Shown: one piece after another, positions 1 through 64,000 of the stretch
Position numbering within the stretch: the first letter of the stretch is position 1
Layout: each line of letters starts with the position of its first letter
Assembly: GCA_947623585.1 (NCBI GenBank)
Contig: CANQHA010000002.1
Location: 169,566-233,565 of the forward strand
Direction of reading: 5' to 3'
DNA length: 64,000 nucleotides
Source: an uncultured Clostridia bacterium
Lineage (GTDB): Bacteria > Bacillota > Clostridia > Oscillospirales > Ruminococcaceae
Translations under genes and position numbers: made by a program
The notes under the pieces: generated by a model
What the model was told of the DNA's origin: nothing
The model's database searches: none
What the model saw: only the letters and a program-made list of their open reading frames with translations

Positions 1-1
1 C

Positions 2-301
<300 letters not shown>

Positions 302-324
302 GCCGCAAAAAACGGTGAAAACCT

Positions 325-894
325 ATGTCTTTGCTTGAAATTTTTCTGATAGGCGTCGGTCTTTCGATGGACGCCTTTGCGGTCTCCGTCACGAACGGAA
401 TGTGCAAAAGCGGAAAAACCGCCGCGATATCGCTTATGTGCGGAATATGCTTCGGAGCCTTTCAGGGCATAATGCCGTCGCTCGGGTTTGCCCTCGGCTC
501 GACCTTTTCAAGGTATATCGAGCGCTTCGACCATGTGATAGCGCTGGTGCTTCTTTGCTATATCGGCGGAAAGATGCTTTTCGACGTCGCAAGGGGAGAG
601 AGCGAAAGCTCTGGAGCGGGAAAACTTAAAATCTCCGAGCTTATCTTGCAGGGAGTTGCCACAAGCATCGACGCGCTCGCGGTCGGCGTTTCGTTCGCCG
701 CGCTGATAAACGGCGCTCAGATGGTTTTTTCGGCGCTTTTGATAGCCGCGACAACGTTTGTCATCGCCGCCGCCGGGGTTTTCATCGGCAAAAAATTCGG
801 CAGCGCATTAAACAACAAGGCTCAGGTCGTCGGCGGACTGATCCTTATCGCCATAGGGGTGAAAATTTTTGTCGAACACACATTCTTCTCTTAA
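325..894 (+). CDS. mntP: Manganese efflux pump MntP family
   Basis: 189 aa, GLSMDAFAVSVTNG and TSIDALAVGVSFA repeat motifs, multiple TM segments. Confidence 0.9.
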   Translation: MSLLEIFLIGVGLSMDAFAVSVTNGMCKSGKTAAISLMCGICFGAFQGIMPSLGFALGSTFSRYIERFDHVIALVLLCYIGGKMLFDVARGESESSGAGKLKISELILQGVATSIDALAVGVSFAALINGAQMVFSALLIAATTFVIAAAGVFIGKKFGSALNNKAQVVGGLILIAIGVKIFVEHTFFS

Positions 895-1543
895 ACTTGC
901 AATATTCGACCTCGACGGCACCGTGCTCGACACGATAGCCGATCTCAGCGACGCCGTTTGCGCCGCGCTTGAAAAAAACGGTTTTCCGCCGAGAAGCCCC
1001 GCCGAGGTGATGAGCTTTGTCGGAAACGGAGTTCTAAAGCTGATAGAGCGTTCGCTGCCCGAGGGGCATAAAGACCCCGAGACCGCGGCTTTGGTCTGCG
1101 AAGACTTCAACGCCCATTACGCCGCCCATTATGCGGACAAGACCCGCCCTTATGCGGGAATGCCCGAGCTTTTGAAAAGCCTTAAAGAGCGGGGCATAAA
1201 GCTGGCGCTTTTGTCAAACAAGCCCGACGCGTTCACAAAAGGTCTCGCCGAAAGGTTTTACCCCGATATTTTCGACGTCGTAAGGGGAAGCGGCGAAAAC
1301 ACTCCGCGAAAGCCCGACCCGACCGCCGAGCTTGAAATTATCGCGGAATTTTCCGCAAAGCCCGAGGAGTGCGTTCACGTCGGAGATTCCGACACCGACG
1401 TTATGACCGCACTGAACGCGGGAATAAGGTGCGTCGGCTGCACATGGGGCTATCGTTCGCGGCAAACGCTTGAAAGCGCCGGAGCTTTTGCGGTGGCGGA
1501 GAGTGTTTTTGAGCTTTCAAAATTTTTTGAAAAAAACAGTTGA
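869..1543 (+). CDS. HAD-family phosphoglycolate phosphatase-like hydrolase
   Basis: FDLDGTVLDT, LLSNKPD, HVGDSDTDVMTALNAG HAD motifs; overlaps the mntP end. Confidence 0.85.
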   Translation: MSNTHSSLKLAIFDLDGTVLDTIADLSDAVCAALEKNGFPPRSPAEVMSFVGNGVLKLIERSLPEGHKDPETAALVCEDFNAHYAAHYADKTRPYAGMPELLKSLKERGIKLALLSNKPDAFTKGLAERFYPDIFDVVRGSGENTPRKPDPTAELEIIAEFSAKPEECVHVGDSDTDVMTALNAGIRCVGCTWGYRSRQTLESAGAFAVAESVFELSKFFEKNS

Positions 1544-1575
1544 AAAATTTTTTCGGATATGTTATTATAATTCAC

Positions 1576-1828
1576 AGCGATCGATTTGAAACGCGATGAC
1601 TGAGAGAGTAAGCCGCGCGGGTTTTCAGAGAGGGCGGCGCTTTTTGCTGAAAGCTGCCTATTCTCAACCGGCTGAAGTTCACTCACGAGCGGTTCCGCTG
1701 AAGCCATTTTTCGGGTTGTAGGCGGAAACGATTCCGCGGCGTTAACGCGGGCGGGAGTGTTGGCTCCCTGAGGGTGGTTTATAAGCATAGCTTAAGGTTA
1801 TGTCCCGTTTCGGCGGGACATTTTTGTT
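1576..1828 (+). promoter_or_regulatory. T-box leader (Phe specifier) upstream of pheST
   Basis: GCTGAAGTTCACTC context with TTC specifier at about 1678-1680, AGGGTGGT antiterminator bulge at about 1771-1778 (UGGU matches an A-CCA tRNA end), then a GTCCCG..CGGGAC hairpin plus T tract at 1802-1826. Confidence 0.75.
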
Positions 1829-2045
1829 TGAGACGAAAGGAGAATATTATCTCCCCGACAGTTCTTTTGACTACCGCGCTGTTTATAGTTTTTTTGCTTT
1901 AGGGCAAAAAAGCCGGCGGTGAAACCGGTTCTCGTTTTTGTATCGGAGCCATCGTCGCATGGGCGCTGCGGTCAGTCTTTGCAAAGTTAAAAAATAAGGG
2001 CGCTTAAGCGTCCCTCGGAAAATATACCGAAAGGAAGAAATATCA

Positions 2046-3065
2046 ATGAAACAAGCACTTGAGAAAATTGAGCTTGCCGCAAAGGAGCAGCTCGCAAAGG
2101 TGGCGGATTCGGCCGAGCTTGAAGCCCTGCGGGTTAGGTTTTTGGGCAAAAAAGGCGAGCTCACCGCCATTTTAAAGGGCATGGCGGGGCTTTCCGCCGA
2201 GGAAAGACCTGTTATCGGTCAGCTTGCAAACAAGGTCCGCGCCGATATCGAGGAAGCCGTTGAAAGCCGCGCCGCCGAGCTTAAAGACGCCGCGATCCGG
2301 CTTAGGCTGAAAGAGGAAAAGCTCGACGTTACTCTGCCCGGAAAAGCTCCGAAGCTCGGCAGGCTTCACCCGATGGACACCGTCATGCGCGAGATCGAGG
2401 ACATTTTCATCGGCATGGGCTTTGATATTGTCTCGGGCCCCGAGGTCGAATACGATTACTATAACTTCGAGGCGCTGAATATCCCCCGCGATCACCCCGC
2501 GCGCGACACTCAGGATACCTTTTACATCAGCGACAATATTTTGTTGCGCACTCAAACCTCTTCGGTGCAGATCCATGTAATGGAGAACCGCAAGCCTCCG
2601 ATAAGAATAGTCTCGCCCGGGCGAGTTTACCGCTCGGACGCCGTTGACGCCACTCACAGCCCTATTTTCCACCAGATAGAGGGGCTTGTCGTCGATAAGG
2701 GAATAACCATGGCAAACCTCGTCGGCACTCTTGATATGCTCATGAAGCGGCTTTACGGCGACGAGTGCAAAATAAGGCTCAGACCCCACCACTTCCCGTT
2801 CACCGAGCCCTCGGCCGAGGTAGATATCGTTTGCTTCAACTGCGGCGGCAAGGGCTGCCCGATGTGCAAGGGCGAGGGTTACGTCGAGCTTTTGGGCGCG
2901 GGAATGGTCCACCCCAAGGTTTTGAAGCAGTGCGGAATAGACCCCGAGGAATATTCGGGCTTTGCGTTCGGTCTCGGGCTTGAGAGAATAGTAATGGGAA
3001 AATACGGGATAAACGACCTCAGGCTTCTCTATGAGAACGACCTTCGTTTCCTCGAGCAGTTCTGA
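2046..3065 (+). CDS. pheS: Phenylalanyl-tRNA synthetase alpha subunit
   Basis: Full-length PheS; HPARDTQDTFY, FGLGLERIVMGKYGINDLR motifs. Confidence 0.97.
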   Translation: MKQALEKIELAAKEQLAKVADSAELEALRVRFLGKKGELTAILKGMAGLSAEERPVIGQLANKVRADIEEAVESRAAELKDAAIRLRLKEEKLDVTLPGKAPKLGRLHPMDTVMREIEDIFIGMGFDIVSGPEVEYDYYNFEALNIPRDHPARDTQDTFYISDNILLRTQTSSVQIHVMENRKPPIRIVSPGRVYRSDAVDATHSPIFHQIEGLVVDKGITMANLVGTLDMLMKRLYGDECKIRLRPHHFPFTEPSAEVDIVCFNCGGKGCPMCKGEGYVELLGAGMVHPKVLKQCGIDPEEYSGFAFGLGLERIVMGKYGINDLRLLYENDLRFLEQF

Positions 3066-3082
3066 TTAAGGAGGGAAAAACT

Positions 3083-5470
3083 ATGGATCTTTCAATGAAA
3101 TGGCTTGCCGACTACGTCAAGGTCGATGTTCCGGTAAAGCAGTTCTGCTATGACCTCACCATGACCGGCTCAAAGGTCGAGGGCTACACCGTTGAGGGCG
3201 AAAAAATTAAAAACGTCGTCGTCGGAAGGCTTCTTTCGGTAGTCCCGCATGAAAACTCCGACCATCTCGTCGTCTGTCAGGTCGATGTCGGGCAGGACGG
3301 CCCGATACAGATAGTCACCGGCGCCAACAACGTCAAGGCGGGCGATCTTGTTCCCGTCGCGCTCGACGGTTCGCAGCTTCCCGGCGGACCCATCAAAAAG
3401 GGAAAGCTGCGCGGCGTCGAATCAAACGGAATGCTTTGCTCTTTGGGAGAGCTCGGGCTGACCGCCCACGACTTCCCCTATGCCGTTGAGGACGGAATTT
3501 TCATTCTGCAGGAGGACTGCAAGCCGGGCGACGACATTCACGACGCGATAGGCTTAAACGACACCTCGGTCGAGTTTGAGATAACCTCGAACCGCCCCGA
3601 CTGCCTCTCGGTGATAGGTCTTGCCCGCGAGGTCGCGGCGACCTATGCGATACCCTTTGTCGAGCCCTCGCCGAAATATACCGGAACGGCCGGCAAGGCG
3701 AGCGACACCGTCAGCGTTTTCGTCGAGAACGAGAATCTCTGCAAAAGATATATCGGCGGCGTAGTCAAAAACGTAAAGATAGCGCCGTCGCCCCGCTGGC
3801 TCAGAGAGCGCCTTCGCGCTTCCGGCGTCAGACCTATAAACAACCTCGTCGATATAACCAACTATGTCATGCTTGAATACGGCCAGCCGATGCACGCTTT
3901 CGACGCGCGCTTCATCAAGGGCGGAGAGATCCATGTCCGCAACGCCCGCGAGGGTGAGAGCATCACCACTCTTGACGGAACGGTGCGCAGTCTTTCTCCC
4001 GAAATGCTCGTCATCGCCGACGTCGAAAAGCCGGTCGCGGTCGCGGGCGTCATGGGCGGAGAATACAGCGGCATCATGGACGATACCGTTGACGTAATAT
4101 TCGAGTCCGCTTGCTTCGACGGAGCTTCGGTGAGAAGGACCTCGAAAAAGCTCGGAATGAGGACCGATTCCTCGGCTCGCTTTGAGAAGGGGCTCGACCC
4201 CGAGGGCTGTATGCCCGCAATACTCAGAGCGTTCGAGCTTGTCGAGCTTCTTGAGTGCGGCAGCCCCGTCAAGGGAGTTATCGACTGCAAAACATCTAAG
4301 CCCAAAAACAACGCCGTTGATTTTGACCCGCGCTGGATAAACCGCTTCCTCGGCACAAATATCTCCCGCAGGAGCATGGAGACCTATCTTAAGCGCCTCG
4401 GTTTTGAAGTCGTTTTGGATAAAGTCATCGTTCCGTCGTTTCGGGTCGATATCGAGTGCAAGGCCGACGTCGCCGAGGAGGTCGCGAGATTTTACGGCTA
4501 TAACAACATCGCCGGGGCCGAGCTTATAGGCGTTGCCAACGCCAAGCTGACCGACGCTCAGAAGCTGAAGCGCAGCGTTGAAAACGCCTGCACCGCTTTG
4601 GGCCTCAGCCAAATCGAGACCTTCAGCTTCATCTCCCCGAAATACTACGACAAAATAAACCTCCCCGCCGATTCAAAGCTGAGAAGCTCGGTAACTATAA
4701 CAAATCCTCTCGGCGAGGATACCTCGGTCATGCGCACCACCGTTCTGCCCTCAATGTGCGAGGTTTTGGCGCGAAACTATAATTACCGCAACGCCGAGGC
4801 CGCGCTGTTCGAGTTCGGCACCGAATATCTTCCGACCTCTCCCGAAAGCCTCCCCGAAGAGCCCGACCGCCTTTCGATAGGTATTTACGGCGGAGGAGCC
4901 GACTTCTATTCCTTAAAGGGCGTCGTCGAGGAGATCTATGAGAGCCTCGGCATCGCGGGGGTCGAATATTCCGCCGCCGACGAGGGCTGCGGCTTCGACG
5001 AGCTTTCGATGTTCCACCCCGGAAGAGTTGCGGTCGCAAAAATCGACGGCAAGCCGATGGCTATATTCGGGGAAATGCACCCAGACGTTTTGGAAAACTA
5101 CGGCTTCGGCACAAGGGTCTACTGCGCAAAGCTCAACATCACCGAGCTTTTGGCGTTAAAGCCCGCCGCAAAAGCCTATAAGCCGCTGCCGAAATACCCC
5201 GCCGCGACAAGGGATATCTCTTTGATATGCGACGACGAGCTTCCGGTCGCCGAGCTTGAAAAGCTGATAAGCAAGGCCGTCGGAAACGTTCTTGAAAAGA
5301 TCAGGCTGTTCGACGTTTACAAGGGCGAGCAGATCGCGGGCGGCAGAAAATCGGTCGCTTTCTCGATAGTTATGCGCTCGGCCGAGGGCACCCTGACCGA
5401 CGAGCAGGCCGACGCCGCAGTCAAACGCGTCAAAAAGGCGCTCGACGGAATCGGCGCCGAGGTGAGATAA
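3083..5470 (+). CDS. pheT: Phenylalanyl-tRNA synthetase beta subunit
   Basis: 795 aa with tRNA-binding domain, B3/B4, B5 and FDX-ACB domain sequence signatures; directly follows pheS. Confidence 0.97.
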   Translation: MDLSMKWLADYVKVDVPVKQFCYDLTMTGSKVEGYTVEGEKIKNVVVGRLLSVVPHENSDHLVVCQVDVGQDGPIQIVTGANNVKAGDLVPVALDGSQLPGGPIKKGKLRGVESNGMLCSLGELGLTAHDFPYAVEDGIFILQEDCKPGDDIHDAIGLNDTSVEFEITSNRPDCLSVIGLAREVAATYAIPFVEPSPKYTGTAGKASDTVSVFVENENLCKRYIGGVVKNVKIAPSPRWLRERLRASGVRPINNLVDITNYVMLEYGQPMHAFDARFIKGGEIHVRNAREGESITTLDGTVRSLSPEMLVIADVEKPVAVAGVMGGEYSGIMDDTVDVIFESACFDGASVRRTSKKLGMRTDSSARFEKGLDPEGCMPAILRAFELVELLECGSPVKGVIDCKTSKPKNNAVDFDPRWINRFLGTNISRRSMETYLKRLGFEVVLDKVIVPSFRVDIECKADVAEEVARFYGYNNIAGAELIGVANAKLTDAQKLKRSVENACTALGLSQIETFSFISPKYYDKINLPADSKLRSSVTITNPLGEDTSVMRTTVLPSMCEVLARNYNYRNAEAALFEFGTEYLPTSPESLPEEPDRLSIGIYGGGADFYSLKGVVEEIYESLGIAGVEYSAADEGCGFDELSMFHPGRVAVAKIDGKPMAIFGEMHPDVLENYGFGTRVYCAKLNITELLALKPAAKAYKPLPKYPAATRDISLICDDELPVAELEKLISKAVGNVLEKIRLFDVYKGEQIAGGRKSVAFSIVMRSAEGTLTDEQADAAVKRVKKALDGIGAEVR

Positions 5471-5637
5471 GGCGTTTTTCGCGTGAGATTTCGGTTCTCA
5501 TGCCAAAACGGGCGAGCGAAATTTATTGAATATTTACAAATATTTCAAATAGGTCTTGTTATTTCGCCGCAAATGCGTTATAATATCAAAAGGTATTCGC
5601 CGGAGCTTCAAATATCAAAACAGGAGGGCTGACTTTT

Positions 5638-5892
5638 ATGCTTAACGACCGAACAATGACGTTTTCCGTCAAGCAGGACCGCGAGGACGAGATAAAGAAT
5701 ACGCTGAAAGCTGTTTACGACGCCCTTTATGAAAAGGGATATAACCCCGTGAACCAGATAGTCGGCTATATCCTTTCGGAGGACCCGACCTATATCACGA
5801 CCTATAACAACGCTCGCAGCCTGATACGTCACATCGACCGAGACGAGCTTTTGCAGGAAATGGTAAGAAGCTATCTCAACGCCGACAAATAG
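5638..5892 (+). CDS. ireB: IreB family regulatory phosphoprotein (UPF0297/DUF965)
   Basis: [49 protein letters not shown], highly characteristic. Confidence 0.92.
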
Positions 5893-5901
5893 GAGAATAA
5901 G

Positions 5902-5931
5902 AAAAATCGGGGATTTGCTCCCCGATTTTTT
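5902..5931 (+). terminator. Rho-independent terminator after ireB
   Basis: aaaaatcgggga-tttg-ctccccgatttttt hairpin with T tract. Confidence 0.8.
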
Positions 5932-5934
5932 GTT

Positions 5935-6564
5935 TTATTTAAGCGGAGTTTCCTTCGGCACGACTTCCTTAAAGGTCTTTCCTTTCAGCCTTACCAGCTT
6001 TTCGGTGATCACCCTTGAAAATCCGGCGATTAGCGCCTCCTGAATAACGAAGCTCGAAACAAGGTTCTCGCCGCTTTTTTGCGGGTCAAGAACGTCCGTC
6101 GCGCACTCTCTTACGATATTCGTGAAAAGCACCGTGGCCTCGTGGTGCTTTTTTATATAGTCAGAGTAAAGCTGCTGAACGTCCTCCTCGCGCATTTCGG
6201 TCGAAAGCATCTCCTTGACGATGTTTATGCTCACCGCCTGCTTCAGCGTGAAAATTATTATCAGATATGCTATATGCACCCTGTAATATTTTTTCTTGAC
6301 CGGCGCGGGCATGATCTTTAAGCGGACATAGTTGTTCACCGCCGCCGCCGAGAATATCTTTGCGTCCGATTGGTCCGAGTCGTCCTCGGGCTCCTTTCCG
6401 TCGGTCGGCGATATCAGCCCGAGATACTGTGAAAGCAGCACCAGCACCTGATCCATATAAAGCCCGATATCGGGGATATTTTCCCAGCTCGGAAGCCTGA
6501 ACCCCGAGACTGCTTTTTCCCATCTTATCAGCTTGTGAGCGATAAGCTCCTTATCGTAAACCAT
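5935..6564 (-). CDS. DUF1836 domain-containing protein
   Basis: LPSWENIPDIGLYMDQVLVLLSQYL pattern typical of DUF1836. Confidence 0.7.
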   Translation of the reverse strand: MVYDKELIAHKLIRWEKAVSGFRLPSWENIPDIGLYMDQVLVLLSQYLGLISPTDGKEPEDDSDQSDAKIFSAAAVNNYVRLKIMPAPVKKKYYRVHIAYLIIIFTLKQAVSINIVKEMLSTEMREEDVQQLYSDYIKKHHEATVLFTNIVRECATDVLDPQKSGENLVSSFVIQEALIAGFSRVITEKLVRLKGKTFKEVVPKETPLK

Positions 6565-6648
6565 AACAAAACTCCGTTTCCGTCAAAAGACGGATATGCC
6601 CGCCGTGTTTTTTGAAAGCGCGGCGGGTAGATTTTTTGAAAAAGTGTT

Positions 6649-7671
6649 TTATCTTCTGCCGAGGTCGTGGTCGTTCCAGCCGGCTCCGTCGTTTTCCTTG
6701 ATGTAATCTACGAGGGTATCGACGGTGGTGAAAGCAAGGCCGACATAGCTGTCGGCGCAGCCGTAATAAAGGGCGATCCTGCCGGTGGCGTCGTCCTGAA
6801 GCGTCGAGCAGGGGAATGTGACGTTCGGAACGAAGCCTCTCTCCTCATACCACTGCTCGGGGGTGAGAAGATATCTCTTCGAGCGGTAAAGCACCTTAGA
6901 GGGCTCGTCGATGTCGAGAATAGCTCCGCCGATGGTGTAAACATAGCCGTTGCAGGTGTTGCAAACGCCGTGATAGATGAGCAGCCAGCCCTCCGAGGTC
7001 TCGATCGGGTTTGCTCCGCCGCCGATCTTCATGCCTTCCCACCAGTTGCCCGAGGGACCCATTACATGACGGTGCTTGCCCCAATAAACCATGTCGGGGC
7101 TTTCCGAGATGAAGATGTCTCCGAACGGGGTGTGACCCGAATCCGACGGGCGGGAGAGGAGTTTATACATTCCGTTTATCTTGCGGGGGAAGAGAACGCC
7201 GTTTCTGTTGAAAGGAATAAAGGGATTCTCAAGCCTTTCAAAGTGCTTGAAATCGTGAGTTTTTGCGATGCCGAGCGAGGCGCCGTAGAAATCTTGGCAC
7301 CAGACGATGTAATAGTCGTCCTCGATTTTGATAAGTCTCGGGTCGTACTGATAGAACGGAATGGCGCTTTCGCCCTTTTCGTTCACCATGGGAATGACGT
7401 TGTTTTCATATTCCCAGTGGATTCCGTCTTTTGAACGACCGAGGTATAAAAACGGAACGCCGTCTGTCGCCTCGGCTCTGAAAACGCCGATGAAGCCGTC
7501 CTCATAGGGGACGACCGAGGAATTGAAGATCCTTGCAATGCCGGGAAGCGGGTTGCGGTCGATTATCGGGTTCTCGGAATAGCGCCAGATAGGAAGATTA
7601 TGACCCTCGGGTCTTTCCTGCCAAGGAATATTCGGCAAGGTCGTGCCGTTGATAATTTTTACTGTTGACAT
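6649..7671 (-). CDS. Glycoside hydrolase family 130 protein (beta-mannoside phosphorylase-like)
   Basis: NPIIDRNPLPGIARIFNSSVVPYEDGFIGVFRAE...YDPRLIKIEDDYYIVW...IYHGVCNTCNGYVYTIGGAILDIDEPSKVLYRS. Confidence 0.88.
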   Translation of the reverse strand: MSTVKIINGTTLPNIPWQERPEGHNLPIWRYSENPIIDRNPLPGIARIFNSSVVPYEDGFIGVFRAEATDGVPFLYLGRSKDGIHWEYENNVIPMVNEKGESAIPFYQYDPRLIKIEDDYYIVWCQDFYGASLGIAKTHDFKHFERLENPFIPFNRNGVLFPRKINGMYKLLSRPSDSGHTPFGDIFISESPDMVYWGKHRHVMGPSGNWWEGMKIGGGANPIETSEGWLLIYHGVCNTCNGYVYTIGGAILDIDEPSKVLYRSKRYLLTPEQWYEERGFVPNVTFPCSTLQDDATGRIALYYGCADSYVGLAFTTVDTLVDYIKENDGAGWNDHDLGRR

Positions 7672-7907
7672 TTAAAGGCGTCCTTTCGTTTAAAGTCGTT
7701 GTCGGTTCAGAAAAATCTCTGACAGAAACAGTATACCATGTTTCGGTCATTATTTCAAGATGTATTTGTTAAAAATAAAAAAATTTTTCTAATCTCTTGA
7801 CACAGGTAATCTAATATGATATATTAGATGTAGTGATATTTGAAACCGCTTTTTCTGATATTTTCCACAAAATAATATATAAAGGCTGTCGAAAGGAGAA
7901 AATTTTT

Positions 7908-8765
7908 ATGGGTTACAGAATTTTTGTCGAATCTTCGGCTGATTTCACGCCGAAAATGTTAAAATCGTTCGGGCTCGACCTTGTTCCGCTGAAGCTGATA
8001 AGGGGCGAGCAGACCATGAGCAACGAGGAGATGGACCCCAAGTATTTTTACGATCTTGAGCGCTCCGGCGAAACGATGACTACCTGCGCCGCAAACGTAA
8101 ACGACTATATCGAAGCGTTCGAGCCCCACCTTAAAAACGGACAGGATATACTTCTTCTGGGCTTCACCTCGGGGCTGAGCTCATCGGTGAACAACGCCGA
8201 GCAGGCCGCCTGCGAGCTTCGAGAGAAATATCCCGAGCGAAAGATCTATATTATAGACACGAAGTGCGCGAACTACGGTCAGGGGCTTCTTGCCGATCTC
8301 GTCACGAGAAAAAAGGCCGCCGGGGCGACCATTGACGAAGCGAAAGCATACGCCGAAAAAATGATGCTGAAAATATATCACGTTTTCACGGTGCCGTCGC
8401 TGATGTATCTCAAAAAGGGCGGAAGGATCTCCGCCGCGACCGCTATTGCGGGGACGGTTTTGGGAATAAGGCCGGTGCTTTACGTTCAGGACGACGGAAA
8501 GATCTATGTCGCCGGAAAGGCGAGGGGCCGCCGCGCTTCGATAAAGGCGCTTTACGACGCTTTTGAGAAGCACGCCGTGAACCCCAAGAGCCAGAACGTT
8601 TATATTTCGCACGCCGACTGTCCCGAGGACGCCGAGGAGCTCGCCTCGATGCTTAGAGGAAAGGTCAAGAGCGTCACGATCGGATATATAGGGCCGGTTT
8701 TCGGCTGCCACTGCGGCCCCGAAGCGCTGTCGCTTTATTTCATCTGCGACGAGCGCAAGCCCTGA
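7908..8765 (+). CDS. DegV family (fatty-acid-binding) protein
   Basis: ESSADFTPKMLKSFGLDLVPLKL...FTSGLSSSVNNAE...IDTKCAN..GQGLL; RBS AAAGGAG before ATG at 7908. The longer ORF from 7833 is less likely the true start. Confidence 0.88.
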   Translation: MGYRIFVESSADFTPKMLKSFGLDLVPLKLIRGEQTMSNEEMDPKYFYDLERSGETMTTCAANVNDYIEAFEPHLKNGQDILLLGFTSGLSSSVNNAEQAACELREKYPERKIYIIDTKCANYGQGLLADLVTRKKAAGATIDEAKAYAEKMMLKIYHVFTVPSLMYLKKGGRISAATAIAGTVLGIRPVLYVQDDGKIYVAGKARGRRASIKALYDAFEKHAVNPKSQNVYISHADCPEDAEELASMLRGKVKSVTIGYIGPVFGCHCGPEALSLYFICDERKP

Positions 8766-8890
8766 CAGAGATATGCTGCCCCCTCGAAAAGAGGGGCTTT
8801 TTGCAGGTGGGCATAGGTGCGGGGGATGGGGAGGAGATTTGCAGGTGAGGCATGTTATATTTGCGTTTGGCGGGCGCCCAACCGACCTGT

Positions 8891-9120
8891 AAAAAGGTAT
8901 TCGCAAAATCCCGCCTCGGGGCGGAATTTTAGCGAATGCTATCGCTCATCACCCCACCCCCGCCGCACTTTCTACGGATAGGGACAAATGAAGAAGCCCC
9001 CGCCCCTCGAGGGGCGGGGGCTCTCATACTTAGCCTTTCCGCAGGCAACATAGCGGGGGTGGGGTGATAGACGATATCATTCTTCTTACCCGCGTGAGCG
9101 GGGAAGAAGAATACCTTTTA
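8891..9120. repeat. Palindromic multi-hairpin intergenic element, copy A
   Basis: AAAAAGGTATTC...GAATACCTTTT ends; arm hairpin ATTCGCAAAATCCCGCC/GGCGGAATTTTAGCGAAT; CATCACCCCACCCCCGC pairs with GCGGGGGTGGGGTGAT; central GCCCCCGCCCCTCGAGGGGCGGGGGC; second arm hairpin TTCTTACCCGC/GCGGGGAAGAA. Confidence 0.9.
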
Positions 9121-9228
9121 CCCTCTTAGTCTGATTTCCGCCGACCGCATGTATAAGCCTGCAAACCGTCAGCTTTGCGCTGCGACGGCTTCGCGTGAGC
9201 GGGAAAGATTGAATACCTTTTTCCCCCC

Positions 9229-10404
9229 TCATATCGCCTCGCTGACGGATATCTCTCCGATCCTTATCGCGACGACGTTATAGTCGCTGTCGGTCGGCAC
9301 GAGGGTATAGATCATCGACTTTTCGACCGAATCAATCGAATCTATCCAATAGGTTATCGGCAGCTTGTAATCGACGGTGACTTCGATAACGCCGTTGTTC
9401 TCGACAAAAGAGGTCACCTCGGGGTAGTAAGCCGGAGACCTCGGGAAAGCCGGTATAGTATACATTCCGGTGTTCTCGTCGAAGTCAAACGAAATTTCGA
9501 CGTCGCCGACGGTTTTGTGAGTATAGCTGAGCCCCGGGCCGAACAGCTTGTTTATTCTTCTGTCGACGTCGATATACGAAACCTTATAGTTTCCGCCCGA
9601 GTACTCATAATATACCGAGGGGTTGAAGATGATGTCCCAGCAGGCGGCGGCGATGACCACGTCTTCGTTGAGCGACGACGCTCCGTCAAAGATAGGGGCG
9701 TCCGAGGCTACGAGCGGCATCAAAAAGTCTTCAAAATATTCCTCACGCTCCGAGGTATCTTTGCTGTTTTCGATAACCTCGGCGATCTTAAAGCCGGTCG
9801 CGATGATGCCGATGATCGTAAAAACGAGCACGAAAAGCCCGAATATAGTCTGCGCGGCATGAGAAAAGCTGACGTTTCGCGAGACCGTCGCGGGGACGGA
9901 ATACTCGTCCGGCTCGGTAAGGTCGGCGGCGTCCTCGTCGAGGGCTTCTTTGAGGTCTTCCTCGATCTCCCAGTCAAACTTGAACCTTTCGCGCAGGCGT
10001 TGTTTTTCGCTTTCGGTGATCTTTCGCTCGACGAATTCCTCATGAGGCATCTCGGGCTTGTCTTTTTGTTTTTCTTCCGCCGAGGGCTTCTTTTCGGGCT
10101 TGCTTTCCGGCTTGGGCTCCTTTTTCCGAGGCTTTTTCCCCTCGGGCTTATCCGCCTTGCTTTCGACCTCTTTAGGCTGCTCGTCGGATTTTTTATCGTC
10201 GGTTTTCTGCTCGTCCGGTTTTTGCTCGTCCGATTTTGCTTCGCTGACCGCGCTTTCGACCTGAGCCTCGGCGTTTGATTCGCCCGAAGATTCGGTATTA
10301 TCCGCGCCCTGAGCCTCTTCCGAGGTCGCGACTGCGCCCTCGCCCTGCTCCAGAACGGCCTCGTTTTCTTTTGAGGCTTTTTTCTTTTTGTTCTTTTTCA
10401 TCAT
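9229..10404 (-). CDS. Hypothetical membrane protein with Lys/Glu-rich N-terminal region
   Basis: Low-complexity KKNKKKKASKENE...KPEKKPSAEEKQ N-terminus, one TM (IFGLFVLVFTIIGIIATGFKI), soluble C-terminal domain; codon bias matches neighbours. Confidence 0.7.
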   Translation of the reverse strand: MMKKNKKKKASKENEAVLEQGEGAVATSEEAQGADNTESSGESNAEAQVESAVSEAKSDEQKPDEQKTDDKKSDEQPKEVESKADKPEGKKPRKKEPKPESKPEKKPSAEEKQKDKPEMPHEEFVERKITESEKQRLRERFKFDWEIEEDLKEALDEDAADLTEPDEYSVPATVSRNVSFSHAAQTIFGLFVLVFTIIGIIATGFKIAEVIENSKDTSEREEYFEDFLMPLVASDAPIFDGASSLNEDVVIAAACWDIIFNPSVYYEYSGGNYKVSYIDVDRRINKLFGPGLSYTHKTVGDVEISFDFDENTGMYTIPAFPRSPAYYPEVTSFVENNGVIEVTVDYKLPITYWIDSIDSVEKSMIYTLVPTDSDYNVVAIRIGEISVSEAI

Positions 10405-10420
10405 CTGTCCTCGCTTTGAA

Positions 10421-11671
10421 TTATTGACGTATCTGTCCGTTTCCGTTTATCAGATATTTTACCGTCGTGAGCTCTTTAAGGCCCATCGGGCCCCTTGCGT
10501 GCAGCTTTGCGGTCGAAATGCCTATCTCGGCACCGAGCCCCAGCTCGAAGCCGTCGGTAAATCTCGTTGAAGCGTTGACGTAAACCGCCGCCGCGTCGAT
10601 GCTCCGCTGAAATTCCTCTGCGGCGGGCAGGCTGTCGGTGACTATGCACTCCGAGTGGCCCGTCGAATATTTTCTTATATGGTTTATCGCGTCATAGATG
10701 TTGTCAACGACCTTTACCGCCAAAATATAATCGAGATATTCGGTCGCCCAATCTTCCTCACTTGCGGGCACAACGCAGTCGCCGAGTATCATTTTTGTTA
10801 TCTCGCAGCCGCGTATTTCGACCTTGTGCGCGTCGAGACGCTTTTTCAGCTTCGGAAGTATCTCCTCGGCGATATCCCGGTGCAAAAGAACGGTCTCGCA
10901 GGCGTTGCAGACGCCCGGGCGCTGAGTTTTCGCATTGTCGATAATATCTATCGCCATGGGAATGCTCGCCGCCGAATCGACATAGATATGGCAGTTTCCG
11001 ACGCCGGTCTCTATGACCGGAACGGTCGAATTTTCAACGCAGGCTCTTATCAGCCCCGCGCCGCCCCTCGGAATCAAAACGTCGATATATCCGTGGGCTT
11101 TCATCATCGCGTTCGCGGCTTCTCTCGAGGTGTCCGAAAGAAGCTGGATGCAGTCTGCGGGAAGACCCGCTTTTTCAAGGCAGGAGCGCATTATCTCGGC
11201 AAGAAAAACGTTTGTGTCCAAAGCGTCGCCCCCTCCGCGAAGTATCGCCGCGTTGCCGGATTTTAGGCAAAGCGCCGCCGCGTCAACGGTTACGTTCGGG
11301 CGGGATTCGTAAATTATCCCGACGACCCCGAGCGGCACGCGTATCTTTCTGACCCTAAGTCCGTTCGGTCTTGTCTCTCCCGAAACTATTTCTCCGACCG
11401 GATCGGTAAGCGATATCACCTGCAAAACTCCCTCGGCGATGCCCTCAATCCTCTTTTCGTTGAGATAAAGCCTGTCGGCAAGCGAGCTTTTTAAGCCCTT
11501 TGCCTCGGCTTTTTTAACGTCGCCGCGGTTCACGGCTATGATATCGCGCTTTTTTTCGCAAAGCTGCTCCGCGATGAGCTTTAGCGCGAGATTCTTTTTT
11601 CCCGAGTCGGCGGCCGCAATTTCCCTTGAAGCCTCTTTTGCGCGAAGCCCGACGGGTTCAAAATCAAACAT
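10421..11671 (-). CDS. proA: Gamma-glutamyl phosphate reductase
   Basis: PLGVVGIIYESRPNVTVDAAALCLKSGNAAILRGG; full length. Confidence 0.96.
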   Translation of the reverse strand: MFDFEPVGLRAKEASREIAAADSGKKNLALKLIAEQLCEKKRDIIAVNRGDVKKAEAKGLKSSLADRLYLNEKRIEGIAEGVLQVISLTDPVGEIVSGETRPNGLRVRKIRVPLGVVGIIYESRPNVTVDAAALCLKSGNAAILRGGGDALDTNVFLAEIMRSCLEKAGLPADCIQLLSDTSREAANAMMKAHGYIDVLIPRGGAGLIRACVENSTVPVIETGVGNCHIYVDSAASIPMAIDIIDNAKTQRPGVCNACETVLLHRDIAEEILPKLKKRLDAHKVEIRGCEITKMILGDCVVPASEEDWATEYLDYILAVKVVDNIYDAINHIRKYSTGHSECIVTDSLPAAEEFQRSIDAAAVYVNASTRFTDGFELGLGAEIGISTAKLHARGPMGLKELTTVKYLINGNGQIRQ

Positions 11672-12173
11672 TTTCGCACCTCGATTCTTTTTCGCTAAGT
11701 CCGTATAAAATCATTTCGGCCTCGTCGCCATAGGAGTCGGTGACGATCATCGACCCCTCGCGACTCATTCCGAGCTTTTTCATCAGCCCGACCGACCTGA
11801 TCGGGTCGGTGGTCTCGGCGATGAATTTTTTGACCGAAAGCTCCCTGAATCCGTAATCTATTACCGCCGAAAGCGCTTCAAAGGCATAGCCCTTCCGCCA
11901 AAACGCGCGGTTGAACACCCACCCGAGCTCATAAGTCCCGGGCGAGGTCGGGTTAAATAGGATATATCCGATCACCTTTCCGCCTTTGAGCTTTGCCGCA
12001 AGTGCGCCCTGCTTTTTGATGCAGAAGCCGTTCAGAAATTCCTCGGTCTGTTCTTTTGAAAACGGCGGTTCTAAAAATTTCATTGTCTCGGCGTCGCCGA
12101 GAATTTCATGAAGGTCTTCGGCGTCGCGCGGCTCAAACCGCCTGATTTCAAGCCGCTCGGTAGTGATAATCAT
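11664..12173 (-). CDS. GNAT family N-acetyltransferase (RimJ/RimL type)
   Basis: TERLEIRRFEPRDAEDL...GWVFNRAFWRKGYAFEALSAVIDYGF; overlaps the proA start by 8 nt. Confidence 0.85.
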   Translation of the reverse strand: MIITTERLEIRRFEPRDAEDLHEILGDAETMKFLEPPFSKEQTEEFLNGFCIKKQGALAAKLKGGKVIGYILFNPTSPGTYELGWVFNRAFWRKGYAFEALSAVIDYGFRELSVKKFIAETTDPIRSVGLMKKLGMSREGSMIVTDSYGDEAEMILYGLSEKESRCENV

Positions 12174-12174
12174 A

Positions 12175-12960
12175 TCAGTTTTTCGTTCCGGCGGCGAAAA
12201 GCGTGCCGATTATCTTTCCGTCAAAAACGTCGTAGAGATTGTCGGCCCGGTCGCCGTTTATGATGAGCATATCTATCCCGCTCGCGTTGGCGATCCTCGC
12301 CGCCCTAATCTTTGTTGACATTCCGCCGGTGCCGAGCGTCGTTCCCGCGCCCGAGGCTGATCTTTCAATGTCCTCGGTTATCTTCTCGACACGCGAGATC
12401 AGCTTTGCGTCGGGGTTGGTCCTCGGGTTTTTGTCGTAAAGTCCGTCGATGTCCGACATTATGATGAGCAGGTCGGCGTTCACAATCACCGAGACTATCG
12501 CGGCGAGGCTGTCGTTCTCTCCGACCTCAAGCTCCAGCTCGTCGATGGCGACGACGTCGTTTTCGTTCACAATGGGTATCGCGCCCGAGGCGAGAATTCT
12601 TTCAAGCGCGTTGACGACGTTTTCCTTGCGCTCGTCTGAAAGAACGTATTTTGTCAAAAGCACCTGCGCGACGGTGATGTTGTATTCTCCGAAAAGGCGG
12701 TCGTACATATTCATCAGCTCGCACTGGCCGACGGCGGCGCAGGCCTGCTTTGAGGGGGTGTCTTTAGGTCTTGAGGTCAGGCCCAGCTTTGCCATGCCGA
12801 GGCCGATCGCCCCCGACGTCACAAGTATTATCTCTCTCCCCGAATTTTTTATATCCGAGAGGGTCTTCACAAGGGCTTCGATGTGTCTCAGGTTAAAGCT
12901 GCCCGAGGCGTGCGTCAGCGTCGATGTGCCGACTTTTACGACGACTCTTTTTTTATACAT
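12175..12960 (-). CDS. proB: Glutamate 5-kinase
   Basis: MYKKRVVVKVGTSTLTH...ILVTSGAIGLG...IPIVNENDVVA...GTGGMSTKIRAARIA; start set at ATG 12960. Confidence 0.95.
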   Translation of the reverse strand: MYKKRVVVKVGTSTLTHASGSFNLRHIEALVKTLSDIKNSGREIILVTSGAIGLGMAKLGLTSRPKDTPSKQACAAVGQCELMNMYDRLFGEYNITVAQVLLTKYVLSDERKENVVNALERILASGAIPIVNENDVVAIDELELEVGENDSLAAIVSVIVNADLLIIMSDIDGLYDKNPRTNPDAKLISRVEKITEDIERSASGAGTTLGTGGMSTKIRAARIANASGIDMLIINGDRADNLYDVFDGKIIGTLFAAGTKN

Positions 12961-12964
12961 TTTA

Positions 12965-13933
12965 TCACCGCTTTGCAACGTTGTTTTTCTCTTTTCCCGA
13001 AAGGTATGCGAGCAGATTTTCTCTCACCAAGTCCACAAGCCGAATGCGCGTTTCAAGCGGCGCCCAAGCTATATGCGGGGTGATGAAGCAGTTTTTTGCG
13101 CCCAGAAGCGGGCAGTATTTATCCATCGGCTCGACGGTGAGAACGTCGGCTCCGAAGCCGGCGATTTTTCCCTCGTCGAGGGCTTTTCTCAGCGCCGGCT
13201 CGTCGATAGTTCCGCCTCGCGAGGTGTTTATCAGAAGCGCGGTATTTTTCATCAGCGAAAGGGTCTTTTCGTTGATCAGCTTCTCGGTCTCGGGGGTCAG
13301 CGGGCAGTGCAGCGTGACTATATCCGATATTTTAAGAAGCTGCTCGAGGTTTGTGACATGGATCCCGTCACGGTTTTCGGGCGGGGTCCTTGTGCAGACG
13401 GCGACGTTCATTCCGAAAGAGAGGGCTATCTTAGCGACTGCTTTTCCTATCGCCCCGTAGCCGATTATTCCTATCGTTTTGCCCGAAAGCTCGAAAAGCG
13501 GCGGTCCGAAATGAGTGAACAGCTTTGAAAAGCACCATTCTCCGTGAGAGGTGTATTCGGAATACTTCGAGACGCTCGAATAGTGGTGAAGTATCAGCGC
13601 AAAGGTGTGCTGCGCGACGGAGCTCGTCGAATACCCCGGAACGTTTGAAACGACGGCACCGCGCTCCTTTGCGGCGGCGACGTCAACGTTATTGTAGCCG
13701 GTTGCGAAAACGCCGACGAATTTTAAATTCGGGCATTTTTCAAAGACCTCACGTGATATCATGCACTTGTTCGTCAAAACGATCTCGGCGTCTTTAATAC
13801 GATCGGCGACCTCGTCGGGCTTTGAATAGGCGTAAACCTCGGTGTCGCAAAGCGAGGTCAGCGGCTCGAGCGAAACGTCGCCGTCGGTGACGGTCGAAGC
13901 GTCCAAAATGACGGCTTTTTTCTTCTCGCTCAT
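12965..13933 (-). CDS. D-2-hydroxyacid dehydrogenase (glycerate dehydrogenase-like)
   Basis: GKTIGIIGYGAIGKAVAKIA Rossmann motif, LLINTSRGGTIDE, TPHIAWAP. Confidence 0.9.
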   Translation of the reverse strand: MSEKKKAVILDASTVTDGDVSLEPLTSLCDTEVYAYSKPDEVADRIKDAEIVLTNKCMISREVFEKCPNLKFVGVFATGYNNVDVAAAKERGAVVSNVPGYSTSSVAQHTFALILHHYSSVSKYSEYTSHGEWCFSKLFTHFGPPLFELSGKTIGIIGYGAIGKAVAKIALSFGMNVAVCTRTPPENRDGIHVTNLEQLLKISDIVTLHCPLTPETEKLINEKTLSLMKNTALLINTSRGGTIDEPALRKALDEGKIAGFGADVLTVEPMDKYCPLLGAKNCFITPHIAWAPLETRIRLVDLVRENLLAYLSGKEKNNVAKR

Positions 13934-13934
13934 A

Positions 13935-14393
13935 TCAGTGATCCTCAAACGCGTTTTTAATAACGTCGTTGCCGTCGTCGGCCAGCTTTTGCATTTCCGA
14001 TCTCACCAGCTTGTCGATGTCTTCAAGGTCGTCGGCGTCGGGCGCAGGTCCTTCAGATGGATTCTCCTGCAATTTTTTCGCTTTTTCTGCTTCGCGCCGG
14101 GTCCGCCATTCTCTCAGGCTGACAAAAATCAGCGCCGCAAACAAAACGATCTCGCAAATCCCAACGGCAAGCGCGGTGAGGTTGTCATGATAAAACTGAA
14201 GTATCAGCGTCGCGTCGCAGATAAGCGCCCATATCAGCGAGGAGACCTCTTTTTTTCTGAAATAGATGAGCAAAAACACGACGGTGGCGAATATGCAAAA
14301 TCCGATGTGTATTCCGGTCGGCACCGGAGTAAACCGGCTCCTGAGCATTTCGGTCTGTGAGGGCAGGAACATAAAAACAGCTTCCTTTCGCAA
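13935..14393 (-). CDS. Hypothetical membrane protein (3-4 TM)
   Basis: GIHIGFCIFATVVFLLIYF, VGICEIVLFAALIFVSL hydrophobic segments; codon bias as in neighbours. Confidence 0.6.
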   Translation of the reverse strand: MRKEAVFMFLPSQTEMLRSRFTPVPTGIHIGFCIFATVVFLLIYFRKKEVSSLIWALICDATLILQFYHDNLTALAVGICEIVLFAALIFVSLREWRTRREAEKAKKLQENPSEGPAPDADDLEDIDKLVRSEMQKLADDGNDVIKNAFEDH

Positions 14394-14438
14394 TATTTAG
14401 AACAGTATAGCACATATTGAGAAAAAATGCAAGATGGG

Positions 14439-14520
14439 TGATGTGACCTAAACGGTCACATCAAGAAGATAGAAATTAGAGGTTAGAGGTTAGAGTATCA
14501 AGGTGTCGCCTGCGGCGAGG
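14439..14520. repeat. Second intergenic repeat module (hairpin plus GTTAGAG/GGTGTCGCC tail), copy 1
   Basis: gatgtgacctaaacggtcacatcaagaagatagaaattagaggttagaggttagagtatcaaggtgtcgcc; near-identical at 17193-17275 and reverse-complemented at about 27150-27231. Confidence 0.85.
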
Positions 14521-14586
14521 ATTCAAAATGCGGGGGATAATGAGCGGGGTAAGATGTAAGGCGAGGGGCGGGCGACGTTTGGCAGG

Positions 14587-14814
14587 AAAAAGGTATTCAA
14601 TCATTCCATCTGGCGATAGAATGATTTCATGCTATCGTCTATCACCCCACCCCCACTATGTTGCCTGCGGAGAGGATAAGTATGATAGCCCCCGCCCCTC
14701 GAGGGGCGGGGGCTTCGCATTTGTCCCTATTCGTAGAAAGTGCGGCGGGGGTGGGGTGATTTAAAATAGTATGAAATCTTTACCTCGTGAGAGGGAAAGA
14801 TTGAATACCTTTTA
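14587..14814. repeat. Palindromic multi-hairpin intergenic element, copy B
   Basis: AAAAAGGTATTCAATCATTCCATC...GATAGAATGATT arm, CACCCCACCCCCAC / GCGGGGGTGGGGTG, central GCCCCCGCCCCTCGAGGGGCGGGGGC, AAATCTTTACCTC/GAGGGAAAGATT arm, GAATACCTTTT end. Confidence 0.9.
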
Positions 14815-14870
14815 CCCGCTCGGGCGGAGCTTCCGCCAAACGCAGGTATAACGCGCCTCACCTGCAAATC

Positions 14871-15185
14871 TTACTCTTCCCCCTGCTTTTCCTCCGCCAG
14901 CTTTCTCATTCTTTCCCTCGCGGCAAGGTCCTCGGCCATGAGGTCAAAAACGGCGTCTTCCGAGAGGACGCCCCTTTTCAGACCGTGCGGAAAAAGCCCC
15001 GCGTCGTCGGCACGAAGGTCGTCGAGCCATTCTCCGCCCGAATAATATTCAAAAAGCTCCTTCATGCCGCCGAGCGCGGCCTCATATTTTTCAAGCGCGG
15101 AGCTGAGCTGTGAGACAGCCTCCGACGACTCGTCAAGAAGCCGCTCCATTTTTCTCACGCGCTCGGTCCTTGAAGATATATCCAT
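14871..15185 (-). CDS. DUF4298 domain-containing protein
   Basis: RMERLLDESSEAVSQL...YYSGGEWLDDLRADDAGLFPHGLKRGVLSEDAVFDLM pattern. Confidence 0.7.
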   Translation of the reverse strand: MDISSRTERVRKMERLLDESSEAVSQLSSALEKYEAALGGMKELFEYYSGGEWLDDLRADDAGLFPHGLKRGVLSEDAVFDLMAEDLAARERMRKLAEEKQGEE

Positions 15186-15204
15186 TTTTTCCTCCGAAAT
15201 CTTC

Positions 15205-17109
15205 TTATTTTTCTTTTCGAGCAGTTACGCCGAGCGAAAGAATCCTCGGCAAGACCGCCGATACGACTTCAACTGCCGAACCCGCGACAATTCCTATCGA
15301 ACAGCCCGAGAAAACGCAGAGAAGCGCCGCAGTCAAAAGCGCGGCCGCCCTTAAAACGGCAAGCGCCGAAAGGCTCAGCTTTTCTAATTTTTCGGCCGAG
15401 GCGGAAAGCGAAAGCGCGTGCATGACGTCTCTTAAATCGTTTCGCAAAAGCACCGCCGAGGCGCTCTTTTTTGCCGCCTCTGCTCCCGAAGCGAGCGCAA
15501 AGGAAAAATCAGCGGCTTTAAGCGCGGCGCAGTCGCCGACGCCGTCGCCTATCATTATGACCGCTCCGCTTCCGCGAAGCCCGCAGACATACTTCATGAT
15601 ATCCTCGCCCGAAAGCTCGGCTTCGCAGCCCTTTGCGCCAAGCTCCGAGGCTTCGCTTTCAAGCGCTTCGCCCATGCCGCCGGTCGCAAGGTATGACGGT
15701 ATGCCGCGCTCGGAAAGCATTTTCACCGCCGCCGAGGCGTTGGGCTTTATTCTGTCCGAAACCGCAATCAGCCCCAAGGCTTCGTCGGCGCGAAACAGCG
15801 CAAACACTGTCTTTTTGCCCTCGCCGAGCCGAGGATATTCCCCGGCGAACGGCGAAACGTCTTCATAAAGCGACGAAAGCTCGACCCTGCCGCCGTCTAC
15901 GATACCGGTCAGCTTTCCCGCAAGGCGCTCGGGCGCAATGCAGGGCGGAACGGCTATGCCTTTCAAGCGGCACTGCTCGGTCACCGCCTCAAACGGCGGC
16001 TCGTAAAACTCCGCGCAAAGCGCGGCCGCAAGGCGAATCACCGAATCCTCGTCTAAGTCTGAAAGGCTCACGACATCGCAAACGCTCAGCTTGCCGACCG
16101 TCGCCGTCCCGGTTCTGTCGATGACCGCGCAGCCGACCTTTTCAAGCCTTGAAAGCGCCGACGGGTCTTTGAGCAGAATGCCCTCGGTCTCGGCCTTTGA
16201 AGCGGCGGAGAGATCTACCCTCGCCCTTGCAAGAGAAAAGCCGCAGGGGCAGAGCAAAATGAGCGTTGCGATCGCAAAGAACGCGCCCGAATCTGCTCCC
16301 GCCAAGAAAGAGACCGCCGCCGCAATAATTATCGCGAGCGCGCAGCCTATCAGCCCGCAAGCCCTCGTAAAGCGCCTCGTGAAGCCGTTCTGAAGCGGCT
16401 TCTGCGCGGTTTTATAAGAGTATATGAGCCGGTCGAGGCGGCTTTCGCCGCCCAGTGCGCGGGCTGTCAGAAAGCCGCTGATATTTCTTGAACCCGCAAA
16501 AACATAATCGCCCTCGCTTTTGAAAGCCGGCGCCAGCTCGCCGGTCACCGCCTTTTCGTCGAGGTCGGAGCGTCCGGCAATTATCTCGGCGTCGCAGGGG
16601 ACCGCGCTGTCGGGGCGTATCGTCAGAATGTCCCCCTCTTTGACCTCAGAGGCGGGCAGCCTTTCCTCGGCACCGTCTCTGAGAACGGTCGCCTCGCAGA
16701 GCTTCATCGACTCCAAAAGCGCAAGCGCGGATTCCTTGGGCTTAGTCTTCGACGAGGCGTAATCACCAAGCAGCGAAAGCAATATCGCCGCGGAGCAGGG
16801 CGCGAACAAAAGCCGCTCGGCGCCGCGCTCGGTGAAAACTATCATGAAAATCTCATAGAGCGAAAAGCTCAGCCCGAATATCACCGCAAGAACGACGAAA
16901 AATTCTTCGTTGAGGCGCTGCGACCGAAAAACGGAAAAGCCCCGCAAAAAGACCCTTCGGCCGAAAAACGCCGACGGCAGAAACAAAACAAGCTCGATCA
17001 GCGCCGCCAAAAAGGGCGCTCCGCCCAAAATACCCGACGCCGTGAACGCGCAAAGCAGCGCAAACGACGCAAATACCGCTGATATCCCCCAAACCGACGG
17101 CCTCGGCAT
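15205..17109 (-). CDS. Divergent P-type ATPase (P1B-like) with altered catalytic motifs
   Basis: LCPCGFSLA (CPC) TM motif, DRTGT in place of DKTGT, VTGEL in place of TGES, GDGVGD in place of GDGxND; start set at ATG 17109 with a GGAG RBS. Confidence 0.85.
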   Translation of the reverse strand: MPRPSVWGISAVFASFALLCAFTASGILGGAPFLAALIELVLFLPSAFFGRRVFLRGFSVFRSQRLNEEFFVVLAVIFGLSFSLYEIFMIVFTERGAERLLFAPCSAAILLSLLGDYASSKTKPKESALALLESMKLCEATVLRDGAEERLPASEVKEGDILTIRPDSAVPCDAEIIAGRSDLDEKAVTGELAPAFKSEGDYVFAGSRNISGFLTARALGGESRLDRLIYSYKTAQKPLQNGFTRRFTRACGLIGCALAIIIAAAVSFLAGADSGAFFAIATLILLCPCGFSLARARVDLSAASKAETEGILLKDPSALSRLEKVGCAVIDRTGTATVGKLSVCDVVSLSDLDEDSVIRLAAALCAEFYEPPFEAVTEQCRLKGIAVPPCIAPERLAGKLTGIVDGGRVELSSLYEDVSPFAGEYPRLGEGKKTVFALFRADEALGLIAVSDRIKPNASAAVKMLSERGIPSYLATGGMGEALESEASELGAKGCEAELSGEDIMKYVCGLRGSGAVIMIGDGVGDCAALKAADFSFALASGAEAAKKSASAVLLRNDLRDVMHALSLSASAEKLEKLSLSALAVLRAAALLTAALLCVFSGCSIGIVAGSAVEVVSAVLPRILSLGVTARKEK

Positions 17110-17192
17110 GATGATTCTCCTTTCGCAAAACGCAGAATATGCTGTAATTGTATAAATTATAGCATATTGCGGCAAAAAACGCAAGATGGGGT

Positions 17193-17275
17193 GATGTGAC
17201 CTAAGGGTCACATCAAGAAGATAGGAATTAGAGGTTAGAGGTTAGAGTTTCAAGGTGTCGCCTGCGGAGAGGGTT
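17193..17275. repeat. Second intergenic repeat module, copy 2
   Basis: gatgtgacctaagggtcacatcaagaagataggaattagaggttagaggttagagtttcaaggtgtcgcctgcgg. Confidence 0.85.
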
Positions 17276-17339
17276 TTAAAATGTGGAGGATAATGAGAGG
17301 GGTAAGATATACGTCGAGGAGCGGGCGACGTTCGGTGGG

Positions 17340-17574
17340 AAAAAGGTATTCAATCATTCCATCTGACGATAGAATGATTTCATGCTATCGTTTATCACCC
17401 CACCCCCGCAGTACGTTTGACGAATAGGGACAAATGCGAACGCCCCCTCCCCTTAAAAGGGGAGGGGGCGGCTCAGTTGCTCAAACCCGCAGGCACAGTA
17501 GCGGGGGTGGGGTGATGAGCGATAGCATTCGCTAAAATTCCGCCCCGAGGCGGGATTTTGCGAATACCTTTTTA
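17340..17574. repeat. Palindromic multi-hairpin intergenic element, copy C
   Basis: Left arm like copy B (AATCATTCC..GAATGATT), right arm is the reverse complement of the copy A left arm (TTCGCTAAAATTCCGCCCCGAGGCGGGATTTTGCGAA); central GCCCCCTCCCCTTAAAAGGGGAGGGGGC. Confidence 0.9.
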
Positions 17575-17835
17575 CAGGTCACCTCGTCTCCCTCCAACCG
17601 CATGAACTCCCGCACTCCGCCACCTCACAATATGCCCTTCCTCTTTCCTCAAAAAATAACCCCTCTTCGTCAAAATATTCAGTTTTCGGGGTTGATTTTT
17701 GTTGACAAAAAATTATCACAAGATGTTGACATTTTTCGGAAATAGGAGTACCATATACATATGCTTTTATTTTAGGGGAATTTTCCCGAAAAGCAAAAAT
17801 GCGGATTTGATTCACGCTCCGCGCAAAAGAAAGGA

Positions 17836-19284
17836 TTGACAAAAATGGAAAAAGTTTTCAAGCTCAAAGAAAACGGCACCAATGTGAGAACCGAAATCGT
17901 TGCGGGCTTGACCACCTTCATGACGATGGCTTACATCATCGCCCTGAACCCGAACCTCATTGTCGGTTTCGGTCAGGGAGCCTTCGGCGGCTTCGGTGAA
18001 GACGGTACCGCGGCGTGGAACGGCGTCTTTATGGCGACCTGTCTTGCGTCTGCCATTGCCATGTTCTGCATGGCGTTTTTGGCAAACAAGCCCTTTGCGC
18101 TTGCCCCGGGTATGGGTCTCAACTCATACTTCGCGGTCGTTATCGCTCAGATAGCGGGCGCGGCCGGCTGCACATATCTTGCCGGTCTTCAGGCAGGTCT
18201 GTGCATCATTCTCATTGAGGGCATAGTTTTCCTTCTGCTCTCCGTTTTCAACATCAGGCAGAAGATCGTTGAGGCGATCCCGCTCGGAATTCGTCTCGGC
18301 ATCGGCCCGGGCATAGGTCTCATGCTCATGAACATCGGCTTCGGCTCGAACGCCGGCGTCGGCGCCGCAAGCGAGAACTACGTCATGCGCGACTTCTTCG
18401 GCGCGCTTGCCGCAAGGTCTGCAAAAGAAGCTCTCGGCGAATATTGGTCCACTATGGTGCTCACCGTTGTGACGATGTTCATCGGCCTCTTTGCTATAAT
18501 CATTCTTGCGCATTATAAAGTAAAGGGCGCAGTCCTCATCGGTATGCTTGCCGCTTCCGTAATCAACTGGATAGGTCAGTTTATCCTCGGCACCAACCCG
18601 TTCGCCTCTTTGGCGACCGCAAGCTGGCTGCCTCCGTTCGGCGACATGGCAAAGACCACCCTCTTCAAGTTTGACTTTGCCACCCTCTTCTCGATCGGTT
18701 GGGGAACGGTCGTCGTTCTCATCATCACCTTCTGCATCATCGATATGTTCGACACCATCGGCACCGTTATCGCGACTGCGAACCGCGCCAACATGGTTGA
18801 CAAGGACGGCAATATGCCTCAGATGCGTGAGACCCTTCTTTCCGACGCTGTCGGTACTGTTGTCGGCGCCTGCACCGGTACCTCTACCGTCACCACCTTC
18901 GTCGAGTCTGCTTCCGGCGTTGAGGCGGGCGGCCGCACCGGTCTTACCGCTCTTACCACCGGCATTCTCTTCCTTGCCTGCATGTTCATCAGCCCGATCG
19001 CCGCAATAATCCCCGCCGCAGCGACCTCCGCCGCTCTTATCTATGTCGGAATCCTTATGCTCAGCGGTCTCAAGAATATCGACCTTTCGGACATTGCCAT
19101 TTCCGCTCCTGTTTTCATCATGCTGCTTGCAATGCCCATCTCCGGTTCTATCGGCCACGGCATCGGTCTCGGTCTTATCACTTACACCGTCATCAAGCTC
19201 TGCACCGGAAAGATCAAGGAGGTTTCCTGGCTTACCATGGTCATCTCGCTTATCTTCCTGCTCAAGTTCTTCATCGTTGCATAA
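17836..19284 (+). CDS. NCS2 family purine/xanthine permease (AzgA/PbuG-like)
   Basis: RTEIVAGLTTFMTMAYIIALNPNL...ANKPFALAPGMGLNSYFA...GTSTVTTFVESASGVEAGGRTGL. Confidence 0.92.
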   Translation: MTKMEKVFKLKENGTNVRTEIVAGLTTFMTMAYIIALNPNLIVGFGQGAFGGFGEDGTAAWNGVFMATCLASAIAMFCMAFLANKPFALAPGMGLNSYFAVVIAQIAGAAGCTYLAGLQAGLCIILIEGIVFLLLSVFNIRQKIVEAIPLGIRLGIGPGIGLMLMNIGFGSNAGVGAASENYVMRDFFGALAARSAKEALGEYWSTMVLTVVTMFIGLFAIIILAHYKVKGAVLIGMLAASVINWIGQFILGTNPFASLATASWLPPFGDMAKTTLFKFDFATLFSIGWGTVVVLIITFCIIDMFDTIGTVIATANRANMVDKDGNMPQMRETLLSDAVGTVVGACTGTSTVTTFVESASGVEAGGRTGLTALTTGILFLACMFISPIAAIIPAAATSAALIYVGILMLSGLKNIDLSDIAISAPVFIMLLAMPISGSIGHGIGLGLITYTVIKLCTGKIKEVSWLTMVISLIFLLKFFIVA

Positions 19285-19311
19285 TACATAAGGACTTAAA
19301 ACTGCATGACT

Positions 19312-19350
19312 TAACGCTCCGGACGAAAAATCGCCGGAGCGTTTTTTATT
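19312..19350 (+). terminator. Rho-independent terminator after the NCS2 permease
   Basis: acgctccgg-acgaaaaatcg-ccggagcgttttttattt. Confidence 0.75.
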
Positions 19351-19417
19351 TCCGCTCGGGCGATTTTTTATTATTAAATTTTTCGGGAAAAGCGCCGCTC
19401 AAAAAAGCCGGCTTCTT

Positions 19418-20068
19418 TCAGGGCTTGATATTTTCGCCGAAAACCTTTTCGACCGCTTCAAAAAGCTCCGCCGGAGAGGAAATTTTCGGGGTGCCCTCAG
19501 GCGCGTTGCCATAGCCGTACGCCGCGTGTATAAATTTCACGCCCGCCTCCGCCGACGAGTTGAAATCGCCCATGGTGTCGCCGACATATACTGCGTCGTC
19601 GAGGTTATTTCTTTCGACCACCAGCTTAATATTGCCGCTTTTCGGAAGCCCGGTGCCGCCCCAGCACTCCTTGTCAGAGAAATATTTTCCAAGGCCGGTA
19701 GATTCGTAAAACGCCTCGATATAGCCCGACTGACAGTTTGAAACGCAGGCCAAAAAATACCCCTTTCGGCTGAGCGCGGAAAGCGCGGTTTCAAGCCCGC
19801 CGTAAACTTTTCCGCTGTGAGTTCTGAGATATTCGTTCTCCTCGTCGATGCAGGCGGTCATAATGTCAACGGCGTGCGCGGGGTCTATCTCGTCGAAATA
19901 TATGTGAGCTATCTCGACCATGGTTTTTCCCATAACCGCTCTTACGTCGGCGGTGGTGACGCGAAGCGGAATCCCCGCCTTTTTCAGCGCAAGATCATAT
20001 GCCTCGGCGACCTCTTTCGACGAATCCCACATGGTTCCGTCAAGGTCAAAAATTATTCCTTTTTTCAC
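19418..20068 (-). CDS. HAD family hydrolase (phosphoglycolate phosphatase-like)
   Basis: KKGIIFDLDGTMWDSS...YVGDTMGDFNSSAEAGVKFIHAAYGYG; GTG start at 20068 with AAGGAG upstream (the ORF track extends further). Confidence 0.82.
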   Translation of the reverse strand: MKKGIIFDLDGTMWDSSKEVAEAYDLALKKAGIPLRVTTADVRAVMGKTMVEIAHIYFDEIDPAHAVDIMTACIDEENEYLRTHSGKVYGGLETALSALSRKGYFLACVSNCQSGYIEAFYESTGLGKYFSDKECWGGTGLPKSGNIKLVVERNNLDDAVYVGDTMGDFNSSAEAGVKFIHAAYGYGNAPEGTPKISSPAELFEAVEKVFGENIKP

Positions 20069-20201
20069 TTTGTGCTCCTTAAACGTTATTTCAACGGTAT
20101 TATAATACTTTCGCGCCGCGATTGCAAGTGGTTCAAAAAGCGCGCTTGAAATTTTCGGCAAGAGGTATTATAATAAAACAAAACCCCGCAAGGAGGCCGC
20201 T

Positions 20202-20618
20202 ATGAACGCATATCGCAGAAAAATACAGTATTACGAGACCGATAAAATGGGCGTTACCCACCACTCGAATTATATACGCTTCATGGAGGAAGCCCGCGTT
20301 GACTTTCTTTCGCAGATAGGCTGGGACTATGACCGCCTTGAAAGCATGGGGATAATTTCGCCGGTAACCGCGGTCGATTGCCGTTTCAGGTCTCCGACGA
20401 CCTTTGCCGACGAAATAGTTATCGAGGTGACGGTCGAGGAGATAAAGGGCGCCCGCCTGAAAATAGGGTATATAATGAAAAAGCCCGACGGTTCGGTCGT
20501 CTGCAAAGCCGCCTCTGAGCACTGCTTCGCGACCCCCGACGGCCATTTGATCCGCCTCGCACGGGAGTACCCCGAGTTTTATAAAGCGCTTGAGGGGTTT
20601 TGCGAGAAAGGGGAGTGA
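20202..20618 (+). CDS. Acyl-CoA thioesterase (YbgC/4HBT hot-dog family)
   Basis: YYETDKMGVTHHSNYIRFMEEARVDFLSQIGWDYDRLE. Confidence 0.9.
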   Translation: MNAYRRKIQYYETDKMGVTHHSNYIRFMEEARVDFLSQIGWDYDRLESMGIISPVTAVDCRFRSPTTFADEIVIEVTVEEIKGARLKIGYIMKKPDGSVVCKAASEHCFATPDGHLIRLAREYPEFYKALEGFCEKGE

Positions 20619-20687
20619 GGGGTTACCGACAAATGCGGTGATAAAGCGGCAAATCGCAAGTTTGCGCCGGCGGCGCAGGAGCGGGGT

Positions 20688-20909
20688 AAAAAGGTATCCA
20701 TATTTTCCTCTGCCGGAAAATATGGATACTATCGTTTATCACCCCACCCCCGCCTTACTACCAGCGGAACGGTTAAATTAGTAAGGCCCCCGCCCCTCGA
20801 GGGGCGGGGGCTTCGATGTTTTTCCTGCCCGCAGGCAACACGCTGGGGGTGGGGTGACTTCCGATAGCATTCTTCTTACCCGCGTGAGCGGGGAAGATGA
20901 ATACCTTTT
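20688..20909. repeat. Palindromic multi-hairpin intergenic element, copy D
   Basis: GGTATCCATATTTTCCTCTGCCGGAAAATATGGATA arm; CACCCCACCCCCGC / GGGGGTGGGGTG; central GCCCCCGCCCCTCGAGGGGCGGGGGC; ATTCTTCTTACCCGC..GCGGGGAAGATGAAT arm. Confidence 0.9.
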
Positions 20910-20979
20910 CCCCGCTCAGCAGAAGCCTCTGCCAACCGCTTGTATAAAGCTCCTACCCAAATCCCACTCTTCTTCCGTC

Positions 20980-22005
20980 TCACCCTATGTTGCCGATGCT
21001 CTTTGCCCATGCCTCGGCGGTGTCGTTGGCGAGATTAGACATATCGAACACATCGGTCATCGCCTCGTCGGCATAAAGCTCATATATCGTATCGGCAGCA
21101 ATGACCCCGACGAACGCGTCGTGGACGACATTGAAGGTCTGGGTCTCGGTATAGTCGCCGTCAACGATGTGAACGGTGAACTCGCAGATGTCGCCCTCGG
21201 TGAGGGTCTTGTCGGTGTCAAGGTCGAGCTTTCTCTCGTCGCCGTATCTGACCGAATAAGCGTCAACCGACATGACCGGCGCCTGATCCATTCCGTATAC
21301 GGTCTCGGGGTCGATAATCGCACCCTCGGTGACAAGATATCTCGTGACCTCCTTATAGACTATCCTGCCGCTGTCGTCGAGATAATACATCGAGCGTTTA
21401 TAATCCTGACCGTAGCTTTCGTCATAGCTGAATGTCACAACGACCGTCACGTCGTCCTGAGCGTCGGCGGAAACGATCTGCTCGTAAGGGTCGGGATACA
21501 TCATCTCCCAGAACGCGTCCACCTGCGCCTCATAGAAAATTGTGGGGATGACCGTGAGGGATTTTGTATAGCCGATGTAGTTGTCATACTCTGCCGCGAA
21601 GCCGTCGCCCGCAAGGCAGACGGTCTCGGACGTCCCGACCTCGTCGCTTGTGAAGACGAGCTGCACCGCAGGATAGCCGTTGTCGAGGGTGTAGAACTCA
21701 TAGTTATAGGTGCCGTAGACCGAATTGTCGTCGTTATAAAGCGTATAGTCGAGCGCGACGGTGCCGGCGTTATAAACAAGCTCGGCGATGTAATTTTTGT
21801 TTACGATGTCTTCAAGGGTGACGCTCAAAGCCTCGCCGCTTTCGTCGGGAGCAGCCTCGGTCTCGGCGTTTGTCTCTTGATCGTCAACCGCTGCGGTCGC
21901 CTCGCCGCCGGTTACGGTATCGTTTTTCTCAACGGTTTTTACGCAAGCTGCGAGGGACATTGCTAAAACGGCGGCAAGAAGCGCCGCTAAAACTCTCTTC
22001 ATCAT
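20980..22005 (-). CDS. Hypothetical lipoprotein
   Basis: MMKRVLAALLAAVLAMSLAACVK lipobox signal peptide; no family recognised. Confidence 0.7.
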   Translation of the reverse strand: MMKRVLAALLAAVLAMSLAACVKTVEKNDTVTGGEATAAVDDQETNAETEAAPDESGEALSVTLEDIVNKNYIAELVYNAGTVALDYTLYNDDNSVYGTYNYEFYTLDNGYPAVQLVFTSDEVGTSETVCLAGDGFAAEYDNYIGYTKSLTVIPTIFYEAQVDAFWEMMYPDPYEQIVSADAQDDVTVVVTFSYDESYGQDYKRSMYYLDDSGRIVYKEVTRYLVTEGAIIDPETVYGMDQAPVMSVDAYSVRYGDERKLDLDTDKTLTEGDICEFTVHIVDGDYTETQTFNVVHDAFVGVIAADTIYELYADEAMTDVFDMSNLANDTAEAWAKSIGNIG

Positions 22006-22345
22006 TTGAATTATACTCCTTAAAATAAATATTGCACCATGTCGGCAAGAAGATTATACCACAAAAAGCCCTGCTTGTATACATTTTTCTGCGGCGAAAA
22101 ACCATCGCGCACGACATTGCCGAGCATAAAACGCAGTATTTCGGGCGCTGAGGTTGGCGCACCCGCGTTTTTGCGGGGCAATAGGCAAAGGGGAAACGTA
22201 GCGTAAACACTATGCTTAGGGAACGCCCTCTCTTGCAGGTCTCAACGATGCCAGCACTTTCTGCGGACGGCAAGCAATAACGCTTATTTTTTGAAAAAGG
22301 TTTAATCGAAAACTTTTAATTTTGAGGATACTCTTTCAAAACCCC

Positions 22346-23215
22346 TCACACCTCAAACGTTATGACATATCCTCCGGTGTTGTCTTCGGATATCACCGCG
22401 CTTTCAAACTTCTCAGGGACGTTGAGAACGCCCTTTGACTGGCGGCTTATGAGCCATTTTTTGCCGCCCGAGCGGTAAGAGTAAAACTTGCCGTTTTCAA
22501 GCGAGGAAAGATAGCCCTCAAGGGTCATCGAATTTTTCATGATAATCTCGGAGTGCGGCAGCCCGACGTATCTTATATGCCATGGCTCATAGTCGATACC
22601 GGTCTCGTTTTTTCCGAAAAGCGGATAGCGGATTATAAAGCCGTAGTCGCCGCATGAGCGGTTGACCCACTTTCCGGCTTCGCTTTTAATGAAGCCCTCG
22701 CCGGCGAAATATCTGACGTATACGTCGAGGGCGAGCCCCGCCTGATGTTCGCTTGCGCCGACCTTTTGAGCAAGGTCTCCGCCCTCCGCTATTTCCTCGG
22801 CCTGCTCCTCGGCGGTGCGGTATGAGCTTGAAACATAAAGTATCTGATCGAAGCGGCTTATGACCTCGGCGGAAAGCTCGGCAAAAGCAGAATTTGCGCA
22901 GGAATTCAGATAAACTCCGGTGTCCTTATATTCGGCGATGTCGGCGGAAAACCCCTCGGGCAGCAAAAAGTCGGTGTTGATCAGCATCATGGACTGATCG
23001 AATGTCACCCGCGGGTCGGCCTTGAAATCCTCGTCGGAAATTTCGAGCGTTTCGACGGAGCGCTCTTTCAGCTCGGCGGAATCGCCTATATGCGAAATGC
23101 GGTCGAAAAGCGCAAATCTTAACGGGTCGTTTATATAAAGAACCGCTGCCGCCGCAATTATCACTGCCGCGAGAATTATCGCCGTGATGATCGCGGCCTT
23201 TTTCTTAGACGTCAT
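22346..23215 (-). CDS. D-alanyl-D-alanine carboxypeptidase, VanY/peptidase M15 family
   Basis: YVSSSYRTAEEQ, GASEHQAGLALDV, YEPWHIRYVG motifs; N-terminal TM anchor. Confidence 0.88.
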   Translation of the reverse strand: MTSKKKAAIITAIILAAVIIAAAAVLYINDPLRFALFDRISHIGDSAELKERSVETLEISDEDFKADPRVTFDQSMMLINTDFLLPEGFSADIAEYKDTGVYLNSCANSAFAELSAEVISRFDQILYVSSSYRTAEEQAEEIAEGGDLAQKVGASEHQAGLALDVYVRYFAGEGFIKSEAGKWVNRSCGDYGFIIRYPLFGKNETGIDYEPWHIRYVGLPHSEIIMKNSMTLEGYLSSLENGKFYSYRSGGKKWLISRQSKGVLNVPEKFESAVISEDNTGGYVITFEV

Positions 23216-25781
23216 TTCGGGTCTCCTCTCCCTGCTCGATGGGCTGAGCGGCCTCGCCCGAAGTTTCTTCGCGCGGGTCGGTTTCTTCGATAATATCCTC
23301 GTCTCCGCACTTTGCGATAGTCAGCTCGACCTTGAAGAGGTCGCCGTCAACGGTAACGCCGAAGCCGACGCCCTGCAAGTCGCAGAGGCTCTTTGCTATC
23401 GAAAGCCCCAAGCCGCTTCCCTCGGTGTTTCGCGAGGAATCTCCGCGAACGAACCGCTCGGCGAGGTCCTCGCCCGAGACCTCGAGCTTGAACTTAGAGA
23501 TGTTTTTGAAGCTGACGTTTATCCAGGGGCCGTTCTCCTCGGCCGAGATATAGACTCTGGTATCGCAAAGCGCGTATTTGCAGATGTTTCCGAGCAGATT
23601 GTCGAGCACCCGCCACATCAGTCTGCCGTCGAGCATTGCCGCCGCAGGCTTCTCGGATATCTTCACCACCGTTTCAAGGCGGCATTTTTCAAATCTTTCG
23701 GAGTATTCCGCGAGGGTCTGAGTGATGAGCAGGTTGACGTCGGTGCGCTCGGCGTTGACTGCGATGTTTCCGCTCGTCGCCTTTGAGACCTCTACAAGGT
23801 CCTCGATCAGCTTTTTCATTCGCTGAGCGTGGCGCTTCAACACCTCGACGTGCTCGCGGGCGCTTTCGGGCTCGATCTCGTCCTTTGAGAGGATATCGAC
23901 ATAGTTTACTATCGAGGTCAGCGGCGTTTTCAGATCGTGCGAGACGTTGGTTATAAGCTCGGTTTTCAGGCGCTCCGACCTCATTCTCTCATCGACGGCC
24001 TTTTTGACACCCTCGCCGACCCCCTCGAGCTCGTCGGCCATTTTTCTCAGGTCTCCGAACAAAAAGTTTCGGTCGATTTTTGCGTTAAGCTCGCCGCTCG
24101 AAATCTTTTTCGCATAGCTTCTCAGCCGCGCAAAGCCCTCGGCCCAGATCATCAAAAAGCAGGTCAGAAGAAAATGTATCGCGCCTAACAGCAAAATCGA
24201 GAAGAAATCGATGCGGCCCAAATCCGAAAGCGCCAAGGCGAAGATCTCCGCCGCGAATATCGCCGCCATTAAAAGAGGTATCTTCCATGTCAGCTTTATC
24301 GAGCAAAACGCGCGCTTTATAAACCTCAGCGCCAAAAGCAGCGCCCTGAAGATCATTCCGACAAAGCAGTATTTCCAGAAGGTTCCGGTCTTTATGCGCG
24401 TCGCAAGGGTCATAAGGGTCAGCGGCACAAAGAAGAACGCCGCAAATATTATCGCCGCTGCCGCCGAGACGGTGAAGATTCTGAGGCCGCCGCGCCAGAT
24501 ATCATAGGTGCAGTAGAGATAGCCCTCGTATAAGAAGTTTGCCGCGACCACGCCCGCCGCGATGAAAAGCTCGAACGGAATTTTATCGAACCATATCGGC
24601 GAGGGCTTATCCGAGCCGCTGCGATGACCGCTTGCGCAGCAAAGCCAGATCAGGATGACGGTAAGGATTATCGCCGAGACCGCGCAGATTATCGGATAAA
24701 AGCGGGAATATTCGGCTATTGCGTCTACGACCTTTGTCGCGGTATAGACCTTGTCGTTGACGGTCGGATTATCAGAAACGCAAAGGGTCACGGCGAGATA
24801 AACGTCGCTCGTCGGGGTGAATTCGCCCTCGAATTTGAGCGCAATGTCAACGAGAGCTATAAGGCTTCCGTCAGGTGCGATAAGCCTTATGCCGTCTTTA
24901 TCCTGCTGAACGACCGTGACGGCAAGACCGTTTTGAGGAGAATCGGCGCGGCTTGATTCGGTCTCCCAATCCGAGCTTACCATCGGGAAATAGTAGCCCG
25001 CGCCGTCGTCGCCTATCGCGTAGTATTCAAGGTTATAGCAATAGATGTCTACCGTTCTCTCAAAAATCTCGTAATCGTCGGTATATTCAAGACCGTCCAA
25101 CTGCACGTTGAAGGTGTTGATGTTGTCGGCGGTCGCTATCTCCCTGAACTCGGAAGTGATGTTGTTGCTGTGCGGGTCGTAGTGAAGAATAGTGCCGTAG
25201 AAGGTGCCGCTGTAAACACCCTCGTCCTCTAAAATCTCCCAAATTCTGTCAATAAAGCCGCCGCGGGCGCTGTCATAGTAATAGGTCTTTTCATAGTGCT
25301 GAGACTTGCTGCTCAGCGTTGTTATCATGCCGTTCGTAAAGCCCATGTCGGACTTATAATATCCCTCGACGTCGCCGCCGTCATAGCCCTCGAGGGTGCT
25401 GAAAATAACGGTGCCGTCCTGAGTTGAAAGGTTGAAGATGTAGTTGCTGTTTTCGGGGAGAAAATCCTTGAGATATTTGTCGGTCTCCTCGCGGTCATAG
25501 ATGAACTTTTTGCCGTCGAAGCGGATTATTCCCTCGTTGACGAGAGAATTTATTTTGCCGAGAAAATTCCGCGAGTTTTCCGAAGCTATTCTTGACGAGA
25601 CGCTTTCGGTGACGTTTTTGAGGAAGGTCTCGTGGCCGTCTTCAAAATAAACGTTGTTCTGAATACATACTATCAAAAGTATCGCGCTCATGAAGAAAAT
25701 GAACATAAACGCCGAAGCCAAAATGACCGCAAGCGCTTTCAGCCCGGCCCGCTCGCTGAGTTTTTTCTTTGAATTGCTCAT
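23205..25781 (-). CDS. Sensor histidine kinase (VanS-like C-terminus, large extracellular region)
   Basis: ELITNVSHDLKTPLTSIVNYVDIL H box, RVLDNLLGNICKYA N box, GSGLGLSIAKSL G box; overlaps the VanY-like start by 11 nt. Confidence 0.93.
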   Translation of the reverse strand: MSNSKKKLSERAGLKALAVILASAFMFIFFMSAILLIVCIQNNVYFEDGHETFLKNVTESVSSRIASENSRNFLGKINSLVNEGIIRFDGKKFIYDREETDKYLKDFLPENSNYIFNLSTQDGTVIFSTLEGYDGGDVEGYYKSDMGFTNGMITTLSSKSQHYEKTYYYDSARGGFIDRIWEILEDEGVYSGTFYGTILHYDPHSNNITSEFREIATADNINTFNVQLDGLEYTDDYEIFERTVDIYCYNLEYYAIGDDGAGYYFPMVSSDWETESSRADSPQNGLAVTVVQQDKDGIRLIAPDGSLIALVDIALKFEGEFTPTSDVYLAVTLCVSDNPTVNDKVYTATKVVDAIAEYSRFYPIICAVSAIILTVILIWLCCASGHRSGSDKPSPIWFDKIPFELFIAAGVVAANFLYEGYLYCTYDIWRGGLRIFTVSAAAAIIFAAFFFVPLTLMTLATRIKTGTFWKYCFVGMIFRALLLALRFIKRAFCSIKLTWKIPLLMAAIFAAEIFALALSDLGRIDFFSILLLGAIHFLLTCFLMIWAEGFARLRSYAKKISSGELNAKIDRNFLFGDLRKMADELEGVGEGVKKAVDERMRSERLKTELITNVSHDLKTPLTSIVNYVDILSKDEIEPESAREHVEVLKRHAQRMKKLIEDLVEVSKATSGNIAVNAERTDVNLLITQTLAEYSERFEKCRLETVVKISEKPAAAMLDGRLMWRVLDNLLGNICKYALCDTRVYISAEENGPWINVSFKNISKFKLEVSGEDLAERFVRGDSSRNTEGSGLGLSIAKSLCDLQGVGFGVTVDGDLFKVELTIAKCGDEDIIEETDPREETSGEAAQPIEQGEETRNDV

Positions 25782-25805
25782 GATAACCTCCGAATCAAAG
25801 GGCGC

Positions 25806-26501
25806 TCAGCCCTCGGTCTTATCGAACTTATAGCCTCTTCCCCAAACTACTTTTATATATCTCGGCTCGGCGGGGTTTATCTCGATCTTCTCGCGAATGT
25901 GACGGATATGCACGGCGATGGCGTTATCGACCCCGACGGGAACGTTGCCCCAGACCTTTCTGTAAATCTCGGAGGGCGAATAGACCACTCCGGCGTTTGA
26001 CATCAAAAAGTGAAGTATCTCGTATTCCTTTGCGGTCAGCTTTATCGGCTCGCCGTCAACAAAAACGGTGCGGTCGGCGTCGTTTATCTCTATCCCGCCG
26101 ATCCTTATCGCGTCTGGAGATTCGGGCAGGCTGCCGAGCATGACGTAGCGCCTGATGTGAGACTTTATTCTCGCCAAAAGCTCGATCGGGTTGAAAGGCT
26201 TGGTGATATAATCGTCCGCCCCGAGATTGAGGCCGACTATTTTATCGACGTCCTCGGATTTTGCCGTAAGAAAGATCACCGGAACGTTGGTGAACGAGCG
26301 AAGCTCGGAAAGGGCGGATATTCCGTCAACCCCGGGCATCATGATGTCCATCAGAACGCAGTGGATCTTTCGGGAACGCAGAATGTCGAGCGCTTCTGCT
26401 CCGTTATATGCTTCATAAAGATTGTAATCCTCACCGCTGAGGTAGATTTTCAGCGCCGAAACGATGTCGCGCTCATCATCGCAGATCAAAATATTGTACA
26501 C
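25806..26501 (-). CDS. OmpR/PhoB-family response regulator
   Basis: YNILICDDERDI, VLMDIMMPGVDG, FLTAKSEDVDKIVGLNLGADDYITKPF; winged-helix C-terminus; GTG start at 26501 preferred. Confidence 0.93.
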   Translation of the reverse strand: MYNILICDDERDIVSALKIYLSGEDYNLYEAYNGAEALDILRSRKIHCVLMDIMMPGVDGISALSELRSFTNVPVIFLTAKSEDVDKIVGLNLGADDYITKPFNPIELLARIKSHIRRYVMLGSLPESPDAIRIGGIEINDADRTVFVDGEPIKLTAKEYEILHFLMSNAGVVYSPSEIYRKVWGNVPVGVDNAIAVHIRHIREKIEINPAEPRYIKVVWGRGYKFDKTEG

Positions 26502-26719
26502 AACTTCTTCTCCTTCACAGATTTTGTAAAAACCACTCAGCATCGCACAGCGAAATGCTTTAAGAATATGATATCATGAAGTTTATTAAGAAACAACCCT
26601 CAGAATCTTAAAAAATTCTTAAATTTTTCAAAAAGCGGGAAAAAAGTTTTTGAAAAGGGCTTGCAATTTTCGGGCGAATCTGATATAATACCGATTGTTG
26701 CGAATAAAGGTTATGACGA

Positions 26720-26811
26720 GGAGCAGTATCGAAGCGGTCATAACGAGCACGACTGGAAATCGTGTGACGGTGATAAGCCGTCCGAGAGTTCGAATCTCTC
26801 CTGCTCCGCCA
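26720..26811 (+). tRNA. tRNA-Ser (GGA)
   Basis: GGAGCAG acceptor pairs with CTGCTCC; anticodon arm CACGA-CTGGAAA-TCGTG; long variable arm GACGGTGATAAGCCGTC; GAGAGTTCGAATCTCTC T arm; encoded CCA. Confidence 0.92.
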
Positions 26812-26814
26812 AAA

Positions 26815-26849
26815 GAAAAAAACTGCCGTCAGGGCAGTTTTTTTCTTTT
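26815..26849 (+). terminator. Terminator after tRNA-Ser
   Basis: aaaaactgccgtcagggcagtttttttc hairpin and T tract. Confidence 0.75.
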
Positions 26850-26881
26850 GAGGGGAGATATTTTTTGGGGGAAAAGGGTGG

Positions 26882-27104
26882 AAAAGGTATCCATATTTTC
26901 CTCTGCCGGAAAATATGGATGCTATTTTAAGTCACCCCACCCCCCGCTGGACTTTCTACGGATAGGTGCAAATGAGCCGCCCCCTCCCCTTTGAGGGGAG
27001 GGGGCTCGCTAACTTAGCCGTTCCGCTGGTAGTAAGGCGGGGGTGGGGTGACTCCCGATAGCATTCATCTTCCCCTCGCGCACGGGGAAGATGAATACCT
27101 TTTA
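26882..27104. repeat. Palindromic multi-hairpin intergenic element, copy E
   Basis: GGTATCCATATTTTCCTCTGCCGGAAAATATGGATG arm; GCCCCCTCCCCTTTGAGGGGAGGGGGC centre; ATTCATCTTCCCCTCGCGCACGGGGAAGATGAAT arm; ATACCTTTT end. Confidence 0.9.
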
Positions 27105-27149
27105 AGCGGCTGTTCAAGCTCCGCACGCATTATTCGCAAAAATAAAATA

Positions 27150-27231
27150 TGTCGCCAAAGGCGACACCTTGAAACTCTGACATCTAATTTCTGATTTCTG
27201 TCTTCTTGATGTGTCCGTTTAGGACACATCA
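27150..27231. repeat. Second intergenic repeat module, copy 3 (reverse orientation)
   Basis: ggcgacaccttgaaactctgacatctaatttctgatttctgtcttcttgatgtgtccgtttaggacacatc, reverse complement of the modules at 14439 and 17193. Confidence 0.8.
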
Positions 27232-27306
27232 TTCTATCGCTCCTTGTTGACAACTCAACCTTAAAGTGTTAAAATAAAAGACATCAAGGGAAAGGAGGCT
27301 TTTCAA

Positions 27307-28593
27307 ATGAAGCTGAACACCAAGCAGACCGTTCTTATCGGGCTTTCGTTTGCGTCGATACTTGCGTTCTGGCAGTTTTACGATCAGGTGATTCCGGTCA
27401 TACTCGAAAACCATTTCGGAGCGTCAACGCTTCTGACAAACGCCATAATGTCGATAGACAACATACTTGCGGTATTTCTGCTCCCGATATTCGGCGCCGT
27501 TTCCGACAAAACGAGGACCCGTCTCGGAAAGAGAACGCCCTACATACTTTTCGGAACGGTCGCGGCTGTTGCGATGATGGTCGTTTTGGCGGTTTTGACC
27601 GAGCAGAAGAGCTTCATAGGCTTCTTTGTCTGCCTGATGATACTTCTTGTAATAATGAGCGTTTACCGTTCTCCGGCAGTAGCATATATGCCCGACGTAA
27701 CGCCGAAGCCGCTGCGTTCAAAGGGTAACGCCGTCATAAATCTTGTCGGCTACATCGGAGGGATATTCTCGACGATTGCGATGACCTTTTTGGTCACAAG
27801 CTCGGTGAGCGACAACGGCTCGATAGCCTATAACAGCTTTATTCCGATATTCATAACCGTCGCGGCGTTCATGCTGATAACGGTGCTGATAATGACCTTT
27901 ACCCTCAACGAAAACAAGATCGTCCGCGAGGCGAACATCGAAGACTCCGCCGAGGAGGTCTCGTCGGGCAAAAAGCTCGAAAAGCCGGTATTTATAAGTC
28001 TGATATTCATTCTCGCGTCGGTGTTTTTGTGGTTCACCGCTTATAACGGCGTAACGACGTCTTTCTCGCGATATTTCGAGAACCGCTACGGCGTTGACGC
28101 CGGAGGCTCGTCGATCTATCTAACCGTTGCGACGATAGCCGCGATAGCCTCGTTCGTCCCTCTCGGGATACTCTCCTCGCACCTCGGCAGAAAAAAGACA
28201 ATTCTTCTCGGAATAGTCCTTATGACGGTCTGCTACGGCGCCATCTTCGTTCTTCCCGATACCGGCGCGCTCATGTATGTCATCTTTGCGGCGGTCGGAG
28301 TCGGCTGGGCGGGGATAAACGTCAATTCCTTCCCGATGGTCGTCGAGATGTGCCATTCCTCCGACGTCGGAAAATACACCGGATATTACTACGCCTTTTC
28401 GATGGCGGCTCAGATATTCACGCCGCTGTTCTCGGGGCTTTTGATAACCAAGCTCGGCTATAACGTGCTGTTCCCTTACGCCGTGATATTCTCGGTGCTG
28501 TCGTTTGTGACGATGTGCTTTGTTAGGCACGGCGATTCAAAGCCCGCCGCAAAAGGTTCGCTGCTCGAGCATTTTGACGTTGACGCCGATTGA
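27307..28593 (+). CDS. MFS transporter (GPH/SLC45-like)
   Basis: 12-TM-like profile, FGAVSDKTRTRLGKRTPYILFGTV motif. Confidence 0.88.
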   Translation: MKLNTKQTVLIGLSFASILAFWQFYDQVIPVILENHFGASTLLTNAIMSIDNILAVFLLPIFGAVSDKTRTRLGKRTPYILFGTVAAVAMMVVLAVLTEQKSFIGFFVCLMILLVIMSVYRSPAVAYMPDVTPKPLRSKGNAVINLVGYIGGIFSTIAMTFLVTSSVSDNGSIAYNSFIPIFITVAAFMLITVLIMTFTLNENKIVREANIEDSAEEVSSGKKLEKPVFISLIFILASVFLWFTAYNGVTTSFSRYFENRYGVDAGGSSIYLTVATIAAIASFVPLGILSSHLGRKKTILLGIVLMTVCYGAIFVLPDTGALMYVIFAAVGVGWAGINVNSFPMVVEMCHSSDVGKYTGYYYAFSMAAQIFTPLFSGLLITKLGYNVLFPYAVIFSVLSFVTMCFVRHGDSKPAAKGSLLEHFDVDAD

Positions 28594-28923
28594 TTTTTTA
28601 ACATTTTTTCCGGATCGCGGAGCTTTTTCCGTGATCCGGTTAAAATTTTTTACTCGAATTTTCACTTTCGGACGGTTTATGCAGACAAGGTTCAAATTAC
28701 CGAAAAAAATTTTGAGCTCAAAGCAATATTTTGCCCCGCCGAAGCGTATTACATATATAAACTTTTTCGGGGCGTTTTCTGAAAAATCTATTAAATTTTG
28801 ATTACAAGTTCTTTAAAACTATTGAAATATTCAATATATGGTGGTATAATTGCTCTGTTAAAGTACAAGAAGTGGCTTTACTGCCCCAAGGGGTAAAAAT
28901 CATAAGAAAGGAGATGCGGCCTA

Positions 28924-29847
28924 ATGGCGGAAAAAACCGCGGAGCAAAAGCCCGCTATACAGATTCGCGGTCTGACCAAAATTTTCACGCTCGGCAAAGA
29001 AAAGGTCTATGCGCTGAACGGAATAGATCTTGACATTTATCCGACCGAGATAGTATGTCTGCTCGGAACCTCCGGCTCGGGAAAATCGACCCTGCTCAAC
29101 ATGATGGCGGGGCTTGAAAAGCCCACCAAGGGCGTCATAACGATCTTCGGCGAGAGGATCGACAAAATGAACGAGCGCAAGCTGGCGATGTTCCGGCAAA
29201 AATACATGGGCTTTGTTTTTCAGGCCTATAACCTTCTGCCGAACCTCACCGCGATAGACAACGTGAGCCTGCCACTTGCCTTTGCGGGGGTAAAAAAGAG
29301 CGTCAGAACAAAAAAGGCCAAAAAAATGCTGAAGCTGTGCGGCCTCGGCAAGAGAATGAGGCACAAGCCGACCCAGATGTCGGGAGGACAGCAGCAAAGA
29401 GTCGGAATCGCCCGCGCCTTTGTCGCTACGCCGAAGATAGTCTTTGCCGACGAGCCCACCGGAAACCTTGATACTCATACTACCATCGAAATTATGGAGA
29501 TGATGGTGAGAATGTCGAGAGAAAATCATCAGACGCTCGTGATAGTTACTCACGATATCGAGATCGCCGGATATGCCGACAAGATTTATCACATTATCGA
29601 CGGCAAAATAAGCGCGGTGGAGGACAACCGCGGCAAGCAGATAATTCCGGCGGACGCCGAAGCCGGCGCTGCCGAAGCTGTTCCAAAAGAAGAAACGCCT
29701 GTCGAAAGCGCCGTTTCGGAGCAAAACGAGCCGCCCGAAGATTCGGGGAAAAACCTTCCCGATACCGAGGACGATATCAGGATCGAGAATATTTTAAAGA
29801 ATTCAGGTTTATCGAACGAAATACATACGGAGGAAGAACAGATATGA
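28924..29847 (+). CDS. ABC transporter ATP-binding protein (MacB/LolD-like) with acidic C-terminal extension
   Basis: [25 protein letters not shown] Walker [16 protein letters not shown] signature, [11 protein letters not shown] Walker B. Confidence 0.93.
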
Positions 29848-32036
29848 AAAAGTTTATTGCATTGTTCATGAGTCTTGCGCTGATTGCCGGCATGAATCTA
29901 AATATATTTGCCGCAGCGCAAACAGCGCCCGAGATGAAGGCGAATTTGAAAATAGTAAGCGTTGCCGGCGCCGGTCCCGAATCAAACGTATCGGTAGCCG
30001 CGGGCGGCAGCTTTTTGGTCCAGTTCTCGGTGACCTCGGCCGAATCCTATGAAAGCGGCACGGCGGTCGCGACCGTTTCGGGCAGCGGCTTCACGGTAGA
30101 CGGTTCCGGCGCGAGCAGAGAATTCTCCGTCGAATCCGGAAACACCGTCATGGGCATTCCGATAAGATGCGAAGCGAGCACCAAAACGGGAAGATACCCC
30201 GTCACCCTCAACGTCGCATATTCGGCGGGCGGAAAAAGCGTTAATTTAACTCAGACGCTCAATATAAACGTCATGGGCGCTTCCGAGCCGGTCGAGACCG
30301 AACCCGGCGAGAACTATATCTCCCTCAACGTCACCTCAGCCCCGAACGGCGCGGTTTCCGCGGGCGAGACCTTTGATCTGGGCTTCAACGTTCAGCTTCT
30401 CAACACCGGCGTTTTCGGATATTCCGGCTTCTTAGGCGTCACAAACTGCGTCGCGACCGTCTCGGGCGAGGGCTTCAGCCTTGCGGGCGCGCTTGCCGAG
30501 CAGAACGTCGGCTTCGGAAACAACTATGTCACCGTTCTGGCCGACAAATCATTGAGCGACGGAAGACATCAGCTCACCCTCACCGTCACTTATAAATACG
30601 GCTCCGAGAGCGTTACCGCCACCAAGGCGATAAACGTCGATATCGTAAGCGATACCGAGACTATCGACGAATCAAAGGACGTCGCTTCGTTCAAGCTGGC
30701 CGCCGCCTCCATCCCCGAGGGCAAGGGGCGCTCAAACCTTTCGACAAAGCTGACGATGACCTTTGAAAACACCGCTTCTTACCCCGCCGAGAACGTCAAG
30801 GTCGTTTTGGCGAGCCTCGGCGACCTCATTCTCAACACCTATACCGACACCGTTGACGTCGGAAGCGTCAGCGCGGGTCAGAAGATAAGCGCGACCTTCC
30901 CGGTCAAATTCCCCGAATTCCCGAAAAGTCAGGTAACCCTTGTCGCAAAGGTCACGTTTGAGACCGCCGACGGCGAAAAAGAGCAGAGCTTCAACGTCTA
31001 TCTTCAGGCGACCGAGAAAAAAGAGGAGACCGCAAACCCCGAGACCGCGACTTTAACTCCTAAAGTAATCATCTCGAAATACGACGTCGATGTCGAGCAG
31101 GTAACCTCGGGCGAGGAATTCACCCTCAACTTCACGCTTGAAAACACCTCGGAGGAAAAAGACCTCAGAAACATGACGGTAAACGTCACCCCGCAGTCGA
31201 ACTACAACTCGGGCACCGGAACGTCGTCGGGACCTGTTTTCAGCTTCATCGACGGTACAAGCTCGTTCTATGAGGATCTTCTCGAAAAAAGCGGCACGCT
31301 TGAATTTTCGATTCGTCTGAAATGTTCGGCTTCCGCCGGAGCAGGAAGCTATCCCATCAAGATATCCTACAACTATGAGTATGCCAACGCGGGCGGATAT
31401 TCCTCCGGCACGGGAGACATGGATATCAACCTGCCTGTCGTTCAGCCTATCAAGCTGGATCTTCTTGAATGGACCCCGCCGACCGAATGTCCTCTTGAGG
31501 GCACGATGATAACCTTCCAGTATTACAACAAATCGCGCAACCCGCTCACCAGCCTTGCGATAAGCATGGAGGGCGACTTTACCATGGCGACCCAGAACGT
31601 CGGAACGCTCAACGCTTCGAGCGCCGATTACTTCTCCGGCATGATAACCCCTGTCGAGGGAGCCCAGGTGGGCGACGTTAAGACCGCGATACTCGTATTC
31701 ACGTTCGAGGACGCCGCAGGCGAAGAAAAGCGCAAGGAGGAGACCTTTGAGGTCACCATTACCGAAAGCATGGTCTCCGACATCGGAGGAATCGAGGGCG
31801 GAGACATGAGCTGGAGCGACCCGGGTCTCGGCGGCATGGGTGGCATGGGCGGAATGGAATTTGACGAAAACGGAATGCCTATAACCGGCGACAGCGTCGA
31901 GGAACAAAGCGGGCTTCCTCTTTGGGCGAAAATAGCGATACCCTCGGCCGCTGCGGTTATCGTTCTGATAGTCGTGATAGTCGTCGTTAAGGTCGTCAAG
32001 AAGAAAAAGGCCGCCGAGGACGAAGACGAAGAATGA
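29844..32036 (+). CDS. Secreted/membrane-anchored protein with repeated CARDB/COG1361-like beta domains
   Basis: Signal peptide, repeated beta-domain segments, C-terminal TM LWAKIAIPSAAAVIVLIVVIVVVKVVKKKK; start overlaps the ABC ATPase stop. Confidence 0.75.
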   Translation: MKKFIALFMSLALIAGMNLNIFAAAQTAPEMKANLKIVSVAGAGPESNVSVAAGGSFLVQFSVTSAESYESGTAVATVSGSGFTVDGSGASREFSVESGNTVMGIPIRCEASTKTGRYPVTLNVAYSAGGKSVNLTQTLNINVMGASEPVETEPGENYISLNVTSAPNGAVSAGETFDLGFNVQLLNTGVFGYSGFLGVTNCVATVSGEGFSLAGALAEQNVGFGNNYVTVLADKSLSDGRHQLTLTVTYKYGSESVTATKAINVDIVSDTETIDESKDVASFKLAAASIPEGKGRSNLSTKLTMTFENTASYPAENVKVVLASLGDLILNTYTDTVDVGSVSAGQKISATFPVKFPEFPKSQVTLVAKVTFETADGEKEQSFNVYLQATEKKEETANPETATLTPKVIISKYDVDVEQVTSGEEFTLNFTLENTSEEKDLRNMTVNVTPQSNYNSGTGTSSGPVFSFIDGTSSFYEDLLEKSGTLEFSIRLKCSASAGAGSYPIKISYNYEYANAGGYSSGTGDMDINLPVVQPIKLDLLEWTPPTECPLEGTMITFQYYNKSRNPLTSLAISMEGDFTMATQNVGTLNASSADYFSGMITPVEGAQVGDVKTAILVFTFEDAAGEEKRKEETFEVTITESMVSDIGGIEGGDMSWSDPGLGGMGGMGGMEFDENGMPITGDSVEEQSGLPLWAKIAIPSAAAVIVLIVVIVVVKVVKKKKAAEDEDEE

Positions 32037-32069
32037 CCCCCGCAGTTTTTTAAGGAGTGAGTAAAGCAT

Positions 32070-33548
32070 ATGAGAATATTCGATGTGATCGGTTTTGCGC
32101 TCTCCAACTTTTTAAGAAGAAAGGCGCGGAGCGCGCTGACGGTTTTGGGCGTAATAATCGGCACCGCCGCGGTAGTCATAATGCTGTCCATCGGAATCGG
32201 CATGAACAAGGGCTTTGAGGACCAGATAAGCTCGTGGGGCGATCTCAGAGAAATAAACGTCTCCGAGATGTATGACCAATGGAACGAGGAGACCGAGCAA
32301 TACGAGGCGGTGGAAAACCGCATTCCCCTTGACGAGCAGACCGTAAGCGAGCTCAGAGAGCTTGACAACGTCAAGGCGGTCTCTCCGATGATCTGGGGCT
32401 GGGGAGCATACCTTATTAAAGACAACCGCGAAAAATGCAACTCGTCAAACATTCAGACCGTTGACGCCGCCACAATGTCCGAATTAGGATATGAGATACT
32501 TGAGGGAAGGCTTTTGAACGAAAGCGACGTCGGAACGACAAACTTTGTTATGTGCTATAACATTCCGTTCAACTTCTATGACCCAAAGACCCTCAAGGAT
32601 AACGAGTGGTTCTCAACCGTATATACCGGCAAGAACGACACCGAGCTGCCGTTCGACCCTCTTGACGAGAACATAAAATATCAGTTTACATGGAATTACG
32701 GCTTCGGAGAGCAGCAGATCGACTATTCAAAGCCGAGAATAATCCCCGAGGACGCCACCTGCGTCGGAGTGCTCGTTCAGAACTCTACAAACGTTGAAAA
32801 CTACGGTCAGGACCATGACACCTATATCTATATGGACGTCGAGGGCTATCGCGGGCTCAACGAGCGGCTTCAGAAAAACCGCAACAAATATTACGGCATC
32901 GAGGACGAGGACGTTTCGACCACAAGCTCGGTAATGTATATCAACGGCGTACCCGTTTCGGATAACGTTGCCGAGGGAAGACAATCCGTCTATGACCAGA
33001 TCACCGTTTTGGTAGACGACACCAAGCACGTTTTGGACGTCACCAAGGAGATAATGGCCATGGGACTTCAGACGGACTCGTCAATGGACTACCTCCAGAA
33101 GATGCAGGAGCAGACCAAGTTTTTGAGGACCGTTCTCGGCGCGATAGGCGCGGTAGCGTTCTTCGTTGCGGCAATATCCATCGCGAACACGATGGTCATG
33201 TCGATATATGAGCGCACCCGCGAGATCGGCATTATGAAGGTCATCGGCTGCAAGCTGAAGGACATAAGGGGAATGTTCCTTGTCGAGGCGGCGATAATCG
33301 GCGTAACCGGCGGCGTTTTGGGCGTCGGGCTGAGCTACATAGTATCGACGCTCGTGAACAAGCTGGCAAGCGGCGGCGCAATGGAGATGTTCGGCATCTA
33401 TTCCGCCGGAGCAGCGGTATCTATAATCCCGTTCTGGCTCGATCTTGTCGCGATACTTCTTGCAACGGTGGTCGGCGTTGTTTCGGGGCTTTACCCCGCA
33501 ATAAGAGCGACCCGGCTTTCGGCGCTCGAAGCCATCAAGAACGAATAA
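32070..33548 (+). CDS. ABC transporter permease (MacB/FtsX family)
   Basis: FLRRKARSALTVLGVIIGTAAVVIMLSIGIGMNKGFEDQI, AISIANTMVMSIYERTREIGIMKVIGCKLKDIRGMFLVEA. Confidence 0.93.
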   Translation: MRIFDVIGFALSNFLRRKARSALTVLGVIIGTAAVVIMLSIGIGMNKGFEDQISSWGDLREINVSEMYDQWNEETEQYEAVENRIPLDEQTVSELRELDNVKAVSPMIWGWGAYLIKDNREKCNSSNIQTVDAATMSELGYEILEGRLLNESDVGTTNFVMCYNIPFNFYDPKTLKDNEWFSTVYTGKNDTELPFDPLDENIKYQFTWNYGFGEQQIDYSKPRIIPEDATCVGVLVQNSTNVENYGQDHDTYIYMDVEGYRGLNERLQKNRNKYYGIEDEDVSTTSSVMYINGVPVSDNVAEGRQSVYDQITVLVDDTKHVLDVTKEIMAMGLQTDSSMDYLQKMQEQTKFLRTVLGAIGAVAFFVAAISIANTMVMSIYERTREIGIMKVIGCKLKDIRGMFLVEAAIIGVTGGVLGVGLSYIVSTLVNKLASGGAMEMFGIYSAGAAVSIIPFWLDLVAILLATVVGVVSGLYPAIRATRLSALEAIKNE

Positions 33549-33564
33549 AAAGGAAATAAAAAGG

Positions 33565-33592
33565 GCAGCTCAGAAAATGAGCTGCTTTTTTT
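33565..33592 (+). terminator. Terminator after the ABC permease
   Basis: gcagctcagaaaatgagctgctttttttg. Confidence 0.8.
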
Positions 33593-33696
33593 GTTCAGAT
33601 TTCCGAATATTTTCCTCGCATCTTGACATAACGGCTCGAATTGGATATAATATAAAAACCGCATAACCGAAATTTTTACAGAGAGGATATGTTATT

Positions 33697-36108
33697 TTGG
33701 CTAAGAGCAACACCGTTAAAAGCGGATTCACTAAAGAAGACCTCAAGGAGAGATTTTTGCGGGTGCTCAGCAACAAATTTGAGGTCACCCCCGAAAACGC
33801 CTCCGATTCGCAGCTTTATGAGGCGCTCGCTTCGATAATCGTTCACATTCTCGTTGAAAAGCGCCGCCACTATACCAACCATGTTCACAGCGTTGGGCAG
33901 AAGCAGGTATATTACATCTCGATGGAATTTCTGATGGGGCGTTCTTTAAAGACGAACCTCTTCAATCTGGGGCTTACCGAAACCGTTGAAAGCATTCTCA
34001 AGGACTACGGCGTAAAGCTGAATTCTCTTTATGAGTGCGAGCCCGACGCGGGCCTCGGCAACGGCGGTCTCGGCCGTCTTGCAGCCTGCTATCTTGACGG
34101 TCTTGCGACCGACGGATATCCCGCGACCGGCTATTCGATACTTTACGAATACGGCATTTTCCGCCAGAAGATCGAGGACGGCTGGCAGGTCGAGCTTCCC
34201 GACAACTGGCTTCCCGGCGGCTCATGCTGGCTCGTTCCGAGAAAAGAACAGCAGATCGAGATACATTTCGACGGTACCCTCCGCGAATATTGGGACCAGC
34301 AGTATCACCACGTCACTCATGACAACTATACCACGGTCATGGCGGTGCCTTACGATATGTTCGTCTCGGGCTATAATTCCGACACCGTCTCAAAGCTGAG
34401 GCTTTGGAAGGCCGAGAGCCCCGCTTTCGACATGAATATGTTCAACTCGGGCAACTATGAAAAGGCGCTCGGTCAGAACATCGTCGCTCAGGCCATTTCA
34501 AAGGTGCTTTACCCCAACGACAATCACCTTGAGGGTCAGTCGCTGAGGCTGAGGCAGCAATATTTCATGTGCGCCGCTTCTATCGGAGATATCGTCAATC
34601 ACCACATGGCGACCTACGGCACTCTTGACAATCTTGCCGATAAAGTCGCTATCCAGATAAACGACACTCACCCCACCCTCGCCATACCCGAGCTTATGCG
34701 CGTTCTTTTGGACGACTGCGGCTATTCTTGGGACAGGGCGTGGTATATCGTTTCAAGATGCTTCGCATATACCAACCACACCGTAATGGCGGAGGCGCTT
34801 GAAAAGTGGAACACAAACCTTTTGCAGACCATCGTTCCGAGAGTATATTCCATAATCGTTGAGATCAACAACCGCTACTGCGGCGAGCTTTGGGAGAAAT
34901 ATCACGATTCAAACCTCGTCAACAGAATGTCGATAATAAGCGGCGGAATGGTGCACATGGCGAAACTCTGCGTCTGCGCCTCTCACCATGTAAACGGCGT
35001 CTCCGAGATACATTCTCAGATAATCAAGGATTCCGTCTTTAAGGACGAATATCAGAACACGCCCGACAAGTTCACGAACGTAACGAACGGAATAGCATAC
35101 CGCCGCTGGCTTTGCCAGTCAAACAAGCCGCTTTGCAAGCTGCTCGACGAGACCATCGGCGACGGTTATATGAAAAATGCCAACGAGCTCAAAAAGTTCG
35201 AGAAGTTCAAAAACGACCCCGCGGTGCTTGACCGCCTCGCCGATATCAAGCACAAAAACAAGGCCGCTTTCGCAAAATACGTCAAATCTCAGAGCGGCGT
35301 CATAATCGACCCCGACACGCTTTTCGACGTTCAGGTCAAGCGCCTCCACGAATATAAGAGGCAGCATTTAAACGTTCTCAACATCGTTTCAGAGTATAAC
35401 TATCTTCTTGCCAACCCGAACGCCGACGTCGTTCCGAAGACATATATCTTCGCCGCAAAGGCCGCCCCGGGCTATTACCTCGCGAAGCAGATAATCAAGC
35501 TGATATGGTCCTTGGGCGAGGAGATAAGAAAGAACCCCGCGATAAGAAACAAGTTAAACGTCGTTTTCCTTGAAAACTACAACGTTTCGCTTTCCGAGCT
35601 TTTGATGCCCGCCTCCGAAATATCCGAGCAGATATCTCTCGCCGGCACCGAGGCATCTGGCACCGGCAACATGAAGCTGATGCTCAACGGCGCTATAACT
35701 CTCGGCACGCGCGACGGCGCGAATATCGAGATCGGCAGGGTGGTCGGAGCCGACAACATCATCAACTTCGGCATGACCGCCGACGAGGTCGAGGCTCGCA
35801 AGCACAACTATTCTCCCGCGCAGATCTACGGCGCGAACCCGATAATCAACGCCGCGGTTGACAGAATAGGCTCGGGCATAAACGACAGCCGCTTTGACGA
35901 CGTCGTAAACTCCCTCAAATTCAGCGATCCTTACATGGTGCTTGCCGACTTTGATTCTTACCGCGACGCTCAGGCCTACGCCTCGGGACTTTACAGAGAC
36001 GTTCACAGATGGCAGTCGATGTCGCTCATGAACATCGCAAACGCCGGCGTGTTCTCTGCCGACAGGGCGGTAGACGAGTATGCCCGCAACATCTGGCACC
36101 TGAAATAA
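33697..36108 (+). CDS. glgP: Glycogen/starch/alpha-glucan phosphorylase
   Basis: Full length; EPDAGLGNGGLGRLAACYLDGLAT, KVIFLENYNVSLSE-like VVFLENYNVSLSELLMPASEISEQISLAGTEASGTGNMKLMLNGA; TTG start. Confidence 0.96.
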   Translation: MAKSNTVKSGFTKEDLKERFLRVLSNKFEVTPENASDSQLYEALASIIVHILVEKRRHYTNHVHSVGQKQVYYISMEFLMGRSLKTNLFNLGLTETVESILKDYGVKLNSLYECEPDAGLGNGGLGRLAACYLDGLATDGYPATGYSILYEYGIFRQKIEDGWQVELPDNWLPGGSCWLVPRKEQQIEIHFDGTLREYWDQQYHHVTHDNYTTVMAVPYDMFVSGYNSDTVSKLRLWKAESPAFDMNMFNSGNYEKALGQNIVAQAISKVLYPNDNHLEGQSLRLRQQYFMCAASIGDIVNHHMATYGTLDNLADKVAIQINDTHPTLAIPELMRVLLDDCGYSWDRAWYIVSRCFAYTNHTVMAEALEKWNTNLLQTIVPRVYSIIVEINNRYCGELWEKYHDSNLVNRMSIISGGMVHMAKLCVCASHHVNGVSEIHSQIIKDSVFKDEYQNTPDKFTNVTNGIAYRRWLCQSNKPLCKLLDETIGDGYMKNANELKKFEKFKNDPAVLDRLADIKHKNKAAFAKYVKSQSGVIIDPDTLFDVQVKRLHEYKRQHLNVLNIVSEYNYLLANPNADVVPKTYIFAAKAAPGYYLAKQIIKLIWSLGEEIRKNPAIRNKLNVVFLENYNVSLSELLMPASEISEQISLAGTEASGTGNMKLMLNGAITLGTRDGANIEIGRVVGADNIINFGMTADEVEARKHNYSPAQIYGANPIINAAVDRIGSGINDSRFDDVVNSLKFSDPYMVLADFDSYRDAQAYASGLYRDVHRWQSMSLMNIANAGVFSADRAVDEYARNIWHLK

Positions 36109-36204
36109 GCCGGTTTTTCCGGAAAAGTTTCAATTTGGTATTGCAATTTTCAGAACACTGTGATATACTTATGAAGATTCAATACTATTCTGGAGGAATT
36201 TCAA

Positions 36205-36456
36205 ATGGCAGTAGTTAATATTATAAGCGGTATCATTCTGGTTATCGCGAGCATAGCGATAATTCTCGCGGTGCTGTTTTCCGATACCAACAATTCGGGG
36301 CTCAATTCCGCTATCGGCGGTTCTCAGGATTCGTTCTTCGGGCGCAACGGCGGAAATACCCGCGAGGCGAAGATCAACAAAGCGACCGCGATAATCGTCG
36401 GCGTGTTCTTCGTAGTAGCCCTCGTGGTAAACGTAATATCCGCTTATCTTGGTTAA
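36205..36456 (+). CDS. secG: Preprotein translocase subunit SecG
   Basis: 83 aa, two TM segments, VLFSDTNNSGLNSAIGGSQDSFFGRNGG motif. Confidence 0.88.
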   Translation: MAVVNIISGIILVIASIAIILAVLFSDTNNSGLNSAIGGSQDSFFGRNGGNTREAKINKATAIIVGVFFVVALVVNVISAYLG

Positions 36457-36514
36457 AAAACAAGCCGCTGCCCCTCTGAAACAAGAGGGGCGGTTTTCTT
36501 TCGGAGGAAATTTA

Positions 36515-36613
36515 ATGAAAAAGCCTTTGATAGTCAGGGTGATAGTGATACTTTTGGCGGCGCTTATGATAATCGGCATAATAGCGACGTCGCTTTACGA
36601 GGTGCTGATGTAA
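36515..36613 (+). CDS. Small membrane peptide (32 aa)
   Basis: MKKPLIVRVIVILLAALMIIGIIATSLYEVLM; RBS cggaggaaa upstream; TAATG overlap with the ung start. Confidence 0.55.
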   Translation: MKKPLIVRVIVILLAALMIIGIIATSLYEVLM

Positions 36614-37284
36614 TGGTAAGCATCGGAAACGACTGGGACGAGATCATCGGCGGCGAGTTTGAGAAGGAATACTACCTTAAACTGCGCGAATTTCTGAAGT
36701 CCGAGTATTCGTCAAGGCGGATATACCCGGGAATGTACGACATTTTCAACGCGTTCAAGCTGACGCCTTATTCTTCGGTCAAGGCGGTGATCCTCGGGCA
36801 GGACCCTTATCACGAGCCGGGGCAGGCGCACGGGCTCAGCTTTTCGGTCCGCGAGGGAACGCAGCTTCCGCCGTCTTTAAGAAATATTTATAAAGAGCTT
36901 GAAAGCGACCTCGGCATAAAGCCCGCGCGCGGCGGCGACCTCACCCCTTGGGCGAAGCAGGGAGTGCTTCTTTTGAACACGGCGCTCACGGTGCGGCAGG
37001 GTCAGGCGAACTCGCACAAGGGCATGGGCTGGGAAATTTTCACCGACGAGGTGATAAAAAAGCTGAATCAGCACAAAACGCCTGTCGCGTTTATTCTCTG
37101 GGGAGCGAACGCCCGCAGCAAAAAGGTTTACATCACAAACCCTATACACGGAATTTTCGAGTCGGCCCACCCGAGCCCGCTTTCGGCGAGCAGCGGCTTT
37201 TTCGGCTCAAGGGTATTCTCGCGCGTCAACAGATTTTTGGTCGAAAACGAGATACCGCCGATAGACTGGCGCGTAGAAAAATAA
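36613..37284 (+). CDS. ung: Uracil-DNA glycosylase
   Basis: VILGQDPYHEPGQAHGLSFSV, LLLNTALTVRQGQANSHKGMGWE, HPSPLSA. Confidence 0.96.
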   Translation: MVSIGNDWDEIIGGEFEKEYYLKLREFLKSEYSSRRIYPGMYDIFNAFKLTPYSSVKAVILGQDPYHEPGQAHGLSFSVREGTQLPPSLRNIYKELESDLGIKPARGGDLTPWAKQGVLLLNTALTVRQGQANSHKGMGWEIFTDEVIKKLNQHKTPVAFILWGANARSKKVYITNPIHGIFESAHPSPLSASSGFFGSRVFSRVNRFLVENEIPPIDWRVEK

Positions 37285-37384
37285 TTCGCTCGGATTAAAA
37301 ATATTCATACGCAAAAAAGCAGACCGCAGGCGGGCATCCAATAAAACAAGTTCACAATGTTTTCGGAGTGCGGCATGATTTCGG

Positions 37385-39322
<1,938 letters not shown>

Positions 39323-39330
<8 letters not shown>

Positions 39331-39709
39331 TGAGCACCTCCCTGTTTTTCTTGGAAATCCTTGCGGCTTTTCCTTCCCATTTTGTTTCTTCTTTCAAGCG
39401 CCCTTTGAGTGCATCGTTTACCTGAGCCATGCCCGCATGAAGCTCTGCGATGTCCTCGGCATAGAAATTGCCGGTGGTCTTCATGCGATAGGCAATCTGG
39501 TTGATGTTGCTGCCGATTTTGCTCACTGCGGCACACAGCTTTCGCAGCTCGGTGTAGTCCACATTGATGATGTAACCGTCGATCAGCATCTTGCGGGCAT
39601 ATGATCCGAAGTTGTGTGTCCCAAGCTCCGCCATCTTGGATTTGATGATCTGTTCCTCCTGATCGGTCAGGCAGATTTCCTTGCGGATAGGTCGTACTCT
39701 GTTTGCCAT
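39323..39709 (-). CDS. MobC-like plasmid mobilization relaxosome protein
   Basis: LTDQEEQIIKSKMAELGTHNFGSYARKMLIDGYIINVDYTELRKLCAAVSKIGSNINQIAYRMKTTGNFY. Confidence 0.82.
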
Positions 39710-40020
39710 GTTCGATTCCTCCTTTGGCTGGCAATGATTTTCAGGTTAGAGGGTATTTCCTTGCTATACAATGGACATCTCCGCGCCGTTTCGGTATATG
39801 CCATCGAAAATATCCCTCTATAAGACAACGGACATTTTTGCAGCGAATAACAGGGTACATTGAAAAAAATTTACCGAAGACGAGAATACCCCTCTACTTT
39901 ACAACGGACATTTTTTTGTAGTGCTATCCTAAAATCGTACACATATGGGGTAGATTTTGTACAGAAGGTGGTATAATATAAGACATTAAAGAATCATCTT
40001 TCGCACAAGCACTCCCCAAT

Positions 40021-40392
40021 GTGAACAGGAGGTTTAAAATGAAGTACACTAAAGCTCAAAGATTAGACATCGGACGTAAACTCTATTCCGGTGAACTCAC
40101 TCGCCGTCAGGCAGCCGAAATCTATGACATCAGCGAACAGTCGGCACGAGACTATATGAGACTGTACCGCGATTCCGAACAGCTTCCACCGAAGCAGGCA
40201 GCAAAGCATTCGGTCTCAGCTCCGTCCTTTCAAATCCCGCCTGCCGGAATGGAAGAACTTGAATCAATGACAAAGGAACAACTCATTCAAGAGATTCTAA
40301 AGGCGCGAATCACGGAGGCCCGGCTAAAAAAAGGCTACGAAGTGAAGGGGGATGGTACGGTAATTCTGTACGGCAGCAAGAATATCAAGTAA
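40021..40392 (+). CDS. IS3-type transposase OrfA (HTH protein)
   Basis: YTKAQRLDIGRKLYSGELTRRQAAEIYDISEQSARDYMRLY. Confidence 0.82.
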   Translation: MNRRFKMKYTKAQRLDIGRKLYSGELTRRQAAEIYDISEQSARDYMRLYRDSEQLPPKQAAKHSVSAPSFQIPPAGMEELESMTKEQLIQEILKARITEARLKKGYEVKGDGTVILYGSKNIK

Positions 40393-40394
40393 TC

Positions 40395-41255
40395 ATGGAA
40401 CTGTCGGGAGATTTCTCGGTAAAGCTGCTCTGTGAAACGACAGGCATACATCGCAGCAGCTTTTACAGCTGGAAAAAGCGGTTATCCAATCCGTCAAACA
40501 GGACAAGAGCATTTGTCAGTAATATCATGCTGTTTGAGGAGTATCATCTCAAATATCCGTCCCATGGATACCGTTGGCTGAACGCTAAAATACGGCTTGA
40601 TACCGGGATTGCCCTTTCCAATCCATACGCTTATAAATGCTGTAAAACGGCAGGAATCAAGAGCACGGCAAAGCATTATAAGTACAAAAAACCGGGCGAG
40701 CCTTATCGCATATTTCCGAATCTTTTGCTGTCTGAGATGCAGATCGACGGACCGTTACAATGCATAGTCAGCGATATGACTGCGTTTTACGTGAAGGGCG
40801 TCTATTATGAACTCACTCTCTACATGGACTTGTGGAACAATGAGATACTTAGCCATTCTCTATCGTCAAAGCGAGGAGACCGCATGACCTACATAAGCGG
40901 ACTGGAGGATCTGATTGAACTCAAAAAGCAGCACCCGGAATACAAAATGATTCTTCATTCAGACCAAGGTTCCGTGTATTCGTCCAAGGCTTTCAATGAA
41001 CTGTTGCCGATGTACGGCATTACCCGCTCGATGTCCCGTGCAGGGACGCCGACAGATAACGCGGCTATGGAAGCTATAAACGGTTGGATTAAAGCTGAGC
41101 TGTTTACAGATTTGCATATCACCGGTGAAAGGCCTGTGAAGAATGAAATTGATGATTACATTACATTCTTCAACGAACAGCGCCCGGCGTATTCGCTGGG
41201 GTACTTGACGCCGAAGCAGTTTAGGGAGTCCAATTATGCAGGAGGTGGTGTATAA
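40395..41255 (+). CDS. IS3-type transposase OrfB (integrase catalytic domain)
   Basis: YPSHGYRWLNAKIRL, CIVSDMTAFYVKGVYYELTLYMDLWNNEILSHS, HSDQGSVYSSKAF, SRAGTPTDNAAMEAINGWIKAE (DDE core). Confidence 0.9.
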   Translation: MELSGDFSVKLLCETTGIHRSSFYSWKKRLSNPSNRTRAFVSNIMLFEEYHLKYPSHGYRWLNAKIRLDTGIALSNPYAYKCCKTAGIKSTAKHYKYKKPGEPYRIFPNLLLSEMQIDGPLQCIVSDMTAFYVKGVYYELTLYMDLWNNEILSHSLSSKRGDRMTYISGLEDLIELKKQHPEYKMILHSDQGSVYSSKAFNELLPMYGITRSMSRAGTPTDNAAMEAINGWIKAELFTDLHITGERPVKNEIDDYITFFNEQRPAYSLGYLTPKQFRESNYAGGGV

Positions 41256-41559
41256 TTCACAATTTTCTTAGTCTAGTTTTTTTAAATTTGTGTACGATTT
41301 TTGTTGACTAGTGCACCTATAAATTGTAAAATTTTTGTGAACAGAAAATCCCCTCTCACTTTACAACGGACAATTTTCCAACAAATGAGGGGTGATGGGA
41401 AAGAATATTTTGAGAGCAACGGTATCCTCCACTTTGAAAAGCCGAGGATGCCGCTGTTGCGTGGATACGGTTTTGGGAAGAATAGCAAGCAAATCCGCTG
41501 TCCGTACACAGCGGAAAAATGACCGCCCTCCACGTTGCGGAGAACGGCCATTTTTGTCC

Positions 41560-41574
41560 GTGGGATAATCCCAC
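41560..41574. promoter_or_regulatory. Perfect palindrome GTGGGATAATCCCAC (possible operator)
   Basis: 7-bp arms around a central A, directly upstream of the -35 box of the HTH gene. Confidence 0.45.
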
Positions 41575-41601
41575 ACCCCTATAGAAAACTGTTAAAGTCC
41601 C

Positions 41602-41630
41602 TTGATTTTATTCGTGTTGTCGAGTATAAT
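41602..41630 (+). promoter_or_regulatory. Sigma-A type promoter for the HTH/R-M operon
   Basis: TTGATT (41602) - 17 nt - TATAAT (41625). Confidence 0.65.
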
Positions 41631-41667
41631 ATACTTGTTGAATTATATGGAAAAGGGGCGATGGAAG

Positions 41668-41910
41668 ATGAAATATCTGTCTGTCCGGCAGACATCGGAA
41701 CGCTGGGGCATCTCTACCCGGCGCATACAGATTCTTTGCTGTGAAGGGCGCATCCCCGGAGCGGTGCGGATAGGTTACGCGTGGGCAATTCCTGATGACG
41801 AGCCAAAGCCGAAGGACGCGAGAATCAAGAGTGGAAAGTACATCAAAAACTGCTCAAAAAATGAAAAGCGAGCCGTCAATTCTGACAGTGACTCTAACCC
41901 TGAATCATAA
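41668..41910 (+). CDS. Small excisionase/MerR-like helix-turn-helix DNA-binding protein
   Basis: MKYLSVRQTSERWGISTRRIQILCCEGRIPGAVRIGYAWAIPDDEPKP. Confidence 0.78.
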   Translation: MKYLSVRQTSERWGISTRRIQILCCEGRIPGAVRIGYAWAIPDDEPKPKDARIKSGKYIKNCSKNEKRAVNSDSDSNPES

Positions 41911-41969
41911 ACCCCTTCACCAGTTCGAGGATACAAATTAGGAAGTATAGATTTGAAAGGACATTTTTC

Positions 41970-42515
41970 ATGGATTGGAATTTATTCTGGACGGCGTTTG
42001 GTGCAATAGGCGGAACTCTCGGAGCTATTGCAACAACAGCGGCAGTAGCTGTTGCTTTGTGGCAAACAAAATACGCGAACAAGAAAAAACTTAAAGTGGA
42101 GTTCTCAGACAATATTGTTGTCGTTCCGTCACAAGGCAATTTATCTCAGAAACGTGAGTACATCGGAATCACAGCTACAAATATTGGAAATCGGCGCATC
42201 AAAGTTTGTAATTGGCAAGTTCGTTTCCCCGACGGACATGGTGCTTTGATTGTTCAGGATATATCTCCGATAGGGAAAATGCTCGCGCCTGCCTGGCCCG
42301 TTTTGCTCGAACCGGAAGAGCAAGCCTCTCAATATTGGGAGAAGAAACTGTTCTATGCGTTCATAAAAGATGAAGCTCCTAAATACAAGAAGAGAAATAG
42401 CCGCCTTCTATGGATTGTAAAGGACAGCACCCAAAAAGAATACAGAATCAAATCACCTAAAACAATTGCAGAATATTTTGATGAGGCGGAGGCTTATTAT
42501 CATGCCCACCCTTGA
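41970..42515 (+). CDS. Hypothetical single-TM protein preceding the type III methylase
   Basis: N-terminal TM FWTAFGAIGGTLGAIATTAAVAVALWQ then a soluble domain; overlaps the mod start by 14 nt. Confidence 0.7.
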   Translation: MDWNLFWTAFGAIGGTLGAIATTAAVAVALWQTKYANKKKLKVEFSDNIVVVPSQGNLSQKREYIGITATNIGNRRIKVCNWQVRFPDGHGALIVQDISPIGKMLAPAWPVLLEPEEQASQYWEKKLFYAFIKDEAPKYKKRNSRLLWIVKDSTQKEYRIKSPKTIAEYFDEAEAYYHAHP

Positions 42516-44256
42516 ATGGATCGGAAAAGATAAAGTGATCAACCACCACCAAGAGGTTCCCTATCGGGTGCTGGAGCGGCGGTACAGCTTTGACGCGGAC
42601 GGGCAGCATGACGCCGACAACGGCAGTGAGAACATGATCATCCGGGGAGACAATCTGGAGGCGCTGAAGGCGCTGCTGCCCCGGTATGAGGGGCGCGTCA
42701 AGTGCATCTACATCGATCCGCCGTACAACACAGGCAACGAGGGCTGGGTCTACAACGACAACGTGAACGACCCCAAGATCAGGAAGTGGCTGGGCGAGGT
42801 GGTCGGTCGTGAGGGTGAGGACCTGACCCGCCACGACAAGTGGCTGTGCATGATGTACCCACGGCTCAAGCTGCTGCAAAAGCTGCTGGCGGACGACGGG
42901 GTTATCTTCATCAGCATTGACGATACGGAATACGCTAATCTTAAATTGATATGCGATGAGATTTTTGGGGTGAACTGCTTTGTTTCTAACGTCTCGTGGC
43001 AACGAACTTATTCTATGAGGAATGACGCAAAGGGGATGCCAGCTGAAGTTGAACACATATTGGTTTATAGCAAAAAAGCAAATTGGCAGCCGCAAAAGTT
43101 AGAACGCACAGAGACTATGGATTCCAAATATAAGAATCCTGATAACGATCCAAAGGGTGCTTGGAGAAACATAATTGCCAGTGCGCCCAATGCATCAACC
43201 CATCAAGGTATGGTTTATGCAATTCAAAATCCTATAACAGGTGAGTATGCTTATCCCCCGCAAGGACGATGCTGGAGTTTGGGACAAGATCAAATGTTAG
43301 AAGCTATGTGTCAATGGTGTGAGTATACTCTTGCTGATTTAGAAGATTACACTGAACGTGCTGCGGTTTGCAACTTGTCAGTTGAAGCAATTAGAAAAGA
43401 TGTCATGGCAATTGTTCTTAAAGATGACCTTTCTACGGCAAAGCGAAAGGCGGCAGGCATATACAAAAATGGTCCTCTCCCAGAATTTTTCTTCTCTCGA
43501 AATGGCTATGGGGCGTTAAGCCGCAAAGCCTACTTAAAACTGATGGGCGGACGTCCTATGACAAACTTATGGCCGTTTGAAGAGGCTGGCCATACAGATG
43601 AGGCTTCAAGACTGTTGAAGGTTATTTTTGATGGTACATCCGTTTTTGATACACCAAAACCGCCTCGTTTGATTGAGAGAATTCTACATATTGTGGGAGG
43701 TCGAGACACGCTCATTCTCGACTCCTTCGCCGGTTCCGGCACCACCGCTCACGCCGTTCTTAACATGAACAAGGCAGACGGCGGCAACCGTAAGTTTATT
43801 CTCGTCGAGATGATGGACTACGCCGATTCCATAACCGCCGAGCGGGTGAAGCGCGTCATCCGTGGCTACGGTGAGGGCAAAAATGCCGTAGAGGGTACAG
43901 GCGGCGATTTCAGTTTCTACGACCTCGGCGAGCCGCTTTTGATCGGCGAAAACCTCAACGAAGCCGTGGGGACGGAAAAGATACGGGAGTATGTGTGGTT
44001 CATGGAGACAAAGTCTCCCTACACTCCTGCCGAGAGCGATAATACATATTTCCTCGGACGCCACAACGACACGAGCTACTATTTCTACTATGAGCCGGAG
44101 CGGATCACTGTCCTCGACTATGCGTTCCTCTCCGGCGTCACGGAGAGATCCGGCGGAACCGTTATCTACGCCGACCGCTGCGCCCTCGGCGAGGACAAGC
44201 TCGCGCAGATGGGGATCGTGTTCAAAAAGATCCCCCGCGACATCAGCAGACTGTAA
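42502..44256 (+). CDS. Type III restriction-modification DNA methyltransferase (Mod)
   Basis: CIYIDPPYNTGNEGWVYND (DPPY), LILDSFAGSGTTAHAVLNMN (motif I); 585 aa from ATG 42502. Confidence 0.93.
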   Translation: MPTLEWIGKDKVINHHQEVPYRVLERRYSFDADGQHDADNGSENMIIRGDNLEALKALLPRYEGRVKCIYIDPPYNTGNEGWVYNDNVNDPKIRKWLGEVVGREGEDLTRHDKWLCMMYPRLKLLQKLLADDGVIFISIDDTEYANLKLICDEIFGVNCFVSNVSWQRTYSMRNDAKGMPAEVEHILVYSKKANWQPQKLERTETMDSKYKNPDNDPKGAWRNIIASAPNASTHQGMVYAIQNPITGEYAYPPQGRCWSLGQDQMLEAMCQWCEYTLADLEDYTERAAVCNLSVEAIRKDVMAIVLKDDLSTAKRKAAGIYKNGPLPEFFFSRNGYGALSRKAYLKLMGGRPMTNLWPFEEAGHTDEASRLLKVIFDGTSVFDTPKPPRLIERILHIVGGRDTLILDSFAGSGTTAHAVLNMNKADGGNRKFILVEMMDYADSITAERVKRVIRGYGEGKNAVEGTGGDFSFYDLGEPLLIGENLNEAVGTEKIREYVWFMETKSPYTPAESDNTYFLGRHNDTSYYFYYEPERITVLDYAFLSGVTERSGGTVIYADRCALGEDKLAQMGIVFKKIPRDISRL

Positions 44257-44271
44257 AGGAGGCGGCGCAAT

Positions 44272-46884
44272 ATGGAGATGAAAACATATCAGAAAAAGGT
44301 GATTGCCGACCTCGTTCGCTATCTGGAACTGCTGAACGAGACGCGTGACAGCGGTGCTGCGTTCTACCACTTCTGGCGCGAAAAGAGCGCACCGTCTCTC
44401 GGTATCTATCAGGACATCCTGCCGGGTGTGCCGAATTTGTGTTTCAAAGTTCCCACGGGCGGCGGGAAGACGTTCATCGCCTGCAATTCTGTGCGCACGA
44501 TTTTTGACGCTCTGCCCGTCACAAAGACGAAAGCGGTCGTATGGCTTGTGCCCTCCGACGCGATCCTCACCCAGACCGTCAAGGCGTTGAAAGATGTCCG
44601 CCACCCGTACCGGCAGAAGATCGACGTGGATTTCGGCGGGCGCGTTGAGGTCTATACGAAAGAAGAACTTTTGAACGGGCAGAATTTCAATCCCACCGCC
44701 GTCACGGAACAGCTTTCGATCATGGTGCTGTCTTACGACTCGTTCCGTGGTCGCGGCAAAGAAGTGCTGAAAGCCTATCAGGAGAACAGTAATCTTGCTA
44801 ACTTCGCGAAAGTGCTTGGCAAGCCGGAAAATCCCATCGAAAAGGCGGACGAGTCCGCGCTGTTTCAGATCATCAATCAGTTGTCGCCCCTCGTGATAGT
44901 GGACGAGAGCCACCACGCACGGTCTGAACTTAGCATCGAGATGCTGGCAAATTTCAATCCCTGCTTTGTGCTTGATCTGACGGCTACGCCGAAAAAGGAG
45001 AGCAATATCATCTCTTATGTGGACGCTGTGCAGCTCAAGAACGAGAACATGGTGAAGCTGCCCGTGATCGTCTATAACCGGGACAGTCAGACAGAGGTTC
45101 TGACCGACGCCATTGACTTGCGGAACAAGTTAGAGGAAATCGCCGTCGCGGAACAGAAAAAGACGGGACGGTATATCCGCCCTATCGCATTGTTTCAAGC
45201 TCAGCCAAAGGGCAAAGAGGACGCGACGACATTTGAAAAGCTGCGGGAAAAGTTGATTGGCGCCGGAATCTCTGCGGAGCAGATCGCGATCCGCACTGCC
45301 GATGTGAACGAGCTGAAAAATGTAGAGCTGATGTCGCCGAACTGTCCGGTGCGGTATATCATCACTGTCAATGCGCTCAAAGAGGGCTGGGACTGCCCGT
45401 TTGCCTACATATTGGCGTCACTTGCCAACAAGACGAGCCAAGTGGATGTGGAGCAGATTCTGGGGCGTATCCTCCGACTGCCGCATACTGTCCAGCACAG
45501 CCAGCCCGCGCTGAATATGTCCTATGTGCTGACATCCTCCAACGATTTCGATGAGACAGTTCGCCGCATCATTCGTGGGCTCAACAGCGCCGGATTCAGC
45601 GATAAGGATTACCGCCTGTCCGCGCCGGTCGCCCCGAAGCCGGTTGTTCCCCATGAGCCGGAACAGCTTGAGATTCAACAGCCGGAAGCGTCTGATGAGG
45701 ATAATTTCGACGATGTAGACGGCGAGGCGATTGGAAAAGAGCTGGAGCGGCGTCGTGCGCAGGGCGAGACACCCGATGTACCCCAGAAAGCAGTGGATAT
45801 GCTGACAGAAGCGGAAAAAGCGGGGCAGGACTACGACGAAGCGCGTAATGGTGCGGAGAATGATCCCTACACAAATGTCCTCCCGTGGGAGGTGCGTGAC
45901 AAGGTGACGACTTTCTATGTTCATCCGCAGTTTCGGGGCGATGTGGAGAATTTGATGATTCCACAGTTTTTCCATGTGGTGCCGGAGTCTCTTTTTACCG
46001 AAGGAACGCTGGAGCTGTTGGAAAAGGAACAGCTTGCGGAGGGCTTTACGCTGAAGGGCAAGGCATATGATATTGACTTCGGTTCTGCGGACGATGAGAT
46101 TGCCAAGGTCGATGTCCGGCAAAGCGAAGGCGGTCTACCGAAGGTGTTCAAGATGTCCAGCGCCGACCAGCGGTATTTCAAAGAGTATTGCAACAGCCTG
46201 CCGCCGGAAAGCCGTGTGCGTCAGTGCAAGGATATGATGTTCTCTCAGCTTAACAAAATGAACACGGTGGACGCCGCCGAGCTGAGGGCCTATATTGACT
46301 TGATCGTTGGGACGATGGACAAAGCCCAGCTTGCCGCTATGGAAAAAGCGCCGCTCGGCTACGCTGCGAAGATCAAGGCGAAGATTGAATTACTGCTGAC
46401 GGAGCATTACAAGGAAACCTTTGCCCGTTGGCTGGAGACGGAACGCATCGTCTGCCGTCCGTCGTACCGTCTGCCCGTGTGCATCCATCCGATGGACAAT
46501 ACGGACATGATCGGCGGGTCGCTCTATCAGGCGGAGGAAGACATGAATCAGCTTGAGCAGGACTTGGTGATGGAGCTGACCGCTCTGCCCAACGTCCGCT
46601 GGTGGCATCGGAACATTGCGAAGCACGGCTTTTGCATCAACGGCTTTATCAATCACTACCCGGACATTATGCTGATGACGAACAGCGGGAAGATCATTCT
46701 TGTCGAGACAAAAGGCGAGCATCTGAAAAACGATGACAGCCGCGATAAAATCGCCCTCGGTCAGGCATGGCGCAACGCGGCGGGCAGCCAGTTCAAATAT
46801 TACATGGTGTTCGCCGACGGTGCCGAACCGCTGCCGGGAGCGGTGGGGATGAAGCAGTTCATGGAAATCGTGAAAGACATATAA
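44272..46884 (+). CDS. Type III restriction endonuclease helicase subunit (Res)
   Basis: CFKVPTGGGKTFIACNSVR Walker A, VIVDESHHARSE, ALKEGWDCPFAYILASLANKTSQVDVEQILGRILR; C-terminal DIMLMTNSGKIILVETKGEHL nuclease motif. Confidence 0.93.
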   Translation: MEMKTYQKKVIADLVRYLELLNETRDSGAAFYHFWREKSAPSLGIYQDILPGVPNLCFKVPTGGGKTFIACNSVRTIFDALPVTKTKAVVWLVPSDAILTQTVKALKDVRHPYRQKIDVDFGGRVEVYTKEELLNGQNFNPTAVTEQLSIMVLSYDSFRGRGKEVLKAYQENSNLANFAKVLGKPENPIEKADESALFQIINQLSPLVIVDESHHARSELSIEMLANFNPCFVLDLTATPKKESNIISYVDAVQLKNENMVKLPVIVYNRDSQTEVLTDAIDLRNKLEEIAVAEQKKTGRYIRPIALFQAQPKGKEDATTFEKLREKLIGAGISAEQIAIRTADVNELKNVELMSPNCPVRYIITVNALKEGWDCPFAYILASLANKTSQVDVEQILGRILRLPHTVQHSQPALNMSYVLTSSNDFDETVRRIIRGLNSAGFSDKDYRLSAPVAPKPVVPHEPEQLEIQQPEASDEDNFDDVDGEAIGKELERRRAQGETPDVPQKAVDMLTEAEKAGQDYDEARNGAENDPYTNVLPWEVRDKVTTFYVHPQFRGDVENLMIPQFFHVVPESLFTEGTLELLEKEQLAEGFTLKGKAYDIDFGSADDEIAKVDVRQSEGGLPKVFKMSSADQRYFKEYCNSLPPESRVRQCKDMMFSQLNKMNTVDAAELRAYIDLIVGTMDKAQLAAMEKAPLGYAAKIKAKIELLLTEHYKETFARWLETERIVCRPSYRLPVCIHPMDNTDMIGGSLYQAEEDMNQLEQDLVMELTALPNVRWWHRNIAKHGFCINGFINHYPDIMLMTNSGKIILVETKGEHLKNDDSRDKIALGQAWRNAAGSQFKYYMVFADGAEPLPGAVGMKQFMEIVKDI

Positions 46885-46905
46885 TGTATTGAGGAAGGTG
46901 AAAAA

Positions 46906-47577
46906 ATGGCTACACAAAGATTATCGATATGCACGGTAAAAATCAAAAATTCTATTACTTGGGATGCGGTTGTAAATAACCTGCTCAATTTTATTTCAGA
47001 GGATATCCATTGTGAGGTGACAGAACAAACAGATACATATATCGGAGGTTGTTATATAGCTAAAGTAATGCAAAATCAAACTCAATATAATATTGAGACT
47101 GGTTCCTTTGAAACTACACCGGTTGCTCGGATGCAGATTCTTAGATTTGACATTTTCCCTTCCAAATGTCTAATGATGCTATGGGGGAAAAAGAAGGTCT
47201 CCACATTATTTACAACAGCCTTACAACAAGCAGCTATCAATAATTTGATTATTGACTACAACAAACTTGACTATAAGATTATGATTACCAAGTTATTCTC
47301 AAACTCAAAAGTAATTTTCACAAGAATGAATATTACAGATGTAGTGATTGAGCATGGCATTGTTGCCAATTGTAGTGTAAATTTGACTAATCAAGATAAT
47401 TCACATGGACTGGTTAGAAAATACCTTGACAATATATCTCAAATATCAGTTCAATTTGATGAGAACACCCCGACTTCCCTGATGATTTATTCAAGCGGGG
47501 CAATCGTTACCTATCGCAATAGGGATGATATTCCATCGGATATCATTGATGACATAATAACAATGATTGGGGGATAA
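46906..47577 (+). CDS. Hypothetical protein, possible bipartite TBP-like fold
   Basis: 223 aa; C-terminal half GIVANCSVNL...TSLMIYSSGAIVTYRNRDDIPSDIIDDIITMI resembles a TBP repeat pattern; RBS gaggaaggtg before ATG. Confidence 0.8.
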   Translation: MATQRLSICTVKIKNSITWDAVVNNLLNFISEDIHCEVTEQTDTYIGGCYIAKVMQNQTQYNIETGSFETTPVARMQILRFDIFPSKCLMMLWGKKKVSTLFTTALQQAAINNLIIDYNKLDYKIMITKLFSNSKVIFTRMNITDVVIEHGIVANCSVNLTNQDNSHGLVRKYLDNISQISVQFDENTPTSLMIYSSGAIVTYRNRDDIPSDIIDDIITMIGG

Positions 47578-47583
47578 TAAAAT

Positions 47584-48525
47584 ATGGGAGAAGCAGCAAG
47601 AAAAATCGGCGAAAAACTCGAAAACTTTGGTAGCCTTTTCTTTACAGATCTAGGATGGACAGAAATTATAAGGGATAAAGAGATAAAATGTACCAGATCT
47701 TCCCATGGAGGAAAAAGGAGCCATGGAATTGATCTGCTATTTGAGACATATAACCCATATCTTTCTTGTAATCAGGGAATTGTTTTAGAATGCAAAAATC
47801 GGCAGATGCAATCAATAACGAAGGCTGAAATTGAAAAATGGGTCAAAGAGCTCATAAATTGTATTGAATGTGCCCAGTCTGCTCCAGAATTGAGCAGTTA
47901 TAATATGGCAGACTTTTCATTAAATACAGGGTTATTGGTTATTCATGCAAATGATAAGTTTGATAGGGAGAAATTCTATTCACATGTAAGTGGGATAAGC
48001 GTTCCACGAAGAAGATCTCCAATCAATATTTATATTGCCGCAAATGACAGAATTAACGAATGGACAAGCTTATGTAAAAAAATAGCGGAATTTGGGGAAG
48101 ATTTTAATTTGTTATATCCTAGTATAAACGGGTCAAGTAAGTTGTTGACAAAATCATTCTCTATTAATTCGCTTTTTTCCAAATACAATTTTGCTACTAG
48201 TAAATATTTTGAAGAAAGGCAAGGGTCAGGGGGACCCTATAAGGAGCCACATTCTCAAAGCATTTTAATCTTTCGAGATGAGGTTACAGCGAGCAATTTC
48301 AAATACGCGTGGAGTATGTTTAAGTATTATCAGTTACAAGGAGCAGACAGATATGTGTTTTTGTTTTATCCAATGGATTCTGGAGATGTAGAATATGTCA
48401 AAGAGCATTTCATTTCAACATTGAAAAGTGGTGACAATCCAATTAGTGAGCAAGAAGCGCAAAAAATTGTTATTGAATTTATAGACAATCGCTCGTTATC
48501 TCCCGTAGAGATAGGAGGAATATAA
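47584..48525 (+). CDS. PD-(D/E)XK nuclease-like protein
   Basis: GSLFFTDLGWTEI...HGIDLLFETYNPYLSCNQGIVLECKNRQ: D50 and E69-C-K71 in PD-(D/E)XK arrangement. Confidence 0.8.
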   Translation: MGEAARKIGEKLENFGSLFFTDLGWTEIIRDKEIKCTRSSHGGKRSHGIDLLFETYNPYLSCNQGIVLECKNRQMQSITKAEIEKWVKELINCIECAQSAPELSSYNMADFSLNTGLLVIHANDKFDREKFYSHVSGISVPRRRSPINIYIAANDRINEWTSLCKKIAEFGEDFNLLYPSINGSSKLLTKSFSINSLFSKYNFATSKYFEERQGSGGPYKEPHSQSILIFRDEVTASNFKYAWSMFKYYQLQGADRYVFLFYPMDSGDVEYVKEHFISTLKSGDNPISEQEAQKIVIEFIDNRSLSPVEIGGI

Positions 48526-48527
48526 TT

Positions 48528-49637
48528 ATGTTTACGGAATATACAGATTGTACAGAGTTGATGAGACTCATTTCAGATCAAAAAATTAAACCTTCGGCAA
48601 TTAGAAGGTATATGGGTAAGCAGGGTGTAATGCTCACAGCTACAAGTGCATCCGATATAGCTAAGGATATTTATACAATTATGCTTGGCGGAAAGGAAAT
48701 GGAGCAAATTACGCATTTAGTCGCTAGTGAGGGAAATTACGAAAAATCTACATTGATAAATGCAAAGATGAACGATACCTCAAAATCAGGAATAGACATC
48801 CTTGATTGTTTTTCAGATGCAATTAATCGCTTAAAAGTCCAACCGTTTAGGAGCTTTTCTATAGACCAACCTATAAAAACAACAAATGAAGAATTAACCG
48901 TTTCATTTTCATATGTGCGAAATCTTCCGGGCAAAAATAGACTTATTGATTCGGAGAAACGAAGCGTAAAGATTAATATACGAAAGCGAGATGCAAATAA
49001 TGTGTCTATTGACATTCGGCACGCATCTTCGTTTGATGCTAAAAATGCGCTGGAATTACTTGATAAGATTGTTGCACCGATCGATGATAGTACTAATGAT
49101 AGCGACGTCAATCTTTCTCACGTTAATCTTGGAATATTGACTGACAAAAACAGAGTTGCTTTTTTTGATAAACTTTCTGCACACATTTTCAATGCTTGGC
49201 GCCTAAAAACAATTACAAGTATTACAGTACAACGAGGTACTTGGGCCGATGATGAGAATGAAGCAGAAGAAATTACTGATGATAGTGATCCAACAGGTAC
49301 TCTTGCTGGCATAAACCAAGCCGTGTTGAATGGAAGCGGGTTAAGGTCCAATTCGTTTGTTCAGAGTTCACTTGAACAAGGTTACATTATTTCTGCAATG
49401 AAATATAGATATGAATGCACAAAAGAAGCAGGAGAATTTATCGTTGGCATAAGTTCTCGAAGCAAAGATCTTAGAGTAGATATTGAAAAGTCATATTGTG
49501 ACGAAGATGGAAAATTATATATTCAACCGTTCCCTCGTTCACAGCAAGATGAGATTATACAACTATTTCAGAATGCGGCTAATTCTGTCTTTTTAGAATT
49601 ATGTAACGAGCAACAACATGCGCTTAATCCAATATAA
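48528..49637 (+). CDS. Hypothetical protein, third gene of the cassette
   Basis: 369 aa; 2 nt after the nuclease stop, RBS ataggagg; no family recognised. Confidence 0.78.
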   Translation: MFTEYTDCTELMRLISDQKIKPSAIRRYMGKQGVMLTATSASDIAKDIYTIMLGGKEMEQITHLVASEGNYEKSTLINAKMNDTSKSGIDILDCFSDAINRLKVQPFRSFSIDQPIKTTNEELTVSFSYVRNLPGKNRLIDSEKRSVKINIRKRDANNVSIDIRHASSFDAKNALELLDKIVAPIDDSTNDSDVNLSHVNLGILTDKNRVAFFDKLSAHIFNAWRLKTITSITVQRGTWADDENEAEEITDDSDPTGTLAGINQAVLNGSGLRSNSFVQSSLEQGYIISAMKYRYECTKEAGEFIVGISSRSKDLRVDIEKSYCDEDGKLYIQPFPRSQQDEIIQLFQNAANSVFLELCNEQQHALNPI

Positions 49638-49650
49638 TAATGAAGAAACG

Positions 49651-49690
49651 CAGCCATACCCAGATGAATTTCCGAGTATGGCTGCTTTCC
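49651..49690 (+). terminator. Terminator-like hairpin at the end of the cassette
   Basis: gcagccatac...gtatggctgctttcctt. Confidence 0.6.
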
Positions 49691-49808
49691 TTGTTGCACC
49701 CCTGTTTGGCAACTACCCAATATCACTACTGTTTCGATACTGTTTTATTGGAAGCTGTCCCATGGGTCTGCTCTTTTTATATAATTGCGAATAATGCCGA
49801 TAAGCTCG

Positions 49809-51077
49809 TTATTCCTCCGGCTTTTCTTCCTCCGAAGCCTCGGGCTCCTCGGGGGAAACGGTTATTCTCACCCGAAGGATTCGCTGCTCGTCAACCGACA
49901 CCACCTTGAAGTGGAAGCGCCCGCAATCGACCTCTTCGCCGGGCTCGGGGATACGGTCGAGGTTTTCCATAACGAGTCCGCCGATAGAGTTGCAGTCGGT
50001 CTCGATCTCGTCGGGGTCAAGCTCGATGTCGGCAAGAAAATCTCTGACCGAGAGGTCGGCCGAGACCTCATATTCGTTCTCACCGATAGGCACAAACGAG
50101 GTGTCCTCCTCGTCGGTCTCGTCGTAAATTTCGCCGACGAGCTCCTCGATAATATCCTCCATGGTGACGATACCCTGCGTGCCGCCGTACTGATCGACGA
50201 CGACCGCCATATGAGTTTTAGCCCGCTGCATCTGCTGCATAATATCCGAGATCGGCGTGAGCTCGAATATGTAGAGCGGCTTTTGAATTATCTCGCGGAT
50301 ATCGCGTCTGCCGTTGAGATACATATCGAAAAAGTTTTTTTCGTGAATTATTCCGACGATAGAATCTATCGTTTTTTCATAGACGGGAAGCCTTGAAAAG
50401 TGCGAGGTTATAAAGGCGTCCTTGATCTCCTCGGGGCTTTGGTCGATCTCGACCGCCGAGATATTCACCCTCGGAATCAGAATTTCGCTGATGGTTATAT
50501 CCGAAAATTCGAGCGCGCTTTTAACGAGATCGCTTTCATTTTCGTCGAGAACGCCCTCGTCCTCGATCTCGTCGATGATATATTTCAGCTCCTCTTCGGT
50601 CATCGTCGGAGAATCCTTTGAGCCTCCGCAAAGCCTTATGACAAGATTTTTGAGCCGAATCAGAAGCCAAACGAGCGGCGTGAGGATTATCAGAAGTCCA
50701 TATAAAGGATAGGCTATGAACATCGACACCGTTTCCGAGAATTCGTTTGCGATGTTTTTGGGGATTATCTCGCCGAAGATGATGACCAAAACCGTCATCA
50801 CCGCCGTCGATACCGGCACATATTTCGCGCCGAAGCGCATTGAGATCATTACCGTTGCGACGGTGGTCGAGGCGAGGTTCACAACGTTGTTTCCGATTAA
50901 AATCGTGGTGAGTGTTTTGTCAAAATTGTCGGTAAGTTTAATAGTCATTTTAGCCCGCTTGTTGCCGTCCTCGGCATAGCTGCGTATGCGCACCTTATTG
51001 ACCGAAGAAAGCGCAGTTTCCGACGCAGAAAATAAAGCGGACAGTATCAGAAGTATGACTATTATGAACACGTCCAT
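49809..51077 (-). CDS. CNNM/CBS-domain transporter (CorC/HlyC hemolysin family)
   Basis: LLILSALFSASETALSSVNKVRIRSYAEDGNKRAK, MTEEELKYIIDEIEDEGVLDENE, CBS and CorC_HlyC C-terminal domain. Confidence 0.93.
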   Translation of the reverse strand: MDVFIIVILLILSALFSASETALSSVNKVRIRSYAEDGNKRAKMTIKLTDNFDKTLTTILIGNNVVNLASTTVATVMISMRFGAKYVPVSTAVMTVLVIIFGEIIPKNIANEFSETVSMFIAYPLYGLLIILTPLVWLLIRLKNLVIRLCGGSKDSPTMTEEELKYIIDEIEDEGVLDENESDLVKSALEFSDITISEILIPRVNISAVEIDQSPEEIKDAFITSHFSRLPVYEKTIDSIVGIIHEKNFFDMYLNGRRDIREIIQKPLYIFELTPISDIMQQMQRAKTHMAVVVDQYGGTQGIVTMEDIIEELVGEIYDETDEEDTSFVPIGENEYEVSADLSVRDFLADIELDPDEIETDCNSIGGLVMENLDRIPEPGEEVDCGRFHFKVVSVDEQRILRVRITVSPEEPEASEEEKPEE

Positions 51078-51396
51078 TAAAGAAAATCAAACCTTTCCGT
51101 GTATATAGAAATACACATAATGCAGTATATCACACTCCTCGGCGGTTTGTCAAGGTAATTCGTGAAAAAGATACACCTGATTAGGCATTAAATTAAAAGT
51201 TTTCGGTCAAGACTTTTTCTAAAAGGCTTGTCGGGGTCAATGAAAGCTGGTTTTGTTGCTGCGTGGCTGCCCTCGGCGGCAACGATTGCCTCGGTTGTTT
51301 CGCAGACAAAACCCCGCGTTCATGGGGGCGAAGCCCCTCGCCGCGTCCGCAGACGCGGAACTCCCTGCGAAGCGAAGCGAACGACGTTTGCGGGCT

Positions 51397-51720
51397 AAAA
51401 GGTATCCATATTTTCCTCCGCCGGAAAATATGGATGCTATCGTTTAGCACCCCACCCCATTTGTTATGTACCTGAACGCTCCATGCGCACAAAAGCCCCG
51501 CAGGGGCTTTGTGCCACAGAAGCGGGTTTTGTCCAAGAGAACGAGCCGCCGATTCGGCATGGCGGCGAAGTTCGATTGGTTACAAAACCCGCTTCTGTTG
51601 CCCTCGAGGGGCGGGGGCGTTCGCTTTGCTACCTCTTAGACAAACGTGCGCCGGGGGGTGGGGTGGCTCAAAATAGTATGAAATCTTGCCCTCGGCAGGG
51701 AGCGATTGAATTCCTTATTT
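51397..51720. repeat. Palindromic multi-hairpin intergenic element, copy F (degenerate, carries internal hairpins)
   Basis: AAAAGGTATCCATATTTTCCTCCGCCGGAAAATATGGATG arm, CACCCCACCCC...GGGGGTGGGGTG; centre contains ACAGAAGCGGGTTTTGT...ACAAAACCCGCTTCTGT (51516-51598). Confidence 0.82.
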
Positions 51721-53376
51721 CCCCGCGGCCTGTCTGCGCTTGACTTCCTCGAAGCTGACGCCGAACTTCTCATAGATCGTCCGCGCATAGCCGAACTCCT
51801 GCGGCTTTGCGCGCTCGATGCGATAGAGGCGGCGGTTGTCGTCGGTCTCATCGACGGTGGTTATAAGGCTGACCAGCTTAGTGTCGCCCTCAACCTCGCC
51901 GTTTAACTTGTCAAGGCTTCGCGCAAGCTCTAAAAGGTGCGTCGCATAGACGCCTCTGACGCCGATGCAGCGGAAAATCTTCGTAAGCTCGGTGGCGATA
52001 TAAACGCACTCGGTCGGGGTGGTGGACTGTATCGACTCGTTGAGGAGCAAAAGACTGTATTTCGTCGCGGTGTCTATCGTCTCCTTGAACTGCTTGCACT
52101 CCTGAGTGAAGCGCGAGGTGTTGAGCCCGACCTCCTCCTCTTTCGGAAAGTGAGTGTAAATATAGTCTACCGGCGAAATTTCACATTCCGAGCAGGGAAC
52201 ATAAAGCCCCGCCTGAGCAAAGACCTGAATGATTCCGACCGCACGGGTATATGTAGTTTTGCCGCCGTTGTTGGCGCCGGTGAGCACGAAGAAGCGCCCG
52301 TCGTCGTCGAAGCGGCAGTCGTTTGTTATGATCTTGTTTTTCAGAGTGCCGAGCGGATCGCTGCCGACCATCTGAATGTAAAATGAAAGGTCAAAAACGT
52401 CCTTTGCGACCATTTTGCGCTCGTCCATCGGAAGGTATTTCGGTCTGCACATCGAAAGACCTCTCGCCCTGACCGCTTCGACAAGTTTTTTCGCGCCGAT
52501 GTAAAAGCTGAGCTGACTTTCAAACGTGAGGATATCCTCGGTGGACTTTTTGAAGTAAGCCCTGACCGCGGTGTCAAGATGGCTTATATACTCGGCGTTG
52601 ATGTCTTTTAATTCGCGGAAAAGCGGCGCTTCAAGGTCGTTCGTTCCGCCGTTTTCGTTGTAAAGCGAGTGGGTCTTTCCGATAGCGCGTCCGTTTTCTC
52701 CGCTTCTGCCGAAAAGCCAGTCGAAACGCCCCTGCTTTTTTAATCTGTCCGTCGAGACCGACATCAGCATCGCCTCGACCGGCCTCATCATATCGTCGAA
52801 GTTTATTCCGACGGTGACGCTTTTAACGCCCTTTGCAAGTATCTTCAGGCACTCGTCGGTCTCGCGCTTGACCTCGTCGAAATAGTCCGAGCCGTATACC
52901 GAGGCGAAATAATCAGAGAGGCTTTTAAGCGCCGAGGAGCGGAATTTGTCCTTATACTTCTCGCAAAAATCATAGCATTTGGTTATGCAGTCTATATAAG
53001 TTCTGAGGCTTTCAAAGCGCTGATTCAGGGCATAGAAGCTGTCGGCAAGCCCGAGCTTCTGAATGTTGACGTGCTCGTTCACATACATTTTGTGCACGTT
53101 TTCATAAAGCACCGCTTCGAGCGCGGGCACGCTCAGAAAATCCTCAAGAATGTCGAGACGGTAGTTTAAGGTCTCGGGGTCGGTCGAAAGCTGAGTGAAG
53201 ACCTTCATCGCGTTCATCGAATACTCGGGGCAGATCAGCCTTGAAAGCTGCTCAAGCTCGAGGTTTCCGATGTAATCCTGCGGCAGCCTTGAAAGCTCGG
53301 CGCCCCGGTCGAGGTGCAGCTTGCGCTTTTCCTCCGAGGGGTACATAAGATCGACCAAATGCATTTCTTCGGGCAT
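51715..53376 (-). CDS. MutS-family ATPase lacking the mismatch-recognition domain
   Basis: FVLTGANNGGKTTYTRAVG Walker A, LLLLNESIQSTTPTE Walker B/signature region, ATHLLELA. Confidence 0.85.
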   Translation of the reverse strand: MPEEMHLVDLMYPSEEKRKLHLDRGAELSRLPQDYIGNLELEQLSRLICPEYSMNAMKVFTQLSTDPETLNYRLDILEDFLSVPALEAVLYENVHKMYVNEHVNIQKLGLADSFYALNQRFESLRTYIDCITKCYDFCEKYKDKFRSSALKSLSDYFASVYGSDYFDEVKRETDECLKILAKGVKSVTVGINFDDMMRPVEAMLMSVSTDRLKKQGRFDWLFGRSGENGRAIGKTHSLYNENGGTNDLEAPLFRELKDINAEYISHLDTAVRAYFKKSTEDILTFESQLSFYIGAKKLVEAVRARGLSMCRPKYLPMDERKMVAKDVFDLSFYIQMVGSDPLGTLKNKIITNDCRFDDDGRFFVLTGANNGGKTTYTRAVGIIQVFAQAGLYVPCSECEISPVDYIYTHFPKEEEVGLNTSRFTQECKQFKETIDTATKYSLLLLNESIQSTTPTECVYIATELTKIFRCIGVRGVYATHLLELARSLDKLNGEVEGDTKLVSLITTVDETDDNRRLYRIERAKPQEFGYARTIYEKFGVSFEEVKRRQAAGK

Positions 53377-53389
53377 ATAATGTTCCTCC

Positions 53390-54100
53390 TTATCCGGCTA
53401 AATTCGCCTGTATCTCTGTCCAAACCGGTGTGAATCCCGAGCGTAAGGCGTTTTTGAATGAGGGTAAATTGTTCCAATTGCAGCTGTAAAAGGGCGCCTG
53501 CCCGATTTTTATTATCTCGTTCGCGAGCGCCGATGTAAGCGCCGCAGCGATTCCCTGCCTGCGGTATTCTTTTAAAACGTCGATGCCTATCTGCATCATA
53601 TTTTCCGCGTCCTGCGATGCCCCCGCGAGCCCGACGAGCTTTCCGCGGTCATAAGCCCCGACCGCGATTCTGTCGTTCTGCGGCCTTTTTGAGCAGAGCG
53701 CGTTCGACCACTCTGGAAGATAAAGCTCCCCGAAATCCTCGGGCAAAAGCAGGCTGGTCTCATATCGGCAGGGGAGAGGCGCGACCTCATCGCCCGACGG
53801 CAGAAAGAACACACATTCAAACTTCGGCTTAAGCCCCAAGGGCATGAGCGCCTCTGAGTTTATATATGAACCTCTCAGCGCGTCTGAGACTTCCTCAAGC
53901 CTATCCTCGCGAACCGAAACAGCGCTTCCGAAGCCGAAACTCACGGCCAGAAAATCGACCTGCTCGGGGTAAAAAACCTTTGCGCCCTCTCGCCGAGCCG
54001 ACGGGTAAAAGGTGTTCTCGGGCCTGAAAAAATCCTCGGGTTGACAGCCGACGTCTGCCGCCGACTGCCTCAGCGCGGTGTCAAAAAATCTGCGCTTCAT
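53390..54100 (-). CDS. GNAT family N-acetyltransferase
   Basis: IGIDVLKEYRRQGIAAALTSALANEIIKIGQAPFYSCNWNNLPSFKNALRSGF. Confidence 0.82.
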   Translation of the reverse strand: MKRRFFDTALRQSAADVGCQPEDFFRPENTFYPSARREGAKVFYPEQVDFLAVSFGFGSAVSVREDRLEEVSDALRGSYINSEALMPLGLKPKFECVFFLPSGDEVAPLPCRYETSLLLPEDFGELYLPEWSNALCSKRPQNDRIAVGAYDRGKLVGLAGASQDAENMMQIGIDVLKEYRRQGIAAALTSALANEIIKIGQAPFYSCNWNNLPSFKNALRSGFTPVWTEIQANLAG

Positions 54101-54104
54101 TTTC

Positions 54105-54374
54105 TTACCTCACTGCAAGGGCGACAGCAATCGCGATATGCGCAACAAGCGCGAGAATATTTATCGCCCAAAAATATCGGTGCTTTGTCTTGTGATGAAA
54201 TATCTTCATTCCCAAAAGCCCGCCGAACGCCCCGCCGAAGACGCTCATGCATAAAAGCGTTTTTTCGCTTAAACGCCATGAGCCTTTTTTCGCTTTATGC
54301 TTGTCGGCGCCGTAGGCAAAAAACGTCAGCGCCGACAAAAAAGCGAACCATATCAAAGCAAGCCGCAGCGGCAC
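54105..54374 (-). CDS. DUF1294 domain-containing membrane protein
   Basis: YGADKHKAKKGSWRLSEKTLLCMSVFGGAFGGLLGMKIFHHKTKHRYF. Confidence 0.85.
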   Translation of the reverse strand: MPLRLALIWFAFLSALTFFAYGADKHKAKKGSWRLSEKTLLCMSVFGGAFGGLLGMKIFHHKTKHRYFWAINILALVAHIAIAVALAVR

Positions 54375-55586
54375 TTATCTGTTCTCCGCGATGACCGCAA
54401 GAGTGTCGCGCGCGATAAGAAGCTCCTCGTTTGTCGGAACGACCCAGACCTCGACCTTTGAATCGGGGGTGGAGATCTTCGCCAGCTTTCCGCGTATCTT
54501 TTTGTTGAGGTCGTTGTCGATTTTGATTCCGAAGTATTCCATGTCCTTGCAGACGTCGCCTCTTACCTCCCAAGAATTCTCGCCGATGCCTCCGGTGAAC
54601 AGAACCGCGTCAAGTCCGTTCATCGCGGCGGCATATGCGCCGATATACTTCTTGATCTGATACTGCAAAATGTCCGAGGTGAGGATTGCTCTTTCGTTGC
54701 CCTCGAGGCAAGCGTTCTGAATGTCGCGGTTGTCCGAGCCGATCCCCGAAAGGCCGAGGAAGCCCGACTTTTTGTTCATATATTCCGACATCTCGTGCGG
54801 GTCGAAGCCGTGCTTATCCATTACGAAAGTCACGGCGGAAGGATCGACAGCGCCGCAGCGAGTGCCCATTACTATGCCGTCAAGCGGGGTGAAGCCCATC
54901 GAGGTATCGACGGACTTTCCGCCGTCTACCGCGGTTATAGACGAGCCGTTTCCGAGGTGGCAGGAGACAATTTTCAAATCCTTGATGTCTTTTCCCATGG
55001 CCTCAGCGAGCGCGGCGGAAACAAAGCGGTGCGAGGTGCCGTGGAAGCCGTATTTGCGGACGTGATACTGCTTGTAATCCTCATAAGGCAGACCGAAGAG
55101 GAAAGCCTTGGGAGGCATGGTCTGATGGAAAGCGGTGTCGAAGACTACGACCTGAGGCGTGCCTTTCGGGAGGACCTTTGTGCAGGCCCGAAGCGCAAGG
55201 GCGTGAGGGTGGTTGTGCACCGGCGCAAGCTCGGAAAGCGCGTCGATCTGATCGATTACCTTCTCGGTGACCATGCAGGCGCGGTCAAAGACCTCTGCTC
55301 CCTGAACTATTCTGTGCCCGACGGCGGAGATCTCGCTCATCGAATCAATGACCTTGCCGTCGCCCGAGGTGAGGACCTCGACCAGCTTTTCAAAGGCCTC
55401 GGTATGCGTCGGGAAAGCGCAGTCCTGCTCGAAGACATAATTTTTGGACGGCACCTTGTGCGAGACGTGACCGTCTACGCCGATCCTGTCGCAGTTGCCC
55501 TTTGCGATGACGGATTCGTTTTCCATGTCGAGAAGCTGATATTTCAAAGACGAGCTCCCCGCGTTTACTACCAGAACAAGATTCAT
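54375..55586 (-). CDS. ackA: Acetate kinase
   Basis: LVVNAGSSSLKYQL, VVFDTAFHQTMP, YGFHGTSHRFVS, CHLGNGSSITAVDGGKSVDTSMGFTPLDGIVMGTRCG. Confidence 0.97.
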   Translation of the reverse strand: MNLVLVVNAGSSSLKYQLLDMENESVIAKGNCDRIGVDGHVSHKVPSKNYVFEQDCAFPTHTEAFEKLVEVLTSGDGKVIDSMSEISAVGHRIVQGAEVFDRACMVTEKVIDQIDALSELAPVHNHPHALALRACTKVLPKGTPQVVVFDTAFHQTMPPKAFLFGLPYEDYKQYHVRKYGFHGTSHRFVSAALAEAMGKDIKDLKIVSCHLGNGSSITAVDGGKSVDTSMGFTPLDGIVMGTRCGAVDPSAVTFVMDKHGFDPHEMSEYMNKKSGFLGLSGIGSDNRDIQNACLEGNERAILTSDILQYQIKKYIGAYAAAMNGLDAVLFTGGIGENSWEVRGDVCKDMEYFGIKIDNDLNKKIRGKLAKISTPDSKVEVWVVPTNEELLIARDTLAVIAENR

Positions 55587-55798
55587 AGATAAAACTTCCT
55601 TTCAAAGAAAAATCATACATCATTATTTTATACTATCGCCGAAGAAAAATCAAGTCCCGCAGACGGTGTTTTGCTCCGACTGCGGGAAAAATGAGGGATT
55701 ATTTTTAAAAAGCGAGAGAGTTCAAGAGGAAAGGCGTTTTGTTTGCATCGATCGGCGCTTGGGAAAGGGGAGGGAGGAGAGGGTGGGGGACTCCCTTT

Positions 55799-57133
55799 TC
55801 ACTCCCCCTCCACATACCTCTGCTCGATCGCCGGAACATAATACACCCCGTAATCGCCCTCGGCGTTTCCGCGCCAGCCCGCGGCCGAGCAGTAGAATTT
55901 ATAGTACGGAACGCCGTCGCCGCCATAGACGAGCTCGGCGTATTCGACGTCTTTTGAGGTCCTGCCCGAGTCCTCAAAGGGCGTCCAAACATATCCGCCG
56001 CTGTCGAGCAGCCCGAGCGCCTCGTCGAGGGTTATCGCCGGGTAGTCGCCGATTTTGCGGTACTGCTTTTCAAAAGCGCCCGGCACGCCATAGCAGATGA
56101 TCTCGCCGTCGTCCATGAAGTCGATGTTGTTCAGGCTGAAATTGATTATCGTTTTAACGATATCTTCTCGGTCGATCTCGGTCAGAGCGCCGTCATCATA
56201 GGTTGCAAGCTCGTCGAAGCAGGGGTGATACATTCCGACATAGCAGTTCTCGCTTTGCGAGGCGTTGACGGCGGTTTTTCCCGCTTCGTTTTTGCCGAGA
56301 AGCCATTCATATTTCACGAGCAGCTCGGGCGCGGCGTTCTCGGCTTCTTCACGAGAGGCGCCGAACCAAAACCCCACCTTTGCGCCGTCGGGCAGCTCAA
56401 AGCCCCCGTCGATGCTGATATCGGCCCGATAAAGCAGCGCGTCGGTCACGCGGATCTCAACCTTAACGCCGTTCTTTTCAAAGCTCATCATGGTCGGCTC
56501 GGCGTATTCCTCCGAGAGCTCGGTTTTGGTGCGTTCCGAGAGCTTTTCAAGCTCCTCGGGCGTAAGCCTGTTGTCTTTTATCTCGATTTCGTCGGGTTCA
56601 AAGCCAAAGCCAATCGCATAGAATCTCAAAGCCTCGAGCATAAAATCTCTGTCGACGTTTTCAATCATGCCGTTTTGCTCAAAGTTTCTTCGCATGACCC
56701 TCTCATAAACCGGCAGCGTATCGCCCTCGGAAATTTCAAGCTGCCGCCAAGGGTTTCCGCAGTCGAGGTTTGAAACGTCGCCCGCCGAATAGACCTCATC
56801 GCCGAGCGAGGCTTCTCCGACAGCGATTATAACGGTCGGAAGGCTTGAAGCCGGCGCTTTTGTCGTCGAGCCGTTCTCGGAAACTTCAGGCAAAACTGCG
56901 GCCGTCTCTGATCGCTCGGTAACGTCGGGCATTTGTTTTTCGAGCTCGATGTTCTTTGAAAGCGCCGCTCCCAAAAAAATCGCAAGCGCCGCGCAGGCGG
57001 CTGCTGCGCCGTATTTGAGGAACATCACGAAAGGCTTTTTACCGGGCTTTTTTGAGGTCTCGTCGGCCGCAGCTTCGTCCACGGTCTCGTCCGAAAGATG
57101 ATTCAGCGCTTCGATGAAATCCAGCTTTTTCAT
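55799..57133 (-). CDS. Hypothetical single-TM protein, probable anti-sigma factor
   Basis: TM near N-terminus (YGAAAACAALAIFLGAAL), large extracytoplasmic domain; overlaps the ECF sigma stop by 4 nt. Confidence 0.7.
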   Translation of the reverse strand: MKKLDFIEALNHLSDETVDEAAADETSKKPGKKPFVMFLKYGAAAACAALAIFLGAALSKNIELEKQMPDVTERSETAAVLPEVSENGSTTKAPASSLPTVIIAVGEASLGDEVYSAGDVSNLDCGNPWRQLEISEGDTLPVYERVMRRNFEQNGMIENVDRDFMLEALRFYAIGFGFEPDEIEIKDNRLTPEELEKLSERTKTELSEEYAEPTMMSFEKNGVKVEIRVTDALLYRADISIDGGFELPDGAKVGFWFGASREEAENAAPELLVKYEWLLGKNEAGKTAVNASQSENCYVGMYHPCFDELATYDDGALTEIDREDIVKTIINFSLNNIDFMDDGEIICYGVPGAFEKQYRKIGDYPAITLDEALGLLDSGGYVWTPFEDSGRTSKDVEYAELVYGGDGVPYYKFYCSAAGWRGNAEGDYGVYYVPAIEQRYVEGE

Positions 57134-57723
57134 ATCTCAAAGCCCTCCTTTTCAAGGTATTCCTTCAATCCTCGGCGGGTGCGAAAAAGCATACTTTTCA
57201 CCGCCGATTCGCTTACGCCCTGTCTTTTTGCGATATCTTTAAGGGCGTCGGCAAAATAATATCTCTGAACAAAAGCCGTGCGGGCGCTTTTTGAGACGGT
57301 TTTAAGATATGCGTCCACCGCTTCTCCCAAAAGAGATAAGTCGCAGCTTTGCTCGGTCTCAAAAATTATGTCTCCGAGCTCCTCGAGCGAGACTGTCAGC
57401 TCGGAGGAGATCCGTTTTTTCCGATGCTCGCGGCGATAAACGTCGATAGAAAGCTGCCGCGCCAGCTTGCCGAGATAGGTTTTAAGTATGTCGGGCCGCT
57501 GCGGAGGTATCGAGTTCCACGCCCGAAACAGCGTTTCATTCACGATCTCGCGCGCGTCCTCGAGGTCGGAAAGGATATTCAGCGCTATTTTTGAAAGATA
57601 TCCGCGATATTTGTTTTCGGTCTCCGAAAGCGCGGCCTCGTCGCGTTTCCAGAACAGCTCGACGATCATTTCGTCCTGCACGGTTTTCACTTCCCTTTTT
57701 CCTTTTACTATATATCCCGACAA
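57130..57723 (-). CDS. ECF-type RNA polymerase sigma factor
   Basis: Region 2 DLEDAREIVNETLFRAWNSIP and region 4 QRYYFADALKDIAKRQGVSESAVKSMLFRTRRGLKEYL; start position uncertain. Confidence 0.88.
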   Translation of the reverse strand: MSGYIVKGKREVKTVQDEMIVELFWKRDEAALSETENKYRGYLSKIALNILSDLEDAREIVNETLFRAWNSIPPQRPDILKTYLGKLARQLSIDVYRREHRKKRISSELTVSLEELGDIIFETEQSCDLSLLGEAVDAYLKTVSKSARTAFVQRYYFADALKDIAKRQGVSESAVKSMLFRTRRGLKEYLEKEGFEI

Positions 57724-57803
57724 AATCGCGCGGTCGGTTTCGCAAAATTATAAAAAATAAAATCGAGCCGAAAATTAAAATAGCAGCCCGAGGACGGATA
57801 TCA

Positions 57804-57833
57804 AGAAAAAACGCACCCCGAAAAAGGGTGCGT
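57804..57833 (-). terminator. Terminator for the tRNA-Gln unit
   Basis: aaaaaacgcacccc-gaaaaa-gggtgcgtt, read on the minus strand. Confidence 0.75.
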
Positions 57834-57909
57834 TGGCTGCGGCACTAGGATTCGAACCTAGGGAATGCTGGAGTCAGAGTCCAGTGCCTTACCACTTGGC
57901 GATGCCGCA
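57834..57909 (-). tRNA. tRNA-Gln (CTG)
   Basis: Minus strand TGCGGCATCGCCAAGTGGTAAGGCACTGGACTCTGACTCCAGCATTCCCTAGGTTCGAATCCTAGTGCCGCAGCCA; anticodon CTG. Confidence 0.93.
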
Positions 57910-57930
57910 ATATTCGCTATATGGGGGCTT

Positions 57931-58006
57931 TGGCTGGGATAGGTGGATTCGAACCACCGGAATGACGGAGTCAAAGTCCGCTGCCTTACCGCTTGGCTAT
58001 ATCCCA
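57931..58006 (-). tRNA. tRNA-Gln (TTG)
   Basis: Minus strand TGGGATATAGCCAAGCGGTAAGGCAGCGGACTTTGACTCCGTCATTCCGGTGGTTCGAATCCACCTATCCCAGCCA; anticodon TTG. Confidence 0.93.
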
Positions 58007-58112
58007 AGACGCTGCGATTCGGCAAGGGCTTTTCACACAGCTTTGTTATTATATCAAATCCTTTTGCAAAATGCAAGGGGTTTGCGCAAATTTTTTTAAT
58101 TTTTTTGCGCCG

Positions 58113-59273
58113 TCAGTTTTCAAGAAGCGCGACCGCGTGCGCTGCCACGCCCTCTTTTCTGCCCGAAAAGCCGAGACCCTCCTCGGTGGTCGCCTTTATC
58201 GAGACGTTTTCAACGTCGGCGCCGATTGCCGAGGCGATGTTTTTTCGCATCTCAAAAATGTGCGGCGCCAGCTTCGGGGCTTGAGCGATAACCGTCGCGT
58301 CGATGTTTGCTATCTCATACCCTTTTTCCGAGACGAGCGCCGACACTCTTTTAAGAAGCTCTATGCTGTCCGCCCCCGAATATTTCGGGTCGGTATCCGG
58401 AAACAGCTTTCCGATATCTCCGAGCGCCGCCGCCCCGAGAATGGCGTCCATTATCGCGTGGGTCAGAACGTCCGCGTCCGAATGTCCCAAAAGGCCCTTT
58501 TCGTGAGGTATCTCCACCCCGCCGAGTATCAGCTTTCTGCCCGAGACCAGCTTGTGTACGTCGTATCCGTGACCTATCCTCATTTTACCGCCTCCGAGAT
58601 ATGCCTTTGCAAGCGCGATGTCGTCGCGCGTGGTCAGTTTTATGTTTTCATAGCCGCCGAGGGTCAGATGCGGCTTGATCCCCACCACGTCAAGAAGCTG
58701 CGCGTCGTCGGTATAATCACCGGCGGCGTTTTCAAGAGCATAGTTAAACAGCCCGAGCGAGAAGGTCTGCGGCGTTCTTACCGTGAAAAGGTTTTCTCTC
58801 GGCGGGCAGAAGCACCTTTCTCCCTCCGAATATCTCACGGTGTCTTTAAGAGGGGTGCAGATTATCGAGCTTGCGAATTCAAAAGCGTCGTCGATCGAGC
58901 GGCAAACGTCCTCTTTGCTGACGAGCGGGCGAGCGCCGTCGTGTATCAAAACTACGTCTCCCTCGGCGAGCGCCGCCGCGTTTTTAACGGATTCCGAGCG
59001 GGTATTTCCCGCAGGGGCGAAGACCGCCTCTAACCTTAGCCCCGAAAGCTCGGCGCGATAGACCTCCCAAAGCGCGGTCGGCGCCGCGACTATCAGCTTT
59101 TCGACATATTCGCAGCCGAGCACCGCTTCGGCGCTTCGGCGGATAACGCTTTTTCCGCAAAGAGAAATAAGCAGCTTGTTTTCGCCCATTCTGCTGCTTG
59201 AGCCGCCGCAGGCAAGAACTGCCGAGGTCCTTTTTCCGGCGGGAATAAACCGAGATATATCCAATGTGCTCAC
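58113..59273 (-). CDS. ispDF: Bifunctional IspD/IspF (MEP cytidylyltransferase / MECDP synthase)
   Basis: IspD-like [25 protein letters not shown]...[14 protein letters not shown]; IspF-like [66 protein letters not shown]. Confidence 0.95.
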
Positions 59274-59481
59274 CCCTTTTTGATACTTTTATAATATATC
59301 CGCGCTGCCCGATTGTCAAGAACGCAAAAATGTAATTTTTCTGTAATCATGCCGCCGAAATTGTAAACGAAGCGTAACAAATTGTAATCGCTCTGTTCTT
59401 GAATCCGCGAAAAAACGTGCTATACTTAAATTATACCGAAAGAAGCGGTGTATACAATTTCTCAAAGGAGGCGTTTTAAAT

Positions 59482-60168
59482 ATGAAAAGCACAAAGCTCA
59501 GCATTGTAAACTCGGTCGTCGCGGGAATACTTATCTGCGCGATGCTCGCCGCCTGCGGAGCAGTTGAAAAGCAAAGCGCGGCGTTTTCCGACGGCGTGTC
59601 AAATTTGCCCGTTTCGGAGGATATGACCGAAAGCGCCGCCCCCGAAACTCAGCCTGCGACAAGCGAAGAAACGCCCGAGACCGAAGCGCCCGTTACCGAA
59701 GCGGAGGCGAGCGAGCCCTCGGAAATCTCTGAGCCCGAGCCGGCGGAAACCGAACCCGAGCCCGAGGAAGAACCGGTTTTTTCCGAATCCGACGCGGCGT
59801 CGATCGTAGTGGATACGGCGGCGGGGCTTCTGGGATATCCCTATAAATCGGGCGGCAGCTCGCCCGACGAGGGCTTTGACTCCTCGGGATTTACATATTA
59901 CTGCATGAGGGCCGCGGGCATAAATTTTCCCCGACAGATAAGCGGTCAGCTTGAATCGGGCATAAAAATCGCCTATCAGGATCTTATGCCGGGCGACGCG
60001 GTTTATTTCTCTCACGAGCCTGGCGAAGAAGCGGGCTTCTGCGGAATATATCTGGGCGGCGGACTTATAATCTATTCTCCGGTGCCCGACGAGTTCGTCA
60101 AAACCTCGAACATCACCACAAACTACTGGACCTCGAGGTTCGTCACGGGTATAAGACCCGAAAACTAA
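59482..60168 (+). CDS. Lipoprotein with NlpC/P60-like domain lacking the canonical catalytic residues
   Basis: Lipobox ICAMLAACGA, Glu/Pro-rich linker, then AAGLLGYPYKSGGSSPDEGFDSSGFTYYCMRAAGINFPRQISGQ...LMPGDAVYF...FCGIYLGGGLIIYSP. Confidence 0.8.
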   Translation: MKSTKLSIVNSVVAGILICAMLAACGAVEKQSAAFSDGVSNLPVSEDMTESAAPETQPATSEETPETEAPVTEAEASEPSEISEPEPAETEPEPEEEPVFSESDAASIVVDTAAGLLGYPYKSGGSSPDEGFDSSGFTYYCMRAAGINFPRQISGQLESGIKIAYQDLMPGDAVYFSHEPGEEAGFCGIYLGGGLIIYSPVPDEFVKTSNITTNYWTSRFVTGIRPEN

Positions 60169-60282
60169 GCCATTTTCCATCCTCCTTACTTTCATTTTCA
60201 TAAAAAGCCGGCAGAGTCGTTCAAAAGCGGCTCTGCTGCTTTTTGTTGGCGCGTTAAGAAAACAGAGGGCAGAGGTCGGGAG

Positions 60283-60507
60283 TTGGATTGTCAAGATGTA
60301 ATAGTAAAGGGGACATTCTCCCAAAAATATTACATCATAACTGACGGCTCATTTGCGGAAATAGCGAGTTATGACGTGGAGCTGAAAAATGGCGAAAGGA
60401 TGGGCTATGGCTTACGAATCGAACGGCAAAGCATAAACGCAGGATATTGTCTGCAAGACAATCGGGTCGAAGAAGTTATTTTGCCAGAGCTAATTTACAC
60501 ACTTTAA
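60283..60507 (+). CDS. Small hypothetical protein, possibly a fragment
   Basis: YDVELKNGERMGYGLRIERQSINAGYCLQDNRVEEVILPELIYTL; followed by a terminator-like hairpin at about 60509-60543. Confidence 0.4.
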   Translation: MDCQDVIVKGTFSQKYYIITDGSFAEIASYDVELKNGERMGYGLRIERQSINAGYCLQDNRVEEVILPELIYTL

Positions 60508-60778
60508 GAACTGCCCTCAGGCAAACGCTTGAGGGTGGCTTTTTATCTATCCTTATTTCTTGATTTATACACATTAAACCTGTTCTTGCACTCAGCACTG
60601 CAAAGAGATTGTCGGGGCGTTTCGCCTCAAAGACCTTGGCTGCGTTTTTATTTTCCAACCCACATTTGGAAACCTAAATACCGCCTCTATTGATTCAAAC
60701 CGGCATTTGGGATATAATTTAGTCACAGCAAAAAACAAAATCGCGATTGAGGTTGCTGAAACCGAAAGGAGATTAACT

Positions 60779-61663
60779 ATGGACTATTCACAGATAATCG
60801 GCAAAAATATAGCGGAATTCCGCAAAGGCAAGGCGCTCACTCAGGAGCAGCTTGGCGAAGCGGTCGGCGTTACGGGGCAGGCGGTATCGAAGTGGGAAAA
60901 CGGCGGTATGCCGGACGCATATCTTCTCCCCGAGCTTGCAAAAACGCTCGGTGTGAGCATCGACAGGCTCTTTGAACTTGAGCACAAAAAACATATCCCC
61001 ACCCCAGACGAGCTTTTGGAGCTTGTCGGCAGCTACGGCTTTGACCGCTTGCAGGCAAATGACGGCGAGGCTGTATTCAAACTGATTTTTGAAATGATTT
61101 TCAGACTGAATTACAGCGCTTTTAAGTGCGACGACTGCAGGAGCGTTTGGGATATAATCGACGAACAGGAGTGCGTTTTCCAGACTTCGCAGCTTGTCCT
61201 TGAGGAGGGTACGACCTATATCTCGCTTGTTAAGGATATGCCTTATATCTGCGTAACAAAGGACGAGCCGGGGCTCATTGATAAACTTCTTGACGAAAAG
61301 AATTATTGCGAGCTGTTCGGACTTCTTTCCGACCCGGACGGGCTTAAAGCCGCTATATTTACGCAGACCGCATATTTGGCGGGAGGAGCAAAATATACCG
61401 CCGACAAGCTCGCCGAGAAGATGCAAATTCAGCCCGAAAAATTCAGTGAGTTGCTGCCGCTGCTTGTCAGGTTCCGTTTTCTTGCCGAGGAGCAGTTAGC
61501 TGTTGACGAAAGCGAGTTCAAGATCTATTTTATCCAGCAAAACAATGAGTTCCGCCCGCTTCTGATGACGGCGTGGCTGCTGATAAATTCAAATTTGCGG
61601 CCGAGCTATCACGTCTATTGCCAGACCCGCGAAACAAGGCTTTTGGAGAAGAGGAAAGCGTAG
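60779..61663 (+). CDS. XRE family transcriptional regulator with C-terminal sensor-like domain
   Basis: IGKNIAEFRKGKALTQEQLGEAVGVTGQAVSKWENGGMPDAYLLPELAKTLGVSIDRLFELE; ATG 60779 after an aaaggag RBS. Confidence 0.88.
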   Translation: MDYSQIIGKNIAEFRKGKALTQEQLGEAVGVTGQAVSKWENGGMPDAYLLPELAKTLGVSIDRLFELEHKKHIPTPDELLELVGSYGFDRLQANDGEAVFKLIFEMIFRLNYSAFKCDDCRSVWDIIDEQECVFQTSQLVLEEGTTYISLVKDMPYICVTKDEPGLIDKLLDEKNYCELFGLLSDPDGLKAAIFTQTAYLAGGAKYTADKLAEKMQIQPEKFSELLPLLVRFRFLAEEQLAVDESEFKIYFIQQNNEFRPLLMTAWLLINSNLRPSYHVYCQTRETRLLEKRKA

Positions 61664-61845
61664 ACGTCTTCCAATATACTTTTCATAAGATTTTTACCGC
61701 GCATAAGCCCCCAATCAAGGGGGCTTTTTGCATAGATGAACACGCCGCCGCGCGTATAGCTTTTCAGCCGCCCTGCAAGCTCCTCTTGAGTCATATCGTG
61801 CTGTCTGCGCAAATTTTTAATATTATTACCTATTTGCAGTTCCAT
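61615..61845 (-). pseudogene. Truncated XRE regulator remnant
   Basis: MELQIGNNIKNLRRQHDMTQEELAGRL HTH start followed by unrelated sequence. Confidence 0.5.
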
Positions 61846-62129
61846 AAAAACTTCCTTTCAAAATTTCAAGCGCTTCAAATAACACGCGCCGGCCGGAATG
61901 TAAAGCGAATGTTCGGAAAAGCGAGCTTAGCCGCCGGTTGAAAAGATGTAAAATTTTAAGCGCTAAAAACGGCGAAGAGTGTGGCATGATCAATCAAAGC
62001 CGATTTTGTTCCCGCTTGCCCGCCCTCCTCAAAAAGTATATAATAAAATTACCCCGAATTTTTTCAAAACGCTAACCGGCGATAAAAGTTCGACACTATA
62101 TTTACGAAGATCTTCAAAGGAGCAAAATT

Positions 62130-63725
62130 ATGGATATCAAGACGGCTGCTGAGATGCTGCGGGACAATCTGCCAGCGATTTACGGCTATGCGGTGCGAAA
62201 CATTTTCGATTACGGCGACGCGGAGGACTTGGCGCAGGAAATCGTCTGCGAGGTGCTCGAATCGGTCGGAAATCTCAACGACGACCGCGCGTTTTGGGGC
62301 TATGTCTGGGCGACTGCGAAAAATACCCTTCGCGTGTACATTCGCCGCGAGCAGCAGAAGCGAAAGCATGAAAATGCGGCGGAAAAGGCGTTTTACCGGG
62401 AAACAATCATCCCCTCGCCCGAGGACGGCGTGCTCGACGCGTCGCAAAATGCCGAGGAGATCTATCTCATACGCCGCGAACTCTCGCTCCTCTCAAAAAC
62501 GCGGCGCGAGGTCTCCGTGCGATACTATATCCAAAATAAATCCTGCTCCGAAATCGCAGAAGAACTTGGAATCAGCGTCGAGGCGGTGAAATATCACCTT
62601 TTCAAGGCGCGCGCAAAGATGAAAGAAGGTTATTTTATGGAGAGAAAATTGGGCAAAAAGAGCTACGACCCCGGCAGATTTTCGGTGGATTTTTGGGGCG
62701 ATTGGAATCGTTATTCCGACTTTTTTAACAGGAAAATTCTCGGGGCGATCGCTTTGGCGGCATATTATGCCCCGGTCTCGGCGGAGGAGCTTTCTGTCGA
62801 GCTCGGCGTCGCGATGCCTTATCTTGAGGACGAAATCGAGGCGCTTTTGGCGGCGGAAATTATCAAAAAAATCGGCGGCAAGTATCAGACCAGCCTTGTC
62901 ATTCTGACCGGCGAATACGAAAAAGAGGCAGACAAAGCGCTTGAAAAACTTATAGCGCGCAGGGCGGAGGAAATATTTAATGATATTAGCAAAATAGTCC
63001 CCGAAGTGCGGGAACTTGACTTCAGCGGCAGGGGTTACGACGACAACAGGCTTTTGTTTATGCTTTTAAACATTGCCGTCGTAAACGGGTTTATCTACGC
63101 GCGAAATAAATCGCCCTACGGAGAGCCGCCTGCCCTTAAACTCGGCGGTCACGGCTAGTTATTCGGTCATGACAGCGGATATGACCACTGCAGATTTTTA
63201 GGCGCTACGATGCACACCGAGGTCCCGGAGAGCAGCTCATGGTTCTCGGCAGAAAATTACAGGGCGATCGTAAATTGCCAGCTCTGGGATCACTGGAGGT
63301 TCACGGAAAAGTCGAGGCTGATGGTTCGGGCGATTGATGAAAAATGCGCGGATGATCTCAGCGAGAACGAGCAGGAACAGCTTGAAATTCTCATCGACGG
63401 CGGATTCATCACGGTCGACGGCGGCGTTATGAAGATAAAATTCCCGGTATTTTCCGAAGACGCCTACAACAAATTGACCGAAAATCTTCTCAAGCCTGCC
63501 ATAGAAAAGGTCGCCGCGATGATGACCGACGTCTCGGACATCTGTGAAAAGATACTCGTCGCCCACGCCCCGGCAAGCGTTCGCGACCAATGCGGAGCCG
63601 TCGCGAAGATAAACCACCGCCCCGAATCTGGCGCGATACTGCTTGAGGAGCTCATAGCCCGCGGTAACCTTGCACTGCCGGCGGGGGAAGTCCCTATGTG
63701 TACGTTTGGGGTGAAGGGAAATTAG
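62130..63725 (+). pseudogene. Sigma-70-like regulator with long C-terminal domain, interrupted by one in-frame TAG
   Basis: Sigma region 2/4 (NIFDYGDAEDLAQEIVCEVLE; SCSEIAEELGISVEAVKYHLFKARAKMKEGY); TAG at 63156-63158, after which the same frame stays open through LFGHDSGYDHCRFLGATMHTEVPESSSWFSAENYRAI... to 63725. Confidence 0.75.
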
Positions 63726-64000
63726 GTAGGCGCGAGCCGAGGACAATTAGGCAAGAGATTGAAATTATGAAAGCTGCTTGTCAATAAAATCAAATCCGCT
63801 CTGTCTACCATGACAGAACGGATTATTCTTTGATTGAAATGTGCAAAAACGAGGTGGACATTACACTCGGAGAAGCACGGGAGAAAGAGCCTGTTATTGA
63901 CAGGCTTGCGAAGGCCACAACAGAGCACAGAAGCGGCAAAAGCAGAGAAAAGTCGGCTGAGCAAGACCTTTAACCAGCTTTACAGTCCTCTCCCCAGCTC

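Follow-up and report, generated by a model that had tools for sequence, protein, structure and literature searches.

Reassortment of hairpin cassettes in an intergenic mosaic palindromic repeat of a Clostridia genome

The stretch of 64,000 nucleotides analyzed here (the window) contains an imperfect palindrome about 220 nt long in six copies, one of which, copy C, lies at 17340-17573. From these six copies, a first-pass annotation proposed that the hairpin arms are interchangeable modules shuffled between copies, by recombination or inversion, under selection on structure. This raises the question of whether the modules do reassort or whether arm combinations have been fixed by descent, and, if modules are exchanged, what keeps their stems paired and how they are exchanged.

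Architecture of the repeat and its window copies

Read inward, each half-element has AAAAGGTAT first and then an arm hairpin, which is followed by either ATRCTATCG or ATRCTATTT. A linker of about 5 nt leads on to CACCCCACCCCC, and between CACCCCACCCCC and one half of a central GC hairpin lies a spacer of about 34 nt. Conserved anchors (AAAAGGTAT, ATRCTAT, CACCCCACCCCC, and the central GC hairpin) set the exchangeable cassettes apart, and the two endings, CTATCG and CTATTT, define two half-classes, CG and TT. Copy C is present where it had been annotated and is structured far beyond chance: compared with dinucleotide shuffles, its fold scores z = -15.1 as RNA and z = -13.4 as DNA. The predicted single-strand fold has a closing stem and a junction with the two side arms, together with a long GC-rich stem and, in the middle, the central hairpin. 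The parts of copy C, with the basis of each call, are the following.

17340..17573, no strand: whole element, AAAAAGGTAT to ATACCTTTTT (sequence; fold z)
17340..17349, plus: closing stem, 5' strand AAAAAGGTAT, pairing with 17564-17573 (sequence, fold)
17350..17381, plus: left arm hairpin, AATCATT type (typing, fold)
17382..17390, plus: anchor ATGCTATCG, CG half-class, pairing with 17520-17528 (sequence)
17396..17407, plus: anchor CACCCCACCCCC, pairing with 17503-17514 (sequence)
17408..17441, plus: left spacer cassette, CGTTTG outer / ACAAATG inner (typing)
17442..17469, no strand: central GC hairpin, CCCCCTCCCC / GGGGAGGGGG (sequence, fold)
17470..17502, minus: right spacer cassette, GCCT outer type, minus-strand reading (typing)
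17503..17514, minus: anchor CACCCCACCCCC on the minus strand (GGGGGTGGGGTG) (sequence)
17520..17528, minus: anchor ATGCTATCG on the minus strand (sequence)
17529..17563, minus: right arm hairpin, CGCAAAA type (typing)
17564..17573, minus: closing stem, 3' strand (sequence)

The five other window copies, assigned by typing and without strand, are these.

8895..9116 (contig 178460-178681): copy A, CG+CG, CGCAAAA and TCTTCCCC arms
14591..14810 (contig 184156-184375): copy B, CG+TT, AATCATT and AATCTTT arms
20692..20906 (contig 190257-190471): copy D, CG+CG, CCATA and TCTTCCCC arms
26885..27100 (contig 196450-196665): copy E, TT+CG, CCATA and TCTTCCCC arms
51400..51715 (contig 220965-221280): copy F, CG+TT, CCATA and AATCGCT arms, long form with an alternative centre module

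The arms had been described as GGTATYC, a hairpin, and ATGCTATCG. Genome-wide this formula stands, with 102 matches of GGTATYCN{10,40}ATGCTATCG against 0 for the reversed control, although an exact ATGCTATCG follows no more than 7 of the 12 arms in the window; one arm each of copies B and F ends in ATACTATTT, which represents the second half-class and no mere noise. Copy C does combine the left arm of B with the inverted left arm of A. Since the similarity between B and C reaches about 200 nt beyond the element, into the left flank, the pair is a segmental duplication with differing right halves. The swap of cores between A and B is likewise genuine (inverted pair I3, 94% over 88 nt), the same core lying in opposite orientations between different flanking arms. 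Different right arms had also been reported for D, E, and F; this applies to F, whereas D and E carry variants of the single TCTTCCCC type, and the separate “TTCTTACCCGC type” is the TCTTCCCC type read from the opposite strand.

The window has other repeated features as well. Copy B, a P-type ATPase gene, and copy C form a 3.2-kb block (window 14435-17630) with direct repeats of about 200 nt at its two ends; four syntenic relatives (L076, L079, L080, and L081) have the flanking genes but lack the block between them. A second repeat family (GATGTGACC..GGTCACATCAAGAAGATAGAAATTAGAGGTTAGAG..GGTGTCGCC) adjoins several copies (window 14439-14528, 17190-17280, and 27152-27231), and a further short repeat of 35 nt occurs in three copies with a common ACAACGGACATTTTT end (window 39805-39915 and 41343-41377).

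Reassortment and polarity of modules genome-wide

The window genome comprises 2,073,093 bases (99.47% complete) in 43 contigs of up to 341 kb, and its close relatives are mostly rabbit-gut Clostridia/Oscillospiraceae MAGs. The paired core pattern matched 78 times and the half-anchor pattern 229 times, the latter somewhat above the 224 half-elements parsed around copies by a fuzzy pattern (one of which, C13:30016, is clearly false and was left in the set). Of these halves, 186 make up 93 paired elements and 38 are single; the genome thus holds about a hundred copies or more, between genes. Arms, spacers, and centres of the extracted copies were typed separately by regular expressions (spacers were parsable in 204 of the 224 halves), the main arm families being CCATA, TCTTCCCC, CGCAAAA, CCATT, and an AAT family with sub-types. 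Linkage between modules was then calculated for classified rows (10 inner spacers were unclassified) and for types with at least 4 members within halves or at least 3 across halves.

Within CG halves, the arm is independent of both the outer spacer (n=111, 19/21 combinations, V = 0.00, p = 0.72) and the inner spacer (n=105, 21/24 combinations, V = 0.06, p = 0.44), and within TT halves arm and outer spacer behave similarly (n=71, 29/36 combinations, V = 0.10, p = 0.28). The typing itself is informative, as linkage persists between the outer and inner parts of the spacer (V = 0.69 for CG and 0.81 for TT halves). Residual links join arm and linker in CG halves, weakly (V = 0.28, p = 0.004), and inner spacer and centre (V = 0.34, p = 0.006). 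Across the two halves of an element, arm and arm give V = 0.18 (p = 0.13, 14/15 combinations) and the two outer spacers are weakly linked (V = 0.26, p = 0.016); typing of the outer flanks is coarse, with one cluster of 129, and provides a weak test. As many as 58 of the 62 fully typed CG+TT elements are distinct combinations.

Closely similar spacers lead to the same conclusion. CG halves whose spacers lie 2-3 edits apart share their arm type in a fraction of 0.19 (n=26), against 0.35 for all pairs, and those 0-1 edits apart in 0.17 (n=6); for TT halves the fraction at 2-3 edits is 0.18 (n=39), against 0.18 for all pairs, and the only two pairs at 0-1 edits both have a common arm. One 35-nt spacer recurs unchanged beside both a CCATA and a TCTTCCCC arm, and a second does so beside two AAT-family arms that differ from each other. 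The anchors that separate these reassorting modules measure only 9-14 nt. Larger units are shared as well: nine long elements (314-322 nt, copy F included) have at their centre a module, about 125-160 nt in length, which elsewhere forms the outer flank of other halves, 27-31 for each long element and 37 distinct ones overall, at 85-93% identity among the 14 alignments listed. Fixation of arm combinations by descent, which we looked for throughout the genome, is therefore rejected, and the interchangeability of modules emerges more strongly than six copies could have revealed. Reassortment itself is demonstrated by these data; the enzymology proposed below is an inference. Proximity within 20 kb does not predict shared arms (p = 0.83 for CG, p = 0.06 for TT halves), and this absence of local sharing leaves short-range conversion without positive support.

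The inversion proposed between copies fared differently. CCATA, TCTTCCCC, and CGCAAAA arms are found mostly in CTATCG-ending halves and those of the AATC family chiefly in CTATTT-ending halves, half-class being associated with the arm at V = 0.87 and with the outer spacer at V = 0.61. The 93 elements divide into 76 CG+TT, 16 CG+CG, and 1 TT+TT (rare TG/AG endings counted as CG), against 45.3, 31.4, and 16.4 expected from random pairing (p = 6e-11). Given these ties and the excess of CG+TT elements, modules do not invert freely between halves, and the inversion claim is for the most part incorrect. Small inversions do occur: two CCATA arms carry a reverse-complemented loop.

As to selection on structure, pairing of the stems is indeed maintained. 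In 35 distinct 30-nt TT arms, 94.3% of cells are paired and 7 of the 12 pairs have changed on both sides, against a mean of 2.9 in shuffles, only 1 of 500 of which reached the observed 7. This strong covariation is no proof of selection, however, because template switching during replication can create compensated stems in one step (as described in PMC8794818), altering both sides at once, and would suffice; it is also described as inverting loops (PMC8604942). Throughout the genome, both the AATCATT/AATCTTT arms and the TCTTCCCC arms retain a C.T mismatch, located about equally deep in the stem (e.g., window 14591-14810), which is perhaps a recognition feature.

Genomic placement, genus distribution, and spacer slots

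None of the 93 elements lies inside an ORF as called by a simple codon-scored ORF caller. The 88 elements with both neighbours sit between convergent (31), tandem (34), and divergent (23) genes, compared with 6, 33, and 6 among the 45 gene pairs of the window itself. Elements lie a median of 115 nt from 3' and 238 nt from 5' gene ends, and between tandem genes their polarity ignores the direction of transcription (15 versus 14). AAAAGGTAT is inverted at both ends of the element, yet in-register homology of the flanks extends outward of the closing stem and is lost by degrees (170 of 224 flanks at 20 nt, 99 at 100 nt, and 48 at 200 nt), so that AAAAGGTAT is an anchor rather than a sharp terminus. 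Exact ends could not be placed in the four syntenic relatives, whose intergenic regions are too diverged. The 30-200 nt lying outward of AAAAGGTAT consist, for most copies, of a handful of repeated modules, and no true outer ends were detected there; since these flanks are themselves repeated, a large part of the intergenic DNA has a modular look.

Among 294 genomes of relatives examined, one per species, the half-anchor pattern occurs in only four, all from one genus (31 genomes): the window genome (G000) with 229 matches, G016 with 31, G020 with 36, and G022 with 4. The frame is absent from the other 27 of the 31 congeneric genomes, and five further genomes of the 294 have a single, chance-like match. 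The three congeners with the pattern fill the same frame with other cassettes. A lone copy with an identical CCATA arm and a long centre ends a contig of G015 (L041, C65 end), a genome with no other match, and reflects either transfer or contamination. Searching with the permease protein recovered 80 loci and searching with the ATPase protein none; the first 30 of the 80 contain no CACCCCACCCC, and blastn of the six window copies with their flanks against all 80 gave one weak match, from the flank of copy E.

Between CACCCCACCCC and the central hairpin lies a slot of quantised length: 2-3, 14-16, or about 34 nt. It measures 32-37 nt in 172/172 parsed cores of the window genome, 34-35 nt in 6 cores of G022, 2-3 nt in 11/11 cores of G020, and 2-3, 14-16, or 33-35 nt in the 26 cores of G016, all counts in which overlapping loci may enter one core twice. 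An empty slot leaves a core with the block order of a G/C-rich intrastrand triplex motif. Like the motif TM_ECO/BoxC, the core places a hairpin, CCCCTCCCC-GGGGAGGGG, next to another G-rich block, the third, in which the odd position is T, and in G020 the gap of 2-3 nt is that of the motif as published in PMC4666352. Under the ITxF definition, an intrastrand triplex motif has three blocks with loops of 1-6 nt; cores of G020 and 4 of the 26 in G016 have such loops, whereas the window genome, with a gap of 32-37 nt, does not, a spacer of about 34 nt parting the third block from the hairpin on either side. The motif described in PMC4666352 has neither arms nor mosaic cassettes. That report presents G/C-rich triplex motifs as markers of unstable loci in E. 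coli; in the account of Holder et al. 2015 (PMC4666352), no stable triplex was found in vivo, even for the compact motif.

Origin of the mosaic

Mosaic palindromic repeats of comparable design are known. BIMEs (bacterial interspersed mosaic elements, based on REP/PU), in the descriptions of PMC2817692 and PMC3049150, are intergenic, high-copy mosaics of palindromic units in alternating orientation, and the present repeat is likewise an intergenic, high-copy mosaic of several module types; it differs in having no RAYT partner by Y1 profile search, in filling one frame with unrelated arm stems, and in the free assortment of its modules in linkage tests. The streptococcal BOX elements (boxA-boxB-boxC) are composites of end modules and variable inner modules with predicted folding (PMC3049150); as described there, they vary mainly in the number of boxB, whereas here fixed slots hold alternative cassettes at the ends and inside. 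REPINs place two inverted hairpins around a centre, between genes and in high copy (PMC3116915), an arrangement that the 93 paired elements and their fold share, yet here a third, central hairpin is present, hairpin sequence is not conserved, several unrelated arm stems occupying one frame, and identity with REPIN/RAYT fails for want of a Y1 transposase gene. Searches of the open-licence literature listed no previous account of these repeats or of modules shuffled in this way. Rfam has no family matching the repeats, plasmids and phages have no match to copy C by distant blastn, and viral contigs have no exact match of two arm patterns.

Two enzyme profiles, Y1_Tnp and RVT_1, were searched in the genome. 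A reverse transcriptase as the engine of exchange was discarded, no parsed copy adjoining the one on contig C7. That locus (L247, about 7.5-11.2 kb) pairs an RT ORF of 366 aa with a 138-aa ORF ending in FGFRPAFIPTP and a small helical ORF, a neighbourhood which we take to resemble a diversity-generating retroelement. At the start of contig C22 (L246), an Rfam match identified a group II intron, whose RT reading frame is interrupted.

We favour, with a probability of roughly 0.6, a genus-restricted, non-coding, intergenic repeat of the BIME/BOX kind, in which a hairpin/triplex scaffold carries cassettes that are reassorted by short-tract exchange between copies. The fixed anchors would form the nested hairpin of closing stem, two side arms, GC-rich stem, and central hairpin, related in sequence to intrastrand-triplex motifs, while the slots between them (two arms, two spacers, and the outer flank) would accept interchangeable cassettes. 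Exchange would occur over short tracts at the anchors, with left/right polarity kept, most likely through replication template switching or short-tract gene conversion; the scaffold may trigger it by stalling the replication fork, and the copies have presumably grown in number. Template switching fits in that the two inverted arm loops and the compensated stems match its signatures as described in PMC8604942 and PMC8794818.

Were the copies instead MITE- or REPIN-like units whose ends are recognized by a transposase acting in trans, their variety would stem from rounds of transposition and they would descend from master types. The inverted terminal AAAAGGTATYC, the high copy number, the intergenic placement, and the absence of the block with copies B and C from four syntenic relatives all suit such units, but we consider them unlikely: the Y1_Tnp profile (PF01797) has 0 matches in the 99.47%-complete window genome and matches 5 of 14 control genomes, flank homology has no sharp end, with 99 of 224 flanks still matched at 100 nt, and descent from masters predicts linked modules where linkage is near zero. 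The position of ATACCTTTT outward of each arm hairpin, the covarying arm stems, the surplus of convergent pairs (31 of 88 elements against 6 of 45 window gene pairs), and the closeness to 3' gene ends would all be expected of bidirectional terminators or RNA-stability elements, whose stems would be kept by selection on RNA structure and whose mosaic would be a by-product. We regard this as improbable, given that 23 of the 88 elements separate divergent genes, that polarity ignores transcription (15 versus 14), that the frame is missing from 27 of 31 congeneric genomes, and that covariation can also stem from template switching as described in PMC8794818.

An assembly artefact is conceivable for a MAG with a high-copy repeat, the genome being in 43 contigs, its kin being MAGs, and the single copy of G015 lying at a contig end. 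Usual assembly k-mers are longer than 9-14 nt, and reassortment crosses anchors of just that length; the combinations also sit inside contigs of up to 341 kb, and three other species have the same frame with other cassettes, all of which makes an artefact very improbable.

There is also a wider proposal, which we put forward tentatively and consider less likely than not: self-recombinogenic hairpin/triplex scaffolds may constitute a distinct class of intergenic element, whose fixed, quantised slots capture and exchange hairpin cassettes, making the genome a combinatorial repeat library with each species keeping its own cassettes in the same frame. Mosaic palindromic repeats have long been known, and the origin of their mosaics has rarely been measurable. 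Here, reassortment can be quantified inside a single genome, thanks to about a hundred parsed copies, a small number of discrete module types, and anchors that stay fixed; linkage drops to about zero from one side of a 9-14-nt anchor to the other. The result also carries a warning that covariation of stems among repeat copies need not imply selection on RNA, and the four congeneric species, which share one frame but differ in their cassettes, provide a test bed for whether a scaffold may drive its own recombination.

Follow-up and report, generated by a model that had tools for sequence, protein, structure and literature searches.

A sister branch of the 3HP system located behind a type III restriction-modification operon in a Clostridia bacterium

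A three-gene system with "no clear predicted domain" has been described from the hotspots of P2 phages, where it protects against phage P1 (Rousset et al. 2022, PMC9122126), and is carried in DefenseFinder as Rst_3HP. From their names and the P2 location, the PADLOC models Hp1, Hp2 and Hp3 are read here as the same system. A tblastn search with g3, the last gene of the cassette described below, found a relative in P2-like phages of Klebsiella and E. coli, in which a 227-aa gene lies next, after the Hp1 and Hp2 counterparts; the three phage genes match PADLOC Hp1, Hp2 and Hp3, each with E <1e-150.

A second related system is GapS4 (NF047933/NF047934), which consists of two genes, without an RdgC-like partner, in the two above-cut-off loci checked (Pantoea and Ewingella). 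GapS4 relatives carry an antiphage annotation, and the biology of GapS4 is taken here from NCBIfam names. The RdgC/RexA/Iml3-Chl4 family is also relevant. The Iml3-Chl4 pair has been reported to resemble RdgC as well as TBP (PMC4080450). Lambda RexA is a DNA-binding protein that has a fold in common with RdgC and is a component of a phage exclusion system (PMC11077077).

Organization of the locus and its type III R-M neighbour

The window is the whole stretch of 64,000 nucleotides of Clostridia DNA that was analysed. The features around the cassette genes g1, g2 and g3 are as follows.

42466..44256, + strand: type III mod methyltransferase (Pfam N6_N4_Mtase E 1.4e-35; PADLOC MTase_III E 5.6e-199)
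44272..46884, + strand: type III res subunit (Pfam ResIII E 6.2e-18)
46906..47577, + strand: g1, intact ORF of 223 aa
47584..48525, + strand: g2, intact ORF of 313 aa
48528..49637, + strand: g3, intact ORF of 369 aa
49650..49685, no strand: terminator-like palindrome with a 15-bp stem, between the convergent g3 and CBS-domain gene
49756, no strand: right end of the block shared with contig L014, 53 nt before the CBS-domain gene
49809-51077, - strand: chromosomal CBS-domain gene, convergent with g3

The three tightly spaced ORFs reported by the first-pass annotation are confirmed at their coordinates, with 21 nt between the res stop (46884) and g1, 6 nt between g1 and g2 and 2 nt between g2 and g3. 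Their AT-richness, also reported there, is equally clear: the GC contents of g1, g2 and g3 are 34.4, 35.2 and 36.1% (GC3 33, 30 and 27%), respectively, compared with 50.6% for mod, 54.3% for res and 51.2% for the window. In the comparisons made, dN/dS was 0.04-0.30, which indicates purifying selection on the cassette genes; these values, together with the unchanged order of g1-g2-g3 across genomes, place the cassette beyond chance. The hairpin proposed after g3 is present as the 15-bp-stem palindrome, but the match to a terminator pattern was on the - strand; the structure is terminator-like and perhaps bidirectional. It lies inside the block common to the window and L014 (96%).

The true start of mod is probably the ATG at 42502. 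The start listed above is overlapped by a gene at 41970-42515, whose 181-aa product begins with a hydrophobic helix and matches no family.

The cassette had been described as fused to the end of the type III R-M operon and as a possible R-M accessory module. Its position agrees with the former description, but nothing beyond position does. As an accessory, the three proteins would assist, regulate or back up Mod-Res; the cassette lies on the same strand as res and close behind it, which makes co-transcription probable, and no strong private promoter was seen for it. The GC content differs from that of mod-res, none of the other complete cassettes found has mod-res beside it, and none of 14 related res loci contains the cassette. 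With linkage absent in both directions, the accessory reading was rejected as very improbable, and the R-M link is regarded as incidental. Mod and res are treated as neighbours outside the system that may share a transcript with the cassette, and the difference in base composition fits a separate arrival of the latter. The genes found directly after type III res differ at nearly all of the related loci (L070-L082), which suggests that accessory genes are inserted at this spot.

Kinship of the three proteins with 3HP and GapS4

All three proteins are remote homologues of 3HP subunits. The g2 protein matches PADLOC Hp1 (E 0.0084) and NCBIfam GapS4a (E 2.1e-16, 60 bits against a cut-off of 270 bits), and the profile of its family matches that of the Hp1 family with a probability of 98.3. 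The g3 protein matches PADLOC Hp2 (E 2.2e-11), NCBIfam GapS4b (E 2.4e-12, 46 bits against a cut-off of 300 bits) and phrog_6531 (E 6.8e-17), and the g3 and 3HP Hp2 families align in hhalign with a probability of 98.3. On these grounds g3 is an Hp2/GapS4b-family protein. The g1 protein gave no useful match in Pfam, PADLOC, NCBIfam, PHROG or PDB sequence searches, whereas the g1 and Hp3 families align in hhalign over 200 columns (probability 98.0, E 2e-13). This homology is visible by profile-profile comparison only; an early comparison with few sequences gave P 0.004, and the relationship became clear only once more members had been added. All eleven control pairs between different subunits scored <1.

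Several weaker matches were also recorded. The g3 profile matches the two GapS4 loci of Pantoea and Ewingella weakly (probability 23). Its PDB match to CHRAC-16 (E 0.045) and weak GapS4b-like matches (E ~1e-3) at L003, L012 and L013, where there is no cassette, were attributed to chance.

The homology of the cassette to 3HP-GapS4 is well supported by these sequence profiles, and it overturns the earlier view of the cassette as undescribed: all three proteins match a named system, and two of them also match GapS4, at remote homology only and with a different gene order. In the cassette and throughout its branch the order is Hp3-Hp1-Hp2, whereas proteobacterial loci have Hp1-Hp2-Hp3. In a tree of g2 plus g3 the two order classes (Firmicutes, a Halobacterium plasmid and a gut phage scaffold versus Proteobacteria) form separate clades with support of 96/95 and 100/100, and the g1/Hp3 tree gives the identical split (92/96); deep placements are tentative owing to the long branches of Halobacterium, the gut phage and GapS4. 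The cassette resembles 3HP in its three contiguous genes, its carriage by mobile elements and its conserved PD-(D/E)XK motif. It differs in its order and carriers, and identity to the 3HP or GapS4 proteins is ~10-20%. Comparison with the PADLOC models, one of the two sets that had been suggested, gave matches to Hp2 and, barely, Hp1, but none to the Hp3 model. GapS4 differs further in that every complete locus of the cassette branch has a third gene, and g2 and g3 fall far under the GapS4 cut-offs.

Because gene order and HMM matches differ from those of 3HP, the cassette is filed as a variant branch and not as a 3HP member: g1-g2-g3 represents a branch that is sister to 3HP, has GapS4 as a relative and scores below the threshold of current models. 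Standard defence scanners probably miss this Hp3-Hp1-Hp2 branch, so its frequency is likely to be underestimated. What is new here is that the loci divide by gene order, that the group extends to Firmicutes and haloarchaea, and that its third subunit has a predicted fold of the RdgC/RexA type. 3HP, GapS4 and the sub-threshold branch are joined in one superfamily across Firmicutes, Proteobacteria and haloarchaea.

Predicted folds and proposed mechanism

The AlphaFold2 model of g1, built with six native sequences as input, has a pLDDT of 88.6 and a pTM of 0.80. Its top Foldseek match in the PDB is E. coli RdgC (2owl; E 4.5e-8, probability 1.0, TMq 0.62), followed by Iml3/CENP-L and CENP-N, with RnlA domains lower down (ranks 14, 17 and 47). 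Among viral models it matches phage RdgC proteins, with a viral TFIID near the threshold, and one member of the g1 family has a weak Pfam TBP match (E 0.0043). The g1 protein is thus an Hp3-family protein predicted to have the RdgC/RexA/CENP-L-N (TBP-like, DNA-clamping) fold. The TBP fold tentatively assigned by the first-pass annotation is borne out in this prediction, since Iml3-Chl4, which is among the matches, resembles both RdgC and TBP. Unlike g1, RdgC is ~300 aa long, and the RdgC/RexA/Iml3-Chl4 family differs from g1 in that it has no sequence-level match to it and in that g1 shares an operon with a nuclease-like protein. The pI of g1 is 5.6 and Firmicutes g1 proteins in general are acidic (pI 5.0-6.2), unlike typical non-specific DNA binders, which is a caution against DNA binding by g1.

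The g2 model (pLDDT 82.4) has an N-terminal helix-strand-strand-strand-helix-strand arrangement, that is, an alpha-beta-beta-beta-alpha-beta core, carrying the putative catalytic residues D50, E69 and K71 as a D-[E/D]xK motif. These positions are kept in 15 of 15 three-gene loci, with D50 invariant and position 69 either E or D; the aligned positions differ in the two GapS4a proteins of Pantoea and Ewingella. Foldseek gave weak matches to HamA and Can2 (probability 0.97-0.98, E ~0.01). Low-TM Argonautes ranked above these and headed the list, and it is mainly the motif and the topology that support the nuclease fold. The earlier assignment of g2 as nuclease-like is upheld on this basis, and g2 is a putative PD-(D/E)XK nuclease-like protein of the Hp1/GapS4a family.

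The reading favoured here, with a probability of about 0.6, is that the cassette belongs to a divergent Firmicutes/archaeal branch of 3HP-GapS4, with Hp3 moved to the front, and works as a DNA-sensing licensed nuclease. The RdgC/RexA-like g1 would bind or clamp DNA; its probable substrates are intermediates of replication or recombination, or else foreign DNA. The g3 protein may have a coupling or regulatory role, and g2, once licensed, would cut nucleic acid and thereby stop the invader or the infected cell. We infer these activities, a g1-g2-g3 complex and its trigger. The target may be a phage or another mobile element. The block of P1 by the three-gene P2 relative was counted for a defence role of the cassette; anti-phage defence by the Clostridia copy would follow by analogy, protection against P1 being reported for the P2 copy only. 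A C-terminal helix-hairpin-helix (HHH) tail, putatively DNA-binding, on the Halobacterium copy of Hp2 was counted for the DNA-acting model.

The nuclease could instead be an abortive-infection toxin that attacks RNA (e.g. tRNA or mRNA), in which case g1 would regulate it or bind its substrate. PD-(D/E)XK folds include RNases, and RnlA, found among the lower matches of g1, is a T4-restricting RNase toxin; this reading is unlikely, given that the DNA-binding RdgC and CENP-L/N stand far above RnlA among those matches and that one Hp2 has the putative DNA-binding tail.

In the DNA-sensing reading, the cassette can be compared with Hachiman (HamA-HamB), a defence complex in which an effector nuclease is likewise teamed with a sensor that engages DNA; HamA was one of the weak matches of g2. 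The cassette differs from Hachiman in that a helicase is absent and the sensor would be RdgC-like. The so far unexplained Hp3 gains a testable predicted identity as an RdgC/RexA-like DNA clamp, and the candidate clamp with the putative nuclease triad may offer a first mechanistic handle on a system described as lacking any clear predicted domain. A broader and doubtful extension is that 3HP-like systems in general are clamp-licensed nucleases, in which an RdgC/CENP-N-type clamp senses phage replication or recombination structures and activates the PD-(D/E)XK nuclease. If that were true, the TBP-like clamp fold of RdgC, RexA and CENP-L/N would be a recurring immune sensor, spread over Firmicutes, Proteobacteria and haloarchaea.

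Distribution and mobility

The g1-g2-g3 cassette was found at ~11 distinct loci, among them loci in Halobacterium and in prophages; two of the ~11 (L085 and L086) were found after the models had been made. Relatives of g1 lie directly upstream of g2 in all complete Firmicutes cassettes, on the Halobacterium plasmid and on the gut phage scaffold. The order g2-g3-Hp3 was found in 7 proteobacterial loci. Members of the Hp3 family follow Hp2 in a Pf-type phage and on plasmids of Ralstonia, Pseudomonas, Vibrio, Enterobacter and Azospirillum. The family is rare and occurs in its own genome and 2 of 392 genomes of the class. The conserved three-gene order that was to be looked for recurs, and at the other complete cassettes found it does so without type III R-M neighbours.

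The carriers are prophages, plasmids and recombinase-linked islands, and the neighbours of the other complete cassettes include serine recombinases, lysis genes, integrases and a P-loop NTPase. This agrees with the earlier description of a mobile, defence-type three-gene cassette. Such frequent carriage, together with the predicted RdgC fold of g1, could also point to a module with a recombination or anti-RecA role that works for the carrier element instead of in defence, RdgC being an inhibitor of RecA. We consider this improbable: the P2 relative, when tested, blocks P1 (PMC9122126) and sits in hotspots of dispensable defence genes, and the GapS4 relatives are annotated as antiphage.

In the window, sequence reading of the left part of the island identified a large serine recombinase (37385-38881, - strand), a MobC-like mobilisation protein (39323-39709, - strand) and an IS3-type transposase pair (40021-41255, + strand). 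These genes are consistent with a mobilisable integrated element. No clean empty site beside the CBS-domain gene was found in genomes of the same genus, and the left flank is rearranged.

By blastn, positions 47231-49756 share 96.4% DNA identity with L014, a contig of a MAG labelled Acetatifactor that begins inside g1, so that the comparison takes in this interval. Either the DNA was transferred recently or the MAG was binned wrongly. The L014 copy has a 5-nt frameshifting deletion near the start of g3 (L014 ~1345-1365), which means either that the copy has decayed or that the assembly is wrong there.

Two further loci deserve mention. The filamentous-type Pseudomonas phage 54-4 carries a 3HP cassette (485-3252) at one end of its genome, and its third gene, Hp3, is already annotated as an RdgC-like exonuclease. 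In the clostridial locus L085, the cassette is followed at 3830-5809 (reverse complement) by a gene encoding a 659-aa P-loop protein (GDWGCGKT) that looks like a KAP-type NTPase.
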